Shown here in pieces: positions 1 through 64,000 of a stretch of DNA of 64,000 nucleotides (the first letter of the stretch is position 1; each line of letters starts with the position of its first letter). This DNA comes from Pseudomonas alkylphenolica (GTDB taxonomy: Bacteria > Pseudomonadota > Gammaproteobacteria > Pseudomonadales > Pseudomonadaceae), in the NCBI RefSeq assembly GCF_000746525.1, contig NZ_CP009048.1, positions 904,501 to 968,500 of the forward strand, given 5' to 3'. The position numbers and the translations under genes were made by a program. The notes under the pieces are model-generated. The model was not told the DNA's origin, did no database searches, and saw only the letters and a program-made list of their open reading frames with translations.

Positions 1-2907
1 GAGCAGGGCGGCGAGGGTGGTCATCATGATCGGCCGAAAGCGCGTCAGGCAGGCCTGGTGGATCGCTTGCTCGGGGCTCAGGCCCAGGTTGCGCTGGGCA
101 TCCAGGGCAAAGTCGATGAGCAGGATGCCGTTCTTCTTGACGATACCGATCAGCAGCACGATGCCGATCAGGCCCATGATGCTGAAGTCCTGGCCCGACA
201 GCCACAGCAGCGCCAACGCGCCAAGCCCGGCGGAGGGCAGGGTGGAGATGATGGTCAGCGGATGGACGAAGCTCTCGTAAAGCACGCCGAGGATGATGTA
301 CACCGCCACCAGCGCGGCGAGGATCAGCCACGGCTGGCTCGACAGCGAACTCTGGAAAGCCTGCGCCGCACCCTGGAAATTGCCGATGATCGAGTCGGGC
401 ATACCCAGCTCGCGTTGGGTGCGCTCGAGGATCTGTACCGCATCACCCAACGCTACACCGGAGGCCAGGTTGAACGACAGGTTGGCTGCCGGGAACAAGC
501 CGTCATGGCTGATCGACAACGGCCCGGTGCTCGGCGGCGCGACCTTGGCCAGCACCGACAGCGGCACCATCTCGCCGGTCAGCGGTGAGCGCAGGTAGAA
601 GTAGTTCAGGCTTTCGGCCTTGCCGCGCTGGCGGGCGTCGAGTTCGAGGATCACCTTGTACTGGTTGGTTTCGGTCTGGAACTCGCTGATCTGGCGCTGG
701 CCGAAGGCGTCATAGAGCGCCTGGTCGATGTCGGTGGTGGTCAGGCCGAAGCGTGCCGCGGCGCGGCGGTCGATATCGATGCGGGTGACGCTGGCGCCCA
801 GTTGCAGGTCGTTGGACAAGTCGCGAAAGGCCGGATTGCCCTTCAGGCGTTCGGTCAGGCGCTGGGTCCACAGGTTCAGCGCCGCGCCGTCGTTGCTTTT
901 GAGCACGTATTGGTACTGGCTGCGGGTAGGGCCGGAGCTGAGGTTGATGTCCTGGCCGGCGCGCAGGTAGAGGACCACGCCGGGTACCTTGGCCAGTTTC
1001 GGGCGCAGGCGATCGATGAACTCGCTGGCCGACACGTCGCGATCACCGCGGTCCTTGAGGGCAATCCAGAAGCGACCGTTGGCGATGGTCTGGTTGCTGC
1101 CGGTGACCCCGACCGCATGGGAGAACGCCCGCACCGCCGGGTCGGCTTCGATGACCTTGGCCAGCGCTTGGTGCTTCTTGATCATGTCCGGGTAGGAGAT
1201 ATCCGCAGCGCCTTCCGAGGTGCCGAGGATGAAGCCGGTGTCCTGCACCGGGAAGAAGCCTTTGGGAATGGCAACATAGCCGACCACCGCCAGCGCCAGG
1301 GTGACGCCGAAGATTCCCATCATCAGCCGCTGATGCGCCAGGGCCTTGACCAGCACGCGCTCGTACCAGGCCAGCAAGCGCTCGCCGAAGGTGACCTTGT
1401 GTTGGTCTTTGTGTTCGGGACGCTCCATGAACAGGGCGCATAAAGTCGGTGCCAGGGTCAGCGACACCACCACCGATATGAGGATGGTCGAGGTTGCGGT
1501 GAGGGCGAATTCCTTGAATAAGCGCCCAACCACACCGCCCATGAACAGCAACGGAATAAACGCCGCCACCAGCGAAAAACTGATCGAGACCACGGTAAAA
1601 CCGATCTCTCCGGCGCCCTTGATCGCCGCCTCGCGCTTGTTGTCGCCGTCTTCCAGGTGACGGTGGATGTTCTCCACCACTACGATGGCATCATCGACCA
1701 CAAAGCCCACGGCGATGACGATGGCCACCAGGGTCAGGTTGTTCAGGCTGAAGCCGAACAGGTACATCAGGGCAAAGCTGGCGATCAGCGACACGCCGAG
1801 CACGCTGGATACGATCAAGGTCGCCGACCATTGCCGCAGGAACAGCGCCATCACCCCGATCACCAGAATCACCGCGATCATCAGGGTGATTTCCACTTCG
1901 TGCAGGGAGGCGCGGATGGTCTGCGTGCGGTCGTTGAGCACCGAGACCTCGACCGACGCCGGCAGCATCTGTTCGAGCCGGGGCAAGGCCTCCATGACCC
2001 CGTCGACAGTCTCGACGATGTTCGCGCCCGGTTGGCGGAACACCACCAGGTTCAGGCCCTGCTGCTCGCCGGACCAGGCTTTGACGTAGGCATTTTCGGC
2101 GCCGTTGATGACCTTGGCGACATCCTTCAGGTGCACCGGTGCGCCGTCGCGGTAGGAGACGATCAGCTGGGCGTATTCCTCGGGGTGGAACAGCTGGTCG
2201 TTGGTGGCCAGGGTCGAGACGCTGCTTTCGCCATACAGCGCACCTTTGGCCAGATTCAGGCTGGTTTGCTGAATGGCCTGGCGCAGGTCGGCGAGGGTCA
2301 GTCCCAGGGCTGCAAGTTTTTCCGGCTGGGCCTGAACACGGATGGCCGGGCGCAACTGGCCGGTGATGTTGATCAGGCCGACGCCTTCGATCTGGCTCAG
2401 TTGCCTGGCCAGCAGGGTTTCGGCGTAGTCGCTCAGTTCGTTGGCCGGCATCTGCGCCGAGCTGACGGTGAGGATCAGCACCGGGCTGTCCGCCGGGTTG
2501 ACCTTGCGCCAGGTCGGCGGGCTGGGCATGTCCTGGGGCAGGCGCGCGGTGGCAGTGTTGATCGCTGCCTGGACTTCCTGGGCGGCGGTGTCGATGCTTT
2601 TTTCCAGGCTGAACTGCAGGATCAGGTTGGTCGAACCGAGGGCGCTGCTGGAGGTCATCTGGGGCATGCCGGGGATGGCACTGAACTGCACCTCCAGTGG
2701 CGTAGCCACCGACGAGGCCATGGTCTCGGGGCTGGCGCCGGGCAACTGGGCGGTGACCTGGATCGTCGGAAAATCGGCCTCGGGCAAGGGCGCGACCGGC
2801 AGGCGGGGAAAAGCGATGACCCCGAGCAGCACCAGCGCGAATGTCAGCAGCAGCGTGGCGATCGGGCGGTCGATACACCAGCGCGATAGCGAACCGCGGG
2901 CGTTCAT
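1..2907 (-). CDS. RND efflux permease, HAE1/MdtC-like (C-terminus beyond window)
   Basis: Inner-membrane proton/drug antiporter of the resistance-nodulation-division superfamily. The first 969 residues are visible, and a family member is about 1,020-1,040, so only the last tens of residues lie outside. It starts MNARGSLSRWCIDRPIATLL, has the typical first transmembrane helix, porter-domain wording (PGASPETMASSVATPLE) and the TM4 proton-relay pair in GFVVDDAIVVVENIH. A second membrane block follows near the truncated end. The ATG at 2907 overlaps the stop of the adaptor gene in an ATGA junction, so the two are co-translated. N-terminal wording is closer to MdtC/MuxC than to MdtB/MuxB. Substrate cannot be read from sequence; no outer-membrane partner is visible on this side of the edge. 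Confidence 0.93.
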   Translation of the reverse strand, partial: MNARGSLSRWCIDRPIATLLLTFALVLLGVIAFPRLPVAPLPEADFPTIQVTAQLPGASPETMASSVATPLEVQFSAIPGMPQMTSSSALGSTNLILQFSLEKSIDTAAQEVQAAINTATARLPQDMPSPPTWRKVNPADSPVLILTVSSAQMPANELSDYAETLLARQLSQIEGVGLINITGQLRPAIRVQAQPEKLAALGLTLADLRQAIQQTSLNLAKGALYGESSVSTLATNDQLFHPEEYAQLIVSYRDGAPVHLKDVAKVINGAENAYVKAWSGEQQGLNLVVFRQPGANIVETVDGVMEALPRLEQMLPASVEVSVLNDRTQTIRASLHEVEITLMIAVILVIGVMALFLRQWSATLIVSSVLGVSLIASFALMYLFGFSLNNLTLVAIVIAVGFVVDDAIVVVENIHRHLEDGDNKREAAIKGAGEIGFTVVSISFSLVAAFIPLLFMGGVVGRLFKEFALTATSTILISVVVSLTLAPTLCALFMERPEHKDQHKVTFGERLLAWYERVLVKALAHQRLMMGIFGVTLALAVVGYVAIPKGFFPVQDTGFILGTSEGAADISYPDMIKKHQALAKVIEADPAVRAFSHAVGVTGSNQTIANGRFWIALKDRGDRDVSASEFIDRLRPKLAKVPGVVLYLRAGQDINLSSGPTRSQYQYVLKSNDGAALNLWTQRLTERLKGNPAFRDLSNDLQLGASVTRIDIDRRAAARFGLTTTDIDQALYDAFGQRQISEFQTETNQYKVILELDARQRGKAESLNYFYLRSPLTGEMVPLSVLAKVAPPSTGPLSISHDGLFPAANLSFNLASGVALGDAVQILERTQRELGMPDSIIGNFQGAAQAFQSSLSSQPWLILAALVAVYIILGVLYESFVHPLTIISTLPSAGLGALALLWLSGQDFSIMGLIGIVLLIGIVKKNGILLIDFALDAQRNLGLSPEQAIHQACLTRFRPIMMTTLAALL

Positions 2908-4070
2908 GGTTGCACCTGGCCGGCGGCCACGTCTTCAGGTGCGGCCGTTTCAGCGGCCACTTCGACAGTGGCCCCGGGCTTGAGCCGGGACTGGCCGTCG
3001 GAGACCAGTTTATCGTCTCGGCTGACCCCGGCGATGATGTTCAGGGCGCTGTCCTGATACAGCACCTTGACCGGCACGCTTTCGACTTTGTTGCCGGCCA
3101 GCCGGTACACGTAGTGACCGTCAATGCCGCGCTGCACCACCTGGGGAGGTACCACCAGGGCGTTCTGCTCCAGTGCGGTCTGCAGCTTCAGGGTCACCAG
3201 TTGACCAGGCCAGAGGCGGGCGTCGGGGTTGGCGAACTCGGCCTTGACCCGGATGGTCCCGGTGTTGGCGGCCACCTGATTGTCGATCAGGGTCAGATGC
3301 CCCTCGGCCAGCAACGTGCCGCTGCTGTCGCCATCGCCTTCCAGGTAGGCCTGGACCACCGCCGGGGGCTGCGCTTTGAGCAGCCCCTGCAAGGTCGGCA
3401 ACATGTGTTGCGGCAAGGAGAACTCGACCCCGATCGGGTCGATCTGGGTGACGCTGAACAGTCCCTGGGTATCGGCCACGCGCAGGAAGTTGCCCTCATC
3501 GACATTGCGGATACCGACCCTGCCGGTCACCGGTGAAAGAATCTGGGTGTAGGACAACTGCACCTGAGCGGCGGCAATCGCGGCCTGATTGCCCAGCACG
3601 GTGGCTTGCAACTGATTGAACAACGCTTGCTGCTGGTCCAGGGTCTGGCGCGATACGCCATTGTCGGTACTGAGCAGCTTGTAACGCTTGAGGTCGACAC
3701 CGGCGACCTGCAGTTGCGCCTGACTCTGACCCAGTTGCGCCTTGGCCTGCTCCAGGCTGGCGCGGATGGCGCGGTCGTCGATGGTCGCCAGCAGATCGCC
3801 TTGCTTGACCCACTGACCCTCCTTGACCAGCAGGCGGGTCAGCACCCCTTCGACCTGTGGACGGATGACCACGCTGTGCAGCGACAGCACCGATCCGATA
3901 CCGCTGACATAGCGCGGTACATTCTGCTGCTTGACGCTGACCACCCGAACCGGAATGGCTGCGACTCCAGTGGGCTTTTCCTCACCGGAACGGCCGAAAA
4001 ACCAGAAGGCGGCACCGGCCAGGACAAACAGAACGGCGCAGATCACAAGGGGGCGGGTCTGGATACGCAT
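2904..4070 (-). CDS. RND periplasmic adaptor (membrane fusion protein), MdtA-like
   Basis: Periplasmic adaptor, 388 aa, linking the RND pump to an outer-membrane channel. An N-terminal hydrophobic anchor (residues about 8-26) is followed by a lipoyl half (GVLTRLLVKEGQWVKQGDLL), an alpha-hairpin rich in Q/A/L, the second lipoyl half (ILSPVTGRVGIRNV) and beta-barrel/membrane-proximal domains. It is the first gene of the pair and its stop overlaps the permease start by the ATGA tetranucleotide. No regulator is adjacent; the upstream 280 bp carries a REP pair. Confidence 0.93.
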   Translation of the reverse strand: MRIQTRPLVICAVLFVLAGAAFWFFGRSGEEKPTGVAAIPVRVVSVKQQNVPRYVSGIGSVLSLHSVVIRPQVEGVLTRLLVKEGQWVKQGDLLATIDDRAIRASLEQAKAQLGQSQAQLQVAGVDLKRYKLLSTDNGVSRQTLDQQQALFNQLQATVLGNQAAIAAAQVQLSYTQILSPVTGRVGIRNVDEGNFLRVADTQGLFSVTQIDPIGVEFSLPQHMLPTLQGLLKAQPPAVVQAYLEGDGDSSGTLLAEGHLTLIDNQVAANTGTIRVKAEFANPDARLWPGQLVTLKLQTALEQNALVVPPQVVQRGIDGHYVYRLAGNKVESVPVKVLYQDSALNIIAGVSRDDKLVSDGQSRLKPGATVEVAAETAAPEDVAAGQVQP

Positions 4071-4168
4071 AGGTGAAGTCTCAGGGCGATACCCAGTTTA
4101 TAGCGGCTCGATCAGGTCAGCAGCGTGACGGCTAACTGACAGCGCTGACAGCTAGCGATGCAGGCTCG

Positions 4169-4238
4169 GTGGGAGCGGGCTTGCCCCGCGATTGCATTCA
4201 GTCGGTCACATCGAATCGCGGGGCAAGCCCGCTCCCAC
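4169..4238. repeat. REP pair (class 1)
   Basis: Two inverted copies of GTGGGAGCGGGCTTGCCCCG separated by about 25 bp. It fills part of the 4071-4352 intergenic gap between the divergent adaptor and chemoreceptor genes. Nothing else recognisable is in that gap. Confidence 0.95.
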
Positions 4239-4352
4239 AGGGGAGGGTAATGGCCAATTGCCAATTATCCTGAGCTGGATCAATAAATCGGGCCAATTTG
4301 TCACTAGAGTCGTACGCCCTGCCGATTCTCCCAATAACAACGAGTGCCTCCG

Positions 4353-5936
4353 ATGAAGAGCAATATGCCTGTGACCGGTCGCAATGTGGATTATCCCGGT
4401 GACGCCAATATCCTTTCCACCACCGATCTCTCCAGTGTAATCACCTACGCCAATGACGACTTCGTCAAGATCAGCGGTTTCAGCCGTGAAGAACTGATAG
4501 GCAGCGCTCACCATATCGTGCGCCATCCGGATATGCCGTCACAGGCATTCGAGCAGATGTGGCAGACGCTAAAACGCGGCCAGTCGTGGATGGGGCTGGT
4601 GAAGAACCGTTGCAAGAGTGGCGATCACTACTGGGTCAGCGCTTTCGTTTCGCCCATCGCCAGTCAGGGCCATACGGTGGAGTATCAATCGGTACGGACC
4701 AAACCCAGCGCCGAGCAGATCGAGGCCGCCGAGCGCTGTTATGCGCAGCTGCGCAGTGGGCGCCAGGCCTGGTGGCAGCGCCTGCCGGTGCTGGGGCTTG
4801 GCTGGCAACTGTGGGCGGGGGTGACACTTGGAGCGGTGCTGGCCTCGGCGCTCACGCGCTGGTTGCTGCCGGTATTGGCCTGGCAAGGCGTGCTGGAGGT
4901 GCTGTTGGCCAGTGGCTTGAGTGCGTTGGTCATTCTTGCCGTGCTCAAGCCGTTTCAGCGTCTGTGTGCCGAAGCCCTGACCATCGCCGATAACCCGTTG
5001 AGCCAGCAGCTGTATACCGGCCGACGCGATGGCATTGGCCAGATCGATTTCGCCCTGCGTATGCTCAAGGGCCAGCTCGGTGCGGTGGTCGGGCGCATCG
5101 GCGATACTTCCCGGCGCCTGGCTGGACACAGCGGTTCGCTGGCGCAATCACTGCAAAGCAGTCACAGCAACAGCCTCGAGCAGCAGGGCGAAGCCGACCA
5201 GATCGCTACCGCGATCAACCAGATGACCGCCAGCGTCGCCCAGGTCGCCAGCAATGCCCAGCAAGCCTCCCAGGCCGCCGATCAGGCCGAAGGTGAAACC
5301 CGTGCCGGGCACCAGCTGGTCGACCTCAACCGTAGCGCGATCCAGGAACTGGCCAGCTCGCTGGATGCCGCCACCGAGGTTATCCACACCCTGCAGAACC
5401 ACAGCAGCGAGATCACCGGGGTGGTGGAGGTGATTCGCGGGATTGCCGAGCAGACCAACCTGCTGGCACTCAACGCCGCTATCGAGGCGGCTCGGGCGGG
5501 GGATCAGGGCCGTGGTTTTGCCGTGGTCGCCGATGAGGTGCGTAGCCTGGCACAGCGTACGGCGCAATCAACCCACGAGATTCAGCGCATGATCAGTGTC
5601 TTGCAGGTCGGTGCTCGCGATGCGGTACAGGTGATGCAGCAGAGCAGCGAGCATGCCGGGCACAGCGTCGATCAGGCCCGGCGTGCGGCCAGCGCGCTGG
5701 ACGGCATCAGCCTGCGGGTCAGACAGATCAGCGAGATGAGTGTGCAGATCGCGGCGGCGGTGGAACAGCAGAGCCAGGTCAGCGAGAGCATCAACTGCAA
5801 CATCATCAGTATTCGCCAGGCCAGCGAGTCAACGGTGCAGGTCGGTCAGCAGAGCCACCTCAGCGCCAGCGACGTGGCCGCACTTGCCGAGGATTTGCGG
5901 CGCCTGGCCGCCGAGTTCTGGCGGCGCTGCCATTGA
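4353..5936 (+). CDS. PAS-containing methyl-accepting chemotaxis protein, Aer-like
   Basis: Aerotaxis/energy-taxis type receptor, 527 aa. N-terminal PAS domain (about residues 15-120, with the Aer-like stretch [20 protein letters not shown]), then a paired hydrophobic segment (about 145-200) and a long cytoplasmic signalling domain whose hairpin tip [18 protein letters not shown] is canonical. In the Aer family the PAS binds FAD and senses redox state; here FAD binding is inferred. The ATG at 4353 is preferred over an in-frame GTG at 4344 because a GAG-type ribosome site lies 8 nt upstream and Aer proteins start at this point. It converges with the cysteine-cluster gene, leaving a 6-bp gap. 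Confidence 0.93.
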
Positions 5937-5942
5937 GGTTGA

Positions 5943-6692
5943 TCAAAAACCGATGAAACCGTAGTGCCCGGCCGCTTCGCTGCGGATCCGGGCACCGCAG
6001 GCCTCGAGTTGTTCGCACAGCTGCGGGTCGAGCACATGCAGGGTCCAGGGGGCGACCGGTCCCTCGGGGCGGACTTCTTGCAGTGCCTGGGCCAGGGCCT
6101 GGGTGTCAGGCAAATAGGCGGTGAAGCCGTTACCTTTCAAGGCGCTGGTATCGATACCCAGTGCCTGGCAGATAGCAACTTTGCCACGGATATCGTCGCG
6201 GTCGGCCTGGCGCGAGCGTTCGATCAGCTCGGCCAGGCGCCGGTCGACCAGGTGCTGGCCGTGAATCAATGGCGGGCCGCTTTGCCAGGCTTCGCTGGGG
6301 CAGTCCTTGGCTTCGGGGCGCAAGGGGATGTGCGGGTTGATTTCCATCGGATAGATACGGCACACCAGTGGCCGGGTTTCGTAGATGGTGCAGCGGTCAT
6401 CGGCATCCAGGTTGCGGCAGCGTTCGGGGTTGAAGGCGGCGAAGGTGATCGCCACATGCGCCTCGGTGCTACCGCACGGCACCGGCCAGGAACGGCGCAA
6501 GGCATGTTCGCGCTGATCGGCGGGCAAGCCCAGGCCGTTGGCCAGGAAGGCTTCGACCAGGACGATGAGCTGGCCGCCGGAGCTCGTCCATTGGCGGGCT
6601 TCGCTCAGGGTCAGGGGGACGTGGTGGCCGGTGCAGCACTTGCCGCAGCCGGTGCAGTCGAAGCGGATATCGCCAGTTTGGGCAGTGTTCAC
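5943..6692 (-). CDS. YkgJ-family cysteine-cluster protein
   Basis: 249 aa, unknown function. The N-terminus carries the CxxCxxCC signature (DCTGCGKCCTGHHVPL) with a further conserved cysteine set around TRPLVCRIYPMEINP, the pattern of the putative Zn/Fe-chelating YkgJ (CxxCxxCC) family. Start codon is GTG at 6692; the upstream ribosome site is weak. No signal peptide or membrane segment. It stands alone between a chemoreceptor and cheV, and nothing in the context ties it to chemotaxis. Confidence 0.85.
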   Translation of the reverse strand: MNTAQTGDIRFDCTGCGKCCTGHHVPLTLSEARQWTSSGGQLIVLVEAFLANGLGLPADQREHALRRSWPVPCGSTEAHVAITFAAFNPERCRNLDADDRCTIYETRPLVCRIYPMEINPHIPLRPEAKDCPSEAWQSGPPLIHGQHLVDRRLAELIERSRQADRDDIRGKVAICQALGIDTSALKGNGFTAYLPDTQALAQALQEVRPEGPVAPWTLHVLDPQLCEQLEACGARIRSEAAGHYGFIGF

Positions 6693-6776
6693 GGTTTAGC
6701 GGGGACTCGATAGACAATGGGCTCGATTGTGCCTGAGGTTCAGGCACTTTCAAGCACAACCCTCAGCGCTTGTGTG

Positions 6777-7676
6777 TCAGCCTTCTGCGAAGGCCACGGC
6801 GCGGGCGGCGACGATCAGGCAATCGGTCAGGTCCGGCGAGGAGAATTTGGTCAGCACCGCATTGGCCCCGGCGAGCCTGGCTTTTTCGCTGTTCATGGCA
6901 CTGTCCAGAGAGGTATGCAGCAGTACATAGAGGTGCTTGAAGTCCGGGGTGTCGCGCAGGGTGCGGGTGAAGGCGTAGCCGTCCATTTCGGACATTTCGA
7001 TATCCGAGACCACCACGTTGATCTCCTGCTCGGTGCCTTGCAGCTCCAACAGGGTGTTGATCGCATCCTTGGCACTGCGCGCGGTGTGGCACTCGATCCC
7101 GAGGCTGCGCAGGGTGTGCACTGATTGTTGCAGGGCGACCTGGCTGTCATCGACCACCAGGATATTGGTGGCGGCTAGCAGCGACGCATCATCCGCGCTC
7201 AACTCGCTGGTGAGCACTTCGTGAGCAGGCGGGGCGATGCCATGGATGACTTTTTCGATGTCGAGCACCTGCACCAGGGTGTTGTCGACCCGGGTGACGC
7301 CGGTGATGAACGACTTGCTGCCCGAGCCATAGGGCGGCGGTTTGATGTCGGTGCTCAGGCAATGCACGATCTTGCTCACCGCCTGCACATGCAGGCCCTG
7401 CTTGGAGCGGCTGATGTCGGTGACGATCAGGCAGCCGCCCTGGGGATCTTCCAGCGGCCGTTCGCCAATGGCCCGGGACAGGTCGATCACCGACAGCGAG
7501 TTGCCACGCAGGGTGGCCACGCCTTTGACGTGGGGGTGCGACTCCGGCAGTTTGGTCAGCGGCGGGCAGGGAATGATTTCACTGACCTTGAGCAGGTTGA
7601 TCGCCATCAGCTTGCCACTGCGCAGAGTGAACAGCAGCAACGACAGCGAGTCCGCGCGGGCATTTTGCGAGGCCAT
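6777..7676 (-). CDS. cheV: Chemotaxis coupling protein CheV (CheW-REC)
   Basis: 299 aa. Residues about 10-150 form a CheW-like coupling domain (FTLRSGKLMAINLLKVSEI), and about 170-299 form a response-regulator receiver with NILVVDDSQ and the phospho-acceptor Asp in VVVSDIEMSEMDG. CheV couples receptors to CheA and is phosphorylated for adaptation. The ATG at 7676 follows AAGG at good spacing; a GTG two codons earlier is possible. Separated by 80 bp from the NorR-like gene, same strand. Confidence 0.93.
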   Translation of the reverse strand: MASQNARADSLSLLLFTLRSGKLMAINLLKVSEIIPCPPLTKLPESHPHVKGVATLRGNSLSVIDLSRAIGERPLEDPQGGCLIVTDISRSKQGLHVQAVSKIVHCLSTDIKPPPYGSGSKSFITGVTRVDNTLVQVLDIEKVIHGIAPPAHEVLTSELSADDASLLAATNILVVDDSQVALQQSVHTLRSLGIECHTARSAKDAINTLLELQGTEQEINVVVSDIEMSEMDGYAFTRTLRDTPDFKHLYVLLHTSLDSAMNSEKARLAGANAVLTKFSSPDLTDCLIVAARAVAFAEG

Positions 7677-7756
7677 AGGCACCTTCAGGACAGATTGAAA
7701 TGGGGAGATGCCGGGTTATCGACCCGCCAGTCCGTGGCTTTAATCGCTTGCACAAA

Positions 7757-9310
7757 TCAGCGTAGACCCAGGCGCTTGGCCAGGCGACCGAGATTGGCGC
7801 GGTCCAGGCCCAGTTCGCGGGCGCTGCTGGCCCAGTTGTGCTGATGACGCTCAAGGCAGGCCTGGATCAGCTGGCGCTGGTAATCATCGAGGGCCTGGCG
7901 CAGGTCGCCGCCAGGCAGGGGCACTTCGGCAGGTAGCGGTGCCTGGCTGTGATTGGCTACAGGCTCGACAGGTCTCAGGTCCAGGTCGGCAGCATCCAGG
8001 GTCAGAATCTTCGGGCGCTGGCGATGCTGGCCGAGGGCCTTGAGCGCCGAGCGGCCGATCAGGTGCTCCAGTTCACGCACGTTGCCCGGCCAGTCGTAGG
8101 CCAGCAGCGCGGCCTGAGCTTCAGCGCTCAGGCGCAGGCTGCCCAGGCCCATGCGCGAGCGATTCTGTTCGAGAAAGTAGCCGCTGAGTAGCAGCACATC
8201 GCGCCCACGTTCGCGCAGCGGCGGCACCAGCAGCGGGTAGACACTCAGACGGTGATAGAAGTCGGCGCGATAACGTCCGCTGCGTACTTCATCGGCCAGG
8301 TCGCGGTTGGTGGCGGCGATCAGACGTACGTCGACGCGGTGTTCCTGGTCTGAGCCCAGTCGCTGCAATTGCCCGCTCTGCAGCACGCGCAACAGCTTGG
8401 CCTGTACCGTCAGCGACAGCTCGCCGACTTCGTCGAGAAACAGCGTACCGCCGTTGGCCAGTTCGAACTTGCCGCGGCGTTCACCGACGGCGCCGGTAAA
8501 GGCGCCGCGCACATGGCCGAACAGCTCGCTTTCTACCAGGGTGTCGGGCAAGGCTGCGCAGTTGAGGCTGATCATCGGCTTGTCGGCACGGCTTGAGGAT
8601 TGGTGAATGGCTTGGGCCACCAGTTCTTTGCCGACCCCGGTTTCACCGGTGATCAGCACGGTCAGGTCGCTGCTGCCGACCAGCTGGATTTCCTCCAGCA
8701 GGCGTTTGTGCGTTTTACTCTGACCAATCATTTCCTTGTGCTGCTGGCCGCTGGCCTGGCGATACACTTCGGCGCGTTCATGCTCATCCTCGGCGCGCAA
8801 CGCCAGGCGCTCGATGCGCTCGGCGACGTTGACCGTGGCTTCTGCCAGGCTGGCGAAGGCCTGCAGGGCATCGAGTTCGACCTGCTGGAACTGCTCCGGG
8901 TCCAGCGCATCGAGAGTGATCAGGCCCCAGGGCTGCTCATCGACGTACAGCGGGCAGCCCATGCAGTCGTGGACTTCCAGGTGCTGGTGCAGGCCTTCGA
9001 CCAGGCCGTCGTAAGGGTCGGGCAGCTCGCTGTCGCTGGCAAAGCGGGTGGGTGCGCTGTTACCGAGAATCGCCTCGAAGCGCGGATGTTCGTTGACCTT
9101 GAAGCGCCGCCCAAGGGTGTCGGTGCTCAAGCCATCGACCGCCAGCGGCACCAGCCAGTCACCGTCCAGGCGCAGCAGTGCGGCAGCGTCGCAGGGCAAC
9201 AGGCTGCGCATGGCTTCGAGCAGGCGTCGGTAGCGTTCGCGCTCGGGCAGGTCGCGGGCCAGGTCGCTGACCAGCGGCAGTAGGGCGGTGAGCAGGGATT
9301 TTGCGGTCAT
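7757..9310 (-). CDS. norR: Nitric oxide-responsive sigma54 activator NorR/FhpR
   Basis: 517 aa enhancer-binding protein. N-terminal GAF domain (about 1-170; in NorR this holds the non-haem iron that senses NO), central AAA+ domain with Walker A GETGVGKE, the sigma54-contact loop GAFTGA and Walker B LFLDEVGE, and a C-terminal Fis-type helix-turn-helix (LGLDRANLGRLAKRLGLR). It is divergent from the flavohaemoglobin gene, its expected target; the same pair in P. aeruginosa is fhpR-fhp. One of three NorR-type operator sites overlaps its own start codon, suggesting autoregulation. Confidence 0.95.
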   Translation of the reverse strand: MTAKSLLTALLPLVSDLARDLPERERYRRLLEAMRSLLPCDAAALLRLDGDWLVPLAVDGLSTDTLGRRFKVNEHPRFEAILGNSAPTRFASDSELPDPYDGLVEGLHQHLEVHDCMGCPLYVDEQPWGLITLDALDPEQFQQVELDALQAFASLAEATVNVAERIERLALRAEDEHERAEVYRQASGQQHKEMIGQSKTHKRLLEEIQLVGSSDLTVLITGETGVGKELVAQAIHQSSSRADKPMISLNCAALPDTLVESELFGHVRGAFTGAVGERRGKFELANGGTLFLDEVGELSLTVQAKLLRVLQSGQLQRLGSDQEHRVDVRLIAATNRDLADEVRSGRYRADFYHRLSVYPLLVPPLRERGRDVLLLSGYFLEQNRSRMGLGSLRLSAEAQAALLAYDWPGNVRELEHLIGRSALKALGQHRQRPKILTLDAADLDLRPVEPVANHSQAPLPAEVPLPGGDLRQALDDYQRQLIQACLERHQHNWASSARELGLDRANLGRLAKRLGLR

Positions 9311-9316
9311 AAAGAC
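9306..9316. promoter_or_regulatory. NorR-type binding site 1 (GT-N7-AC)
   Basis: GTCATAAAGAC, matching the NorR core GT-N7-AC and overlapping the norR start codon. Confidence 0.75.
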
Positions 9317-9324
9317 TCCTGTTG

Positions 9325-9335
9325 GTCTTATTGAC
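9325..9335. promoter_or_regulatory. NorR-type binding site 2 (GT-N7-AC)
   Basis: GTCTTATTGAC, the second of three sites sharing the stricter form GTC-N5-GAC. Confidence 0.75.
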
Positions 9336-9350
9336 TATATTGCATTCCTG

Positions 9351-9361
9351 GTCTTTATGAC
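9351..9361. promoter_or_regulatory. NorR-type binding site 3 (GT-N7-AC)
   Basis: GTCTTTATGAC, the third site. It lies about 43 bp upstream of a candidate sigma54 -24 element. Confidence 0.75.
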
Positions 9362-9401
9362 TCTGTAAAATATAACTCATTGATTTATAAGGATTTTAAA
9401 G

Positions 9402-9417
9402 TTGGCATGGAAACTGA
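9402..9417 (+). promoter_or_regulatory. Candidate sigma54 promoter for flavohaemoglobin gene
   Basis: TTGGCATGGAAACTGA has a good -24 half (TTGGCAT), but the -12 half reads GA where GC is expected. Position fits: the predicted start of transcription would be about 35 nt before the ATG and downstream of three NorR-type sites. Confidence 0.45.
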
Positions 9418-9463
9418 ATTAGCCAAGGCATTCATCAAGAAGCCACAGGCTCAGGAGTCATCC

Positions 9464-10645
9464 ATGCTCAATGCCCAGGATCGTGCAATCGTCAAAGCCA
9501 CTGTTCCCCTGCTGGAAAGCGGCGGTGAGGCGCTGACCACTCACTTCTACAAACTGATGCTCAGCGAATACCCGGAAGTGCGTCCGCTGTTCAACCAGGC
9601 GCACCAGGCCAGCGGCGACCAGCCTCGGGCCCTGGCCAACGGTGTACTGATGTATGCCCGGCACATCGACCAGCTCGAACAGCTCGGTGGTCTGGTCGGC
9701 CAGATCATCAACAAGCATGTGGCCTTGCAGATCCTTCCGGAACATTACCCGATCGTCGGTAGCTGCCTGTTGCGCGCCATTGAAGAAGTGCTCGGCAAGG
9801 AAATCGCCACCCCTGAGGTGATTGCTGCGTGGGGCGCCGCTTACCAGCAACTGGCCGATATCCTCATCGGTGCCGAAGGCGACATCTATGCCCAGAAAGC
9901 CGCCGCTCCGGGTGGCTGGCGTGGTGCGCGCGACTTCAAACTGGTGCAGCGCGTCGACGAAAGCAGCGAGATCGTTTCCTTCTACTTCGCTCCGCTCGAT
10001 GGTGGTGCGATTCTCAGCGCCGAACCCGGTCAGTACATCGGCCTGCAGTTGTTCATCGACGGCGTGGAACAGCGCCGCAACTATTCGTTGTCGGCCCTGA
10101 GCAATGCCGGTCAGTACCGCATCAGCGTCAAGCGCGAGGCCGGTGGCAAGGTTTCCAACTACCTGCACGAGCAACTGGCCGTGGGCGACACCATCAAGCT
10201 GTTCCCGCCATCGGGCGAGTTCACCTTGAGTGCCAGCGACAAGCCGCTGGTGCTGATCAGCGGCGGCGTCGGCATCACCCCGACCCTGCCGATGCTGGAA
10301 GCGGCGCTGGAAAGCGGTCGTCTGGTGCACTTTATCCACTGCGCACGCAACGGTGCGGTGCACGCGTTCCGTGACTGGGTCGATGGTCTGGCGGCGCGTT
10401 ACCCGCAGGTCAAACGCTTCTACTGCTATGCCGAAGACGATGGTGTCAGTGAACCTGCCGATGCCGTTGGCCTGCTGACGGCCGACCAGTTGAACGAATG
10501 GCTGCCTCAGGAGCGCGACCTGGATGCCTACTTCCTCGGCCCGAAAGGCTTCATGGCCACGGTCAAGGGGCACCTCAAGGGCCTCGGCGTTCCTGAGAAG
10601 CAGAGCCGCTACGAGTTCTTCGGCCCGGCTTCGGCACTGGAATAA
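9464..10645 (+). CDS. hmp: Flavohaemoglobin (nitric oxide dioxygenase)
   Basis: 393 aa. Converts NO with O2 and NAD(P)H to nitrate in the cytoplasm. Residues 1-140 are a globin domain (MLNAQDRAIVKATVPLLES, proximal His in NKHVALQI), followed by an FAD-binding ferredoxin-reductase barrel (RRNYSLSAL) and an NAD domain (GGVGITPTLPM). The ATG at 9464 is chosen because AGGAG lies 8 nt upstream and the family starts here; the frame is open further upstream but that stretch carries the promoter region. Likely activated by the divergent NorR. Confidence 0.97.
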   Translation: MLNAQDRAIVKATVPLLESGGEALTTHFYKLMLSEYPEVRPLFNQAHQASGDQPRALANGVLMYARHIDQLEQLGGLVGQIINKHVALQILPEHYPIVGSCLLRAIEEVLGKEIATPEVIAAWGAAYQQLADILIGAEGDIYAQKAAAPGGWRGARDFKLVQRVDESSEIVSFYFAPLDGGAILSAEPGQYIGLQLFIDGVEQRRNYSLSALSNAGQYRISVKREAGGKVSNYLHEQLAVGDTIKLFPPSGEFTLSASDKPLVLISGGVGITPTLPMLEAALESGRLVHFIHCARNGAVHAFRDWVDGLAARYPQVKRFYCYAEDDGVSEPADAVGLLTADQLNEWLPQERDLDAYFLGPKGFMATVKGHLKGLGVPEKQSRYEFFGPASALE

Positions 10646-10676
10646 CACGGTTTTTCCAACCTACGGTTGAAAGCAC

Positions 10677-10704
10677 AAGGCACAGCCAGCGATGGCTGTG
10701 CCTT
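10677..10704 (+). terminator. Hairpin after hmp
   Basis: Perfect 12-bp stem AAGGCACAGCCA / TGGCTGTGCCTT with a GCGA loop 31 bp after the hmp stop. No T-run follows, so it is an imperfect terminator or an mRNA-stabilising hairpin. Confidence 0.6.
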
Positions 10705-10816
10705 GCGGCGTTTGGTCGCCTTCTCAAACACAGCCCCTGGCCTTTTTACTGCATGCAGAAAAAGCGTCATGCGCGTGGCGCATCATCCTCCCAGCCGTAT
10801 CAAGGAAAGCGAAATC

Positions 10817-11287
10817 GTGAACATCAAATGGGCAGACAAACTGCGCAAAGGCCTGCATGGCTCGGCGGACTCGCTGGGCAACCTCTGCGTCGAAGCATTT
10901 CACTACCTGGCCCTGTTCGGCATCGGTGCGATCACTGCCTATGCGGCGGTGGCGACCTTCATCGATATGCTCGGCAAGGGCGGTGTCAGCGTCGATGGCA
11001 TCCTGCTGCTGTTCATCTACCTCGAGCTGGGGGCGATGGTGGGGATCTACTTCAAGACCAACCACATGCCGATCCGCTTCCTGCTCTATGTGGCGATCAC
11101 CGCACTGACGCGTCTGCTGATCGGCGATGTCTCGCACCATAAAGCGCCGGATGTCGGCTTGTTGTACGTGTGTGGCGGCATCCTGCTGTTGGCGTTTGCG
11201 ATTCTGGTGGTGCGTTATGCGTCTTACCAGTACCCGTCGACCAAGGCTATCGATGCGAGCGGCAAAGAGATCGAAGAAAGTAAATAA
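10817..11287 (+). CDS. PsiE-family inner-membrane protein
   Basis: 156 aa with four predicted membrane helices (AFHYLALFGIGAITAYAAV, ILLLFIYLELGAMVGIYF, FLLYVAITALTRLLI, LLYVCGGILLLAFAILVV). The ELGAMVGIYFK...HMPIRFLLYVAITALTR pattern is that of phosphate-starvation-inducible PsiE proteins, whose function is unknown. Start GTG at 10817 with AAGGAAAG upstream. It follows hmp by about 170 bp with a hairpin between, so co-regulation with NO stress is possible but not shown. Confidence 0.85.
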   Translation: MNIKWADKLRKGLHGSADSLGNLCVEAFHYLALFGIGAITAYAAVATFIDMLGKGGVSVDGILLLFIYLELGAMVGIYFKTNHMPIRFLLYVAITALTRLLIGDVSHHKAPDVGLLYVCGGILLLAFAILVVRYASYQYPSTKAIDASGKEIEESK

Positions 11288-11308
11288 CATCCGTTGGGAT
11301 GGCGGTCT

Positions 11309-11378
11309 GTGGGAGCGGGCTTGCCCCGCGATGCGATGTGACTGCAACACTGCAATCGCGGGGCAAGCCCGCTCCCAC
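11309..11378. repeat. REP pair (class 1)
   Basis: Inverted copies of GTGGGAGCGGGCTTGCCCCG downstream of the psiE-like gene, just before its terminator. Confidence 0.95.
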
Positions 11379-11408
11379 CGGGTCTGGTTTCAAGGCAGTT
11401 GTTGCAAT

Positions 11409-11440
11409 AAAAAAGGCGAGCCCACCGGGCTCGCCTTTTT
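11409..11440. terminator. Bidirectional rho-independent terminator
   Basis: AAAAAGGCGAGCCC-ACC-GGGCTCGCCTTTTT: strong GC stem flanked by A- and T-runs, placed between two convergent genes and able to serve both. Confidence 0.92.
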
Positions 11441-11459
11441 ACCGTCTGCGTTATGTCAT

Positions 11460-11867
11460 TCAGCTAATACTGCGAGCTTGCTCGTTCTCCAGAAATTCTT
11501 CCTGTAGCAAACCGTCGTTCTGGGCACCGTCAACGCTTTGCTGGGTAACCGCGCGTTTGCTGCGCAGCTTGCCGTAGAAGTGCTCCAGGGCGTGGTTGAG
11601 CTTGATCGCGGCACCCTCGACAGCCTGGTCGAGCGATGCAGATTTGTGGCTTACGGAAATCGGTTGATGGCCTTTTGGGCGTGCCTCCATCTGGCAGCGT
11701 TTGTCGTGCGGACCTGGCTTGTCGCCATTCTCGTCGCGCAGGTGGACCTCGACGCGGGTGAGGTCTTCATCAAATCGTTCGAGCGTGCTTTCTACGGTGC
11801 TGCGGACCCACTCTTCCAGTCGAATGTTGCCTTGAATATGGTTGTCGCTATTGACTTGGATTTGCAT
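11460..11867 (-). CDS. HPF/RaiA-family ribosome-associated protein
   Basis: 135 aa. The N-terminus (MQIQVNSDNHIQGNIRLEEWV...STLERFDEDLTRVEVHLRDENGD) has the beta-alpha-beta pattern of hibernation-promoting factors; the residues 70-95 helix (KSASLDQAVEGAAIKLNHALE) also fits. Such proteins bind the 30S decoding centre in stationary phase. This is a variant distinct from the rpoN-linked hpf, with a short acidic tail. It is monocistronic, with the bidirectional terminator 3'. Confidence 0.8.
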   Translation of the reverse strand: MQIQVNSDNHIQGNIRLEEWVRSTVESTLERFDEDLTRVEVHLRDENGDKPGPHDKRCQMEARPKGHQPISVSHKSASLDQAVEGAAIKLNHALEHFYGKLRSKRAVTQQSVDGAQNDGLLQEEFLENEQARSIS

Positions 11868-12007
11868 AGTTCAATCCCTTATTCAGCTAGCTCGCAAGAG
11901 AATCGATGGGGCCTTTGCGGCCTGTGGAAACCATCGCCTCTTGACTACAAGGTCAGGCACTTGGCGCAACATTTCAAGTCCTTTTGAAAGATAAATTTCT
12001 TGTTGCA

Positions 12008-12034
12008 AAAAGCCCGGCTTCGGCCGGGCTTTTG
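12008..12034 (-). terminator. Rho-independent terminator after fecA
   Basis: AAAAGCCCGGC-TTCG-GCCGGGCTTTT just past the fecA stop. The stem is symmetric, so it may also act on the plus strand. Confidence 0.88.
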
Positions 12035-12045
12035 CATGCGCTGGA

Positions 12046-14385
12046 TCAAAACGCGACGGAGGTCTGCAGGTATACCGTACGAGGTTCACCGACATACTTG
12101 CCCTTGTTGTTGTCATCGTAGGAGCGCGTGAAGTACTGGTGATTGAAGATGTTCTTCACCCCAACGGCGACGTTCAGGTTCGACAGTTGCGGGCCGAAAT
12201 CATAGGCCGCGCGGCTGCTGAAGAGCATGTAGCCAGGGATGCGTCCGGTGCTGCCATCGGCACTTTCGCTGGAGGTATTGGCGTTGTCGGCGTACTGGTC
12301 GCTCTGATAGGTGCTGTCCAGGTTCAGCTGCCACGGGCCTTCGGTGTAGGCAACGCCGAGGGTGCCTTTGTGACGTGACGAGAAGGGTACACGATTACCC
12401 TTGTTCGGCCCGTCTTCACGGATTTTCGCATCAACAAAGGCGTAGGTTGCATACACGTCGAAACCGGCCAGGGCAGGGTTCAGGCCCTCGAGGGCGTACT
12501 TGACGCTGGTCTCGATGCCTTGATGGCGGGTTTCACCGCGGGCAATCACCGAGTCGTTGGTCTGGTTGCTTTCGTACTGGTTGTCGAAGTTGATCAGGAA
12601 TGCACCGATCTCGGCCTGCAGCAGGCCATCGTCATAGCGCGTACCCAGCTCCCAGGTCCGGGCTTTTTCCGGTTTGACTTCGCCGCTGCTGACGCGGTTG
12701 GGCATCTGGCTGTACTGCACACTGCCGAAGGAACCTTCGGTGTTGGCATACAGGTTCCAGCTGTCGGTCAGGTGATACATCACGTTCAACGCCGGCAGGG
12801 CGGTGTTGTAGTCGCCCTGGTAGCGCTGGCCGCTGAGCTTGTTGCTCTGCTCGGAATCGATCATCTCGTAACGGATGCCCGGGGTGATGGTCCACTGGCC
12901 GATGTCGATGCGGTCATCGAGGAACAACGCATGGGCTTCGGTGCTGCCGCGGGTGTCGCGGTCGTTGCGGCTGGCGGTGGTTGGCAGCTGGTTGGCGCTG
13001 ATCGGTTCGCGGTAGCGCAGCTCGTGGCCGGCTTCGTTGATGTAGCGGTAGCCGACGCCGACTTCATGCCAACTCTCACCGAGCGCGAAGCCCTGGGAGA
13101 AGCGCGTTTCGATCCCGCGTACCCAGTATTCACGCGGCGACAGCGAGACGAAACTGCCCTGGTCCAGATAGCCGCTGCGCAGGGTTTTGGTGAAGAAGCT
13201 GTTGACGCTGAACTGGCGGGCGTCTTCCTTGTAGTCGTAACCGAAGTTGAACATCGTCCGGCGACCCCAGAACTTGTCCTGCAAGCGGGTCGACTGATAC
13301 GGATCGGCATCGTAATCGGCGACGTTCAGGCCGCCGGGCATCTGCGCTTCACCCTCGTAGTACTGGGCCATGGCGTGCAGGCTGTTGGCTTCGTCGAGCT
13401 GCAGTTTGCCCTTGAGGATCAGGTCGTCGATCTGTGTGTCGCTGTGCTCGCGCCAGTCGCCACCGCGGGTGCCGGAGTAGAGCAGCGCGCCGCCCAGGCC
13501 GTTGTCATTGGTGCCACCGGCGAGCAGGTTGGCGCTGGTCTTGAAGCCGTCGTGGCTGGACGACGGGCTGGTCTGGGTCTGGAAGCCGGCTTTGACGGTC
13601 GGCTCATCAGGAATCGCGCGGGTCACGAAGTTGACGATGCCGCCGACGTTCTGCGGGCCGTAGCGCACCGCACCGCCGCCGCGCACGACGTCTACCGCGT
13701 CCATGTTGCCCATGCTGATCGGGGCGAACGACAGCTGTGGCTGACCATAGGGTGCGAAGGGCACCGGAATGCCGTCCATCAATACCGTGGAGCGCGATGC
13801 CAGGCGTGGATTGAGGCCGCGGATGCCGAAGTTCAGCGCCATGTCATGGCTGCCGGTGCCGTTGTTTTCCGGGGCGTTGACCCCGGGAATGCGGTTAAGC
13901 ACTTCACGGGCGGTGGTGGCGCCTTGACGTTCGAATTCTTCGCGACGGATAACATCGCGGGCACCGGGATGCTCGAAGACATTGTCCTGTTCAGCTGCCC
14001 CCAGCCAGTCGCCGACCACGGTCGACGTACCCAGCTCTACAGGCGCGTTGGCAGTGGCTGCCGGTTGCAGGCTGAAGGCGTTTTCACCTTCGGCACGGGC
14101 CTGCAGGCCGCTGCCCTGGAGCAGGATATCGAGCGCCTGTTGCGGGTTGTACTGGCCGTCCAGGCCCGGGCTCTGCACACCGCGGGTGACCTGGGAGCCG
14201 AACGAGATCAGCACGCCGCTTTCCCGACCGAACTGGTTCAGGGCGCTTTCCAGCGACATCGGCGCGATGCGGTAGCTGCGTGCTGCAGGCTCGTCAGCCA
14301 GGGCTGGGACGGCGGCAACGCTCAGGCCAGCGCCGAACAGGAATGCACGAAGGGCTTGGGCAAGTGGGCTCGGGCGAAGGGGCAT
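12046..14385 (-). CDS. fecA: Ferric citrate TonB-dependent receptor FecA
   Basis: 779 aa outer-membrane receptor. A signal peptide ends near VPALA. A signalling (STN) domain follows (about 30-105, SYRIAPMSLESALNQFGRE), the part that passes ligand status to FecR. The TonB-box region and plug contain the FecA-diagnostic runs TVVGDWLG, VLNRIPGVNAPENNGTGSHD and SRSTVLMDGIPVPFAPYGQP. A 22-strand barrel ends in the C-terminal phenylalanine (LQTSVAF). It aligns throughout with remembered E. coli FecA. The ATG at 14385 has AAGGA 8 nt upstream. It lies 89 bp after fecR and is presumably transcribed by FecI. No fecBCDE transporter follows. Confidence 0.95.
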   Translation of the reverse strand: MPLRPSPLAQALRAFLFGAGLSVAAVPALADEPAARSYRIAPMSLESALNQFGRESGVLISFGSQVTRGVQSPGLDGQYNPQQALDILLQGSGLQARAEGENAFSLQPAATANAPVELGTSTVVGDWLGAAEQDNVFEHPGARDVIRREEFERQGATTAREVLNRIPGVNAPENNGTGSHDMALNFGIRGLNPRLASRSTVLMDGIPVPFAPYGQPQLSFAPISMGNMDAVDVVRGGGAVRYGPQNVGGIVNFVTRAIPDEPTVKAGFQTQTSPSSSHDGFKTSANLLAGGTNDNGLGGALLYSGTRGGDWREHSDTQIDDLILKGKLQLDEANSLHAMAQYYEGEAQMPGGLNVADYDADPYQSTRLQDKFWGRRTMFNFGYDYKEDARQFSVNSFFTKTLRSGYLDQGSFVSLSPREYWVRGIETRFSQGFALGESWHEVGVGYRYINEAGHELRYREPISANQLPTTASRNDRDTRGSTEAHALFLDDRIDIGQWTITPGIRYEMIDSEQSNKLSGQRYQGDYNTALPALNVMYHLTDSWNLYANTEGSFGSVQYSQMPNRVSSGEVKPEKARTWELGTRYDDGLLQAEIGAFLINFDNQYESNQTNDSVIARGETRHQGIETSVKYALEGLNPALAGFDVYATYAFVDAKIREDGPNKGNRVPFSSRHKGTLGVAYTEGPWQLNLDSTYQSDQYADNANTSSESADGSTGRIPGYMLFSSRAAYDFGPQLSNLNVAVGVKNIFNHQYFTRSYDDNNKGKYVGEPRTVYLQTSVAF

Positions 14386-14474
14386 GCAAGGGGTCCTTGA
14401 GAAGGTCAAAGCAAAGGGTTCTGCCTTCTCTGTCACGCGAGATGAAAAAACGGCTCAGGTGTTTTGAAATTTTT

Positions 14475-15410
14475 TCAGGCCCGTGCTTCGACACTTACCC
14501 AGTAGCGCGTAAAGCGCCGAACCCGTACCGGTAAGGCAACCTCGAGCAGGTCGAGGATGCGTTCGCTGTCAGCCAGTGGATAACTGCCGGAAATCAGCAG
14601 CTCGGCGACTTCGGGGGCGCAATTGAGCTGACCTCGGCGATAGCGGCCCAGCTCATCGAGAAAGTCGCCAAGGCGCATGTGCGCGGCCACCAGCATGCCC
14701 TCGACCCAGGCCCCGGCATTGCTGTCGAGCAACTGGCTGGCCTGCCACTGCGGGCCATTGAAGCGTGCTTGCAGGCCAGCGGCCAGGCTGTTGCCGGCCA
14801 GGCTGGCGCTGCCTTGGTGGACGCTGAGCAAGCTGTAGCGCTCGAACTGACGCAGGTTGTAACGACCACTGCTCAGTTGCAGCAGGCCGAAATCGCTGAG
14901 CAAATGCAGAGGCCGGGCATCCTCGGCGACGGTGAGCTGGATTTCCCCTTCGAGCAGGCGCACCAGACGTTGCTCGGCATCGAAGCGCACATCGGCGGCG
15001 CTGCGGGTGTTCAGGTGCAGCTGGCTGCCATCGTCCAGTTGCTGACGGCGGCGCTCGCCCACCGGGCTGCGGTAGTCGGCAAGCAGGCTGGGCAGCGGGT
15101 TGTGCGGTTGCAGGCTCAAGCCGGCAGCGCCGCCGACGCCGAGAATCAGCAAGGTCTTCAGTGCCCGCCGGCGGCTGGCCGAACGCGGTGCCTGCAACGC
15201 CGCATGAGCCAGTGGCGAAGACAACCCGCGCAAACGCTGGTTGACCCGCTGGATATGCTCCCAGGCCCGGCGATGTTCTTCATGGGCTTGCAGCCATTGC
15301 TGCATGGCCTGCTGCTGGCGCGGATCGAGTGCGCCGCCCTGCAGTTCGATCAGCCAGTGCACGGCCTGTTTGGCCACCTGCGGCGAGAATTCCTGATGGG
15401 CGTTGTTCAC
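14475..15410 (-). CDS. fecR: Anti-sigma/sensor protein FecR
   Basis: 311 aa. Cytoplasmic N-terminal domain binding the sigma factor (AVHWLIELQGGALDPRQQQAMQQWLQAHEEHRRAWEHIQ), one transmembrane helix around residues 84-102, then a periplasmic FecR domain (YRSPVGERRRQQLDDGSQLHLNT) and a C-terminal part contacting the receptor's STN domain. Its start overlaps the fecI stop by ATGA, the usual coupling of sigma and anti-sigma genes. Confidence 0.95.
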   Translation of the reverse strand: MNNAHQEFSPQVAKQAVHWLIELQGGALDPRQQQAMQQWLQAHEEHRRAWEHIQRVNQRLRGLSSPLAHAALQAPRSASRRRALKTLLILGVGGAAGLSLQPHNPLPSLLADYRSPVGERRRQQLDDGSQLHLNTRSAADVRFDAEQRLVRLLEGEIQLTVAEDARPLHLLSDFGLLQLSSGRYNLRQFERYSLLSVHQGSASLAGNSLAAGLQARFNGPQWQASQLLDSNAGAWVEGMLVAAHMRLGDFLDELGRYRRGQLNCAPEVAELLISGSYPLADSERILDLLEVALPVRVRRFTRYWVSVEARA

Positions 15411-15901
15411 AGGGCGAAGTAACAGCGCATGGCCGCCTTGTTCAGGTAGCGCTTGACCGTGGCCAGAGAGATGTTCAGCTGCGCGGCGATTTCGCCGTAG
15501 CTCAGTCCGTCGACCTGGGCCAGCAGGAACGCGCGTTTGACCAACGGCGCCAGGCCATCGAGCAGGCGGTCAAGCTCCAGCAGGGTCTCGAAGATGATTG
15601 CTCGGTGTTCCTCCGAGGGCGCCAGTTCTTCCGGCAATTGCGCCAAAGCCTGGTAGTAGGCGCGCTCCAGGTCCTGACGCCGGTAGTGGTTGCACAGCAC
15701 GCGCTTGGCCACGGTGGTGAGGAACGCCCGCGGCTCGTTGAGCACCGGTGTTTCGCGGGCCTGCAGCAAGCGCATGAAGGTGTCCTGGGCCAGGTCGGCG
15801 GCGTTGTCCGGGCAGCCCAGGCGCCGCCGCAACCAACCGGTCAACCAGTTGTGATGGGCGTGGTAGAGGCCTTCGAGCGAGGAAGAAGAGGCACTGGGCA
15901 C
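15407..15901 (-). CDS. fecI: ECF sigma factor FecI
   Basis: 164 aa iron-starvation ECF sigma factor. Sigma-2 region (YHAHHNWLTGWLRRRLGCPDNAADLAQDTF) and sigma-4 helix-turn-helix (LSYGEIAAQLNISLATVKRY) are clear. The start is set at GTG 15901, which has GGAG at 9 nt. An in-frame ATG at 15979 would place the Fur-box-like site inside the coding sequence and add 26 residues not typical of the family. First gene of fecI-fecR-fecA. Confidence 0.92.
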   Translation of the reverse strand: MPSASSSSLEGLYHAHHNWLTGWLRRRLGCPDNAADLAQDTFMRLLQARETPVLNEPRAFLTTVAKRVLCNHYRRQDLERAYYQALAQLPEELAPSEEHRAIIFETLLELDRLLDGLAPLVKRAFLLAQVDGLSYGEIAAQLNISLATVKRYLNKAAMRCYFAL

Positions 15902-15933
15902 CGTAAAAACTCCGGCGCCAGAATGCGCAACAG

Positions 15934-15952
15934 AATAAGAATTGTTCTCATT
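15934..15952. promoter_or_regulatory. Fur-box-like site upstream of fecI
   Basis: AATAAGAATTGTTCTCATT; on the fecI strand it contains TGAGAACAATTCTTA, 10 of 14 positions of the TGATAAT-N-ATTATCA palindrome, about 32 bp before the GTG start. It implies iron repression of fecIRA. Confidence 0.7.
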
Positions 15953-16049
15953 GTAGTGTTTTCGCGGGCTGTTCGGCAATCAGCCGCTGACTGACGGCAA
16001 AAGCGCAGGGCGGAAAATGTAAATAACGTAAATAAGCTGTACTCTCATT

Positions 16050-16064
16050 TGAGAATAAATAGCA
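16050..16064. promoter_or_regulatory. Fur-box-like site upstream of the second TonB receptor
   Basis: TGAGAATAAATAGCA, 11 of 14 matches to the Fur palindrome, 53 bp before the GTG start. Confidence 0.65.
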
Positions 16065-16117
16065 TTCGCTCCCTAAGTGGTTTACCAAACCTTTACATTT
16101 CTCAGGGAGAGCTCTAC

Positions 16118-18088
16118 GTGTCCCCGCTTTTTACTCGATCCTGCCTCGCCATTACCCTCTGCTCGTTGTACTCCGCCCAGGCCAGTGCCGAAGGCCAGAA
16201 GCCCATGGAGCTGGACAACGTGGTGGTTACCGCCTCGGGTTTCTCCCAGCAAATCAAGGATGCCCCGGCGTCGATTTCGGTGATTACCCGCGAGCAGATC
16301 GAGAACAAGTCCTACCGTGATGTGACCGATGCCCTGAAGGATGTGCCGGGTGTAGTGGTAACCGGTGGCGCCAGTTCCAGCGACATCAGCATCCGTGGCA
16401 TGGCCTCCAAGTACACGCTGATGCTGGTCGACGGCAAGCGCCAGGACTCGCGGGCGACCCGCCCGAACAGTGACGGTGCCGGGATCGAGCAAGGCTGGAT
16501 GCCGCCGCTTGAGGCGATCGAGCGCATCGAGGTGGTCCGTGGGCCAATGTCGTCGCTGTACGGCTCCGACGCCATGGGCGGGGTGATCAACATCATCACC
16601 CGCAAAGTGACCCCCAACTGGTATGGCGGCGTGCGCAGCGAAGCGACCTTCCAGGACCGCTCCGACTCCGGCGACTACAACAGTACCAGCGCGTTCGTCT
16701 CCGGGCCGCTGATCGAGAATCTGGTCGGCTTGCAGCTCTATGGCCAGCGTTCGCGTCGCGACGAAGACCACATCACCAACGGCTTCAACGAGCAGAGCAC
16801 CGACAGCGGCACGGCCAAGCTTTCGTTCACCCCCGATGCACACAACGACATCACCTTCGAAGCGGGCAAATCCGAGCAGGATCGCTATGCCCACAAAGGC
16901 AAGTCGGCACGCTCGTCCGATAGCTTCAGCGACTACGAGCGCACCAACTTCGCCATCAGCCACTCCGGCCGTTGGGACAGCATCACCACCGACAGCTACC
17001 TGCAGCGCGAGAAGATCGAAAACCCGGGCCGGCGCATGGAGCTGGAAAACACCGTGCTCAACTCGCAGGTGTCGTTCTTCAGCGATTCGCACATCACCAC
17101 CATTGGCGGCTCGTATAAATACGAAGACCTGAGCGATGAAGGTAACCAGTTGGCTGCGGCGTCCGACGTTAACCAGCTGACGCGCTGGTCGTGGGCACTG
17201 TTTGCCGAAGATGAATGGCGCTTGACCGAAGACTTTGCCCTGACCGGCGGCATTCGCATGGACCGTGACGAAAACTACGGTACACATTGGTCGCCACGCC
17301 TGTACGGGGTGTATCACCCGACCGAGCACTGGACCGTCAAGGGTGGTGTATCCAGCGGCTATCGTTCGCCGGACATCCGCGCCGCCGTGGATGACTGGGG
17401 CCAGATCACCGGTGGCGGTGGCGACCCGGCAATCATCGTCGGTAACTCCAGCCTCAAGCCGGAGAAGAGCCTGAGTCAAGAGATCGGTTTCATCTGGGAC
17501 AACCTGGAAGGCTTCTCCACCGGTCTGACCGTGTTCAACACCGACTTCAAAGACAAGATCACCGAAACCCGCCGCTGCACCGACAGCACTGGCAATGCCT
17601 CGGGCCAGTGTCAGATTGGCGGTACTTCGTACAAGTTCATCAGTGACCGGGTGAACGTCGACGAGGCGCAGATGCGTGGTATTGAAGCGACCCTGGACTG
17701 GGAAATCACCCAGGCCCTGAAGCTTGCCACCAACTACACCTTCACCGACTCCGAGCAGAAGAGCGGCCCGCAAAAGGGCAAGGCCCTGAACCAGATGCCA
17801 CGGCACATGGTCAACGCCACTCTGGACTGGCAGACCACCGACCAGCTGGGCACCTGGGCGCGCCTGAACTATCGCGGCAAGACCTCTGACTACCTGGGCC
17901 GCACCACCATGTCCGATGGCACGCCGTCCTACACCTTCGTTGACCTCGGCGGCACCTACCGGGTGACCAAGAACGTGAAACTGCTGGCCGGTGTCTACAA
18001 CGTGTTCAACAAGGAAGTCGACTACCAGAACTACCAGACCGTACTGGATGGCCGCCGCTACACCGTGGGCGTCGACCTGTCGTTCTGA
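16118..18088 (+). CDS. TonB-dependent outer-membrane receptor, CirA/FepA-like
   Basis: 656 aa receptor without an STN domain. GTG at 16118 has GGGAGAG 7 nt upstream and gives a clean signal peptide ending SAQASA; an in-frame ATG at 16049 would add 23 residues and overlap the Fur-like site. TonB box region ELDNVVVTASG, plug domain (DALKDVPGVVVTGGASSSDISIRGM, RIEVVRGPMSSLYGSDAMGGVINIITR) and a barrel ending VGVDLSF. Plug wording resembles catecholate/colicin I receptors, but the ligand cannot be read. It heads a four-gene cluster with DUF3649, PepSY-TM and DUF3325 and is divergent from fecI. Confidence 0.9.
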   Translation: MSPLFTRSCLAITLCSLYSAQASAEGQKPMELDNVVVTASGFSQQIKDAPASISVITREQIENKSYRDVTDALKDVPGVVVTGGASSSDISIRGMASKYTLMLVDGKRQDSRATRPNSDGAGIEQGWMPPLEAIERIEVVRGPMSSLYGSDAMGGVINIITRKVTPNWYGGVRSEATFQDRSDSGDYNSTSAFVSGPLIENLVGLQLYGQRSRRDEDHITNGFNEQSTDSGTAKLSFTPDAHNDITFEAGKSEQDRYAHKGKSARSSDSFSDYERTNFAISHSGRWDSITTDSYLQREKIENPGRRMELENTVLNSQVSFFSDSHITTIGGSYKYEDLSDEGNQLAAASDVNQLTRWSWALFAEDEWRLTEDFALTGGIRMDRDENYGTHWSPRLYGVYHPTEHWTVKGGVSSGYRSPDIRAAVDDWGQITGGGGDPAIIVGNSSLKPEKSLSQEIGFIWDNLEGFSTGLTVFNTDFKDKITETRRCTDSTGNASGQCQIGGTSYKFISDRVNVDEAQMRGIEATLDWEITQALKLATNYTFTDSEQKSGPQKGKALNQMPRHMVNATLDWQTTDQLGTWARLNYRGKTSDYLGRTTMSDGTPSYTFVDLGGTYRVTKNVKLLAGVYNVFNKEVDYQNYQTVLDGRRYTVGVDLSF

Positions 18089-18113
18089 GGATAAGGCCAG
18101 CGGCTTTGCCTAT

Positions 18114-18132
18114 GAGAATATAAATCATTACT
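18114..18132 (+). promoter_or_regulatory. Possible Fur-type site before the DUF3649 gene
   Basis: GAGAATATAAATCATTACT, 13 of 19 matches to GATAATGATAATCATTATC. It lies in the 74-bp gap between receptor and DUF3649 genes and may give the downstream trio its own iron control. Confidence 0.5.
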
Positions 18133-18162
18133 ATTGGTGGATCTTCACCAGGAATGGATGCC

Positions 18163-18465
18163 ATGAAAAGCAAAGCCGCCGGGCTGCCCCTCAGCTATCG
18201 CCTGGCCGTGACCTCACGTTGCCTGGCCGCCGTATTCGGTGGCTATCTGCTGGCGGCGCTGGCCAGCGTTTGTATCACCCTGCTGGCGCCGATGCCCAAG
18301 GCTGAAGCGGTGGTCAGCGGCATGATGCTGTCGTTTCTGTTCTACCTGGTGGCCTTTCTCTGGTGCTTTGCCAGTCGCAGCGCCTGGCAGGCCTGGCTGG
18401 GGGTGTTGCTGCCGAGCCTGGTGCTGGGCGCAATCAATGGACTGGCCTACTGGATGAAAAACTGA
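18163..18465 (+). CDS. DUF3649-type small membrane protein
   Basis: 100 aa with three membrane segments (CLAAVFGGYLLAALASVCITLLAP, VVSGMMLSFLFYLVAFLWCFA, WLGVLLPSLVLGAINGLAYW). The ATG at 18163 has AGGA about 9 nt upstream; the ATG at 18154 lacks room for a ribosome site. The stop overlaps the next start (TGATG). Such proteins recur beside TonB-dependent siderophore receptors and PepSY proteins. Their role is unknown; involvement in inner-membrane iron handling is inferred from context only. Confidence 0.85.
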   Translation: MKSKAAGLPLSYRLAVTSRCLAAVFGGYLLAALASVCITLLAPMPKAEAVVSGMMLSFLFYLVAFLWCFASRSAWQAWLGVLLPSLVLGAINGLAYWMKN

Positions 18466-20048
18466 TGAAAGAGGGCTTTCGCCAGGCTATGGCCTGGCTG
18501 CACACCTGGACCGGGCTGATCTTCGGCTGGCTGTTGTTTGCGATTTTCCTCACCGGGACCATGTCCTACTTCAAGGAGGAGATCAATCACTGGGCCCAGC
18601 CCGAGGTACCGGTTCGACCGCATGATCCGCTGGCCAGCCTGACGCTGGCGCAGAGCTACCTGCAGGAGCACGCGCCCAATGCCGGCAGCTGGTTCATTCG
18701 CCTGCCGGAAGCACGCGAGCCGGGCCTGAGTGTCGGCTGGCGGGCAGAGGGGGCCGGGCGCCGTGGTTTCATTGAAAAAAACCTCGACCCTGCCACTGGC
18801 GCAGAGGTCCAGGCCCGCGAGACCCGCGGCGGCGATTTTTTCTATCGCTTCCACTTTCAGCTGGAGATGCCTCATCCCTGGGGCCGCTGGCTGTCGACTT
18901 TCGCCGCGTTCATCATGCTCCTGGGGCTGGTGACCGGCATCATTACCCACAAGAAGATCTTCAAGGAGTTCTTCACCTTCCGCCCAGGCAAAGGCCAGCG
19001 CTCCTGGCTGGATGGCCACAATGCCATCGGTGTGCTGGTGCTGCCGTTTCACTTGATGATCAGCTACAGCAGCCTGGTGATCTTCATGTCGCTGGTGATG
19101 CCGGCCAGCATCATTGCCAGCTATGGCGATAACACCCGGGCTTACTTCAATGATCTGTTCGGTGCGTCCGAAGAGGTCAAGGTGGCCGGTGTTGCCGCGC
19201 CGTTGCTGCCGCTGCCGGCGCTTTACCAGGCGTTCCAGGAACAGGCGCCGGGCAGCCGCCACGGCTGGATCGAAGTGCAAAACCCGGGTGATCAGAATGC
19301 CCGCGTGCGTTTCTCCCGGCATGGCGGTGATGGCATTGCCTATCAGCGTGGTGGTGGCTGGGTGTTCGATGGCGTCAATGGCACGCTGCAAAACGACAGC
19401 AAAACCGAAGCTGTCCCGGTGGTGATTGCCGGCGGTATGTACGGCCTGCACATGGGCATGTTCGCCGGCCCCTGGTTGCGCTGGCTGTACTTCTTGTTCG
19501 GTGTGGCCGGCACGGCGGTGATCGGTACCGGTCTGGTGCTGTGGCTGGGCAAGCGTCAGCTCAAACACGCCAAGAGCGGCACACAGCCCTTCGAGTTGCG
19601 TCTGGTGGAGGTGTTGAACATCGCCAGCATGAGCGGCCTGTTGCTCGGTGTCGCGGCCTTCTTCTGGGCCAATCGCTTGCTGCCGGTGGGTCTGGAAGGC
19701 CGTGCCGGGTGGGAAGTGAACAGTTTCTTCCTGCTCTGGGCGCTGTCGGTGGTGCACGCCATGCTGCGACCGGGGCGTCGCGCCTGGGCCGAGCAATTGG
19801 GACTGGCTGCGCTGTTGTGGGCCGGCTTGCCGCTGCTCAATCAATTGACCACAGGGCAGGGGTTGATTCATTCGATTACGGTCGGTGACTGGGCCATGGC
19901 CGGATTCGACCTGACGGCGCTGGGCTGCGGCCTGTTCTTCGCCTGGGGCGCGCGCAAAATGTGGCGCCCGCCGGTGGTGGTCGCCAAGCGTGCGCCGAAG
20001 GCGGCGAAAGCGGCCAGCGCCAACCTGATCGAAAGCGAGGTGAGCTGA
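18465..20048 (+). CDS. PepSY-associated TM protein (putative siderophore-iron reductase)
   Basis: 527 aa with four or more membrane helices. N-terminal helix in WLHTWTGLIFGWLLFAIFLTG, PepSY-type segment with LHRWHT-like wording, histidine-containing helices (RWLSTFAAFIMLLGLVTGII, GHNAIGVLVLPFHLMI) and a C-terminal membrane block (GMYGLHMGMFAGPWLRWLYF). The conserved histidines in membrane helices suggest haem or metal binding. PepSY-TM proteins FoxB and FpvG of P. aeruginosa act in reductive iron release from siderophores, and a like role is inferred. Starts within the TGATG overlap of the previous gene and ends in the same overlap with the next. Confidence 0.88.
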   Translation: MKEGFRQAMAWLHTWTGLIFGWLLFAIFLTGTMSYFKEEINHWAQPEVPVRPHDPLASLTLAQSYLQEHAPNAGSWFIRLPEAREPGLSVGWRAEGAGRRGFIEKNLDPATGAEVQARETRGGDFFYRFHFQLEMPHPWGRWLSTFAAFIMLLGLVTGIITHKKIFKEFFTFRPGKGQRSWLDGHNAIGVLVLPFHLMISYSSLVIFMSLVMPASIIASYGDNTRAYFNDLFGASEEVKVAGVAAPLLPLPALYQAFQEQAPGSRHGWIEVQNPGDQNARVRFSRHGGDGIAYQRGGGWVFDGVNGTLQNDSKTEAVPVVIAGGMYGLHMGMFAGPWLRWLYFLFGVAGTAVIGTGLVLWLGKRQLKHAKSGTQPFELRLVEVLNIASMSGLLLGVAAFFWANRLLPVGLEGRAGWEVNSFFLLWALSVVHAMLRPGRRAWAEQLGLAALLWAGLPLLNQLTTGQGLIHSITVGDWAMAGFDLTALGCGLFFAWGARKMWRPPVVVAKRAPKAAKAASANLIESEVS

Positions 20049-20374
20049 TGCTGGCCGTTACCCTGTTTGGTTTTGCCGGTTTCGCCTGCCTGTGTCTGGC
20101 CATGGAGAAACACTACAAGGACCTGCTCGGCAGCGCGCCCAGCGCGGCGCGTTTGCGCATCCTGCGAATCGCTGGCTGGTTGTTGCAGTTGCTGGCGCTG
20201 TCCCTGGCCGTGCATAACAGCGGCTGGGCCATGGGCCTGGTCGAGCTGTTTGCGGTGTTGATGGCGGGCGTTACGCTCTGGGTGTTCCTGCTGCCTTATC
20301 AACCACGGCTGTTGCTTGGGCTGCTTGGGCTTAGCCTGGTACTGGGGCCAGTGTTGGTGATGTTGCCCGGTTAG
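20048..20374 (+). CDS. DUF3325-type small membrane protein
   Basis: 108 aa with three to four hydrophobic segments (MLAVTLFGFAGFACLCLAM, ILRIAGWLLQLLALSLAV, WAMGLVELFAVLMAGVTLWVFLLP, LLLGLLGLSLVLGPVLVML) and a conserved MEKHYKDLLG after the first helix. Translationally coupled to the PepSY gene through TGATG. Unknown function; the DUF3649-PepSY-DUF3325 order is typical beside iron receptors. The 6-bp gap to the convergent AraC gene leaves no room for a separate terminator. Confidence 0.85.
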   Translation: MLAVTLFGFAGFACLCLAMEKHYKDLLGSAPSAARLRILRIAGWLLQLLALSLAVHNSGWAMGLVELFAVLMAGVTLWVFLLPYQPRLLLGLLGLSLVLGPVLVMLPG

Positions 20375-20380
20375 GCTGAT

Positions 20381-21256
20381 CTAGCACCTGAAGGCCGCCC
20401 GGTAAGCACCGGGCGTCGCCCCCAACGCCTGGCGAAAGCGGTTGCTGAAGTGGCTGGCGCTGGCAAAGCCGCACTGCAACGCGACTTCGCCCAAAGGCAG
20501 TTCGCCAAAGCGCAGTAGTTTACGTGCCGTGGCCAGGCGCCGGGCCAGCAGGTATTGGTGCGGTGGCAGGCCGAAGCTTTCGCGGAACATCCGCGCAAAG
20601 TGGTACTCGGACAGGTTGCACAGCGCCGCCAGCTCACCCAGGCTCAACGCCTGGTCCAGATGCCCTTCGATGTACTCGCTCAGTTGCCGGCGCTGGTGCG
20701 CGGCCAGCCCGCCTTTGAGACGCAGACCCTGACGCAGGCCGACCTGGTTGAGTACCGCATGGTCGAGAATGTCGTGGGCCAGGGTGCTGGTCAGCAGGCG
20801 CTCGCCCGGTTCATCCCAGTTCTGGGCGATCAGTTGGCGAAAGCGGCGCGCTTGCTCGGGGTCGTCGAGGAACGTTGCTTCCTGCAATTGCAGTTCACGC
20901 GGTTCGCGGTCGAGCAGGCTGATGCAACCGAGGGCGAACTGCTCCTGGCTGATATACAGGTGCGCCAGGCGGATCGAGCCATTGACCACCCAATGCGACG
21001 CCGAACCGGCAGGCATGATGCACAGTTTGTCGGGCGCGCCTTTGTGGCTGGGCTGGTCACGGCGGAAGGTGCCGGTGCCGTCGGCGATGTAGCAGGACAG
21101 GGTGTGGTGGGTCGGCGCTTCGTAGTCGCGGGCGTCGTGACGGTTGTTCCACAAGGCTGCTGCCAGGCCGTCACCCAGGTGCGCGCTGTGCTCCAGACGG
21201 GCATGGGGTGAGTCGTGCATGGCTTTGAAAACTTGCAGCTGGTCCAACGCGTTCAT
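20381..21256 (-). CDS. AraC-family transcriptional regulator
   Basis: 291 aa. An N-terminal cupin-like sensor domain (APTHHTLSCYIADGTGTF...CIMPAGSASHW) and a C-terminal double helix-turn-helix (LGELAALCNLSEYHFARMF and LGEVALQCGFASASHFSNRFR) with the AraC signature. ATG at 21256 with AGAGGTA upstream. Divergent from the EamA transporter gene 137 bp away, which is the obvious target candidate; the ligand is unknown. Confidence 0.92.
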   Translation of the reverse strand: MNALDQLQVFKAMHDSPHARLEHSAHLGDGLAAALWNNRHDARDYEAPTHHTLSCYIADGTGTFRRDQPSHKGAPDKLCIMPAGSASHWVVNGSIRLAHLYISQEQFALGCISLLDREPRELQLQEATFLDDPEQARRFRQLIAQNWDEPGERLLTSTLAHDILDHAVLNQVGLRQGLRLKGGLAAHQRRQLSEYIEGHLDQALSLGELAALCNLSEYHFARMFRESFGLPPHQYLLARRLATARKLLRFGELPLGEVALQCGFASASHFSNRFRQALGATPGAYRAAFRC

Positions 21257-21393
21257 GTGCGCTACCTCTGGCGGTCATCCTACTCCGCTGCACAACGGCT
21301 GACAGCAGCGGGCGCAGCAAAAGCGCAAGAATCTGCAAGCGCACTCAGCCCGCTCGGCCGGAGACTGACGGCCTGGATGCGAGGAGTGCTGCC

Positions 21394-22296
21394 ATGAACC
21401 TGTCGTTGTACCTGCTGACCGTATTGATCTGGGGCACCACCTGGATTGCCCTGAAACTGCAACTGGGCGTGGTCGCCATTCCCGTGTCGATTGTCTATCG
21501 CTTCGCGCTGGCCGGGCTGATCCTGTTCGCCATTCTGCTGCTCAGCCGCCGCCTGCAGCCGATGAACCGTCGTGGTCATGGCATCTGCCTGGCCCAGGGC
21601 TTTTGCCTGTTCTGCGTCAACTTCATGTGCTTTCTGACGGCCAGCCAATGGATCCCCAGCGGGCTGATCGCCGTGGTGTTTTCCACCGCGACCTTGTGGA
21701 ACGCGCTCAATGCCCGGGTGTTCTTCGGCCAGAAGATCGCCGCCAATGTTCTCGGTGGCGGCGCACTCGGCCTGTGCGGTTTGGGTCTGTTGTTCTGGCC
21801 CGAGCTGTCGGGACATGCCGCCAGTCGTGAAACCCTGATCGGGCTGGCCCTGGCCTTGCTCGGCACCTTGTGCTTTTCGGCGGGCAATATGCTCTCCAGC
21901 TTGCAGCAAAAGGCCGGCCTGCGGCCTATGACCACCAATGCCTGGGGCATGCTTTATGGTGCCGGGATGCTTGCGGCGTACTGCCTGTTCAGCGGCATTC
22001 CTTTCGATATGGAATGGAATACGCGCTACATCGGCTCGCTGCTGTATCTGGTGATTCCGGGCTCGGTGATCGGCTTTACTGCCTACCTGACCCTGGTCGG
22101 GCGCATGGGACCGGAGCGTGCGGCGTATTGCACGGTGTTGTTCCCGCTGGTGGCGTTGAATGTATCGGCGTTCTACGAGGGGTATCAGTGGACGGCGCCT
22201 GCGCTGTCTGGGCTGGTGCTGGTGATGCTGGGGAATGTGTTGGTGTTCAGGAAGCCCAAGTTCAAGGTTGGCGCTGCTGTTGTTGCTTTGAGGTAG
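21394..22296 (+). CDS. EamA/DMT-superfamily exporter
   Basis: 300 aa, about ten transmembrane helices in two EamA repeats (LLTVLIWGTTWIALKLQ; LIGLALALLGTLCFSAGNML). Drug/metabolite transporter family, probable inner-membrane exporter of amino acids or other small metabolites; substrate not evident. GAGGAG precedes the ATG. Divergent AraC regulator; a class 1 REP follows the stop. Confidence 0.9.
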   Translation: MNLSLYLLTVLIWGTTWIALKLQLGVVAIPVSIVYRFALAGLILFAILLLSRRLQPMNRRGHGICLAQGFCLFCVNFMCFLTASQWIPSGLIAVVFSTATLWNALNARVFFGQKIAANVLGGGALGLCGLGLLFWPELSGHAASRETLIGLALALLGTLCFSAGNMLSSLQQKAGLRPMTTNAWGMLYGAGMLAAYCLFSGIPFDMEWNTRYIGSLLYLVIPGSVIGFTAYLTLVGRMGPERAAYCTVLFPLVALNVSAFYEGYQWTAPALSGLVLVMLGNVLVFRKPKFKVGAAVVALR

Positions 22297-22302
22297 GCCT
22301 TT

Positions 22303-22366
22303 TCGCGGGGCAAGCCCGCTCCCACCGGCATATCACAGTGCCGGTGGGAGCGGGCTTGCCCCGCGA
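22303..22366. repeat. REP pair (class 1)
   Basis: TCGCGGGGCAAGCCCGCTCC facing its inverted copy, filling the gap between two convergent genes. Confidence 0.95.
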
Positions 22367-22372
22367 TAGGTT

Positions 22373-23344
22373 TTACTTCCAAACCTGCGGGTTGACCAAA
22401 TCCCGCGGCCGCTCACCCAGCAGGGCGCTGCGCAGGTTATCGATGGCCCGGTTGGCCATGGCTTCACGGGTTTCGGCGGTGGCCGAACCGACATGCGGCA
22501 AGGTCAGGGCGTTGGGCAACTGGAACAGCGGCGATTCGGCCAGCGGCTCCTTCTCATACACGTCCAGCCCGGCACCGCGAATGGTGCCATTGCGCAGGGC
22601 CTCCACCAGCGCCGCCTCATCCACCACCGGCCCACGCGATACGTTGATCAGGAAGGCGCTGGGCTTCATCAGTTGCAGTTCACGGCTGCTGATCAAGTGT
22701 TTGGTCTGGGCCCCAAGCGGCACCACCAGGCAGACGAAATCGGCTTCAGCCAGCAATTCATCCAGGCTGCGGAACTGGGCGCCGAGTTCCTGCTCCAGCG
22801 CGGTCTTGCGCGAGTTGCCGCTATAGATGACCGACATGTTGAAGCCGAAGCGCCCACGGCGGGCAATGGCCGCGCCGATGTTGCCCAGGCCAACGATCCC
22901 CAGGGTTTTGCCGTGCACATCGCTACCGAACTGCGCCGGGCCGACGGTGGCTTGCCATTGCCCGGCCTTGGTCCAGGCATCGAGCTCGGCAACGCGGCGG
23001 GCGCTGCCCATGAGCAGGGCGAAGCCCAGGTCGGCAGTGCTTTCGGTCAGTACGTCGGGGGTGTTGGTCAGGGCAATGCCACGTGCATTGAAGTAGTTCA
23101 GGTCGTAGTTGTCGTAGCCCACCGACACACTCGACACCACTTCCAGTTTACCGGCGTTGGCCAGCTGCGCTTCACCAAGCTTGCGACCCACACCGATCAG
23201 GCCGTGGGCATCGGGCAGGGCTTCGTTGAACTGGGCACTGATATCGCCGAGCTTGGGGTTCGGCACGATCACGTTGAAGTCTTGCTGCAGGCGTTCGACC
23301 ATCGCCGGGGTGATGCGGCTGAAGGCAAGGACAGTCTTTTTCAT
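22373..23344 (-). CDS. ghrB: 2-ketogluconate/hydroxypyruvate reductase, GhrB-like
   Basis: 323 aa D-isomer-specific 2-hydroxyacid dehydrogenase. NAD(P)-binding GIVGLGNIGAAIARR with the following RFGFNMSVIYSGNSRK favouring NADPH, substrate Arg in NVSRGPVVDEAAL, Glu in DVYEKEPL and catalytic His in LPHVGSAT. Length equals E. coli GhrB (324 aa), which reduces glyoxylate, hydroxypyruvate and 2-keto-D-gluconate. Cytoplasmic. Separated from the next upstream gene by a class 3 REP. Confidence 0.88.
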   Translation of the reverse strand: MKKTVLAFSRITPAMVERLQQDFNVIVPNPKLGDISAQFNEALPDAHGLIGVGRKLGEAQLANAGKLEVVSSVSVGYDNYDLNYFNARGIALTNTPDVLTESTADLGFALLMGSARRVAELDAWTKAGQWQATVGPAQFGSDVHGKTLGIVGLGNIGAAIARRGRFGFNMSVIYSGNSRKTALEQELGAQFRSLDELLAEADFVCLVVPLGAQTKHLISSRELQLMKPSAFLINVSRGPVVDEAALVEALRNGTIRGAGLDVYEKEPLAESPLFQLPNALTLPHVGSATAETREAMANRAIDNLRSALLGERPRDLVNPQVWK

Positions 23345-23385
23345 CGGCTACTTCTCTGCAAGGCGGTGATGGTTGTGTGGCCCTT

Positions 23386-23432
23386 TCGCGGCGCAAGGCC
23401 GCTCCCACTGTAGGAGCGGCCTTGCGCCGCGA
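23386..23432. repeat. REP pair (class 3)
   Basis: TCGCGGCGCAAGGCCGCTCC and its inverted copy with a 7-bp spacer. The sequence differs from class 1 (GCGCAAGGCC in place of GGGCAAGCCC). Confidence 0.9.
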
Positions 23433-23436
23433 TGAT

Positions 23437-24384
23437 TCAGTTGGCGATCAGCAGCTCATGAGTCTTCAGGTCTGCCTCATGGGCGGCGAGGATTTCCGGC
23501 AACGAGTTGCGCAGGTACTCGACCCAGGTCTTGATCTTGGCATCCAGGTACTGGCGCGACGGATAGATCGCGTACAGGTTCAGCTCCTGCAAACGGTAAT
23601 CGGGCATCACCCGTACCAGCGAGCCGTCACGCAGCCCGTCGATGGCCGAGTAGATCGGCAATACACCGACGCCCATGCCACTGCGGATCGCAGTCTTCAT
23701 CGCATCCGCCGAGTTCACCTGGAACGGCGCCTGGGTGATGTTCACCACTTCCTGGCCTTCCGGACCGTCGAACAGCCATTTTTCCAGCGGGATCACCGGG
23801 CTGACCATGCGCAGGCAGGAATGGTTGAGCAGGTCGCTGGGCTTGTGCGCGATGCCGTGGCGTTTCACGTAGTCGGGCGAGGCGCAGACGATGCTGTAGG
23901 TGATGCCCAGGCGCTGGGACACGAAGCCCGAATCCGGCAGCTCGCTGGCCAGCACGATGGACACGTCGTAGCCCTCGTCGAGCAGGTCCGGCACGCGGTT
24001 GGCCATGGTCAGGTCGAAGGTCACGTCCGGGTGGGTTTCGCGGTAGCGGGCGATGGCATCGATGACGAAATGCTGGCCGACGCCGGTCATCGAATGCACC
24101 TTCAACTGCCCGGCCGGACGGGCATGCGCGTCGCTGGCCTCGGCCTCGGCTTCCTCGACATAGGTGAGGATCTGTTCGCAACGCATCAAGTAACGTTTGC
24201 CGGCCTCGGTCAGGGCAATGCGCCGGGTGGTGCGGTTGAGCAGGCGGGTTTGCAGATGGGCTTCAAGATTGGAGACCGCCCGCGAGACGTTGGCGGTGGT
24301 CGTATCCAGGTGCACAGCCGCGGCAGTAAAGCTGCCGACCTGGGCTACGCAACTAAAAGCACGCATGTTTTGCAGGGTGTCCAT
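23437..24384 (-). CDS. LysR-family transcriptional regulator
   Basis: 315 aa. N-terminal winged helix (MRAFSCVAQVGSFTAAAVHLDTTTANVSRAVSNLEAHL) and a C-terminal effector domain with periplasmic-binding fold. It is divergent from the export cluster starting at 24571 (186-bp gap), the arrangement of AaeR with aaeXAB, so it probably controls that cluster in response to an aromatic acid or similar effector. Confidence 0.92.
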   Translation of the reverse strand: MDTLQNMRAFSCVAQVGSFTAAAVHLDTTTANVSRAVSNLEAHLQTRLLNRTTRRIALTEAGKRYLMRCEQILTYVEEAEAEASDAHARPAGQLKVHSMTGVGQHFVIDAIARYRETHPDVTFDLTMANRVPDLLDEGYDVSIVLASELPDSGFVSQRLGITYSIVCASPDYVKRHGIAHKPSDLLNHSCLRMVSPVIPLEKWLFDGPEGQEVVNITQAPFQVNSADAMKTAIRSGMGVGVLPIYSAIDGLRDGSLVRVMPDYRLQELNLYAIYPSRQYLDAKIKTWVEYLRNSLPEILAAHEADLKTHELLIAN

Positions 24385-24570
24385 GGGTCGCTCTCAAAGT
24401 AGACGACAAATTGTGACATGAAGTAACCGAGGCGGTCTTCAGACTAAAGCCGGATTATCGCTGTTTTCGTAACAAAGATTCGCAGTAATACACGCTTATC
24501 GCCAGTGCGGCGGCCCCCTAGAATTGCGTCTCCAAGCGTCATCCACCTTCTACGTCGGGAATTCGCAGCT

Positions 24571-26097
24571 GTGCCGCGTCGCATCATCAGAGCGCTGAAT
24601 GCGCTCAGTGTCTGTGCCCTTAGCTTGACCTTGAGCGGCTGTATCGGAACCTGGGGCATTGCCCCGCAAAGCAAGACGCTGCAAGCCAATACCCTGACCA
24701 CCGACGAGGCGATCCGCGAGGCCGCCCGTGATGCCCACTGGCCTGACCAGCAGTGGTGGCGCGCCTATGGCGATCCACAACTGGACCGCTGGATCGCCCT
24801 GGCAGTCAACGACAGCCCGAGCATGGCCATGGCCGCTGCGCGAGTGCGTGAGGCCAAAGCCATGGCCGGGGTGGTCGAGTCTGCCGAGAAACTGCAGGTC
24901 AACGGCGAGTCGACACTCAAGCGCCACAACTGGCCGGAAGACCAGTTCTATGGCCCGGGGGCCTTGTCCGGGGCCAACACCTGGGACAACAACGCCGCCC
25001 TCGGCTTCAGTTACGCCCTGGACCTCTGGGGCCGCGAGCGCAATGCCAGCGAACAGGCCGTGGACATGGCCCACATGAGCGCGGCGCAGTTGCGCCAGGC
25101 GCAGCTGGAACTGCAGAACAACATCGTCAAGGTGTACATCCAGCTGTCCCTGCATTTCGCCCAGCGCGATATCGTCAAGGCCGAACTCGAACAACAGGAG
25201 CAGATCCTGGCCCTGGCCGAACGGCGCCTGGCCGGCGGTATCGGCACCCATTTCGAAGTCAGCCAGGCGCAGACACCGCTGCCGGAAACCCATCGTCAGC
25301 TCGATGCGCTGAATGAAGAAATCGCCCTGGCGCGCAACCAGCTGGCGGCGTTGGCCGGTAAAGGCCCGGGCGAGGGCGCGCAGCTGCAACGTCCGCAACT
25401 GGCCCTTGGTGCTGCGTTGAAACTGCCGTCGGCGTTGCCTGCCGAGCTGGTCGGCCAGCGTCCGGACGTGGTTGCCAGCCGCTGGCAGGTCGCGGCCCAG
25501 GCACGTGGTATCGACGTCGCCCACGCCGGCTTTTTCCCCAACGTCGACCTGGTTGGCGGGCTCGGCTTCATGGCCACCGGCGGTGGTCCGCTGGAGTTTC
25601 TGACCGGGCGCAAGTTCAACTACAACGTCGGTCCCGCCATCAGCCTGCCGGTGTTCGACGGCGGCCGCCTGCGCTCGCAACTGGGTGTCGCCTCAGCCGG
25701 TTATGACATCGCCGTGGCGCGCTACAACCAGACCGTGGTCGAGGCCCTCAAGGGCATCTCCGATCAGCTGATTCGCCGCGAGTCGATGAACGAGCAGCAG
25801 CATTTTGCGGCCGAGTCGGTGGCGTCGGCGCAGAAGACCTACGACATTGCCATGATCGCCTTCCAGCGCGGCCTGACCGATTACCTCAATGTCCTCAACG
25901 CCCAGACCTTGCTGTTCCGCCAGCAACAGATCCAGCAGCAGGTCCAGGCCGCGCGCCTGACCGCGCATGCCGAGCTGGTCACTGCCCTGGGTGGCGGCCT
26001 CGGTGCTGGCAACGATGTACCGGATGAAGATAAACAACAGGCGCCGAAAACCCCGGCGACCCTGGCCATCTTCGACAAGCCGGACCGTGCCGAATGA
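24571..26097 (+). CDS. Outer-membrane efflux lipoprotein, NodT/OprM family
   Basis: 508 aa TolC-like outer-membrane factor. GTG at 24571 with GGGA upstream gives a lipoprotein signal ending LTLSGC, so the mature protein begins at a lipidated cysteine. Two outer-membrane-factor repeats follow (WWRAYGDPQLDRWIALAVNDSPSM; LPAELVGQRPDVVASRWQVAAQARGI). Stop overlaps the FUSC start by ATGA. It completes an envelope-spanning pump with the FUSC permease and HlyD adaptor downstream. Confidence 0.92.
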   Translation: MPRRIIRALNALSVCALSLTLSGCIGTWGIAPQSKTLQANTLTTDEAIREAARDAHWPDQQWWRAYGDPQLDRWIALAVNDSPSMAMAAARVREAKAMAGVVESAEKLQVNGESTLKRHNWPEDQFYGPGALSGANTWDNNAALGFSYALDLWGRERNASEQAVDMAHMSAAQLRQAQLELQNNIVKVYIQLSLHFAQRDIVKAELEQQEQILALAERRLAGGIGTHFEVSQAQTPLPETHRQLDALNEEIALARNQLAALAGKGPGEGAQLQRPQLALGAALKLPSALPAELVGQRPDVVASRWQVAAQARGIDVAHAGFFPNVDLVGGLGFMATGGGPLEFLTGRKFNYNVGPAISLPVFDGGRLRSQLGVASAGYDIAVARYNQTVVEALKGISDQLIRRESMNEQQHFAAESVASAQKTYDIAMIAFQRGLTDYLNVLNAQTLLFRQQQIQQQVQAARLTAHAELVTALGGGLGAGNDVPDEDKQQAPKTPATLAIFDKPDRAE

Positions 26098-28280
26098 GCG
26101 CACTGACCCTGCCGTTTCGCTGGTTGGCAAGTCTTGAATGGCGTCGTGGTTTCTTTGAGTGGGCACGCACCGACGGGGTGACCTGGGTCTACATCTTCAA
26201 GGTCCTCAGCGCCGCGTTCCTGACCCTGTGGCTGGCCATGCGCCTGGAGTTGCCGCAGCCGCGCACCGCGATGATCACGGTGTTCATCGTCATGCAGCCG
26301 CAGAGCGGGCACGTGTTTGCCAAGAGCTTCTGGCGCTTGCTCGGGACCCTGGCCGGCTCGTCGATGATGGTCACCTTGATCGCCCTGTTTCCGCAGAACA
26401 CCGAACTGTTCCTGCCGAGCCTGGCGATCTGGGTGGGCCTGTGCTCGGCCGGTGCCATGCGCTATCGGACCTTTCAGGCCTACGGTTTCGTGCTGGCCGG
26501 TTACACCGCCGCGATGGTCGGACTTCCCGCCCTGGAGCACCCGGACGGCGCGTTCATGGCGGCAGTCTGGCGGGTACTGGAAATCTCCCTGGGGATTCTG
26601 GTGTCGACCCTGGTCAGCGCCGCGATCCTGCCGCAGTCGGCCAGTGCGGCGATGCGCAATGCCCTGTACCAGCGCTTCGGGGTGTTCGCCGGTTTTGTCG
26701 TCGAAGGCCTGCGTGGCGACAGCCAGCGCGATCGCTTCGAAAGCAGCAACGTACGTTTTGTCGCTGAAGCGGTTGGCCTGGAAAGCCTGCGCAATGTCAC
26801 TGCTTTCGAAGACCCGCACATGCGCCGACGCAATGGTCGGCTGGGGCGCATGAACAGTGAGTTCATGGCCATCACCACGCGCTTCAACGCCTTGCACCAG
26901 TTGCTTGAGCGCCTGCGCCTGCGCGGCCCGTTGCAGATCGTCACGGCGATCGAGCCCGGCCTCAAGGCCTTGACCGAGCTGCTCGATGCCTATGCCGGGC
27001 GGGCGCTGACCAGTGCCGATGCCGCGCGTCTGGCCGAGCAACTGACGGCCTACAAGGAAGGCCTGCCGGAACGGGTGCGCAGCCTGCGCGCCGCCTATGT
27101 CGAGACCGGGCCGAGCGATGCCGATCTGCTCGATTTTCATACCGCTTACGAATTGCTGTACCGCTTTGTCGATGACCTGCACAACTACGCCCTGACGCAC
27201 GCCTCGCTGGCCGAGCACAACCATGCCCGTGAGCAGTGGGACGAGCCGTATGTGGCGCAGACCAACTGGATGGTATCGCTGGCGGCAGGGCTGCGTGCTT
27301 CGTTCATCCTGCTGGTGCTCGGCAGCTTCTGGATCCTCACGGCCTGGCCGAGCGGGGCGATGATGACCTTGATCGCCGCCGCCACCGTGGGCTTGTCGGC
27401 GGCCTCGCCGAACCCCAAGCGGATGTCGTTCCAGATGGCCTGCGGGACCTTGATCGGGGCGTTCATCGGCTTCTTCGAAACCTTCTTCGTGTTCCCCTGG
27501 ATCGACGGCTTCCCTTTGCTCTGCCTGGTGCTGGCGCCGGTGTTCGTGCTGGGCGCATTCCTGGCGTCGCGGCCAGCGTATGCCGGTGTCGGTCTGGGCC
27601 TGCTGATCTTCTTTGCCACCGGTTCCGTGCCGGACAACCTGACGGTCTACAACCCTTACAACTTCATCAACGACTACATCGCCATGGTCATCGGCATGCT
27701 GGTATGTGCCGCGGCCGGGGCGATCATCCTGCCGCCGAACAGCCGCTGGTTGTGGAGCCGCCTGGAGCAGGACTTGCGCAGCCAGGTGCTGTTCGCCATC
27801 AGCGGCCGCTTGCGTGGCCTGGGATCGGGCTTTGAAAGCCGCACCCGCGACCTGCTGCACCAGGCCTATGGTCTGGCCGCCGGTAAACCTCAGGTACAGA
27901 GCAATCTGCTGCGCTGGATGTTCCTGGTGCTGGAGGTCGGGCACGCGATCATCGAGCTGCGCAAAGAGCAGGCGATCCTGCCGGTGCACCCGTGTTATGC
28001 CGAATCGCAACCCTGGCGCCAGGCGATCCGGGTCATGGGCCGGGCCCTGGCGCGCTTGTTCCTGCAGCCGAGCGCGAGCAACCACGAGCGCGCCCTGGTC
28101 GCCGTGGACCATGCCATCAGCCGCGTGCAGGCCACCGACGAACCCTTTGCCCGGCACTTTGATACCTCGGCCCTGCGCCGGGTGCAGAGCTACCTGCATT
28201 TCATCCGTACTTCGCTGCTCGACCCCCAGTCGCCGCTGGCCGCACTGGCCCCGGCCCAAGGACTGCCCCATGCCTCGTGA
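26094..28280 (+). CDS. FUSC-family inner-membrane exporter (AaeB-like)
   Basis: 728 aa. Two membrane blocks (about residues 35-180 and 390-545) separated and followed by soluble regions, the AaeB/fusaric acid resistance layout. RTAMITVFIVMQPQSGHVFAKSFWR is a typical first-block segment. Family members export aromatic carboxylic acids or fusaric acid. Coupled by ATGA to the outer-membrane factor and overlapping the DUF1656 start by 11 bp. Confidence 0.93.
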   Translation: MSALTLPFRWLASLEWRRGFFEWARTDGVTWVYIFKVLSAAFLTLWLAMRLELPQPRTAMITVFIVMQPQSGHVFAKSFWRLLGTLAGSSMMVTLIALFPQNTELFLPSLAIWVGLCSAGAMRYRTFQAYGFVLAGYTAAMVGLPALEHPDGAFMAAVWRVLEISLGILVSTLVSAAILPQSASAAMRNALYQRFGVFAGFVVEGLRGDSQRDRFESSNVRFVAEAVGLESLRNVTAFEDPHMRRRNGRLGRMNSEFMAITTRFNALHQLLERLRLRGPLQIVTAIEPGLKALTELLDAYAGRALTSADAARLAEQLTAYKEGLPERVRSLRAAYVETGPSDADLLDFHTAYELLYRFVDDLHNYALTHASLAEHNHAREQWDEPYVAQTNWMVSLAAGLRASFILLVLGSFWILTAWPSGAMMTLIAAATVGLSAASPNPKRMSFQMACGTLIGAFIGFFETFFVFPWIDGFPLLCLVLAPVFVLGAFLASRPAYAGVGLGLLIFFATGSVPDNLTVYNPYNFINDYIAMVIGMLVCAAAGAIILPPNSRWLWSRLEQDLRSQVLFAISGRLRGLGSGFESRTRDLLHQAYGLAAGKPQVQSNLLRWMFLVLEVGHAIIELRKEQAILPVHPCYAESQPWRQAIRVMGRALARLFLQPSASNHERALVAVDHAISRVQATDEPFARHFDTSALRRVQSYLHFIRTSLLDPQSPLAALAPAQGLPHAS

Positions 28281-28470
28281 AATCGCCTTCCATGGCGTCT
28301 ACATGCCGACCATGACCCTGATGTTCCTGTTCGCCGCCGGGCTTGCCTGGGGCCTGGACCGGTTTATCGCAAGTTATGACGGCTACCGGTTTTTCTGGCA
28401 CCCGGCGCTGCTGCGCCTGTGCCTGTTTATCTGTTTGTTCGGTTCCATGGCCCTGACTCTCTACCGTTGA
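28270..28470 (+). CDS. DUF1656 (AaeX-like) small membrane protein
   Basis: 66 aa with two membrane segments (TLMFLFAAGLAWGLDRFI; LLRLCLFICLFGSMALTLY). DUF1656 proteins regularly sit between FUSC permease and HlyD adaptor genes, as AaeX does with AaeA and AaeB; role unknown. Overlaps the FUSC gene end. Confidence 0.9.
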   Translation: MPREIAFHGVYMPTMTLMFLFAAGLAWGLDRFIASYDGYRFFWHPALLRLCLFICLFGSMALTLYR

Positions 28471-28481
28471 GACCCCTGTTG

Positions 28482-29393
28482 ATGAAAAAGTTTTTCAGCC
28501 TGATCGCCACCTTGCTCGTGCTGGCTGCTGCCGTGGTGATCGGCCGCCAGCTCTGGGTGCATTACATGAACACGCCCTGGACCCGGGACGGGCGGGTGCG
28601 CGCCGATATCATCAACGTCGCCGCCGATGTGCCGGGCTATGTCGTCGATGTGCCGGTGCGCGACAACCAGTTGGTGAAGAAGGGCGATCTGTTGCTGCAG
28701 ATCGACCCTGAGCATTATGAAGTCGCAGTCAAGCAGGCCCAGGCTCTGGTCGCCTCACGCAAGGCCACCTGGGAAATGCGCAAGGTCAACGCCCACCGGC
28801 GTGCGGACATGGACAACCTGGTGATCTCCCGCGAGAACCGCGACGACGCCAGCAACATCGCCAACTCGGCGCTGGCCGACTATCAGCATGCACAGGCGCA
28901 GCTGGCGGCGGCTGAGCTGGATCTTAAACGGACCAAAATCCTCGCCACCGTCGATGGCTACGTGACCAACCTCAACGTGCACCGCGGCGACTATGCGCGT
29001 ACTGGCGAGCCGAAGATGGCAGTGGTCGATAAAGATTCGTTCTGGGTCTATGGCTTCTTCGAGGAGACCAAGCTGCCGCATGTGAAAGTCGGCGACCAGG
29101 CTGACCTGCAGATGATGAGCGGTGAAGTGCTCAAGGGCCATGTGGAGAGTATTTCCCGCGGCATCTACGACCGCGACAACCCGCAAAGCCGTGAGCTGAT
29201 CGCCGACGTCAACCCGACCTTCAACTGGGTGCGCCTGGCCCAGCGGGTGCCGGTGCGGATTCATATCGATGAAGTACCGGAGGGCTTTTTGCTGGCGGCG
29301 GGGACGACCTGTACGGTGGTGGTGAAGCCATCGCGGGGCAAGCCCGCTCCCACCGAGCCGGTAGGAGCGGGCTTGCCCCGCGAAGCGCTTTAG
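28482..29393 (+). CDS. HlyD-family adaptor (AaeA-like) with REP-encoded C-terminus
   Basis: 303 aa. Single N-terminal membrane helix (FFSLIATLLVLAAAVVIG), lipoyl half (VPGYVVDVPVRDNQLVKKGDLLLQID), alpha-hairpin, second lipoyl half (ILATVDGYVTNLNVHRGDYA) and beta-barrel. ATG at 28482 with only a weak ribosome site, 11 bp after the DUF1656 stop. The natural-looking C-terminus TTCTVVVKP runs straight into a class 1 REP pair whose translation (SRGKPAP...VGAGLPREAL) supplies the last residues and the stop. That stop overlaps the stop of the convergent universal stress gene. Confidence 0.9.
   Translation: MKKFFSLIATLLVLAAAVVIGRQLWVHYMNTPWTRDGRVRADIINVAADVPGYVVDVPVRDNQLVKKGDLLLQIDPEHYEVAVKQAQALVASRKATWEMRKVNAHRRADMDNLVISRENRDDASNIANSALADYQHAQAQLAAAELDLKRTKILATVDGYVTNLNVHRGDYARTGEPKMAVVDKDSFWVYGFFEETKLPHVKVGDQADLQMMSGEVLKGHVESISRGIYDRDNPQSRELIADVNPTFNWVRLAQRVPVRIHIDEVPEGFLLAAGTTCTVVVKPSRGKPAPTEPVGAGLPREAL
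29331..29383. repeat. REP pair (class 1) inside the adaptor 3' end
   Basis: TCGCGGGGCAAGCCCGCTCC and its inverted copy GTAGGAGCGGGCTTGCCCCG, wholly within the reading frame of the HlyD-family gene. Confidence 0.95.
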
Positions 29394-29842
29394 GCACTCC
29401 GCGAATCCACCAACACCGGGCATTTCACCTGATCGATGACCTTGTTGCTGATGGACGGATCCAGCAAGCGCCCCAGGCGGTTCAGGTGCCGGTGCCCGAT
29501 GATGATCAACGCGCAATCAAGCCGCTGGGCTTCGCTGACAATCGCCGTCACCGGATCGTTCTGAGCCAGCTTGCCTTCGCTCTCGAATCCCAACGCCCGC
29601 AACCGTCGCAACGCCTGTTGTACGGCAGCAACGGCATGGCGCTGCTCGTCAGTGGCGGCCGGAAACTCCTGTTGCTCGTACAGGCTGATCGCTCCGGGGC
29701 CATCACTCAGGGAAAACGCACTGTCGACCGCCAGCAGCACATGCAAGCGATGGCGGCCAGTCTGGCAGTACTGGTGCGCAAGCTCCAGCAAACCGTGAGA
29801 GGCACTGGAGCCATCGATGGCGATCAAGACGGGACTGAGCAT
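29390..29842 (-). CDS. Universal stress protein (UspA family)
   Basis: 150 aa single Usp domain: MLSPVLIAIDGSSASHGLLE at the N-terminus and the nucleotide-binding-type motif IIIGHRHLNRLGRLLDPSISNKVI near the end (G-2x-G-9x-G-S/T-like). Start 29842 has TGGAG 6 nt upstream; the open frame extends further but without a ribosome site. Cytoplasmic. Its TAA stop overlaps the TAG stop of the convergent adaptor gene by two bases. Confidence 0.9.
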   Translation of the reverse strand: MLSPVLIAIDGSSASHGLLELAHQYCQTGRHRLHVLLAVDSAFSLSDGPGAISLYEQQEFPAATDEQRHAVAAVQQALRRLRALGFESEGKLAQNDPVTAIVSEAQRLDCALIIIGHRHLNRLGRLLDPSISNKVIDQVKCPVLVDSRSA

Positions 29843-30000
29843 GCACGGCTCCACTGGGGCAGTTTCGAGCCGACTATTGTTGGCCAAGGCCAGGCGCAGA
29901 TACATGGCCCGGCATGCACTGTGTAGTTGTGTGCAACGCAACCCGGTGCGCTTTGCCGAGCTGTTAACATCAATGTCTTTTACCCCATGGATACCTGGCA

Positions 30001-30906
30001 ATGCAGATTCCGGATATGAACCTGTTGGTCGCCCTCGATGCGTTGCTCGATGAGGGCAGTGTGGTCGGCGCTGCACGGCGCATGAACCTGAGCCCTGCGG
30101 CCATGAGCCGGACCCTGGGGCGGATCCGCGAGGCGATTGGCGATCCGATTCTGGTCCGCGCTGGTCGCGGCCTGGTGCCGACCCCCCGGGCGCTGGCCTT
30201 GCATGACCAGGTGCGGGCGCTGGTCGAGCAGGCCGGGCTGGTGTTCCGCAGCCGTGAAGAAGTCGACCTGGCCACGCTCGACCGGGCGTTCAACATTCGC
30301 ACCAATGACCTGTTCATCGCCCTGTATGGCGCGCAGTTGCTGCGCATGATGCACGAACAGGCGCCGCGTACCGTGTTGCGCTTCGTTCCGGAAAGCGGTG
30401 GCGATGACGATGCGGTGCTGCGCGACGGGCGCACCGATCTGCTCGTCAGTTCGACCATTGACCTGGGCCCCGAGATCAAGGTGCAGAGTCTGTTCAACAC
30501 CATCTATGTCGGTCTGGCCCGCCAGGATCACCCGATCTTCGACGCGCCGATCACCCCCGAGCGCTTTGCCGCTTACCCGCAGATCAGCGTGTCGCGTCGT
30601 GGCCGCGCCAATGGGCCGATAGACATCGAACTGGGCAACTACAAGGTGCAGCGCCGCGTCGCCCTGATCACCCCGAGTTTTCACTCGGCGATGTTCTCCC
30701 TGCCGGACTCCGACCTGCTGCTGCCGATGCCGGCCAATATCCTCTCCAGCGTGACCAAGCTCGGCTTGCCACTGCGCTCGTTCCGCATTCCGTTGCCGAT
30801 GGAGCGGGTGACGGTGATGCAAGCCTGGCACCCGCGTTTCGACAACGATCCGGCCCACCGCTGGCTGCGCCAGACCCTCAAGGCGTGTTGCAGCGAGAGC
30901 GCTTGA
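30001..30906 (+). CDS. LysR-family transcriptional regulator
   Basis: 301 aa. Winged helix at the N-terminus (LLVALDALLDEGSVVGAARRMNLSPAAMSRTLGRIREAIG) of the NodD/NahR-like subgroup, then an effector domain. An ATG at 30016 is an alternative start. It lies 111 bp upstream of and collinear with the MFS-EmrA-OMF export cluster, which it probably controls. Confidence 0.9.
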   Translation: MQIPDMNLLVALDALLDEGSVVGAARRMNLSPAAMSRTLGRIREAIGDPILVRAGRGLVPTPRALALHDQVRALVEQAGLVFRSREEVDLATLDRAFNIRTNDLFIALYGAQLLRMMHEQAPRTVLRFVPESGGDDDAVLRDGRTDLLVSSTIDLGPEIKVQSLFNTIYVGLARQDHPIFDAPITPERFAAYPQISVSRRGRANGPIDIELGNYKVQRRVALITPSFHSAMFSLPDSDLLLPMPANILSSVTKLGLPLRSFRIPLPMERVTVMQAWHPRFDNDPAHRWLRQTLKACCSESA

Positions 30907-31017
30907 TTAGCGGAATGCGTTTGCTGCACTAGTAAACTGCCAATATGTCAGTTTTCGTCATCATTGCCGCTTCATAGACTTCTGCCGGTAGTTGTTCACC
31001 CCCGGAGATGTCTTTTA

Positions 31018-32556
31018 ATGAGTTCGTTGACTGCGCTGCCCACAGCTGTCGCGCCCAAGCCTGTGGCCAGCCCCGGTGGGAGCGGGCTTGCCCCGCGCAT
31101 CGTGGTCGGGCTGCTCGGCGTGTTACTGGCGGTACTCTGCGCCGGCCTCAACGAGATGGTCACCAAGGCGTCGCTGGCCGACATCCGTGGCGGCATGTTT
31201 ATCGGTGCCGATGAAGGTGCCTGGCTGATTGCCGTGTACGCGGCGGCGTCGGTTTCAGCCATGGCCTTTTCGCCGTGGCTGGCCGCGACCTTTTCCCTGC
31301 GTCGCTTTACCCTCTGCGCCATCAGCGTCTTCGCCGTGCTCGGGCTGTTGCAACCCTATGCCCCGAACCTCGCCAGCCTGATGCTGCTGCGTACCCTGCA
31401 AGGGTTGGCGTCGGGCGCCTTGCCGCCGATGCTGATGAGTGTCGCATTGCGCTTTCTGCCACCGGGGATCAAGGTCTATGGCCTTGCCGGTTATGCCCTG
31501 ACCGCGACCTTCGGGCCGAACATGGGCACACCGCTGGCAGGCCTGTGGACCGAGTATGTCGGTTGGCAGTGGGCGTTCTGGCAGATCATCCTGCCTTCAT
31601 TGCTGGCCATGGCCTGCGTGGCCTGGGGCCTGCCTCAGGACCCGCTGCGCCTGGAACGTTTCAAACAGTTCGACTGGCGTGGCCTGTTGCTGGGGTTGCC
31701 GGCGATCTGTGCGCTGGTGATCGGCCTGACCCTGGGCGATCGCATGGGCTGGTTCAGCTCGCCGTTGATCTGCTGGCTGCTGGGTGGCGGCCTGGTGTTG
31801 CTGGTGCTGTTCCTGCTCAACGAATGGTCCGAGCCGTTGCCGTTCTTCAAGCTGCAGATGCTCAAGACCCGCAACCTGACGCACGCGCTGGTCACCTTGT
31901 TTGGTGTGCTGATCGTGCTGACGGCGGCGATCCTCATCCCCTCCAGTTATCTCGCCCAGATCCAGGGTTATCGCCCCGCGCAGACCGCGCCATTGTTGCT
32001 GCTGGTGGCCTTGCCGCAGCTACTCGCGCTGCCGTTGACCGCGGCGCTGTGCAATATCCGCGCAGTGGACTGCCGCTGGGTCCTGGCTATCGGCCTGGGC
32101 ATGCTGGCGTTGTCCTGCGTGCTCGGTAGCCAGCTCACCAGCGTGTGGATTCGCGACAACTTCTACCTGCTGCAGATGCTGCATATCTTCGCTCAACCGA
32201 TGGCCGTGTTGCCGTTGCTGATGCTCGCCACCGGCGGCATGACCCCGCAGGACGGCCCGTTCGCCTCGGCCTGGTTCAACACCGTCAAGGGCCTGGCCTC
32301 GGTGGTTGCTACCGGGGTGTTGGAGGCGCTGACCACCCTGCGCCGGCATTTTCATTCCAACACGCTGGTCGACAACCTGGGCAACTCGCCGCTGGCCGAC
32401 GGCCAGGTGCCGGGCCTGGCCAAGCGTATTCACGAGCAGGCGCTGGTGCTGGCCTCGGCTGACCTCTACCTGTGCATGGCGGTGCTGGCTGCGGCGCTGA
32501 TCCTGCTGATTCCTTTTGTACCTACACGAATCTATCCACCGCGCGCGGTGGCTTAG
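31018..32556 (+). CDS. MFS transporter, DHA2 (EmrB) family, with REP in N-terminus
   Basis: 512 aa, about 14 transmembrane helices; motifs include MLLRTLQGLASGALPPMLMS and GYALTATFGPNMGTPLAG. Proton-driven drug exporter forming a tripartite pump with the EmrA-type adaptor and outer-membrane factor that follow. ATG at 31018 with GGAG about 10 nt upstream. Codons about 19-27 (PGGSGLAPR) are encoded by a single class 1 REP arm just before the first helix, so the cytoplasmic N-terminal tail is partly repeat-derived. Confidence 0.92.
   Translation: MSSLTALPTAVAPKPVASPGGSGLAPRIVVGLLGVLLAVLCAGLNEMVTKASLADIRGGMFIGADEGAWLIAVYAAASVSAMAFSPWLAATFSLRRFTLCAISVFAVLGLLQPYAPNLASLMLLRTLQGLASGALPPMLMSVALRFLPPGIKVYGLAGYALTATFGPNMGTPLAGLWTEYVGWQWAFWQIILPSLLAMACVAWGLPQDPLRLERFKQFDWRGLLLGLPAICALVIGLTLGDRMGWFSSPLICWLLGGGLVLLVLFLLNEWSEPLPFFKLQMLKTRNLTHALVTLFGVLIVLTAAILIPSSYLAQIQGYRPAQTAPLLLLVALPQLLALPLTAALCNIRAVDCRWVLAIGLGMLALSCVLGSQLTSVWIRDNFYLLQMLHIFAQPMAVLPLLMLATGGMTPQDGPFASAWFNTVKGLASVVATGVLEALTTLRRHFHSNTLVDNLGNSPLADGQVPGLAKRIHEQALVLASADLYLCMAVLAAALILLIPFVPTRIYPPRAVA
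31074..31097 (+). repeat. Single REP arm (class 1) inside the MFS gene
   Basis: GGTGGGAGCGGGCTTGCCCCGCG without an inverted partner, near the 5' end of the MFS reading frame. Confidence 0.9.
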
Positions 32557-32578
32557 GTTGCTGTTCTGAGAGAACGAC

Positions 32579-33649
32579 ATGACGACAATAACGACCCACC
32601 GAAAAACCGCCTTGATCGTTGCCGCCTTGGTGCTTGCGGGCCTGGCCGGTGTCTTTGGCCCGATGCTGCTGGGCCGCGACACCGAACAGAGCACCAACGA
32701 TGCCTATGTGTCAGCGGATTACACAGTGATTGCGCCCAAGGTGGCGGGCTTTATCAAGCAAGTGCTGGTCGAAGACAACCAGCAGGTCAAGGCCGGACAG
32801 GTGCTGGCGCTGATCGACGACCGTGACTATCAGGCGGCCCTGGCGGCGGCGCAGGCGCAACTGCTGGTGTCAACCGCGCAGCAGCACAACGCCCGGGCGA
32901 CCCTCGAGCGCCAGGCATCGCTGATTGCCCAGGCCCAGGCTGCGGTGAGTGCCGATCAGGCCGAGCTGGCGTTCGCCAACCATGAGCTGACCCGCCACAG
33001 CCGTCTGGCCGAGCAGGGCGCCGGTACCGTGCAAAATGCCCAGCAGGCGCGCAGCCGGGTCGATCAGGCCAGTGCCCGCCTGGCCAACTCACAGGCAGCG
33101 CTGGCCGCCGCGCGCAAGCAGGTGGATATCCTCAGCGCGCAAGTCGACAGCGCCGAAGGGGGGCTCAAACATGCCCAGGCGAGCCTTGAGCGGGCTCAGC
33201 TGGATCTGTCCTATACCCGTATCGTCGCACCCATCGACGGCATGGTCGGCGAGCGTGCAGTACGCGTCGGCGCCTACGTCAATCCGGGGGCGCGGCTGCT
33301 GTCGGTGGTGCCGCTGGAGCACGCCTATGTGATCGGCAACTTTCAGGAAACCCAGCTGACCCATGTGCAGCCGGGGCAACCGGTGCAGATCCGCGTCGAT
33401 ACCTTCGCCGATGAGTACCTGCATGGCCGGGTCGAAAGCATTGCGCCAGCGACTGGGGTGACCTTCGCAGCGGTTAAGCCGGATAACGCCACCGGCAACT
33501 TCACCAAGGTGGTGCAGCGCATCCCGGTGAAGATTGTCTTCGATGCCGACCAGCCCTTGCTGCAGCGTCTGCGGGTAGGTATGTCGGTGGTGGCGAAGAT
33601 CGATACCGAGGCCAGGCTCACCTCCGGCAAAGAGGTCAGCGCCCGATGA
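32579..33649 (+). CDS. EmrA-type periplasmic adaptor (HlyD family)
   Basis: 356 aa. Membrane anchor (LIVAALVLAGLAGVFGPMLL), NDAYVSADYTVIAPKVAGFI typical of EmrA proteins, long coiled-coil hairpin (residues about 85-200, rich in A/Q), second lipoyl half LDLSYTRIVAPIDGMVGERA and beta-barrel. Lies 22 bp after the MFS gene; its stop overlaps the next start by ATGA. Confidence 0.93.
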   Translation: MTTITTHRKTALIVAALVLAGLAGVFGPMLLGRDTEQSTNDAYVSADYTVIAPKVAGFIKQVLVEDNQQVKAGQVLALIDDRDYQAALAAAQAQLLVSTAQQHNARATLERQASLIAQAQAAVSADQAELAFANHELTRHSRLAEQGAGTVQNAQQARSRVDQASARLANSQAALAAARKQVDILSAQVDSAEGGLKHAQASLERAQLDLSYTRIVAPIDGMVGERAVRVGAYVNPGARLLSVVPLEHAYVIGNFQETQLTHVQPGQPVQIRVDTFADEYLHGRVESIAPATGVTFAAVKPDNATGNFTKVVQRIPVKIVFDADQPLLQRLRVGMSVVAKIDTEARLTSGKEVSAR

Positions 33650-35109
33650 AACCTGCATTCGCCTTATGCCCCTTGCTGCTCGGCCTGCTGGCCGGCTGCA
33701 CCCTGGGCCCGGACTTTCACCAGCCTTCCAGCCAGGCACCGGCAAGCTGGGCGCCGTTGCAGGAAGCGCCAGCGCCGAGCCAGGCCCTGTCCGAGCCGAT
33801 CGAGCAACGCTGGTGGCAGAGCTTTGATGACGCCAGGCTCAGTGCCCTGATCGAGCGCGCCAGCCAGCGAAACCTCGACTTGCAGATCGCCAGTGCACGG
33901 TTGCTGCAAAGCCGCGCGTTGCGTACCAGCATCGCTTCCGAACAAACCCCGGCGGTCGATCTCGGCGCTGGCTACAGCCGCGCCCGCAACAGCGCTGAAG
34001 GTCTCAGTGACCCATCCGGCAAGGGCGGCAAGTCGGCCTTCAATCTCTGGCAGGGCGATTTGACCGCCAGTTGGGAGCTGGATCTGTGGGGCCGGGTACG
34101 GCGTCAGGTCGAAGCCGCCGATGCCGTGGTCGAGGTCGCCGAGAACGACCGCCGTGGCGTGCTGTTGTCATTGCTGGCCGAGACGGCCGGCAATTACATT
34201 CAACTGCGCTCGGTGCAGAGCACCCTGGCCGTGACCCGGGAAAACCTTGAGGTCTCGCGCCATAGTCTGCGCTTGTCGCAAATGCGGTTGCGCGATGGTG
34301 TCGCCACCGCCCTGGACGTGGCCCAGGCCAGTGCTCAGGTAGCCTCGATCGAGGCGCGCCTGCCGACCCTGGAGGAGCGCCAGGCGCAACTGATCAACGC
34401 CCTGAGCCTGTTACTGGCCGAACCTCCGCGCAGCTTGCAGGCTGAACTGCTGGCGCCCGGCGCGATGCCGACACCGCAACAGCGCTTTGCCATCGGCGTG
34501 CCCTCGGAGCTGGCTGAGCGCCGTCCGGACATCCTTCAGGCCTCGGCCCAACTGCATGCCGCCACGGCCAGCATTGGTGTAGCCAAAGCCGATTTTTACC
34601 CGAGCATTCGCTTGTCGGGCAATGTCGGTTTTCAATCGATGCAGTTGTCTGATTTCGGCGGTTGGGATTCGCGGCGCTTCGGCATCGGGCCCCAGCTGAG
34701 CTTGCCGATCTTTGAGGGTGGCCGCTTGCGTGGCGTGCTCGAACTGCGTGAGGCCCAGCAGCAGGAAGCCGCCTTGCACTATCAGCAGGTAGTGCTGCGC
34801 GCCTGGCATGAAATTGATGATGTGCTGCGTCTGTATAACGCCAGTCAATTGCGTCGCGACCTGCTGGCCGAAGCGGTGCGCCAGAACCGCATTGCCTTGC
34901 AGACTGCGCAGCAACAATACGTGGAAGGCGCGGTGGACTTTCTCAATGTGCTCAGCGTGCAGGGCGCCTTGCTGGCCAGCCAGGAGCAGTGGGTCGAGAG
35001 CTCGGCGGCGGTGTCTCAGGCGCTGGTTGGTTTGTACAAGGCGCTCGGGGGTGGTTGGCAGTCGTTTGAGCAGGTCGCGTCAACGACGTCCCACGCAACT
35101 GCCGAATAG
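33646..35109 (+). CDS. Outer-membrane efflux lipoprotein, NodT/OprM family
   Basis: 487 aa. Lipoprotein signal ending LLAGC, then two outer-membrane-factor repeats (WWQSFDDARLSALIERASQRNLDLQIA; LAERRPDILQASAQLHAATASIG). Third gene of the MFS-adaptor-OMF pump, coupled by ATGA. Its last 30 bp overlap, on the opposite strand, the end of the RHS toxin gene. Confidence 0.93.
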   Translation: MKPAFALCPLLLGLLAGCTLGPDFHQPSSQAPASWAPLQEAPAPSQALSEPIEQRWWQSFDDARLSALIERASQRNLDLQIASARLLQSRALRTSIASEQTPAVDLGAGYSRARNSAEGLSDPSGKGGKSAFNLWQGDLTASWELDLWGRVRRQVEAADAVVEVAENDRRGVLLSLLAETAGNYIQLRSVQSTLAVTRENLEVSRHSLRLSQMRLRDGVATALDVAQASAQVASIEARLPTLEERQAQLINALSLLLAEPPRSLQAELLAPGAMPTPQQRFAIGVPSELAERRPDILQASAQLHAATASIGVAKADFYPSIRLSGNVGFQSMQLSDFGGWDSRRFGIGPQLSLPIFEGGRLRGVLELREAQQQEAALHYQQVVLRAWHEIDDVLRLYNASQLRRDLLAEAVRQNRIALQTAQQQYVEGAVDFLNVLSVQGALLASQEQWVESSAAVSQALVGLYKALGGGWQSFEQVASTTSHATAE

Positions 35110-37908
35110 TCTACTCACGAAACCAGGGCGACTGACTGCAGTTGGCGTACTAGCGTTCAGCTGCGGAGTATTCGCTATTTGGTGCATTAGCCTTCTAGTC
35201 AAAGGATCTGACATAACCCGTGCACGTCTTTCATTTGAAGAACGATAGAGTTCCTTCAAAAGTGGGTTAGCAGTGTACGGAGAAACCTTGAGTGGCTCGG
35301 GCGTTTCGCCTGTAGTAGCCATCCGGTAAAGCGCCTTTGCACTATCTGATATATTTTTAATTATTCCCCACAGTCCTTGGTCTTTGAGGTATTGAATAAG
35401 AGACGGGTGATCATTTTTATAAGCATTGACTTTTTCGACATACTCTTCCGGTGAGTAAATATTTTGCAGTCTAGCTGATCCAGCAAACGCTTCGGTGTCA
35501 AAGACAGGTTTGTAAATTATTTTTTTTGCCTGTGGCGCAAGCTCGATTAGCCATCCATTTACATCTTCGATGCTAGCTTGTGGTTTGTAATGGCCTGAGT
35601 GGTTATCAAAAATGATTTGATCTTTATTGGCAGGATCTAATTGGATCCTGCCGGCAAACAGAGGCATACCCATGTTGGGCTGGATTTCCATATGCTGACG
35701 TTTGTTAGTGAATAGACGTAATTTATTGTTTTCATCGCGGAATAGGGCGATGGCTGAATATGTATCAGAGGGCCATTCCGGTGACTTGTCTTCTAACACT
35801 TTCATACCTTTTTTGTAAACCACATCACTGTGCTTGAAATTATTAATGCTCGGGTCCCACGTCAGCTCTTCAAACTCGCCATAACCGAGCTCTAGAGCGT
35901 GTGGGTCAACTATGTCCTGCAGAAATATATCGACCGGAATTTTCTGTGTTCCTTGCTTGTCGACAAAGTTAAGCGGGCTGTTTGCCACCATGCAGTAAAG
36001 ATTCAAACCATCGCCATAACCCGCGGGATCCGGATTGATCCAGCGTTGTAAAAACGGCGCGTAATAGCGTTGGCCGTAGTAGTAAAGGCCGGAGACATCG
36101 CGCTCTTTACCCGAGTAGCGTCGCACCTTGTAGCGGCCCTGGCTCGCACTGGAGTCTTGCCACCAGGCGGTAGCCCCGAAGGGGTAATAGACTTCCTTGC
36201 TTAGCAGATTCCCCTGTTCATCCAGTTCCAGGGTTGCGGAGCCCAGATGATCGGCCAGGTTGTAGCGCAATTGGTTGTTGTCGATACCGGCCGGCAAACC
36301 CTGCTCCCAGTGCAGCATGTGCACGCTGCCACGTCCGGCTGCGCAGAGAATTACCTGCAGCCGTTCACCGGTAGCGCTGTTGCTGCGCAGCTCCAGTCCT
36401 GGCAGGTAACGGACCTCAGCCAGCAAGCTGCGACCGCTGGCCTGATTGTGACGGACCTTGCGCAGGCGACTGCCGTTAGCGTCGTAGATATAGCGCTCAC
36501 TGTCGTCCGGCGCTTCTTCCCGTGACACCGGATTGACCAGGCTGAGCTGGTTGCGAAGGTTCCATGACAGTAACTGACCCGGTTGCAGCTGAGCGAGGTT
36601 GCCGTTGGAATCGAAGGCGCTGTCGAAGTTACCTGCGATGGATGAGTTTTCCACCGGCAGGGTTCGATTGCTGTGCGGCGCGACCTGGAATGTCCGGGTG
36701 TAGTTTTGTGCGCCCAGGTGGCGCAGCTCGAGCAGATTGCCGCCGGCATCATAGCGATAGTGCTGGCGGTAATTGCTTCGTTGCGCCCGGTTTGGCGGCT
36801 CTGCCGAAGCATAAGCGGCAGCGCTGGCTTCCCAGCCGCTGGCTTCGATCAGTTGGTAGAGGCTGTCATAGCGATAGTGGTTTACCGGGTCGATACGCTG
36901 GTTTCTGAAGTACTGCGAGGACAGTGTGCGGTCTTCGATACTCAACAGGTTGCCTGCCGGATCGTAGCGGTAGGCAAAGGCTTGCAGTGCGGGATGGCCT
37001 GGAATACCAGATTCAAGCGCCAGCAGTTGTCCATTCTCCGGATCATAGCGGACCCCGCTGACCACCCCGTTGCCGGCAAGCTCGCTTTCGATTTGCCCCC
37101 AGGCGTTGTAGTGGATGGCGGCGACCAGGGTCTTCACTTGCGATGCGCCGGCACACCGCAACCGGACACTTTTAAACTGGCCGTCCAGGGTGTGCGCAGA
37201 TTGCTGCACGTTCGCCAGCGCATCAGTATGGCTTAGCACTTGTCCCGTGGCGTTGTAACCGGTGTGTGTACTGAAGCCGTCACCGCTTTCCAGCAGCTCG
37301 TCGCGCGCCAGGATTGCGGCTGGCCAGTTCGGCGAGTCGAGCGATGACAGGAAGTGCCGCGTTTGCCTGGTGACTCCACCTGTGAGGGCGTAGGCGGTTA
37401 GGTGCAGGGTCCCGGCCGGGTCGTCGTGACGCACCAGCTGACCACACTGGTTGTTAGCGGCATATTGCATCTCGGATTGCGCGTAATCGAAGCGTTCGAC
37501 AATCTGCTCGGCAGCCCCGGCGGATGTTTCGCCAATCGCGACAGGTCGTTGCAGTGCGTCATAAGCAATACGCCGTGATGTTCCTCGTCCATCCCAGCTG
37601 CACACTGCATTGCCGGCCTGTGCCAACAGGCGCAGTTGCCAGCCGGCGTCGACGCTGTCGGACAGCAGCGATACGCCCGAGAGGCTATGCACGTTGACCA
37701 GGTTTGCACGGCTGGCCTGGGCCCACAGGCGTGGGTCCCAGCAGGCCAGCAGATGGCCGGCGAGGCTGAATGTCTGGCGGGTGACCCGGGCCTCGGCCGG
37801 CTGCGCGATCACGCTTCGGCAATAGGCAACGGTGCGAATGGGCAAGCCACGCGGATCGATAACACCCAGGGTGGGCGTGGCGGTATGCAATTGGCTTGAG
37901 AAGGTCAT
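35080..37908 (-). CDS. TccC/RHS-repeat toxin-like protein with variable C-terminal tip
   Basis: 942 aa. Residues about 1-650 match the TccC component of Tc insecticidal toxins in order and wording: IDPRGLPIRTVAYCR at the start, then RHS/YD repeats (YRYDPAGNLLSIEDRT, YRYDSLYQLIEASG, YRYDAGGNLLELRH) and the core ending in RYSGKERDVSGLYYYGQRYY, DPAGYGDGLNLYCMV and NSPLNFVD. In this family the core forms a cocoon that self-cleaves and holds the toxic tip. The last about 290 residues (35080-35960) are visibly AT-richer and unrelated to families I recognise. ATG at 37908 has only a weak ribosome site. No TcA, TcB or immunity gene is adjacent. Confidence 0.88.
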   Translation of the reverse strand: MTFSSQLHTATPTLGVIDPRGLPIRTVAYCRSVIAQPAEARVTRQTFSLAGHLLACWDPRLWAQASRANLVNVHSLSGVSLLSDSVDAGWQLRLLAQAGNAVCSWDGRGTSRRIAYDALQRPVAIGETSAGAAEQIVERFDYAQSEMQYAANNQCGQLVRHDDPAGTLHLTAYALTGGVTRQTRHFLSSLDSPNWPAAILARDELLESGDGFSTHTGYNATGQVLSHTDALANVQQSAHTLDGQFKSVRLRCAGASQVKTLVAAIHYNAWGQIESELAGNGVVSGVRYDPENGQLLALESGIPGHPALQAFAYRYDPAGNLLSIEDRTLSSQYFRNQRIDPVNHYRYDSLYQLIEASGWEASAAAYASAEPPNRAQRSNYRQHYRYDAGGNLLELRHLGAQNYTRTFQVAPHSNRTLPVENSSIAGNFDSAFDSNGNLAQLQPGQLLSWNLRNQLSLVNPVSREEAPDDSERYIYDANGSRLRKVRHNQASGRSLLAEVRYLPGLELRSNSATGERLQVILCAAGRGSVHMLHWEQGLPAGIDNNQLRYNLADHLGSATLELDEQGNLLSKEVYYPFGATAWWQDSSASQGRYKVRRYSGKERDVSGLYYYGQRYYAPFLQRWINPDPAGYGDGLNLYCMVANSPLNFVDKQGTQKIPVDIFLQDIVDPHALELGYGEFEELTWDPSINNFKHSDVVYKKGMKVLEDKSPEWPSDTYSAIALFRDENNKLRLFTNKRQHMEIQPNMGMPLFAGRIQLDPANKDQIIFDNHSGHYKPQASIEDVNGWLIELAPQAKKIIYKPVFDTEAFAGSARLQNIYSPEEYVEKVNAYKNDHPSLIQYLKDQGLWGIIKNISDSAKALYRMATTGETPEPLKVSPYTANPLLKELYRSSNERRARVMSDPLTRRLMHQIANTPQLNASTPTAVSRPGFVSRLFGSCVGRR

Positions 37909-38016
37909 GGACCACCGCCGGGTCAGCGCAGCATTCAGATAATGATGCTGAATTTAGTACGCTGACGCGGTGGGTGAAATTGACAAAAATATCAGGTCGG
38001 CGCAGCCCGGCACGAC

Positions 38017-38841
38017 TCAGAGTGCGCGGTCCAGGCCAAAGCGTTTTTTCAGCACCCGTTGCAGCAAGCCCTGCGGCAACCAGGCTTGCAGCAACGGCAG
38101 GGCGCGGCTGCCATTGCCCAAACGCAACAAGGCCGGCGGCTGAGGTTGTTGGGCGGCCTTGAGCAGGCCCTGGGCGAAATCGCTGGCGGGCGTCGGCTTG
38201 TCTTGGGAGGCGCGGGCGCGAGCACGAATACCTTCGCGCAGCGGCCACCACGGGGAGTGCTCGGCAATCAGCTGCTCGGCCTCGCGTCCGGCGTTGCTGG
38301 CGAACTGCGAGGCAATCGCTCCCGGCTGGACCTCCATCACCCGCACGCCGAAGGGCGCAAGCTCCATGCGCAAGGCATCGCTCAGGGCGTGCACGGCAGC
38401 CTTGGAGGCGCAGTAGGCACCGGCAAAGGGCGTGACCAGCACACCGGAGACGCTACCGATGTTCACCACCAGCCCCTTGCTGCGCCGCAACGCCGGAAAC
38501 AGTGCGCGGGTGACACCGACCAGCGCAAACACATTGGTTTCAAACTGGCGCTGCATGGCCTCGACGCCGCCATCGAGCAGCGGGCCCATGGCGCCGTAGC
38601 CGGCATTGTTGATCAGCACGTCAAGGCCATGGCCACGCTGGGCCAGCTCGTTGGCCAGTTGTGCCAGGGCAGCTTGATCGTTGACATCCAGTTGCCGGGC
38701 ATTGAAACCCGCTTCGGCCAGGCGCTGCACATCCTCGGTCTTGCGTGCCGTGGCCCAGACCTCATAACCCGCGGTGTTGAAAGCCTGGGCCAGGGCCAGG
38801 CCGATGCCACTGGAGCAACCGGTGATCAGAACGCTGGGCAT
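38017..38841 (-). CDS. SDR-family oxidoreductase
   Basis: 274 aa classical short-chain dehydrogenase: NAD(P)-binding VLITGCSSGIGLALA, NNAGYG, and catalytic YCASK (Tyr-x-x-x-Lys) preceded by Ser in NIGSVSG. Start 38841 has AAGGA 10 nt upstream. Substrate unknown. It follows the thioredoxin-like gene by 13 bp on the same strand. Confidence 0.9.
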   Translation of the reverse strand: MPSVLITGCSSGIGLALAQAFNTAGYEVWATARKTEDVQRLAEAGFNARQLDVNDQAALAQLANELAQRGHGLDVLINNAGYGAMGPLLDGGVEAMQRQFETNVFALVGVTRALFPALRRSKGLVVNIGSVSGVLVTPFAGAYCASKAAVHALSDALRMELAPFGVRVMEVQPGAIASQFASNAGREAEQLIAEHSPWWPLREGIRARARASQDKPTPASDFAQGLLKAAQQPQPPALLRLGNGSRALPLLQAWLPQGLLQRVLKKRFGLDRAL

Positions 38842-38854
38842 GTAAGTGCTGTCC

Positions 38855-39229
38855 TTAAGCAGGGGGAGACGGCACAAATACTACGTCAGGCAGCAAAGCC
38901 GCCAGGGAATTTTTCAACGGCTTGGTGTCGTCCCCGATAAACAGGCTGCGATTGCTCTGGCAGTCATACAAGAGATAAGAGGGGACGCGATCGACCTCGC
39001 TGTCCAGTTGTGATGCCTTAAAGGTTGCGCCGGGAACCTGGTAGAAATCGACGTGTGCCCGAAACCCATCGTCGGCCAGCGCTGCGAGTGCCGTCTTGGC
39101 AATAGTGCAGGCCGGACAGACTTCGGAATAGACCAGAATCACTGCCGGGCGATCCAGTGCTGCTTTATTTTTTATACGCTTGACCAGGGCCAGAAACTCG
39201 GCCTGGACAGGTGCTGAAGTATCCGCCAT
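38855..39229 (-). CDS. Thioredoxin-like protein with CPAC motif
   Basis: 124 aa. Thioredoxin fold wording PAVILVYSEVCPACTIAKTAL with CPAC as active-site pair, the cis-Pro neighbourhood in DRVPSYLLYD. No signal peptide, so probably cytoplasmic. ATG at 39229 follows GGGGAG; eight more codons are open upstream. Function unknown; probably co-transcribed with the SDR gene. Confidence 0.75.
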   Translation of the reverse strand: MADTSAPVQAEFLALVKRIKNKAALDRPAVILVYSEVCPACTIAKTALAALADDGFRAHVDFYQVPGATFKASQLDSEVDRVPSYLLYDCQSNRSLFIGDDTKPLKNSLAALLPDVVFVPSPPA

Positions 39230-39312
39230 GTCGTTGCTCCCCAACGTCGTCAAGTCAGTGCTTATTCAACACAGCTTTCAGTTCTGGGTAACCTGACAAA
39301 AATACCAGGTGC

Positions 39313-39777
39313 TCAGCGCGAGAAGGTGCCCTGCAGGTGTTCTGCGCGAAACTCCAGGCTCTGTGGCCGGTAGCCTGAACGCAGGGGCGGCATCGGCAGG
39401 CACTCCTGCCAGTTGGCGCCGGGTTGCAGTTCACCCGGGCCGCGGTAGCGCGGTGCGGAATAGGTGTTTTCGGCAAGATTGACGGTATCGCCAGGGGCGT
39501 AGGCTGCAACCCGCCAGCGCAGCTCCAGCAGGGGCACGTCGTTGCCATTGTTCATCTGCACGCGCAAGGGGCGGTCGGCCGGGCAGTCGTTCGGGGCGTA
39601 GCTCAGGCGCAACTGCAGGCGCGCCAGCTGGCTGGCTTCGCGGTTGTCCTGCCAGACCACCCACAGCGCCACCAGCCCCAGGCCGAACAGCGCCGCCAGG
39701 GAAATCGGCAGGGCCTTGGCCGGGTAGCGCAGCAGCAGGACCAGCCAGGTGAGGATGAGCAGGGCGCCGATGATCAT
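39313..39777 (-). CDS. Conserved hypothetical membrane-anchored protein
   Basis: 154 aa. Two hydrophobic segments at the N-terminus (IIGALLILTWLVLLL and ALPISLAALFGLGLVALWVVW), then a soluble part with two cysteines (NDCPADRPLRV; WQECLPMPPL) that reads like an immunoglobulin-like or FxLYD-type domain. Not recognised. It is downstream of algA, separated by a REP pair, so it is not obviously part of the alginate operon. Confidence 0.75.
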   Translation of the reverse strand: MIIGALLILTWLVLLLRYPAKALPISLAALFGLGLVALWVVWQDNREASQLARLQLRLSYAPNDCPADRPLRVQMNNGNDVPLLELRWRVAAYAPGDTVNLAENTYSAPRYRGPGELQPGANWQECLPMPPLRSGYRPQSLEFRAEHLQGTFSR

Positions 39778-39838
39778 GGACGAGGCCTTGGATGCGGAGG
39801 TGCTTTTATCCTAACCGTAAAAACATCTGGTGGGATGA

Positions 39839-39931
39839 CTGTAGGAGCGGATTCATCCGCGATGGACTGCGGTAGCAGTCCCATTTTCGGGGCCGCGTTG
39901 CGACCCATCGCGGATGAATCCGCTCCTACAG
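39839..39931. repeat. REP pair (class 2) after algA
   Basis: CTGTAGGAGCGGATTCATCC and its inverted copy with a 40-bp centre (which contains further inverted pieces). It closes the alginate operon and may act as 3' hairpin. Confidence 0.93.
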
Positions 39932-39945
39932 GTGGGGGGGCAGCT

Positions 39946-41397
39946 TTACTGCGCGATGGTCTTGATCGAAATCCCGCGCTCGATCGGCGTAGAGCGCCCG
40001 TAGATGTCTTCAAAACGCTCGATATCGTCTTCACCCAGGTAGCTGCCCGACTGCACCTCGATAATCTCCAGCGGGATCTTGCCCGGGTTGCGCAGGCGGT
40101 GCACCGAGGCGATCGGGATGTAGGTGGACTGGTTTTCAGTGAGCAGGAAGACGTTCTCGTCGCAGGTCACCTCGGCGGTACCCGACACCACGATCCAGTG
40201 TTCGGCACGGTGGTGGTGCATCTGCAACGACAGGCAGGCACCCGGCTTGACGGTGATGTGCTTGACCTGGAAACGCCCGCCCATGTCCACCGAGTCGTAC
40301 GAGCCCCATGGTCGGTACACCTCACAGTGGTTCTGGGTTTCGCTGCGGCCCTGTTCATTCAGGGTGTTGACCAGCTGTTTGACGCCCTGGACCTTGTCCT
40401 TGTGGGCAATCATCATCGCGTCCTTGGTCTCGACCACGACGATGTTTTCAAGACCGATCACCGACACCAGCTTGCCGTTGCCGTGGATCATGCAGTTACG
40501 GCTGTCCTGGACCACCACGTCGCCCTTGGTGACGTTGCCGTTGCTGTCTTTCTCGTGCACGTCCCACAGCGACGACCAGCAGCCGACATCGCTCCAGCCT
40601 GCACTGAGCGGCACCACGCAGGCGCGCTGGGTTTTTTCCATCACCGCATAGTCGATGGAGTTGTCCGGGCAGCAGGCGAAGGTGGCGTCATCGATGCTCA
40701 GCTCGTCGCCATCTTCCTCACTGCGCTCCAGGGTCAGCAGGCAGGTGTCGTAGATGTCCGGGTCATGCTTTTTCAGTTCTTCAAGGAAGCGGCTGGCACG
40801 GAACAGGAACATGCCGCTGTTCCAGAAGTAACCACCCGCCTGGACGAACTCCTTGGCGCGTTTTTCATCCGGTTTTTCGACGAACTGGGCAACGCGGCTG
40901 ATGCCTTCGGGCAGCAGTGCGTCCTGGCTCGACCTGATGTAGCCGTAACCGGTTTCCGGCTTGGTCGCCGGCACACCGAACAACACCATCTCGCCACGCT
41001 CGGCAGCCACCGTGGCCAGGGCCAGGGCGCGTTGCAGGGCTTTCTGGTCGTCGATCACGTGGTCGGCCGGCAGCACCAGCATCAGCTCGTCACGCCCTTC
41101 ATTGACCAGCTTCATCGCCGCCAGCGCTACTGCCGGTGCGGTGTTGCGGCCGAACGGTTCGAGGAGGATCGCCTGGGTTTGCAGCTTCAGGTTGCTCAGT
41201 TGTTCGTTGACGATGAACTTGTGGTCCTTGTTGCACACCACCATCGGCGTATCCATGCCTTCGAACACCAGGCGCGACAGGGTTTGCTGAAACAAGGTGT
41301 GTTCACCGGTCAGGGCCAGGAACTGCTTGGGGAATTGTTTGCGCGACAGCGGCCACAGACGCGAACCGCTACCGCCGGACAGGATGACTGGAATCAT
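39946..41397 (-). CDS. algA: AlgA: phosphomannose isomerase / GDP-mannose pyrophosphorylase
   Basis: 483 aa bifunctional cytoplasmic enzyme. Catalyses fructose-6-P to mannose-6-P and mannose-1-P + GTP to GDP-mannose, the first and third steps of alginate precursor supply. N-terminal pyrophosphorylase signature ILSGGSGSRLWPLSRKQFPK; C-terminal cupin isomerase with metal ligands in LQMHHHRAEHWIVVSG. ATG at 41397 with GGAGA. Last gene of the operon, 33 bp after algF. Confidence 0.98.
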   Translation of the reverse strand: MIPVILSGGSGSRLWPLSRKQFPKQFLALTGEHTLFQQTLSRLVFEGMDTPMVVCNKDHKFIVNEQLSNLKLQTQAILLEPFGRNTAPAVALAAMKLVNEGRDELMLVLPADHVIDDQKALQRALALATVAAERGEMVLFGVPATKPETGYGYIRSSQDALLPEGISRVAQFVEKPDEKRAKEFVQAGGYFWNSGMFLFRASRFLEELKKHDPDIYDTCLLTLERSEEDGDELSIDDATFACCPDNSIDYAVMEKTQRACVVPLSAGWSDVGCWSSLWDVHEKDSNGNVTKGDVVVQDSRNCMIHGNGKLVSVIGLENIVVVETKDAMMIAHKDKVQGVKQLVNTLNEQGRSETQNHCEVYRPWGSYDSVDMGGRFQVKHITVKPGACLSLQMHHHRAEHWIVVSGTAEVTCDENVFLLTENQSTYIPIASVHRLRNPGKIPLEIIEVQSGSYLGEDDIERFEDIYGRSTPIERGISIKTIAQ

Positions 41398-41430
41398 GAG
41401 TGTTCTCCGAAATTTGAAAGGGGCAGTTGA

Positions 41431-42078
41431 TTAACGGGTCGATACCGGGCGCTTGACCCAGACCGGCGACAGGTTGCTGCCGGATCCGGTGACGTAGAGC
41501 ACCGCTGCTTCGCCGCGCTCCAGAGCCACCGGCTTCAGATCGCTGACTTTCTTGTCGCCTTCATACAGGGCCAGGCTGACCTTGACCGGGTTGATCTCGC
41601 GCTCGCCACGGGCCTTGGCAGCCACCGGCTTGACCACTTCGGTCTTGCCGTCGGCGGTTTTCAGGGTCAGGGCCTGGTCGCTGAGGTTCTGTACTCGCAC
41701 CAGGGATTTCTGCTTGTTCTTGAACGGCGGTTCCTCGACCAGTTGCGGTGCGCCCGAGGCGTTGTTGACCAGGGTGTAGTAGTGGTCGGAGGCGAGCTTG
41801 ACCGGCAGGCTCTGGCTACCGAGCCTGGCGCTGTAGTCGCCCTGCGGCATGAAGCTGAAATCGCTGCTGGCCTGGGCCGCCACGTCGTTGATCTGGGTGT
41901 TGCCGACGCTGGCGCTGACCGCCTGGTTGCTGGCGTTGTAGATGCGCACGAAGGTCGAGCCTTTCGGCGCACTCGGGCCGTACAGGGCGGCATCGGCGCC
42001 GGCCCAGGCCTGCAGCGAAAGCAGGCTCATGCCGGCGGTCAGGGCAAAGGCTTTGGCAATACGGTGCTTGGTGGTCAT
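41431..42078 (-). CDS. algF: AlgF: alginate O-acetylation adaptor
   Basis: 215 aa periplasmic protein; signal peptide ends LQAWA. Mature part (ALYGPSAPKGSTFVRIYNASNQAVSASVG) is AlgF-like with two small beta-rich domains. Required with AlgI and AlgJ for acetylation of mannuronate residues. 12 bp after algJ. Confidence 0.96.
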   Translation of the reverse strand: MTTKHRIAKAFALTAGMSLLSLQAWAGADAALYGPSAPKGSTFVRIYNASNQAVSASVGNTQINDVAAQASSDFSFMPQGDYSARLGSQSLPVKLASDHYYTLVNNASGAPQLVEEPPFKNKQKSLVRVQNLSDQALTLKTADGKTEVVKPVAAKARGEREINPVKVSLALYEGDKKVSDLKPVALERGEAAVLYVTGSGSNLSPVWVKRPVSTR

Positions 42079-42090
42079 GTGCGTTACCTC

Positions 42091-43248
42091 TCAGTGTTGC
42101 GTCCGATTGGACGACAGGGCCAGGTCATGATTGGCGTTACGGGTTTTCTTCAGCTGGGCGATCCACTGCGGATCGAAGTCGCTGAGGTCGTTTTTCATTG
42201 GCAGATAGCGTTCCGGGAACTCCCAGATCAGCACTTGCGGGGCGCTGTCCTTGAAGGCGTCGCTCTGCAGGTACTTGAGCATCGGCAGCAGCGGGCCATG
42301 GCCGTCTTCGGCGTAATTGACCACGTCACTGCGCAGTGCCTGCTGCAGCGCGCCGAGGAAGTTCCAGTTGGGGTTGGCGCTGTAGCTGGTGCCGATCAGC
42401 GCCACCGGGATTTCGTTGTCGGCGAACAAGGCGTCGCCACTTTCGCCCTCGGCTGCAGCCGGGCGGGTGCTGCGCTTTTGCAGGGTGTCCGGCGCTGGCA
42501 GCAGGTTGCTGAACAGCGGGTCGAGCGGCAGGAAGTTAGTCAGGTCGCCTTTGTAGGGCGCGCTCTGGCGCTGTTCGGTGATGAACTGCTGAGGTTCGCC
42601 GTTGAGCAGGTTCTGACGGCTGACGGCTTCGGCCAGGTGCTGAGCGGCCACTTCGGCGCCCAGTGGCGTCCAGTGCGTGTCGGTGCGCAGGAACACCTGG
42701 CCGCGGGCCTTGGCGCGCTGCAGCGGGGTCAGCAGATCGGGAGCGAAGACCCCGGCCTGACGGGCCTGGGCATGGAACTCGTTGTACAGATCAGCATGCA
42801 GGCTGGCCGGGGTCTGATCGCCGAGGTACTCGCTGTACAGCCGCGCCTTGGCCGGCACGATCGCCAGCACCAACTGCACGCCGCGCTGTTGCAGGGTGTC
42901 GCGTACGCCGCGGATCAGCGCGAGGTTTTCCTGTTCGAACTGATCGCTGTTGGCGACCGGCTTGAATTCCTCGTCGCTGAACAGCCACTGCTCGCGGCCC
43001 AGCACTACGCCGGGGCGGCCTTCGTTGAACAGTTTGAAATCCAGCGCCGCCCACAGGTTGGTGCCGATGCGCTTGAGCGGGAACTGCTCGTCGTAATGGG
43101 TCTCGGCGGCTTTGGCCAGCTTGCCGTCGAGCACGCTCATCTGCGCGCTGCGCTGGAAGCTGCCCAAACCGCCCAGCGACCAGATACCCAGGCCCAGGAG
43201 CAGGGCGAGGAACAGCACGGAATAGAGTTTGCGTAATGATCGGGTCAT
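42091..43248 (-). CDS. algJ: AlgJ: alginate O-acetyltransferase
   Basis: 385 aa, membrane-anchored SGNH-like enzyme. N-terminal helix (LYSVLFLALLLGLGIWSLGG), catalytic Asp-His in RTDTHWTPLGAEVA and Ser in IGTSYSANPNWNF. Acts in the periplasm with AlgI and AlgF. 11 bp after algI. Confidence 0.97.
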   Translation of the reverse strand: MTRSLRKLYSVLFLALLLGLGIWSLGGLGSFQRSAQMSVLDGKLAKAAETHYDEQFPLKRIGTNLWAALDFKLFNEGRPGVVLGREQWLFSDEEFKPVANSDQFEQENLALIRGVRDTLQQRGVQLVLAIVPAKARLYSEYLGDQTPASLHADLYNEFHAQARQAGVFAPDLLTPLQRAKARGQVFLRTDTHWTPLGAEVAAQHLAEAVSRQNLLNGEPQQFITEQRQSAPYKGDLTNFLPLDPLFSNLLPAPDTLQKRSTRPAAAEGESGDALFADNEIPVALIGTSYSANPNWNFLGALQQALRSDVVNYAEDGHGPLLPMLKYLQSDAFKDSAPQVLIWEFPERYLPMKNDLSDFDPQWIAQLKKTRNANHDLALSSNRTQH

Positions 43249-43259
43249 GGTCGGCTCAC

Positions 43260-44717
43260 TCAGAACTGGAAGTAGAGAAACGGCGAGTAGCTTTGCGCCG
43301 AGAGTTTCAGGATCGAGGCGACAAACAGCAGCAGCACCAGCGCGCGGGTGGCATACAGGCCCCAGTCCAGGCTCAGGCTGCCGTCGGCCTGCACGGCCAC
43401 CGGGCTGGCCTTGGGTGCAGGCCTGGCATTGCGATAGAAGCCGCGCAGGCCGAAGAACGCCAGGGTCGCGTAGGCCACCAGCAGGGTTGCCACTTGCAGG
43501 CCGGTGAGGTTGGCGCGGTTGAGCTCGGACAGCTGCCAGTCAGCGAAGCTGAACATGGCGCCGTACATGCGTGCGGCGACGTCGAGGTTTTCGGCGCGGA
43601 AGATCACCCAGCCGACCACCACCAGCAGGAAGGTGAAGGCCCATTTCACCGGGTTGAAACGCTGTGGGTTGGTGTCCAGGCCCAGGGCTCGCTCGATGGC
43701 CAGCCACATGCCGTGCCAGGCCCCCCAGATGATGTAAGTGAAGTTGGCGCCATGCCACAGGCCGCCCAGCAGCATGGTCAGGAACAGGTTGCGGTAGGTG
43801 GCGAAGGTGCCGCCGCGGTTGCCGCCGAGGGTGATGTACAGGTAGTCGCGCAGCCAGGTCGACAGGCTGATGTGCCAGCGCCGCCAGAACTCGGTGATCG
43901 ACTGGCTGATGTAGGGCTGCTTGAAGTTTTCCATGAAGCGGAAGCCCATCATCAGGCCCAGGCCGATGGCCATGTCGCTGTAGCCGGAGAAGTCGAAGTA
44001 CAGCTGCGCGGTGTAGGCCAGGGCACCGAGCCAGGCGTCGCCGGTGGTCGGGTTCTGTAGGGCGAAGCAATGGTCGGCGACCACCGCCAGGGTGTCGGCG
44101 ATGAACACCTTCTTGATGAAGCCCTGCATGAACCGCGTGCAGCCTTCGGAGAACTTGTCGAGGGTGTGGGTGCGGTGGTTGAACTGGTCGGCCAGGTCCT
44201 TGAAGCGCAGCACCGGGCCGGCGATCAGGTGCGGGAAGATCGCGACGAAGGCGGCGAAGTCGATCAGGTTGCGGGTGGCCGGGGTGTCGCCGCGGTAGAC
44301 GTCGATGATGTAGCTGATCGACTCGAAAATGTAGAACGAGATACCGATCGGCAACAGCACATGGGTGAGGATGAACGGCTCAAGACCGAACGAGGTCATG
44401 ATCGCGTTGAGGCTGTCGACGCCGAAGTTGGCGTATTTGAAATAGCCGAGGATGCACAGGTCGACCACCACCCCGAGCAGCAGCCAGCGCTGGGCTGGTT
44501 TGGTGCGCACGCCAGCGGCGCCGACTTTCAGGCCGATCCAGTAGTTCCACAGGGTGACCCCGGCGAACAGGGCGAGGAAGTCCACCCGCCACCAGGCGTA
44601 GAACAGGTAGCTGGCCAGCAGCAACAGCGCGTTGCGATAGCGTTGCCCGCTCAAGTAGTACAAGCCGAGAAAGATCGGCAGGAACAGGAACAGGAACACA
44701 TTGGACGAGAACACCAT
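43260..44717 (-). CDS. algI: AlgI: MBOAT acetyl transferase
   Basis: 485 aa multi-pass membrane protein of the MBOAT family. MVFSSNVFLFLFLPIFLGLY start, and the conserved catalytic His in LLGGLWHGANFTYIIWG, with a second in ITEFWRRWHISLSTWLRDY. Brings acetyl groups across the inner membrane for AlgJ/AlgX. It is preceded by a 161-bp gap, the largest inside the operon, holding a REP pair and a small hairpin. Confidence 0.97.
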   Translation of the reverse strand: MVFSSNVFLFLFLPIFLGLYYLSGQRYRNALLLLASYLFYAWWRVDFLALFAGVTLWNYWIGLKVGAAGVRTKPAQRWLLLGVVVDLCILGYFKYANFGVDSLNAIMTSFGLEPFILTHVLLPIGISFYIFESISYIIDVYRGDTPATRNLIDFAAFVAIFPHLIAGPVLRFKDLADQFNHRTHTLDKFSEGCTRFMQGFIKKVFIADTLAVVADHCFALQNPTTGDAWLGALAYTAQLYFDFSGYSDMAIGLGLMMGFRFMENFKQPYISQSITEFWRRWHISLSTWLRDYLYITLGGNRGGTFATYRNLFLTMLLGGLWHGANFTYIIWGAWHGMWLAIERALGLDTNPQRFNPVKWAFTFLLVVVGWVIFRAENLDVAARMYGAMFSFADWQLSELNRANLTGLQVATLLVAYATLAFFGLRGFYRNARPAPKASPVAVQADGSLSLDWGLYATRALVLLLFVASILKLSAQSYSPFLYFQF

Positions 44718-44768
44718 CCCGATCTCTCCTTGTCGTTATCCACAATCGGGGCAGCAGCCCCCCAAACC

Positions 44769-44788
44769 CCCCACGTAAATTTGTGGGG
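44769..44788 (-). other. Small hairpin between algL and algI
   Basis: CCCCAC-GTAAATTT-GTGGGG, 6-bp stem 52 bp before the algI start. Role unknown; could affect algI translation or be chance. Confidence 0.4.
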
Positions 44789-44802
44789 AAACCTTTAACA
44801 GC

Positions 44803-44868
44803 ATCGCGGGGCAAGCCCGCTCCCACCGGGTACGCCGCGCTCCTGTGGGAGCGGGCTTGCCCCGCGAT
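44803..44868. repeat. REP pair (class 1) between algL and algI
   Basis: ATCGCGGGGCAAGCCCGCTC and inverted copy inside the alginate operon; may stabilise the upstream mRNA or damp read-through. Confidence 0.95.
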
Positions 44869-44878
44869 GGGAACTACC

Positions 44879-46048
44879 TCATTTCTTCTGTGCGGCCTGC
44901 GGGTCGTAGACCCGGGTCAGGTCACCGCCGAGGCGGAAATTCCTGAATGGCTGCATGTCGTGCTTCTTCTTCAGCGCATCGGCACCGCAGCGGTAAAGGC
45001 TGCACCAGGGTTCGAGCCAGGCGTATTTGCTGTCGACCTTGAGGTCGCCCATGGCTTGTTTCTCGCCGCTCTTGGTCTTGAACGGACTCGGGTCTTTCGC
45101 CCCGGACAGCACCCGCTCACCGAGGCGCTTGAGTGCGTTGTTGTTTTCCGGACGCACATCGACACCATTGGCCTGGGCAAAGCTGGCGATCATCGCCAGC
45201 GGCGGCAGGGCGTAGTTGTGGTAGGCCAGGGCGCGTTGCTTGCGCTTGAGCTCGTTGGGTAGGAAGCCCTGGGCGTCGACCTGGTTGGCGGCCACCCGGT
45301 ACTCCTTCACCGACCAGTTGAACAGGTCGCGGCGGTCGGTCGCCACGGCAGTGGCCATCACGGACCAGGCAGCCCAGTAGGAGTGATTGTTGATCTTTTC
45401 CAGCGGCAGACCGCTCCAGTCCTTGACCACCTGATCGGCCAGACGCGCGAACCATTTTTCGATCAGTTCGGCTTCCTGCTGATGCGCGGCCAAGGGCTGG
45501 GAGTTGGAAAATTTCAAGTGCAGCCACGACGAACTCAGGCTGCCCAGCGCCCATTTGCGCATGGACTTGCCGGTGTGGTTGTAGTCGGTCGACATCAACG
45601 CATCAGCGCGGGCCCAGCTGCTCAACCATTCCAGGGTGCAATCGAGCTGCTGCGGGCGGCCGTCGCGCATGTACTGCATGACCTGTTTGCTGACCCCGCG
45701 CTCAAGCGTGGTGATACTTGCGGTGGAGTCGCGGAAGGCTTTTTCCGAAGCCTTGTTCAAGGTTGCGCGGGCGCTGTCTGAACCTTCGTACTTGCTGCGA
45801 AACTGCAGCTTGCCGGTGTAAGGCTTGGGGATGGCCTCGCACTTGTAGTTGCTGGGGCCGCTCTTGAGCTTTTCGATCCCGGCGTAGTAACCCTGCGGTG
45901 GAACCAGCCCGGCGGCCTGCGCGGCCGGGCCGAACAGCACCAGAGCAAGCGCCAACGCCCGGTAGGAGCGGGCTTGCCCCGCGATGAGGCCGGTACTGCA
46001 ATCGCGGGGCAAGCCCGCTCCCACCGGCAATGTGTTTGATCTATTCAT
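44879..46048 (-). CDS. algL: AlgL: alginate lyase with REP-interrupted signal peptide
   Basis: 389 aa periplasmic lyase (PL5) that clears misplaced alginate. Catalytic region [13 protein letters not shown] (Asn, His), [15 protein letters not shown] and YHNYALPPL are intact. The ATG at 46048 has TTGAGG upstream, 7 bp after algX. Residues about 8-30 are encoded by a complete class 1 REP pair (45961-46025) inserted in frame, giving an elongated n-region before the hydrophobic core ALALALVLF and the AQA cleavage site. No alternative start lies between the REP and the core, so translation must cross it. Confidence 0.96.
45961..46025. repeat. REP pair (class 1) inside algL signal sequence
   Basis: GGTAGGAGCGGGCTTGCCCC facing ATCGCGGGGCAAGCCCGCTC; lies wholly inside the algL reading frame. 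Confidence 0.95.
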
Positions 46049-46055
46049 GGGTACC

Positions 46056-47456
46056 TCAAGTACGTTTGCACAGCGTCGCTTCGACTTTCTGGGTGCCGCT
46101 CTCCGGGCCCTGGACTTCCACTGCGAGCAAGGTCTGGCTGGCCCAGTCCTCGTCTTCGCGCAGCTGGAAAGCGAAGCGGCCATCGGTGTCGGAGGTTTCC
46201 GGCTTTTCGATTTTCACGTCTTCATGACGGCCGTTCAGGTACCAGAGCGTGGCCTGCAGTACCTTGACCGAGGTGTCTTCGAACTTGAAGTCCAACTGGT
46301 GACGGCCATTGGTCAGGTCCTTGATCACGCCGCCCTTGCCGTTGACCATCAGTTCGTTCTTGCCCGGCTTGAGCGTGGCACTGGCATGCAGCTGTGCCGG
46401 CTTGCCTTCACAGCCGTTGTCGAGCAGGGCGAGCATCTGCCGCCAGATGGTTTCCTGGTCCAGGCGATACAGCGGCGAGAATTCCCAGATGAGGATCTTC
46501 GGCGGGTTGTTCTTGAAGTCGTCGCTGCCCAGGTACTGGATCATCGAGCCTTCCAGACCGCCGCCAGGGAAGGCGACGTTGAGCACGTCGGCACCGATGT
46601 ACTGTTCGAGGAAACCGGAGAAGTTGTAGTTCTTGCCGCTGTGGCTGGTGCCGACCAGGGTGATTTTTGGATTGGCGGAATCGCCGAACAGGTCGTCGCT
46701 GCCACTTTCGCCCTTGGGCTCGGTGACGAACTGGTCCATGTACTGCACCGCGTAACTGGTACCGCACAGTTGCCCGGCGACGTTGTGCAGGGTGCCGGTC
46801 TTGCCCATGCGCCCGGACTTGTGGCTTTCGAACTCGCGCCGTGGGATGTCGGCGAAGGCCGGCATCTTGTGCACGGTGTCGGCGACGATCTTCGCCGCAC
46901 GCTCGGCGCCATAGGGCGTCCAGTGCTGGTCACCACGGAAGTAGAAGTCCTTGCCCTGGTCGGCGGCGGCCAGTTGTTCGTTGGTCAGCGGCGACAGGTC
47001 GGGCACGTTGTAGCCCATCTTGCTGAAGCGGGCGAGCATCGCCTGGTAGTTGCCCAGGGCTTTCTCGTAGTTGAACGCGGCTTTCTCCGCTGGCTTGAGC
47101 ATGTTGCGGTTCACCAGGCCACGGGTCGGCTGGTAGACCACCACCAATTCGATGCCGCGTGCCTTGAAGGCGTCATGCAGCTGCTGCAGGCGCTTGTAGC
47201 CGGCGGGGGTGGTCTGGAACTCGGTGCGCAGATCCTCGCGGGTACGGAACAGCCAGTCACCCTGGGCCTGCACCAGGGTGGTGAAGTTCTGCTGATAGCG
47301 CGTGGTGTAGCGGCTGGCGTCGTGCGCTTCGGGGCACAACTGGCAGCAGGGTTCGGCGCTGAAGGTCGGCGCTTGTACGGTGTCGGCGTGCGCGCTGTTG
47401 CTGATCGCCAGTAAGGCAGCGCTCAGGCCCAGCAGTTTCATCAGATGTGGAGTCAT
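46056..47456 (-). CDS. algX: AlgX: alginate acetyltransferase/secretion complex protein
   Basis: 466 aa periplasmic protein; signal peptide ends SNSAHA. SGNH-like catalytic domain with Asp-His in [12 protein letters not shown] and Ser in [14 protein letters not shown], followed by a carbohydrate-binding module. It performs the final O-acetyl transfer and joins the AlgK-AlgX-AlgG scaffold. 12 bp after algG. Confidence 0.97.
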
Positions 47457-47468
47457 GTCGTGGCTTCC

Positions 47469-49034
47469 TTAATCCGCCATTTCGGTCTGGCGCTCGACCG
47501 GGTCGATCAATACGGCTTTCTGCTGGCGCACCATCAGGTCGAGGATCTCGTCCTGACGCTCACCCAGCACCCCGGAAAAGCTGATGCCGCTAGCTTTGCT
47601 CGGGGCCAGCATCGAGACCCGGTACAGTTCCACGCTCAACGGTGAGTCGATCGACAACGGGCCGCTGCCGTTGGCCGCCAGCTCACCACCGACGACGATC
47701 AGCGAGACCTTGGTGTCGAACGGGTCGAGGGCGATGTCGCGGTCGGTGTCGGAGAGGTCCTTGATGTGCCCGTACACGCCGACCAGGCCGTTGGCCATGG
47801 CGACGTTTTCGTACAGACGGATGTTGACGCTGTTGCGCACGCGAATGCCGTGGCGGCGGTTGTTGATCAGCTTGTTGCCCCAGATCAGGTTGTCGCCGCT
47901 CTCGTACAAGGTGATGCCGTCGGTGTGGTTGCGGTAAATCTCGTTGTAGGCGATCAGGTTGTTGACGCTGTTACGGTCGATCACCACGCCCGAGAGCTTG
48001 TTGTCATAGCTCTTGTTGTTGATGATCCAGCTGTCGTTGACCTCGCGGGAGACGATGATGCCGTGCTTCTTTTTCGTCCCGTACACGGTGTTGCCGGCGA
48101 TGATCAGCCGATGCGAACGGTCGTGCGGGTCGATGCCGTAGACGATGTTGTCGCGGTAGGTGCTGTCCTTGACCACGAAGTCGCTGGTTTCGTAGCAGTA
48201 GAAGCCGTACCACATGTCGCTGAATTCTGACCCGATGATCCAGCCAGTAGGTTCCGCGCGGCCCATCTGCTTGGCCATGTTCGGCGTGTACTGGGAAATG
48301 CTCACCCCGTAGGACTTACTCTTGGCGTAGCCGAAGCTGGCCATCTGGCTGTTGACGATATAAGTCTCGGTGCCGCCCCAGGACAGCAGGAACGGGCGGA
48401 ACTCGTTGGGCGAACGGAACGTCGCCGGGCCGTTGTCCTTCTCGCGCCAGCCGGTCACCTTGGTATCGGTGACGAACAGTTTGCCGTCGTTGACGATGAA
48501 CGAGCCGCCTTCCTGGGACAGGCGCAGTTCCTTGACCTTGGCGTCGATCTCCAGCACGCCCTTGGCACCGACCACGATCGGCAGGCGCGCCAGGTACACG
48601 CCTGGCGAGGTTTCGCTCAGGTACTGCTTGGGCACGCGCTTGCTCAGCTCGGTGAAATCGACATGGCCGTCATCGATGAAGATCGCCTGCGGGATGCCGT
48701 GCTGACGCGCCACCCATTCGGCCATCTTGTTGTCGCCGCCGATGAACTCCTTGAGCGCATTTTCCTGCAGCATGCGCCGCACTGAGACCTTGCCTTTGTG
48801 CGTGCGCTCGATTTTCTTCTGCACGGCTTCTGCGGTATAGCCGGACAGGTCGGGCAGGGTCGGCGGCGGAATCTGCAGCGGTTCGATCGGCGCGCTACTG
48901 ACCGTATAGGTCTTGGCCTGTTGCAGCCCTTTGGCCAGCGGAACCGGCGCCTGACCGTTGGCCAGGGCGATGCTGCTGGCCAGCAGCAGGCTGCCGGCCA
49001 GCAAGCGCTGCAGAGTGTTCGATTGAAGGCTCAT
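47469..49034 (-). CDS. algG: AlgG: mannuronan C5-epimerase
   Basis: 521 aa periplasmic right-handed beta-helix enzyme that converts D-mannuronate to L-guluronate in the polymer. Signal peptide ends IALANG; catalytic DPHD motif in VYGIDPHDRSHRLIIAGN; repeated N-x-x-Y/N-x-I coils (NLIAYNEIYRNHTDGITLYE). 18 bp after algE. Confidence 0.97.
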   Translation of the reverse strand: MSLQSNTLQRLLAGSLLLASSIALANGQAPVPLAKGLQQAKTYTVSSAPIEPLQIPPPTLPDLSGYTAEAVQKKIERTHKGKVSVRRMLQENALKEFIGGDNKMAEWVARQHGIPQAIFIDDGHVDFTELSKRVPKQYLSETSPGVYLARLPIVVGAKGVLEIDAKVKELRLSQEGGSFIVNDGKLFVTDTKVTGWREKDNGPATFRSPNEFRPFLLSWGGTETYIVNSQMASFGYAKSKSYGVSISQYTPNMAKQMGRAEPTGWIIGSEFSDMWYGFYCYETSDFVVKDSTYRDNIVYGIDPHDRSHRLIIAGNTVYGTKKKHGIIVSREVNDSWIINNKSYDNKLSGVVIDRNSVNNLIAYNEIYRNHTDGITLYESGDNLIWGNKLINNRRHGIRVRNSVNIRLYENVAMANGLVGVYGHIKDLSDTDRDIALDPFDTKVSLIVVGGELAANGSGPLSIDSPLSVELYRVSMLAPSKASGISFSGVLGERQDEILDLMVRQQKAVLIDPVERQTEMAD

Positions 49035-49052
49035 ATCAGTGCACTCCAGGCA

Positions 49053-50534
49053 TCAGAAGCGCCAGATCACGTCGACGAAGGCGCGGTGCATGTACGAGTC
49101 GGTGTCCTTGCCATAGGCATCTCCCGGCTTGAACACCCCGGCACGCAAGCGCACCAGCGCCGACGGCTCGTCGACCGACTGGCTCAAGGAGGCGGGCAAC
49201 AGGCCCTGCTTGAAGTACTTGGTGACCACCACGTCCATTTCCTGGCCAAGGTCTTTCTCGCCCTGGATCAGCGGACGGTTGATGCCGTTGTCCTCGACCA
49301 CCGCGTTGATGCCGCTGCTGCCGATGTTCTGGTCGCCATCGACGCGCCAGAATTTGTGGTAGATCAGGCTGGCGTCGTAGTCGTCGCGCAGCTGCCAGGA
49401 GGTGAACAGGGTCGCGGCCTGGAGGTTGCCCAACTCGCCACGGAACGCTTCGCCGAAGCGGTGTACGCGCGAACGGGTGCCGGTGAAGTTGGAGCGGTTG
49501 CTCTCCAGGCCGGTCTGCTCGTAATTGCCCGAACCGTCGCTACCACCACCGCCGCTGCCGCGGGCATAGGCGGCACCGACCTGCCAGTTGGGGTCAAGGC
49601 GCAAGCGGATACCGAGGTCGGTGGCCCAGGCGTTGACGTCGCCGCTCTGCTTGCCGCTGGCAACCTGTTCACCGTTGACCGTGGTGGTGTTGAGGCTGTC
49701 GCGATCGCCGGTCAGCCAGGTCACGCTGCCCCAGTAGTTGACGCGGTTCTGGTTGCGCCAGTTGTAGGCGTCGCTGTTGGCCTCAAGGCCCAGCCAGGTG
49801 AGGTCGCCGGTGCGGGTCTTGTCCAGCGCATCGACGGTTTCGCCGGGGCTTTTCAGGTTGCCGTCGTCGTGGGTGTGGTGGGCGCGCAGGCCGACCCAGT
49901 GCCCAGGCGTCCACTGGGTGGCGACATCGCCGTAGACGTGCAGGCGGTCCTTGTCTTCCGGGGCCAGCTCGGTGAGGTCGGTGCGGTACTCACTGAAGCG
50001 TTCGGCGACGCCGAGGTTGGCGCGTAGCAGGGTGGTGTCGAAGGTCCAGTTCAGCGCTTCGATGTTGGTGTCGCGCCACATGCCGTCGTCGTTGCGCAGG
50101 CGCTGGCGACCGAAACGCAGCTGTTCGCCGGGGTAGGCGGTCAGGCCGCTGTAGCCGACCCAGAATTCACGCATCGCCAGGTAGCTCTTGTCGGCTTCGC
50201 GGCCATCGGCGCTGCTGTTGTCAGATTCGGCTTCATCACCGGACTGGCGCAGGGTGTCGGTCTCGATGATGTCGGTAGCGGCTACCGCCTGGCCCATGGC
50301 GAAGGCGCTCCAGTTGCCGCGCTCGCCATAGACCCAGGGGCGCAGGTCCAGACCCATGCCGTTGACGTCACCGCCGGAGCGGGTGCCGAGGTCGCGGTCG
50401 TCTTCGGACTGGGCGGTGATTTTTACGTCCAGACCGAAGTTCTTTTCAGCGGTCATCGCCGCCAGGGTCGGGCACGACCAGAGCAGGGCGAAGCCAAGGC
50501 CGAGGCCGGCTTTCATCCACGGGTTGAGTGTCAT
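49053..50534 (-). CDS. algE: AlgE: alginate outer-membrane porin
   Basis: 493 aa. Signal peptide ([15 protein letters not shown]), then an 18-strand barrel with alternating aromatic-terminated strands and a C-terminal FVDVIWRF ending in phenylalanine. Exports alginate through the outer membrane together with AlgK. Start overlaps the algK stop by ATGA. Confidence 0.97.
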
Positions 50535-52003
50535 AGGGAGTCCTCGCCTTCTACGGGTTGTTGCACAGCCTGCAAAGCCAGGGCACCTGCGCCCTGGCCA
50601 ATGGCGCCACGGGCCTGGCGCTCTTGCTGCAACAGGCGCTCGGCCTGGGCCTTCTGCGCTGGAGTGAGTTGCTGGTCGAGCTGGGCGGCCAGCTCACGCG
50701 ATTGGTCGCTGGGGTTGGCTTGTGCCAGTTGGCTGAAGACCCAGGCGTTGACCAGGTCCTGGCGGATGCCATGGCCTTCGCTGAACAACTGGGCCAGGGC
50801 ATAGTCGGCGCTGAGCTGGCCGCCGCGGGCGGCGCTGAGCAGGTGGTCGACGGCTTTCTGCGGATCGACGTTGCCCAGGTAACCACGGCGATAGAGCTGG
50901 CCGAGGTAGTAATGGGCACTCACTTCACCGGCATTGGCGGCGCTGAGCAGATGGGTTTCAGCCTGCTGTGCATCAGCGGGAACGGTCTTGCCTTCGTAGT
51001 ACAGGCGACCGAGCAACAGTTCTGCGCGAGGCTGTTCAGCGGCGCGGCCCTTGTCGATGTACGCCATCAGCTTGTCGGTGTCACCCAGCTCGGGGAAGTC
51101 ATAGAGCAGTTGCGCGAGGCTGACCCAGGAACCCGGATTGACCGGCGCGACCTGCTCCAGCAAGGCTTGCGCGGTTTTTTCGTCGGTCTGGCCCAGGCTG
51201 CGGTCAGCCAGTACGCGGGCCGTGCTGTCGACCCGCGTGGCCGGAATCGCACCGCGCTGGTAAGCGCTTTTCAGCTGTTCGAGCAGCGCGGCTTGTTGAT
51301 CAGCCTGGCCGCGTTTCTGGTATACGGTGGCCAGCTCGACGTAGCAGATGTCGGTGGTCGTCAGTGCGGCTTTGCAGATTCGCTCGACCTCGGCCAGGTG
51401 CTGGTCATAGGTGTTCTGAGTGCGGTACAGCAGAATCTGGGCCAGGCCCGCTTCCGGGTAACCAGCGGCGCGCCATTGATCGATCTGCTGTTGCGCATGG
51501 GTGCTGGGGAAACTCTGCGGGTATTGCAGGTAGAGCATCGCCAGCGGGATCAGGGTGTTGCCTTCGCCATTGGCGAAGGCTTTCTTGAGCAGGGTTTCGG
51601 CTTCCTGGCGCTCAGCGTCAGAAGCATCCGGTTTGGCGGCCAGCAGACGGCCAAGGCGAGCCTGGGCACGTGGCGAGATATCGGCGGCGGCGCGGTAGGT
51701 CGCTTCGGCTTGCTTGAGCTTGGCCGGGTCGCGGGTTTCCATCTGGATATCGGCCAGACCGACCTGGGCTTCGCTGTAACCGAGGTCGGCCAGTTGCCGG
51801 TAGTTCTGTTCGGCCAGGGCGGTGTCGCCGCGCTTGAGCGCTTCGTTGGCCAGGCGCTGGTCGGGCAGACCGGCGCAACCAGCCAGGCTGATGACCAGGG
51901 TCAGGCACAGGTGGGAGCGGGCTTGCCCCGCGATGAAGTCAGTAAAGCGTCTACGGTTATCGCGGGGCAAGCCCGCTCCCACAGGGTAATTGGCAAGATT
52001 CAT
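50531..52003 (-). CDS. algK: AlgK: outer-membrane TPR lipoprotein with REP-interrupted signal peptide
   Basis: 490 aa. Sel1/TPR-like repeats ([41 protein letters not shown]) form the scaffold that helps AlgE into the outer membrane. The lipobox is ISLAGC. ATG at 52003 has AAGAGGA at about 8 nt. Between residues 7 and 31 the sequence is encoded by a whole class 1 REP pair (51911-51982); removing it leaves an ordinary short lipoprotein signal. No ATG or GTG lies between REP and lipobox, so the repeat is translated. Confidence 0.95.
51911..51982. repeat. REP pair (class 1) inside algK signal sequence
   Basis: GTGGGAGCGGGCTTGCCCCG and inverted copy, 72 bp (24 codons), wholly inside the algK reading frame. 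Confidence 0.95.
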
Positions 52004-52015
52004 GGGCAGATCCTC

Positions 52016-53182
52016 TTAAAGCCCACGGGCCATGGCTTTGTCGATCAGCCAGTCCAGCGACGGGCCACGGTTGCTGTCCACCGCCACCGGGCGGCCAGCC
52101 AGTTCGCTGGGCAGTGCGCCTTCGGGTTTGATCTGCACGCGAATGTCCGAAGACAGGTCTTCGCTGTTCAGGCTGGTGCTGCTGACGATCTGGCCTGTGC
52201 GCCATTGGTCTTCGCCAGCGATCTGGAAGTTGACCCGGGTACCCGGCTGGACGTCGTCGAACTGGCGATAACTGAAGCGCGCCTCGACGTTCGGATTAAC
52301 CGTGCGCGGAATCAGCTGGAAGATCACCTGGCCTTTGCTCGCGTACTGGCCGTCATCCACCAGTTGGCGGGCGACTACGCAATCGCAAGGGCTGGTCAGG
52401 GTGCCGCTCATCTGTTTGCCGAACAGCTCTTCGACCTTGCTCGGTTCAAGCTGCTGGTCGTCCAGGTGGCCCTTGAGCATGTCCAGCATGCTGGTGCTGA
52501 ACGAAGCCAGCGGCGCACCTTTGACGATCTGCCCACCACTCTCGACCAGGCCTTGCACGGTGCCGTCGCGAGGCATGGTGACGTTGGTGGTTGGCACGCT
52601 GACCACACCGGCCTGGGCATGGCTGACGAAGTACAGGCCGTACACCGACTTGGCGATGAAGCCGAACGCCGCCACGCCAACCACAAACACGCCGAGGCTG
52701 AAGGTCACTGCGCGCAGGCGGCTGAAGGCGCTCATGCCGCCGTTGGCATCTTTGTGTTTGCGCGCCTTGGTGAAATTGTCGCGTTGCAGGGTACTGAGCA
52801 CATCGCCAGCGGTGATCAGCTCGCCCGACAAGTGCGAAGTGATGATGTGGCGCAGGGTGGCGATGTCGCGCGGCTCAAGGTTCTGGAACTGCACGCCAGT
52901 ACGGCCGCTGGACGGGTCGAAGGAGCGCACCTGGAACTCGATGTCCATGGCCAGGCCGAGCTTGTCGACGGTGAACTGCAAGCGCCCGCGTGACACCTCG
53001 CCGACTTTCAACGGCTGCTTGGCATGGAAGCTCAAGCCCCCGGCGGACAGGTCGTCGATCTTCACTTCCAGGGTTTCGCGGCTGCTGCCCAGGTAACGCA
53101 ACTTGGCCGGGATACGCACCCGGGCGTGCTGGCGCTGGGCTTCGGACTCATGCACGACATTGACGTTCACGGCGGTATTCAT
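52016..53182 (-). CDS. alg44: Alg44: PilZ co-polymerase
   Basis: 388 aa. N-terminal PilZ domain with the c-di-GMP motifs RQHARVR and DDLSAGGLSF; one membrane helix (VTFSLGVFVVGVAAFGFIA) and a periplasmic HlyD-like domain (TMPRDGTVQGLVESGGQIVKGAPL). It activates Alg8 when c-di-GMP binds and reaches toward AlgK/AlgX. Start at 53182 matches family length (389 in P. aeruginosa). Confidence 0.97.
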   Translation of the reverse strand: MNTAVNVNVVHESEAQRQHARVRIPAKLRYLGSSRETLEVKIDDLSAGGLSFHAKQPLKVGEVSRGRLQFTVDKLGLAMDIEFQVRSFDPSSGRTGVQFQNLEPRDIATLRHIITSHLSGELITAGDVLSTLQRDNFTKARKHKDANGGMSAFSRLRAVTFSLGVFVVGVAAFGFIAKSVYGLYFVSHAQAGVVSVPTTNVTMPRDGTVQGLVESGGQIVKGAPLASFSTSMLDMLKGHLDDQQLEPSKVEELFGKQMSGTLTSPCDCVVARQLVDDGQYASKGQVIFQLIPRTVNPNVEARFSYRQFDDVQPGTRVNFQIAGEDQWRTGQIVSSTSLNSEDLSSDIRVQIKPEGALPSELAGRPVAVDSNRGPSLDWLIDKAMARGL

Positions 53183-53219
53183 GGCGATTTGTTCCTGTTT
53201 AATCCAATCGGTTTCCGGC

Positions 53220-54710
53220 TCACACGACCATGAACAGCACAGCAATGAAGATGCTGGCCGCCGAGAAGGTCATGGTCCGGGAGGACCAGGTGTTGAACCA
53301 TTGTTGAAAGCTGGCGAGGTCGCGTTTGAGGGCAGTCGGCTGGCGCGTCCAGGACTGCTTGTCGAGGCGGAAGAACACGTAGATCTTCATGATCGCGCCG
53401 ACGATCTGGTTGTAATAAAGGATCAGTGGGTAGGCCGGGCCGATGTTGTGGCCCGAGCACAGCAGCATGAACGTCAGGATCAGGCGGGTGATGCCGATCC
53501 ACAGCAGGTACACCAGGAGGAACGCCGGGCCGAATTTCAGGCTGGCAATCAGCGCAACGGTCAGGCCAAGCAAACTGGTCCACATCGACACGCGCTGGTC
53601 GAACAGCACCACGCTGGTGAACAGCCCCAGACGGCGGATACCCAGGCCCAGGGCCCGCGAGTTCTGGCGCAGGTTGTTGCCGTACCAGCGGTACATCAGT
53701 TTGCGGCTGGCCTTGATGAAACTTTTTTCCGGCGGGTGCTCGACCGTGTTGATCGCCGCGTCCGGCACGTAGAAGGTGTCGTAGCCCAGGCGCATGAGGC
53801 TGAACCAGCTGGACTTGTCGTCACCGGTGAGGAACTTGAAACGGCCAAGACGCCAGTGCTGCAGCGAGTCGTTTTCGACGTCGGCGATGAATTCGGGGTT
53901 GGTCACTACCGCGGCGCGGAACACCGACATGCGCCCGGTCATGGTCAGCACGCGCTTGGACAGGGCCATCGAACACATGTTGATGTGGCGCTGGGCGAAG
54001 CGCAGCTTGTGCCACTCGCTCATGATGTAGCCGCCGCGCACTTCGCAGAATTCGTTGGTGGTCAGGCCGCCGACATTGCCGAACAACTTGAACCACGGCA
54101 CGGTCTTGCGCACTACGCCTTCACCGAGCACGGTATCGCCGTCGATCACCGCAACCACGGCATTCTGGTCCGGCAGGTGGCGGGAGATGGCACGAAAGCC
54201 GTAAGCCAGGCCGTCACGCTTGCCGGTCCCGGCGATACGCACGAAGTCCAGGGTGACACGGTCTGGCGGATTGAATTTTTCCCAGAGGCTCTTCACCAGC
54301 AGCTCGTCGGACATTTCCACCAGCGAGCAGACCACCGTGGTCGGGTAGCCGCAGTCGATCGCCTCGCGGATCACTGAGCTGTAGACCTGGGCGGTGGTCA
54401 GCGCGTCGATGCGAAAGCTGGTGACCATCAGGTAGACATGCGACGGGGCAGCGGCGCTGCCGAGCTTGCGCACCTTGCGCCGCAGCAGCGGATAGACCAC
54501 ATAGAGAAACAGCATGCCGCGCACAAAGTGCGTGGCACCCATGGAATAGCGCCAGATACCGACGGCACCGACGAGGAAAATGAAGTCCTTCGAGTCGGGG
54601 TCGAAAATGGAGTTGGGCAAGGCCAGGGCGATCAACATGAGCAGGCTCACGTAGAACAGCCAACCGGCGACCTGTAGCAGGCCGTGCTTGAGCCTTTGCA
54701 TGTTCTGCAT
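53220..54710 (-). CDS. alg8: Alg8: alginate polymerase glycosyltransferase
   Basis: 496 aa inner-membrane family 2 glycosyltransferase polymerising mannuronate from GDP-mannuronate. Two N-terminal helices, GT core with [14 protein letters not shown] (metal-binding DGD) and [23 protein letters not shown], then C-terminal membrane helices. Start at 54710 (or ATG 54701, three codons later). It lies 63 bp after algD. Confidence 0.97.
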
Positions 54711-54773
54711 CCGTATCCAGTGAGGAGAGTAGGGTGGTGCGCAAGGCCCGAAGGCCCCGCGCAACCTGCCGGG

Positions 54774-56090
54774 TTACCAGCAGATACCTTCGGTGCGGGT
54801 GGCCGGCGAGCTGGCCTTGTTCATGAACCCGACCAGGTCGATGACCTGTTTGCCTTCCGGCGCTTGCTGGGCGAGGGCGCGGAACTTCTCGTCGCGGTTG
54901 CCCAGGACGATCACATCGGCGTGGTGGATGACCTGGTCGAAGTTGGCGTTGAGCAAGGAGGAGACGTGCGGGATCTTCGACTCGATGTAATCCTTGTTCG
55001 CCCCGTGGACGCGGGCGTACTCGACGTTGCTGTCGTAGATGTTCAGCTCGTAGCCTTTGCCGATCAGGCGCTCGGCCAGTTCCACCAGCGGGCTTTCGCG
55101 CAGGTCGTCGGTGCCGGCCTTGAAGCTCAGGCCGAGCAGGGCGACCTTGCGCTTGTCGTGGCTTTCGATGATGTCGAAGGCGTTCTGCACCTGGGACTCG
55201 TTGCTGGTCATCAGCGAGTTGAGCAGTGGCGCCTTCACGTCCAGGCTGCTGGCGCGGTAGGTCAGGGCGCGTACGTCCTTGGGCAGGCACGAACCGCCGA
55301 AGGCAAAGCCCGGGCGCATGTAGTACTGCGACAGGTTCAGGGCTTTGTCCTGGCAAACCACGTCCATCACTTCGCGGCCATCGACACCGACCGCCTTGGC
55401 GATGTTGCCGATCTCGTTGGCGAAGGTCACTTTCGCCGCGTGCCAGACGTTGCAGGTGTACTTGATCATCTCGGCCACTTCGATGTCCTTGCGGATGATC
55501 GGTGCGTCGAGTTCTTCATACAGCGATTGCAGGACGTCGCCGCTGGCCTTGTCCAGTTCGCCGATGACCGTCATCGGTGGCTGGTCGTAATCCTTGATCG
55601 CGGTGCTTTCACGCAGGAACTCAGGGTTGACTGCCACGCCGAAATCGACGCCGGCTTTTTTCCCGGAGCAGTCTTCGAGAATCGGGATCACCACGTTTTT
55701 CACCGTGCCCGGCAGCACGGTGCTGCGTACTACGATGGTGTGGCGGCTGGCTTTTTCGCGCAGCACGAAACCGATTTCACGGCACACCGACTCGATGTAC
55801 TCCAGGCCCAGATCGCCGTTCTTCTTGCTTGGCGTACCAACGCAGATCATCGACAGGTCGCTGTCGCGGATCGCCGCGGCAAAGTCGGTGGTGCCACGCA
55901 GGCGGCCGGTGTCGATGCCCTGTTGCAAGAGTGCTTCAAGCCCGGGTTCGACAATTGGCGATTTGCCCTGGTTGATCAGGTCGATCTTGGTGCTGGAAAC
56001 ATCCACGCCAATCACTTCATGACCCCGTGCGGACAGGCAGCCAGCACAGACTGCACCCACATAACCCAAACCAAAGATACTGATACGCAT
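54774..56090 (-). CDS. algD: AlgD: GDP-mannose 6-dehydrogenase
   Basis: 438 aa. Oxidises GDP-mannose to GDP-mannuronate with two NAD+, the committed step of alginate synthesis. Rossmann motif IFGLGYVGAVCAGCL, catalytic cysteine in GFAFGGSCLPKDVRAL, C-terminal UDP/GDP-binding domain (LGLSFKAGTDDLRESP). ATG at 56090 with GAGGTGA upstream. First gene of the operon, preceded by a 360-nt leader and an AlgU-type promoter. Confidence 0.98.
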   Translation of the reverse strand: MRISIFGLGYVGAVCAGCLSARGHEVIGVDVSSTKIDLINQGKSPIVEPGLEALLQQGIDTGRLRGTTDFAAAIRDSDLSMICVGTPSKKNGDLGLEYIESVCREIGFVLREKASRHTIVVRSTVLPGTVKNVVIPILEDCSGKKAGVDFGVAVNPEFLRESTAIKDYDQPPMTVIGELDKASGDVLQSLYEELDAPIIRKDIEVAEMIKYTCNVWHAAKVTFANEIGNIAKAVGVDGREVMDVVCQDKALNLSQYYMRPGFAFGGSCLPKDVRALTYRASSLDVKAPLLNSLMTSNESQVQNAFDIIESHDKRKVALLGLSFKAGTDDLRESPLVELAERLIGKGYELNIYDSNVEYARVHGANKDYIESKIPHVSSLLNANFDQVIHHADVIVLGNRDEKFRALAQQAPEGKQVIDLVGFMNKASSPATRTEGICW

Positions 56091-56450
56091 CGCTATCACC
56101 TCATGTGTTTATCATGCCGGCTCAACTTTCGGAGCCAGACCGGGTTGATTAACCAGCAATGTCCGGGCGAACGGAGTTGTGGCAAAAAGATGTCACTTCA
56201 CCGTGCGCAGGCATATAAATGTGGAGTGCAAAATAATCTGCACTCAAAGTTGGCAGCCAATGGCCAATAGTTATGGACGTGCCCTTAAATGCAGCCGTCT
56301 TTATTGCAGTTCCGTGTCCGGATACTGCAGTGCTTGCTCTTTCAAGCGGATAAAATCCCTTGAAATCAACCACTGGGACGAGTTTTGTAGGGCGCCGATC
56401 TCCTGGGTTCGTTGTAGGTCATCTCTTACACGATGCTCGAGAATCGTTAC
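56091..56450 (-). promoter_or_regulatory. Long 5' leader of algD mRNA
   Basis: About 360 nt between the predicted transcription start and the ATG, close to the long algD leader of P. aeruginosa. GGGCGAACGG at 56165-56174 reads CCGTTCGCCC on the gene's strand, one base from the AlgR core CCGTTCGTC. No reading frame in it is convincing. Confidence 0.55.
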
Positions 56451-56456
56451 CGGTGC

Positions 56457-56485
56457 TATGAGCGATGGGCGAGGGGATAAGTTCC
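56457..56485 (-). promoter_or_regulatory. AlgU (sigma22/RpoE)-type promoter of algD
   Basis: On the minus strand: GGAACTT, 17 bp, TCATA. The -35 is an exact match to the AlgU consensus GAACTT, and the -10 resembles the TCCTA of P. aeruginosa algD. Confidence 0.8.
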
Positions 56486-56738
56486 GAGGGTAGTTCAGTG
56501 AGTGTGAAAGATTTTTAAATAATTATTGAAGTGCCATTACTTTCAATTTGATAGCACTGGGCAGTTTCGTCCCTGTATATAAAGGGCGAACTCGGGGAGG
56601 GATGTTTTATTGCCAGTATCGGGAATTATTTTTTGAATTTCGTCAAAAAAATACGAATGGGCTTGATGGCAGTTTGAAATAAAACTGGGAGGCTGGTTTT
56701 TTTTGCGCAAAATTCATGTCGATCGTGGAGTGAAGAAC
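56486..56738. other. AT-rich region upstream of the algD promoter
   Basis: About 250 bp with A/T runs and no coding sequence. In other Pseudomonas this zone binds AlgR, AmrZ and other regulators; I see no strong copy of their sites. Confidence 0.5.
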
Positions 56739-56829
56739 TGTAGGAGCGGATTTATCCGCGAAGGGCCGCAACGCGGCCCAAAAAATCGGGACTGCTCTGC
56801 AGTCCATCGCGGATAAATCCGCTCCTACA
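56739..56829. repeat. REP pair (class 2)
   Basis: TGTAGGAGCGGATTTATCCG and its inverted copy with an internal GC-rich centre, directly after the yaaA stop on the minus strand. Same class as 39839-39931, so class 2 copies flank the alginate operon. Confidence 0.93.
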
Positions 56830-56839
56830 TCGGTTCGAC

Positions 56840-57619
56840 TCACTCGTCCGGATGATCGCGCAGGAACACCAGATTGTCCGGCTTCGATTGCTCGGCACTG
56901 TAGTAGTAGCCCTGCACATCGAACTGCTTGAGCTGCTCGGGATCGTTGATGCGTTCCTGGATCACGAAGCGACTCATCATCCCGCGGGCTTTCTTGGCGT
57001 AGAAGCTGATGATCTTGTACTGGCCGTTCTTGAAGTCGCGAAACTCGGTGTTGATGATCCGTGCCTTGAGCGCGTTGCGTTTGACCGCGCTGAAGTACTC
57101 GTTGCTGGCAAGGTTGAGCAGCAGGTCGTCGCCTTGCTCGGCCAGGGCCTGGTTCAGCCATTCGCTGATGCGCGTGCCCCAGAAGGCATACAGGTCCTTG
57201 CCGCGGGCGTTGGCCAGCTTGGTGCCCATTTCCAGGCGGTAAGGTTGCATCAGGTCCAGCGGCCGCAGCAGCCCGTACAGCCCCGAGAGCATGCGCAGGT
57301 GATCCTGGGCGTAGCTGAAGTCGTCTTCGCTCAGGCTTTCGGCGTCCAGCCCGGTGTACACATCACCCTTGAAAGCCAGCAGCGCCTGCTTGGCGTTTTC
57401 CGGGGTGAAGGCCGGGGTCCAGCTGCCGAAGCGCGCGGCATTGAGGCCGGCGAGCTTGTCGGAGAGGTGCATCAGCTCGCTGATCTGCGCCGGCGACAGC
57501 TCGCGCAGCTGCACGATCAGCTCCTGGGAATCATCCAGGTACTGCGGCTGGGTGTAGCGCTGGGTCACGGGCGGGGTGTCGTAGTCGAGGGTCTTGGCGG
57601 GGGAAATCACCGTCAGCAT
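56840..57619 (-). CDS. yaaA: YaaA-family peroxide stress protein
   Basis: 259 aa. [16 protein letters not shown] start and [30 protein letters not shown] and [18 protein letters not shown] are all YaaA signatures. In E. coli YaaA lowers free iron during peroxide stress and binds DNA. ATG at 57619 with AGGAG upstream; the frame is open another 114 codons but without family similarity. Confidence 0.95.
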
Positions 57620-57753
57620 CGGTCGGGCTCCTGAAATCGTGGCGCCGATTCTACGGGGCGGGGGCGCTGATCTCCAGCTATGACGTTGATAGCCACAGAC
57701 CATCCCGACGCTTGACGCTATAGTGCGCGGCGAGGAAATCGGGGAGCTCGATC

Positions 57754-58881
57754 GTGCGCATTGCTTTTCTACTACTGACCGGACTGTTGACTGCCGCGGT
57801 GCAAGCCGCGCCTGTGCCGCCGACAACCTTCGACCGTAGCTACTGGCCAGAGCAACTCGACAGCCCGGCGCTGTTCGATGTCGCCTCGCGGGCCGAGATT
57901 CTTGGCTTTTCCCAGGCCCTTGCGGCCAGCGAAGTGCTCGACGAACCGGCGCTGGCAGCACGCCTGGGCCTCAAGCAGATCAATCTGCTGTCGATCAACC
58001 AGGTGCGCGCGCGTCTGTGGCAGCAATTGTGGCGCAACTATGACCTGGCCCAGCAAACCTGCGAACAGGATGCCTCGTTCTGTTATGCCATCGACGGACA
58101 GGCCGAGCTGCGCCAGCAGGCAGCGAAGTTCACCGTGGCCAGCGATTCCTTCTACGCCGGCTGGGCTGAACCGAGCCGCGAATTCCATCAGCGCTACCTG
58201 GACGAGTTGTTGCGCAAAGCCGCGCTGTTTCCGCAGATCGCCAGCGAGATCGAGCGTTACTCGGCGCTGGAGCGCAACGGCGCTGAACTCAATGACCGCT
58301 TGTTCATGCTGACCTTCGACGCTGGCCCCGGCCCGGTCGGCGGTGGCACCGATGGCCTGACCGAGTATCTGCGCCGGCAGAAACTCGGCGCCACCTTTTT
58401 TGTGCTCGGCAACAGCCTGCAAATGCGCCGCGACAAAACCTCGCTGACCGACCTGCGCGCCCTCTACAAAGGCCAGTGTGTGGGGATTCAAGGCTGGCAG
58501 TACCGCTCCCACGGGCAATGGCAGGACTGGCAGCAATCGGTGTTGCGCAGTCAGGCCCGGGTGCAGGCGGACCTGCCCGATCAGTATGTACCGCTGTTCC
58601 GGCCACCCTATGGCCAGCGCCGGGCCGACAGCCAGGACTTCTTCGCCCGCCAGGGGTTACAGGTGGTGTTGTGGAATATCGATGCCCAGGACCAGAGCGC
58701 CTTGAGTGGCGAACAATCGGCGCAACGAGTGCTGACCCTGATGCTGCTCTGGCGCCGCGGGCTGATCCAGTTTCACGACGCCCAACCCAAAGCGCAGGAG
58801 GCCGTGGCCTGGCTGCTCAAGCAGACGGCACAAAGCGGTATTGGTTGGGAAGATTGCCGGCATTTTGCCGGAAAAAGCTGA
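57754..58881 (+). CDS. Polysaccharide deacetylase-like protein, degenerate active site
   Basis: 375 aa exported protein; GTG start with GGGGAG 7 nt upstream, signal peptide ending AVQA. NodB fold from about residue 183: [15 protein letters not shown] in motif 1, [18 protein letters not shown] in the motif 2 position, [10 protein letters not shown] (motif 3), [10 protein letters not shown] (motif 4), LIQFHDAQ (motif 5). The usual TFDDGP has become TFDAGP and the HSxxH pair is incomplete, so the metal site looks damaged. The first about 180 residues have no recognised domain. Divergent from yaaA. Confidence 0.85.
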
Positions 58882-59224
58882 AATCAGGATGAGAACTGTG
58901 CGTCCAGCAAGAAAATGTTACGCGCAATTCACTGGGCCTGATTTATGACTGTAGCGGTGCTTTGACCCCGCGCCAAGGGCTAAGTGTCATCACGAAAAAT
59001 AAACTTCAAAAATACGTAAAAATGCTTTTTCCGGTCATGGGTTTTGCGGTATCAAGAAGACAGACCGCCGAACCCTGCATCACAGGTGGCGTCATTGGGC
59101 ACCATTTTCTGTGAGGGCAGCTTCCCACCCGTAACGACGCGGACCAGGGAAGAACCGGCGGCCACTTCACGGCGCAGCACCGTTCAGGTATTGCGTTGTA
59201 TGGCTTCCACAAAGGTGACCGAGT
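58882..59224. other. Non-coding gap before phoH
   Basis: 343 bp. An AT-rich stretch near 58990-59030 could hold a promoter, but no convincing -35/-10 pair, hairpin or small gene was found. Confidence 0.5.
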
Positions 59225-60619
59225 ATGGATGATCAAGGACGCACCACTTCCTCCAACCAGCCAATCCTTTATGTGCTCGATACCAATGTACTGATCCACG
59301 ATCCAAACGCATTGCTCAATTTCGAGGAGCACCACGTCGCCATACCGATGACGGTGCTGGAGGAGCTCGACAAACTCAAGACCGGAAAGCACACCATCGC
59401 CGCTGAATGTCGCCAGGCCATCCGCCTGATCGACCAGACCCTGGGCGATGCCACGCCAGCTGACGTTGAACAGGGCGTGCCAATCCAGCGTGGCAAGAGC
59501 GGGCCCAAGGGCTTTCTGTCCATCCTGATGAGCCCGCGCAACGAGCCCAACCGCCTGCTGCCGGAAACCCTCAACGACAACATCATCATCAACCAGTTGC
59601 TTGAGCTGCGTAGCCGGCGCAAGGACATGGATGTGGTGCTGGTGACCAAAGACATCAACATGCGCCTCAAGGCCCGCGCCTGTGGGATCGCGGCCGAGGA
59701 CTACAGCACCGACCAGCTGGTTGACGACGTTTCCCTGTTGTCCAAGGGCTATCACAGTGTCACCGGGTCGTTCTGGGACCGGGTCAGCAAGGTCGAGACC
59801 CGCCAGGAGCGTGGCCGCACCTGGCACCGGGTGCAAATGATCGACAACCTGCCGGCGGTGCACATCAACGAGTTCATCATTGACGAGCAGGGCTTCGTTG
59901 GCTGGATCAAGGGCATCAAAGACGACGAGTTGCTGTTGCTCGACCTGCACCAGGAGCCTCTGTTGCACCAGGAAGCCTGGGGCCTGAAACCGCGTGACAT
60001 CCATCAGAGCCTGGCCTTGTTCGCGCTGCTTGATCCGGACATTCACCTGGTCAACCTGACCGGCGCCGCCGGTTCCGGTAAAACCATCCTCGCCCTGGCC
60101 GCCGCCATTGAGCAGACCATGGTCAGCAAGCGTTACCGGCGCATCATCGCCACCCGCAGCGTGCAGGGGCTGGACCAGGAGATCGGCTTTTTGCCGGGCA
60201 CCGAAGCCGAGAAAATGGAGCCCTGGCTCGGGGCGATCACCGACAACCTCGAAGCGCTGCACATGGATGATGAAAACACCCATGGCAGTGTCGACTACAT
60301 CCTTGAACGGGTGCCGCTGCAGTTCAAATCGCTGAACTACATTCGCGGCCGCAGCTTCCAGCAAAGCCTGATCCTGATTGACGAATGCCAGAACCTTACC
60401 CCGCACCAGATGAAAACTATCATCACCCGTGCCGGTACCGGTTCGAAGGTGATCTGCCTGGGTAACCTGGCGCAGATCGACACCCCTTACCTGTCCGCTA
60501 CCAGCTCGGGCCTGACCTACCTGACCGAGCGTTTCAAAGACTTCCCCAACGGCGTGCACATCACCCTGCAGGGCGTACCGCGCTCGATTCTGGCCGAATA
60601 CGCCGAAACGCACCTGTAA
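59225..60619 (+). CDS. PIN-PhoH family ATPase (PhoH2-like)
   Basis: 464 aa. N-terminal PIN ribonuclease domain (YVLDTNVLIHDPNALLNF, VLEELDKLK, VVLVTKDINMRLKA; the acidic residues are present) and C-terminal PhoH ATPase with Walker A TGAAGSGKTILALA and Walker B LILIDECQN. PhoH2-type proteins unwind and cut RNA. Cytoplasmic. ATG with AGGTGA upstream; a strong terminator follows, so monocistronic. In P. aeruginosa it also precedes moaC. Confidence 0.93.
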   Translation: MDDQGRTTSSNQPILYVLDTNVLIHDPNALLNFEEHHVAIPMTVLEELDKLKTGKHTIAAECRQAIRLIDQTLGDATPADVEQGVPIQRGKSGPKGFLSILMSPRNEPNRLLPETLNDNIIINQLLELRSRRKDMDVVLVTKDINMRLKARACGIAAEDYSTDQLVDDVSLLSKGYHSVTGSFWDRVSKVETRQERGRTWHRVQMIDNLPAVHINEFIIDEQGFVGWIKGIKDDELLLLDLHQEPLLHQEAWGLKPRDIHQSLALFALLDPDIHLVNLTGAAGSGKTILALAAAIEQTMVSKRYRRIIATRSVQGLDQEIGFLPGTEAEKMEPWLGAITDNLEALHMDDENTHGSVDYILERVPLQFKSLNYIRGRSFQQSLILIDECQNLTPHQMKTIITRAGTGSKVICLGNLAQIDTPYLSATSSGLTYLTERFKDFPNGVHITLQGVPRSILAEYAETHL

Positions 60620-60628
60620 CCGACAACC

Positions 60629-60657
60629 ACCGGGCGGCCTTGCCGCCCGGTTTTTTT
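60629..60657 (+). terminator. Rho-independent terminator after phoH
   Basis: CCGGGCGGC...GCCGCCCGG stem followed by seven T residues. Confidence 0.93.
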
Positions 60658-60715
60658 CGCTGCGACATCCGCACCCTTGGGTTTACACTCTTTACTCCTG
60701 AACAGGAGGAAGGCT

Positions 60716-61192
60716 GTGCTGACTCATCTCGATTCCCAAGGTCGGGCCACTATGGTCGACGTTACCGATAAAGCCGTGACCTCGCGTGAGGCTGTGGCCG
60801 AAGCGCGGGTACGCATGCTCCCGCAAACCCTGCAGATGATTGTCGATGGCGAGCACCCCAAGGGTGATGTCTTCGCCGTGGCCCGCATTGCCGGTATCCA
60901 GGCGGCGAAGAAGACCAGCGACCTGATCCCGTTGTGCCACCCGCTGATGCTGACCAGCGTCAAGGTCGAGCTCAGCGCCGAAGGCAACGACACTGTCTAT
61001 ATCGTCGCGCGCTGCAAACTGGCCGGGCAGACCGGCGTGGAAATGGAAGCCCTGACCGCCGCCAGCGTCGCTGCGCTGACCATCTACGACATGTGCAAAG
61101 CGGTTGACCGCGGCATGATCATCGACGGTGTGCGAGTACTGGAAAAGCTCGGCGGCAAAAGCGGCCATTACCAGGCGGATGACGTGAAATGA
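60716..61192 (+). CDS. moaC: MoaC: cyclic pyranopterin monophosphate synthase
   Basis: 158 aa. With MoaA forms the pyranopterin core of molybdenum cofactor. [20 protein letters not shown] start, [18 protein letters not shown] and [28 protein letters not shown] motifs. GTG start with AGGAGGAA upstream. Stop overlaps moaD by ATGA. Confidence 0.97.
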
Positions 61193-61434
61193 GCATCAAG
61201 GTGATGTATTTCGCGCGTTACCGCGAAGCGCTGGGCGTCGATAGCGAGAAACTCGAAGGTGCGTTCGCTACCCTGGACGACGTGCGCAAGGCGTTGGTCG
61301 CCAAGGGTGGCAAGCATGAAGTTCTGAGCGAACAGAACCTGATGTGCGCGCGTAACGAAGAACTCTGCAAGCTTGACGAGCCAGTGACAGACGGCGACGA
61401 AGTGGCGTTCTTCCCCCCCGTGACCGGAGGCTGA
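61189..61434 (+). CDS. moaD: MoaD: molybdopterin synthase small subunit
   Basis: 81 aa ubiquitin-fold protein ending in the Gly-Gly tail (FPPVTGG) that is thiocarboxylated to deliver sulphur. Coupled to moaC and followed one base later by moaE. Confidence 0.97.
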
Positions 61435-61435
61435 A

Positions 61436-61882
61436 ATGAGCATTCGTGTCCAGACTGAAGCCTTTGATCCGGGCGTTGAAGTCAACGCCATGCATGCCGC
61501 CAATGTCGGTGTTGGCGCGGTGGTCGGCTTTGTTGGCTACGTGCGCGACTTCAATGACGGCCAGGAAGTGGCGGGGATGTTCCTGGAGCACTATCCGGGC
61601 ATGACTGAAAAGGCCCTGGCCAAGATTGTCGTTGAGGCCGAGCAGCGCTGGCCGCTGCTCAAGGTCGAGGTTCTGCATCGTATTGGCGCGCTCGAGCCCG
61701 GCGAACCCATCGTCTTTGTTGGCGTGGCCAGTGCTCATCGTCAGGCTGCGTTTGATGCCTGCAATTTCATCATGGATTACCTCAAGACCCGCGCACCGTT
61801 CTGGAAGAAAGAACAGACCGGTGACGGCCCGCGTTGGGTCGAGGGCAAGCAGAGTGATGAAGACGCGGCGGGGCGTTGGTAG
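61436..61882 (+). CDS. moaE: MoaE: molybdopterin synthase large subunit
   Basis: 148 aa. VVGFVGYVRDFNDGQEV, LEHYPGMTEKAL, AHRQAAFDACNFIMDYLKTRAPFWKKE (catalytic Lys pair) are MoaE hallmarks. Forms the synthase heterotetramer with MoaD. moaA and moaB are not in the window. Confidence 0.97.
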   Translation: MSIRVQTEAFDPGVEVNAMHAANVGVGAVVGFVGYVRDFNDGQEVAGMFLEHYPGMTEKALAKIVVEAEQRWPLLKVEVLHRIGALEPGEPIVFVGVASAHRQAAFDACNFIMDYLKTRAPFWKKEQTGDGPRWVEGKQSDEDAAGRW

Positions 61883-61891
61883 TTGACCTTT

Positions 61892-61955
61892 TCGCGGGGC
61901 AAGCCCGCTCCCACAGGGATGGTGAATATCCTGTGGGAGCGGGCTTGCCCCGCGA
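61892..61955. repeat. REP pair (class 1) after moaE
   Basis: TCGCGGGGCAAGCCCGCTCC and inverted copy, 10 bp after the moaE stop. Confidence 0.95.
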
Positions 61956-62093
61956 TGCTTTTGCCTGTTGAGTTTTTATACAATAAAGTCCAGTATGGAA
62001 TTATAAGTACAAAATAATTCCAGGCCGTCGCGTGCCTGCCCCTTTCCCTCTGTCTTGCAACACACCTCCAATAACGAGCGAGAGAGACCCAGC

Positions 62094-62867
62094 ATGAAGA
62101 ACTTCACCCTGATCAGCGGTCTGGCCCTGAGCCTGATGGCCGGCAGCCTGTTCGCCGCCGAAGAAACCTTGCGCATTGGCATCGAAGCCGCTTACCCACC
62201 CTTTGCCTCGAAGAACGACAAAGGCGAGATCGTTGGCTTCGACTACGACATCGGCAATGCCTTGTGCGCGCAGATGCAGGTCAAATGCGTGTGGAACGAG
62301 GTGGAGTTCGACGGCCTGATCCCGTCGCTGAAAGTGAAGAAAATCGATGCGGCCTTGTCGTCGATGACCATCACTGACGAGCGCAAGAAGTCGGTCGACT
62401 TTACCCACAAGTACTACTTCACCTCATCGCGGCTGGTGATGAAGAAGGGCGCCACGGTCGATGACCAGTACGCCAGCCTCAAGGGCAAGACCGTGGGTGT
62501 GCAGCGCGCCACCACCACCGATCGCTACGCCACCGAAGTGCTGGAGCCCAAGGGCATCATCATCAAGCGCTACAGCAACAACGAAGAGATCTACATGGAC
62601 CTGGCATCCGGGCGTGTCGATGCGATTTTCGCCGACACCATCCCTCTGGATGATTTCCTGTCGATGCCGCGCGGTGCTGACTATGCCTTCGTCGGTCCAG
62701 AGCTGAAGGACCCGAAATACGTCGGTGAAGGTGCCGGGATCGCGGTGCGCAAGGGTAACGAGGCGCTGGTGAGCAAACTCAACAAAGCCATCGACGACAT
62801 CCGCGCCAACGGCGAGTACCAGAAGATTCAGTCGAAGTACTTCAAGACCGACATCTACGGCGATTGA
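62094..62867 (+). CDS. Amino-acid ABC transporter substrate-binding protein
   Basis: 257 aa periplasmic protein of the lysine/arginine/ornithine-histidine binding family. Signal peptide ends [34 protein letters not shown] is the family signature. Position beside dauR-dauA matches P. aeruginosa PA3865, so basic amino acids such as arginine are likely ligands. No permease genes follow, so it must use one encoded elsewhere. A hairpin (GCCTGAA-GC-TTCAGGC) spans its 3' gap and the dauR stop. Confidence 0.93.
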
Positions 62868-62892
62868 TCGCCGCGCTCAGGGCCTGAAGCTT

Positions 62893-63519
62893 TCAGGCCT
62901 TGAGTTCCTTCAGGTGCTTGTACACCGTCGCCCGTCCCATCCCCAGCACATTGGCCACGTAGTTGGCCGCACTCTTGCCCTTGAACGCGCCCTCGGCGTG
63001 CAGGGCCAGGACCAGCTCGCGTTTATGCTCGCGGGTCAGTACGTTCAGGCTCAACTGGCGCTGGCGTAGCCAGCTGTTGAGGAAGGTATTGATACGCTCC
63101 TGCCAGTCGTCGCGAAACAGCGCGTCGGGCTGGGGAATCAGCTTGCTCGGCGACAGGAACAGGTCCAGCGCGGCCCTGGCGTTTTCGAACAGGGAAATGT
63201 TCAGGTTGATGCACAGCACTGCCAGCGGTGTGCCCGCCTCATTGCGCAATACGGTGCTCAGCGAGCGGATCTTCTGCCCGTCCCAGTTGAGCTTCTCGTA
63301 GGGGCCGATATTGGTTTCATCGGTGCCGGTCTCGAGCAGGTCTTCCAGCGCGGCATCATCACCGATCTCGCGTTTCGACAGGTTGTTGGCGATGTAGTCG
63401 ATTTTCTGGTTGCGCAGGTCGTGCAGCACCACCTCGGCGTGGGGGAAGAACAGCGTGGCAATGGCATCGGCGATGGCCCGGTAGTTGTCCAGGACAGGGT
63501 CGGGGCGAGGGGTCGACAT
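62893..63519 (-). CDS. dauR: DauR-like transcriptional regulator (YheO/PAS-HTH)
   Basis: 208 aa. N-terminal YheO-like PAS domain (AIADAIATLFFPHAEVVLHDLRNQKIDYIANN) and C-terminal helix-turn-helix (SAANYVANVLGMGRATVYKHLKEL). The family includes DauR, the repressor of D-arginine catabolism. It lies 74 bp downstream of dauA on the same strand, as in the dauBAR operon. Confidence 0.85.
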   Translation of the reverse strand: MSTPRPDPVLDNYRAIADAIATLFFPHAEVVLHDLRNQKIDYIANNLSKREIGDDAALEDLLETGTDETNIGPYEKLNWDGQKIRSLSTVLRNEAGTPLAVLCINLNISLFENARAALDLFLSPSKLIPQPDALFRDDWQERINTFLNSWLRQRQLSLNVLTREHKRELVLALHAEGAFKGKSAANYVANVLGMGRATVYKHLKELKA

Positions 63520-63593
63520 TCAGGCAGGCTCCAGGCGGTGTCAGCGCCCTTGGCACAAGGGCGCTGCGAGTGTGCCGCAATCGCGGCGGCGCG

Positions 63594-64000
<407 letters not shown>

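Follow-up and report, generated by a model that had tools for sequence, protein, structure and literature searches.

REP doublets, probably tolerated and translated, in the export signals of AlgL and AlgK of Pseudomonas

The algL and algK genes of a Pseudomonas operon each carry a REP doublet, or REPIN, just past the start codon. These elements are probably translated and tolerated within the export signals, with the reading frame held open by selection and the hairpin mainly a passenger. As proposed here, a non-autonomous REP doublet whose mobility presumably depends on a RAYT-type Y1 transposase would have inserted close behind the algL start codon in an ancestor of one Pseudomonas clade and may now be read as part of the signal-peptide n-region. 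Its survival there would be explained by a REP core free of stops in all six frames, by an untouched ribosome binding site and start codon, and by an n-region that tolerates extra length. Host selection for an open reading frame would then leave resident copies with spacer lengths that fit the frame, and the hairpin could flip, be renewed, decay or disappear. AlgL is expected to be exported normally, and the insertion to be nearly neutral.

REP doublets of the algL and algK genes

The window, the whole stretch of 64,000 nucleotides that was analysed, represents positions 904501-968500 of a 5.76 Mb genome in a single contig (labelled G000). Its algL coding sequence (44879..46048, minus strand, 389 aa) is an open reading frame whose product matches PF05426 (3.3e-64, profile search) and, above the cut-off, the NCBIfam model for mannuronate-specific alginate lyase (NF001467). 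By AlgL, the nearest named relative is P. putida 31303 (locus L001) within the P. vranovensis / P. donghuensis group. The ATG lies at 46048-46046 and the algX stop directly upstream at 46058-46056. A Shine-Dalgarno-like GAGG, as read from the sequence (46054..46057, minus strand), stands 5 bases upstream of the ATG and overlaps the algX stop.

The REP doublet starts seven codons past the start codon as an inverted repeat (45959-45985 / 46001-46027) with 27-nt arms that are 96% complementary. On the minus strand, the 5' arm (46001..46027, core 46002-46021) is translated as PVGAGLPRD and the 3' arm (45959..45985, core 45965-45984) as IAGQARSYR. The spacer (45986..46000, minus strand) places 15 nt between the arms and 17 nt between the 20-nt cores for a core-to-core spacing of 37. 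Both cores are exact matches to the family pattern, in which a GT(A/G)G tag precedes a palindromic core (GTGGGAGCGGGCTTGCCCCGCGA plus a GTAGG variant). The hydrophobic core and AQA site of the signal peptide, judged by eye from the translation, follow at 45914..45958 (minus strand), and the net charge of the n-region is +3. A sequence-only reading of this DNA had placed an in-frame REP pair at 45961..46025, within 2 nt of the measured limits, and its order of REP-encoded residues, hydrophobic core and AQA site is the order found in the translation.

The algK coding sequence (50531..52003, minus strand) encodes a 490 aa lipoprotein (NF038194) with a second REP doublet in its n-region (51910..51983, minus strand), again just past the start, with a core-to-core spacing of 46. 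A third doublet of the operon (44804..44867, no strand assigned) is non-coding and lies in the algL-algI gap, where 60/80 of the operon loci compared have REP-like elements of several types.

Copies and placement of the REP family

Calculation places the algL element in an abundant family. At two mismatches or fewer, 613 + 624 REP cores were found in the genome, and the control, the pattern read backwards, gave 0. Two Y1_Tnp matches are present. The match at G000:398810-399133 has REP pairs on both sides at distances of 77 nt and 170 nt, and the second is at least 668 nt from the nearest pair.

The placement of the family was surveyed with a custom gene caller in 2.864 Mb, about half of the genome, composed of 140 stretches of 20 kb and the window, with 16,000 bases read as N. 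This sample holds 354 REP elements, 298 of which have two cores. With five elements at stretch ends left out, 349 were evaluable: 297 are intergenic, 34 overlap a 3' end, 11 are C-terminal, four are N-terminal (at most 40 codons from the start), two overlap a 5' end and one is internal. Here the REP family is thus mainly extragenic, and the algL copy is an exception. Several genes obtain their last residues or their stop from C-terminal or 3'-end-overlapping REPs. The sole internal doublet of the sample (L220:9716-9787) is read through, with 48 codons of its 645-codon gene still to come.

About 11% of the sampled DNA falls within the first 40 codons of a gene (2660 genes at 120 nt each in 2.864 Mb), and even placement would put nearly 40 elements there. 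With four found, N-terminal codons are depleted of REPs, a depletion milder than that of gene interiors (1/349), and a general enrichment in signal peptides was not found among the 349 evaluable elements of these 2.86 Mb. The four N-terminal elements belong to algL, algK, an MFS gene of the window and an MFS-like gene in L153. All four stand before the first hydrophobic segment, an N-terminal feature of 779 of the 2220 complete genes; this position is only suggestive, given that there are four cases and two of them raised the question in the first place. The window MFS gene (31018-32556, plus strand) has a single REP core (31079-31098) with one mismatch that is read in another frame (GGSGLAPR) and directly precedes the first hydrophobic segment; its product matches PF07690 and falls below the cut-off of the EmrB-type model TIGR00711. 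The L153 element (404-475) is a doublet near the N terminus of its gene, which has a strong Shine-Dalgarno sequence.

A scan of the whole genome for the arrangement GAGG-ATG-REP in both orientations returned 22 places: algL, algK and 20 others. Thirteen of these 20 places lie in stretches that were read; their frames are 5-159 codons long, and none of the 13 looks like an export signal when up to 90 residues are judged by eye.

Core spacing and reading frame

The two coding copies are set apart by their spacing, which calculation finds to be atypical. Among 128 head-to-head doublets in the sample (three mismatches or fewer per core), 103 have a core-to-core spacing of 44, and the algL doublet is the only one with a spacing of 37. 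Whole-genome searches, for which exact arms were required, found spacing 37 once in G000 (algL), once in the L001 genome (algL), once in the L002 genome (algK, the L002 algL copy having one altered arm base), nine times in the L005 genome (one of these being algL) and not in L003, L004, L006 or L008. Spacing 46 occurs twice in G000 (once as algK), once in the L001 genome (algK), three times each in the L003 and L005 genomes (one each being algK) and once in L008, with no copies in L002, L004 or L006. The genomes of L001, L002, L003, L004 and L005 contain 87, 11, 229, 3 and 82 copies, respectively, with a spacing of 44.

Both 37 and 46 leave a remainder of 1 when divided by three and so join the frames VGAGLPR and IAGQARSH, whereas 44 leaves 2 and does not join them. 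The core-inclusive length is divisible by three in 13 of the 128 sampled doublets, and both coding copies are among them, for which the chance is about 0.01. When a canonical 44-nt spacer, built from a consensus made by eye, was placed in algL in silico, a stop resulted; among real 44-nt elements, 138/206 readings stay open in the algL frame. It is therefore the exit frame, and not a stop, that generally excludes 44-nt elements from algL. At L003, algL has a 44-nt spacer that departs from the by-eye consensus at 5/24 positions; behind it the trailing arm is partly repeated, and the gene is again in frame.

In family-B genomes, the algK element is 75 nt in those of L041 and L061, where it is unique among 34 and 16 exact-arm elements, respectively, and 78 nt in that of L042, where it is one of two among 12. 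A rule that every coding REPIN is divisible by three holds in these genomes and in the clade of the window; as a general rule it was dropped, since the tag-to-tag length fits in 10/22 head-to-head algK pairs counted by hand. With the element itself often not divisible by three, it is the flanks that keep the algK frame in other lineages.

Turnover of the algL element in related genomes

Operon loci were compared for the best 80 of 189, a sample that leans to close relatives. A REP was detected at the algX-algL junction in 6/80 loci, with none detected at algL outside one clade. Two arms were detected in the window and in L001, L002, L003 and L005, and a variant in L004. Shortened in-frame relics, recognised by eye, are present in L006 (the same in L082), L008, L009 (similar in L083) and L010. 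Together with L007, the insert-bearing and relic-bearing loci form one group of eleven with a support of 0.98. The algL insertion therefore marks a single clade in which six members carry the element, four keep relics and one, L007, is without it. Mature AlgL is 89-95% identical to that of the window throughout the group, whether or not the REP is present.

L007 sits inside the REP clade (support of 1.0 with L001 and the window), and its algX-algL junction is REP-free and resembles that of the outgroups. There a long AlgX tail meets a short AlgL signal with no REP, which looks like a replaced junction, perhaps the product of recombination. By eye, AlgX is about 13 codons shorter at its C-terminal end in the REP clade (window 46056-46100) than in outgroups such as L015, a loss that falls together with the clade marked by the algL insertion.

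The spacers of the algL copies have a history of their own. Compared directly, the spacers of the window and L001 differ at 15/17 positions, and against the reverse complement at 3/17; from this difference, the spacer was inverted in place between the two. The L002 algK spacer is close to the algL spacers, differing at 3/17 positions from that of its own algL, and the L004 algK spacer matches the algL spacers only when inverted (4-5/17 different). These likenesses indicate an exchange between the algL and algK sites and a second inversion. The sequence-only reading had considered the AlgL and AlgK pairs to be independent insertions. In the window this agrees with spacers that differ in both length (37 versus 46) and sequence, and it does not extend to L002 and L004, where the two sites carry related spacers. 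The L005 algL spacer has no clear match to the others.

The algL and algK copies of L004 contain a long variant of the element, whose pattern matches the L004 genome 25 times and eight other genomes 0-9 times. The L004 algL spacer resembles that of the window (5/17 different), and renewal of the arm by conversion would best fit these sequences. Across four algL copies, the arms differ at 1-4/48 positions in genes whose fourfold sites differ by 17-28%, a constancy for which conversion accounts as well as selection does.

The algK n-region as a repeated site of insertion

At the alg44-algK junction, REP-like elements of several REP types occur in 43/79 loci, and all lie between the end of alg44 and the lipobox Cys. 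None was found at the junctions before alg44 (0/79), algE (0/80), algG (0/80), algX (0/81), algJ (0/80) or algF (0/79), and the algF-algA junction has one in 1/79 loci. The N termini of algE, algG, algX, algJ and algF also resemble export signals or anchors when judged by eye. The body of algG gave 29 REP-like matches that were rejected as REPs, since they represent one conserved motif in two spellings and were taken as chance. It had been suggested that signal-peptide codons are a permissive landing site for REPs. The recurrence at algK supports the view that REPs can be gained repeatedly by the n-region of an export signal; as a general rule the suggestion is not supported, with five other export-signal genes unhit in 79-81 loci each and 4/349 elements N-terminal in the sample.

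The lipobox frame of algK is open through the REPs in 43/43 loci, compared to 12 and 22 for the other two frames. When an ATG with Shine-Dalgarno support is required before the REP, the counts become 42 versus 2 and 0. Measured from the most upstream supported start, the median distance to the Cys is 58 codons with a REP and 24 without. The net charge of the AlgK n-region is mostly positive, with a median of 3 with a REP and 2 without, and both ranges reach down to -3. The algK cores resemble the REPs of their own locus, with a median best identity of 1.0 (39/76 exact) versus 0.88 for equal numbers of REPs from other loci.

Alternative explanations

The REPs may instead sit in untranslated leaders, the annotated starts being wrong and translation beginning downstream. 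PMC3733652, in its treatment of P. putida, prefers this explanation for most REPs at the 5' ends of open reading frames. It also agrees with the 17/43 algK loci in which an in-frame ATG, GTG or TTG lies beyond the REP and at least 14 codons ahead of the Cys, and with the TTG and GTG that follow the REP in the algL sequence. A comparison of AlgL residues 1-90 against a protein database gave a similar impression: among 120 of 127 matches, none carries a complete REP-coded N terminus, P0001 begins inside REP-like sequence and P0002 has a relic form, an absence that may reflect 90% clustering and annotation choices. A later start is contradicted by the remaining 26/43 algK loci, which have no suitable one, by algL of L001, which has no ATG, GTG or TTG between the REP and the AQA site, by the upstream frame that is open in every REP-bearing algK locus, and by the frame-fitting copy lengths that are unique or nearly so in their genomes. 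An untranslated leader is thus highly improbable, and from their open frame and frame-fitting length the algL and algK REPs would be translated.

A role for the hairpin in expression would have a strong stem, just outside the initiation footprint or at the junction, adjust algL or algK translation or mRNA decay. The algL region (45940-46075) is predicted to fold as a very stable RNA (-77.3 kcal/mol, z -6.9), and 34/49 AlgK n-regions of at least 40 codons fold exceptionally (60 mononucleotide shuffles each). The REP begins at +19 or later in 43/43 algK loci, counted from the most upstream start with Shine-Dalgarno support, and the tag lies at +19 to +31 in six algL genes. The near-constancy of the algL arms also agrees with such a role, yet it is expected from conversion given hundreds of copies. 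Counted from the last supported start before the REP, two algK loci are only 1 and 5 nt away. The remaining 15/49 long n-regions do not fold exceptionally (z above -2), although six of these have no detectable REP, and a REP was not detected in 36/79 algK and 74/80 algL loci. Four AlgL relatives have lost the hairpin and kept the frame, with mature AlgL as similar either way. The earlier suggestion that the hairpins were kept because they tune translation therefore receives no positive support, and a hairpin retained for expression is improbable.

The algK start might also draw insertions, as a hot spot targeted through its sequence or structure and not by mere tolerance; this would be compatible with tolerated and translated REPINs. 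On an operon tree built from algG, algX, algL and algJ only, at least 20 changes of algK REP presence and 34 of configuration are required; family types were coarse (three mismatches or fewer) and decayed REPs were scored as absent. Shuffled presence gave a mean of 26 changes (lowest 19 of 500), from which presence is scattered almost as if random. These changes and the five unhit export-signal genes favour a hot spot; however, repeated insertion could be imitated by exchange between elements as in L002 and L004, by gene conversion or by recombination of operons across species, and a hot spot appears doubtful. A further, tentative possibility, also doubtful, is a REPIN lineage adapted to coding sequence, with frame-fitting variants of spacing 37 and 46 that persist, a 37-type exchanged between the two genes in the ancestor of L002 and L004, spacers that flip with the frame unbroken, and the AlgK n-region as a safe harbour across Pseudomonas. 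If this were true, spacer flips would give alternative AlgL and AlgK n-regions and possibly heritable variation in export or expression.

Tolerated, translated REPINs are favoured by the rarity of spacings 37 and 46 relative to 44, by the algK frame that is open in 43/43 loci and by six algL inserts together with four in-frame relics. Counting against them are the later starts in 17/43 algK loci, the 138/206 open 44-nt readings, the 10/22 fitting lengths and the 34/49 exceptional folds.

Significance and comparison with known systems

Bacteria, these results suggest, can harbour such mobile hairpins within export signals and still have an intact gene. PMC3733652, where it considers N-terminal REPs, leaves open whether they are coding or reflect annotation errors. 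The spacing test, which asks whether the length of a copy is unusual for its genome and fits the frame, works from sequence alone and may be used on other REP-rich genomes. With algK, one export signal repeatedly takes up mobile hairpins while its frame stays open, and the cost of a coding REPIN, inversion in place and the tolerance of n-regions become directly testable. A search of titles and abstracts found no report of REPs in the signal peptide of algK or algL, or of REPIN spacer inversion. What appears to be new is a spacing that fits the frame, the repeated occurrence at AlgK and a spacer that has flipped; the element itself is an ordinary REPIN, and its place is unusual and probably translated.

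REP classes are treated in PMC3686654, in part of its account. With its tag, palindromic core, inverted doublet and high copy number, the algL element resembles the GTAG-tagged REP doublets and REPINs as described in portions of PMC3116915 and PMC3733652, and as in those accounts a REP-flanked Y1 transposase gene is present in the same genome. According to the part of PMC3116915 that concerns placement, REPINs are mainly extragenic, with 14/1,067 16-mers overlapping genes; in contrast, two copies here are in frame in export signals with a spacing that is rare or unique in the genome. REPs inside genes, N termini included, are described in PMC3733652, and the algL and algK copies are alike in being read inside coding sequence. 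Most of those at P. putida 5' ends are judged there, in the section concerned, as probably non-coding, whereas frame, spacing and relatives argue for coding in the present case. The palindromic elements of Rickettsia (RPEs), in the description given by part of PMC2229807, also lie in frame in conserved proteins and are probably near-neutral mobile elements. By the same description, RPEs are 105-146 bp long and occur in another genus and in various proteins, and the likeness to the algL REP is one of description.
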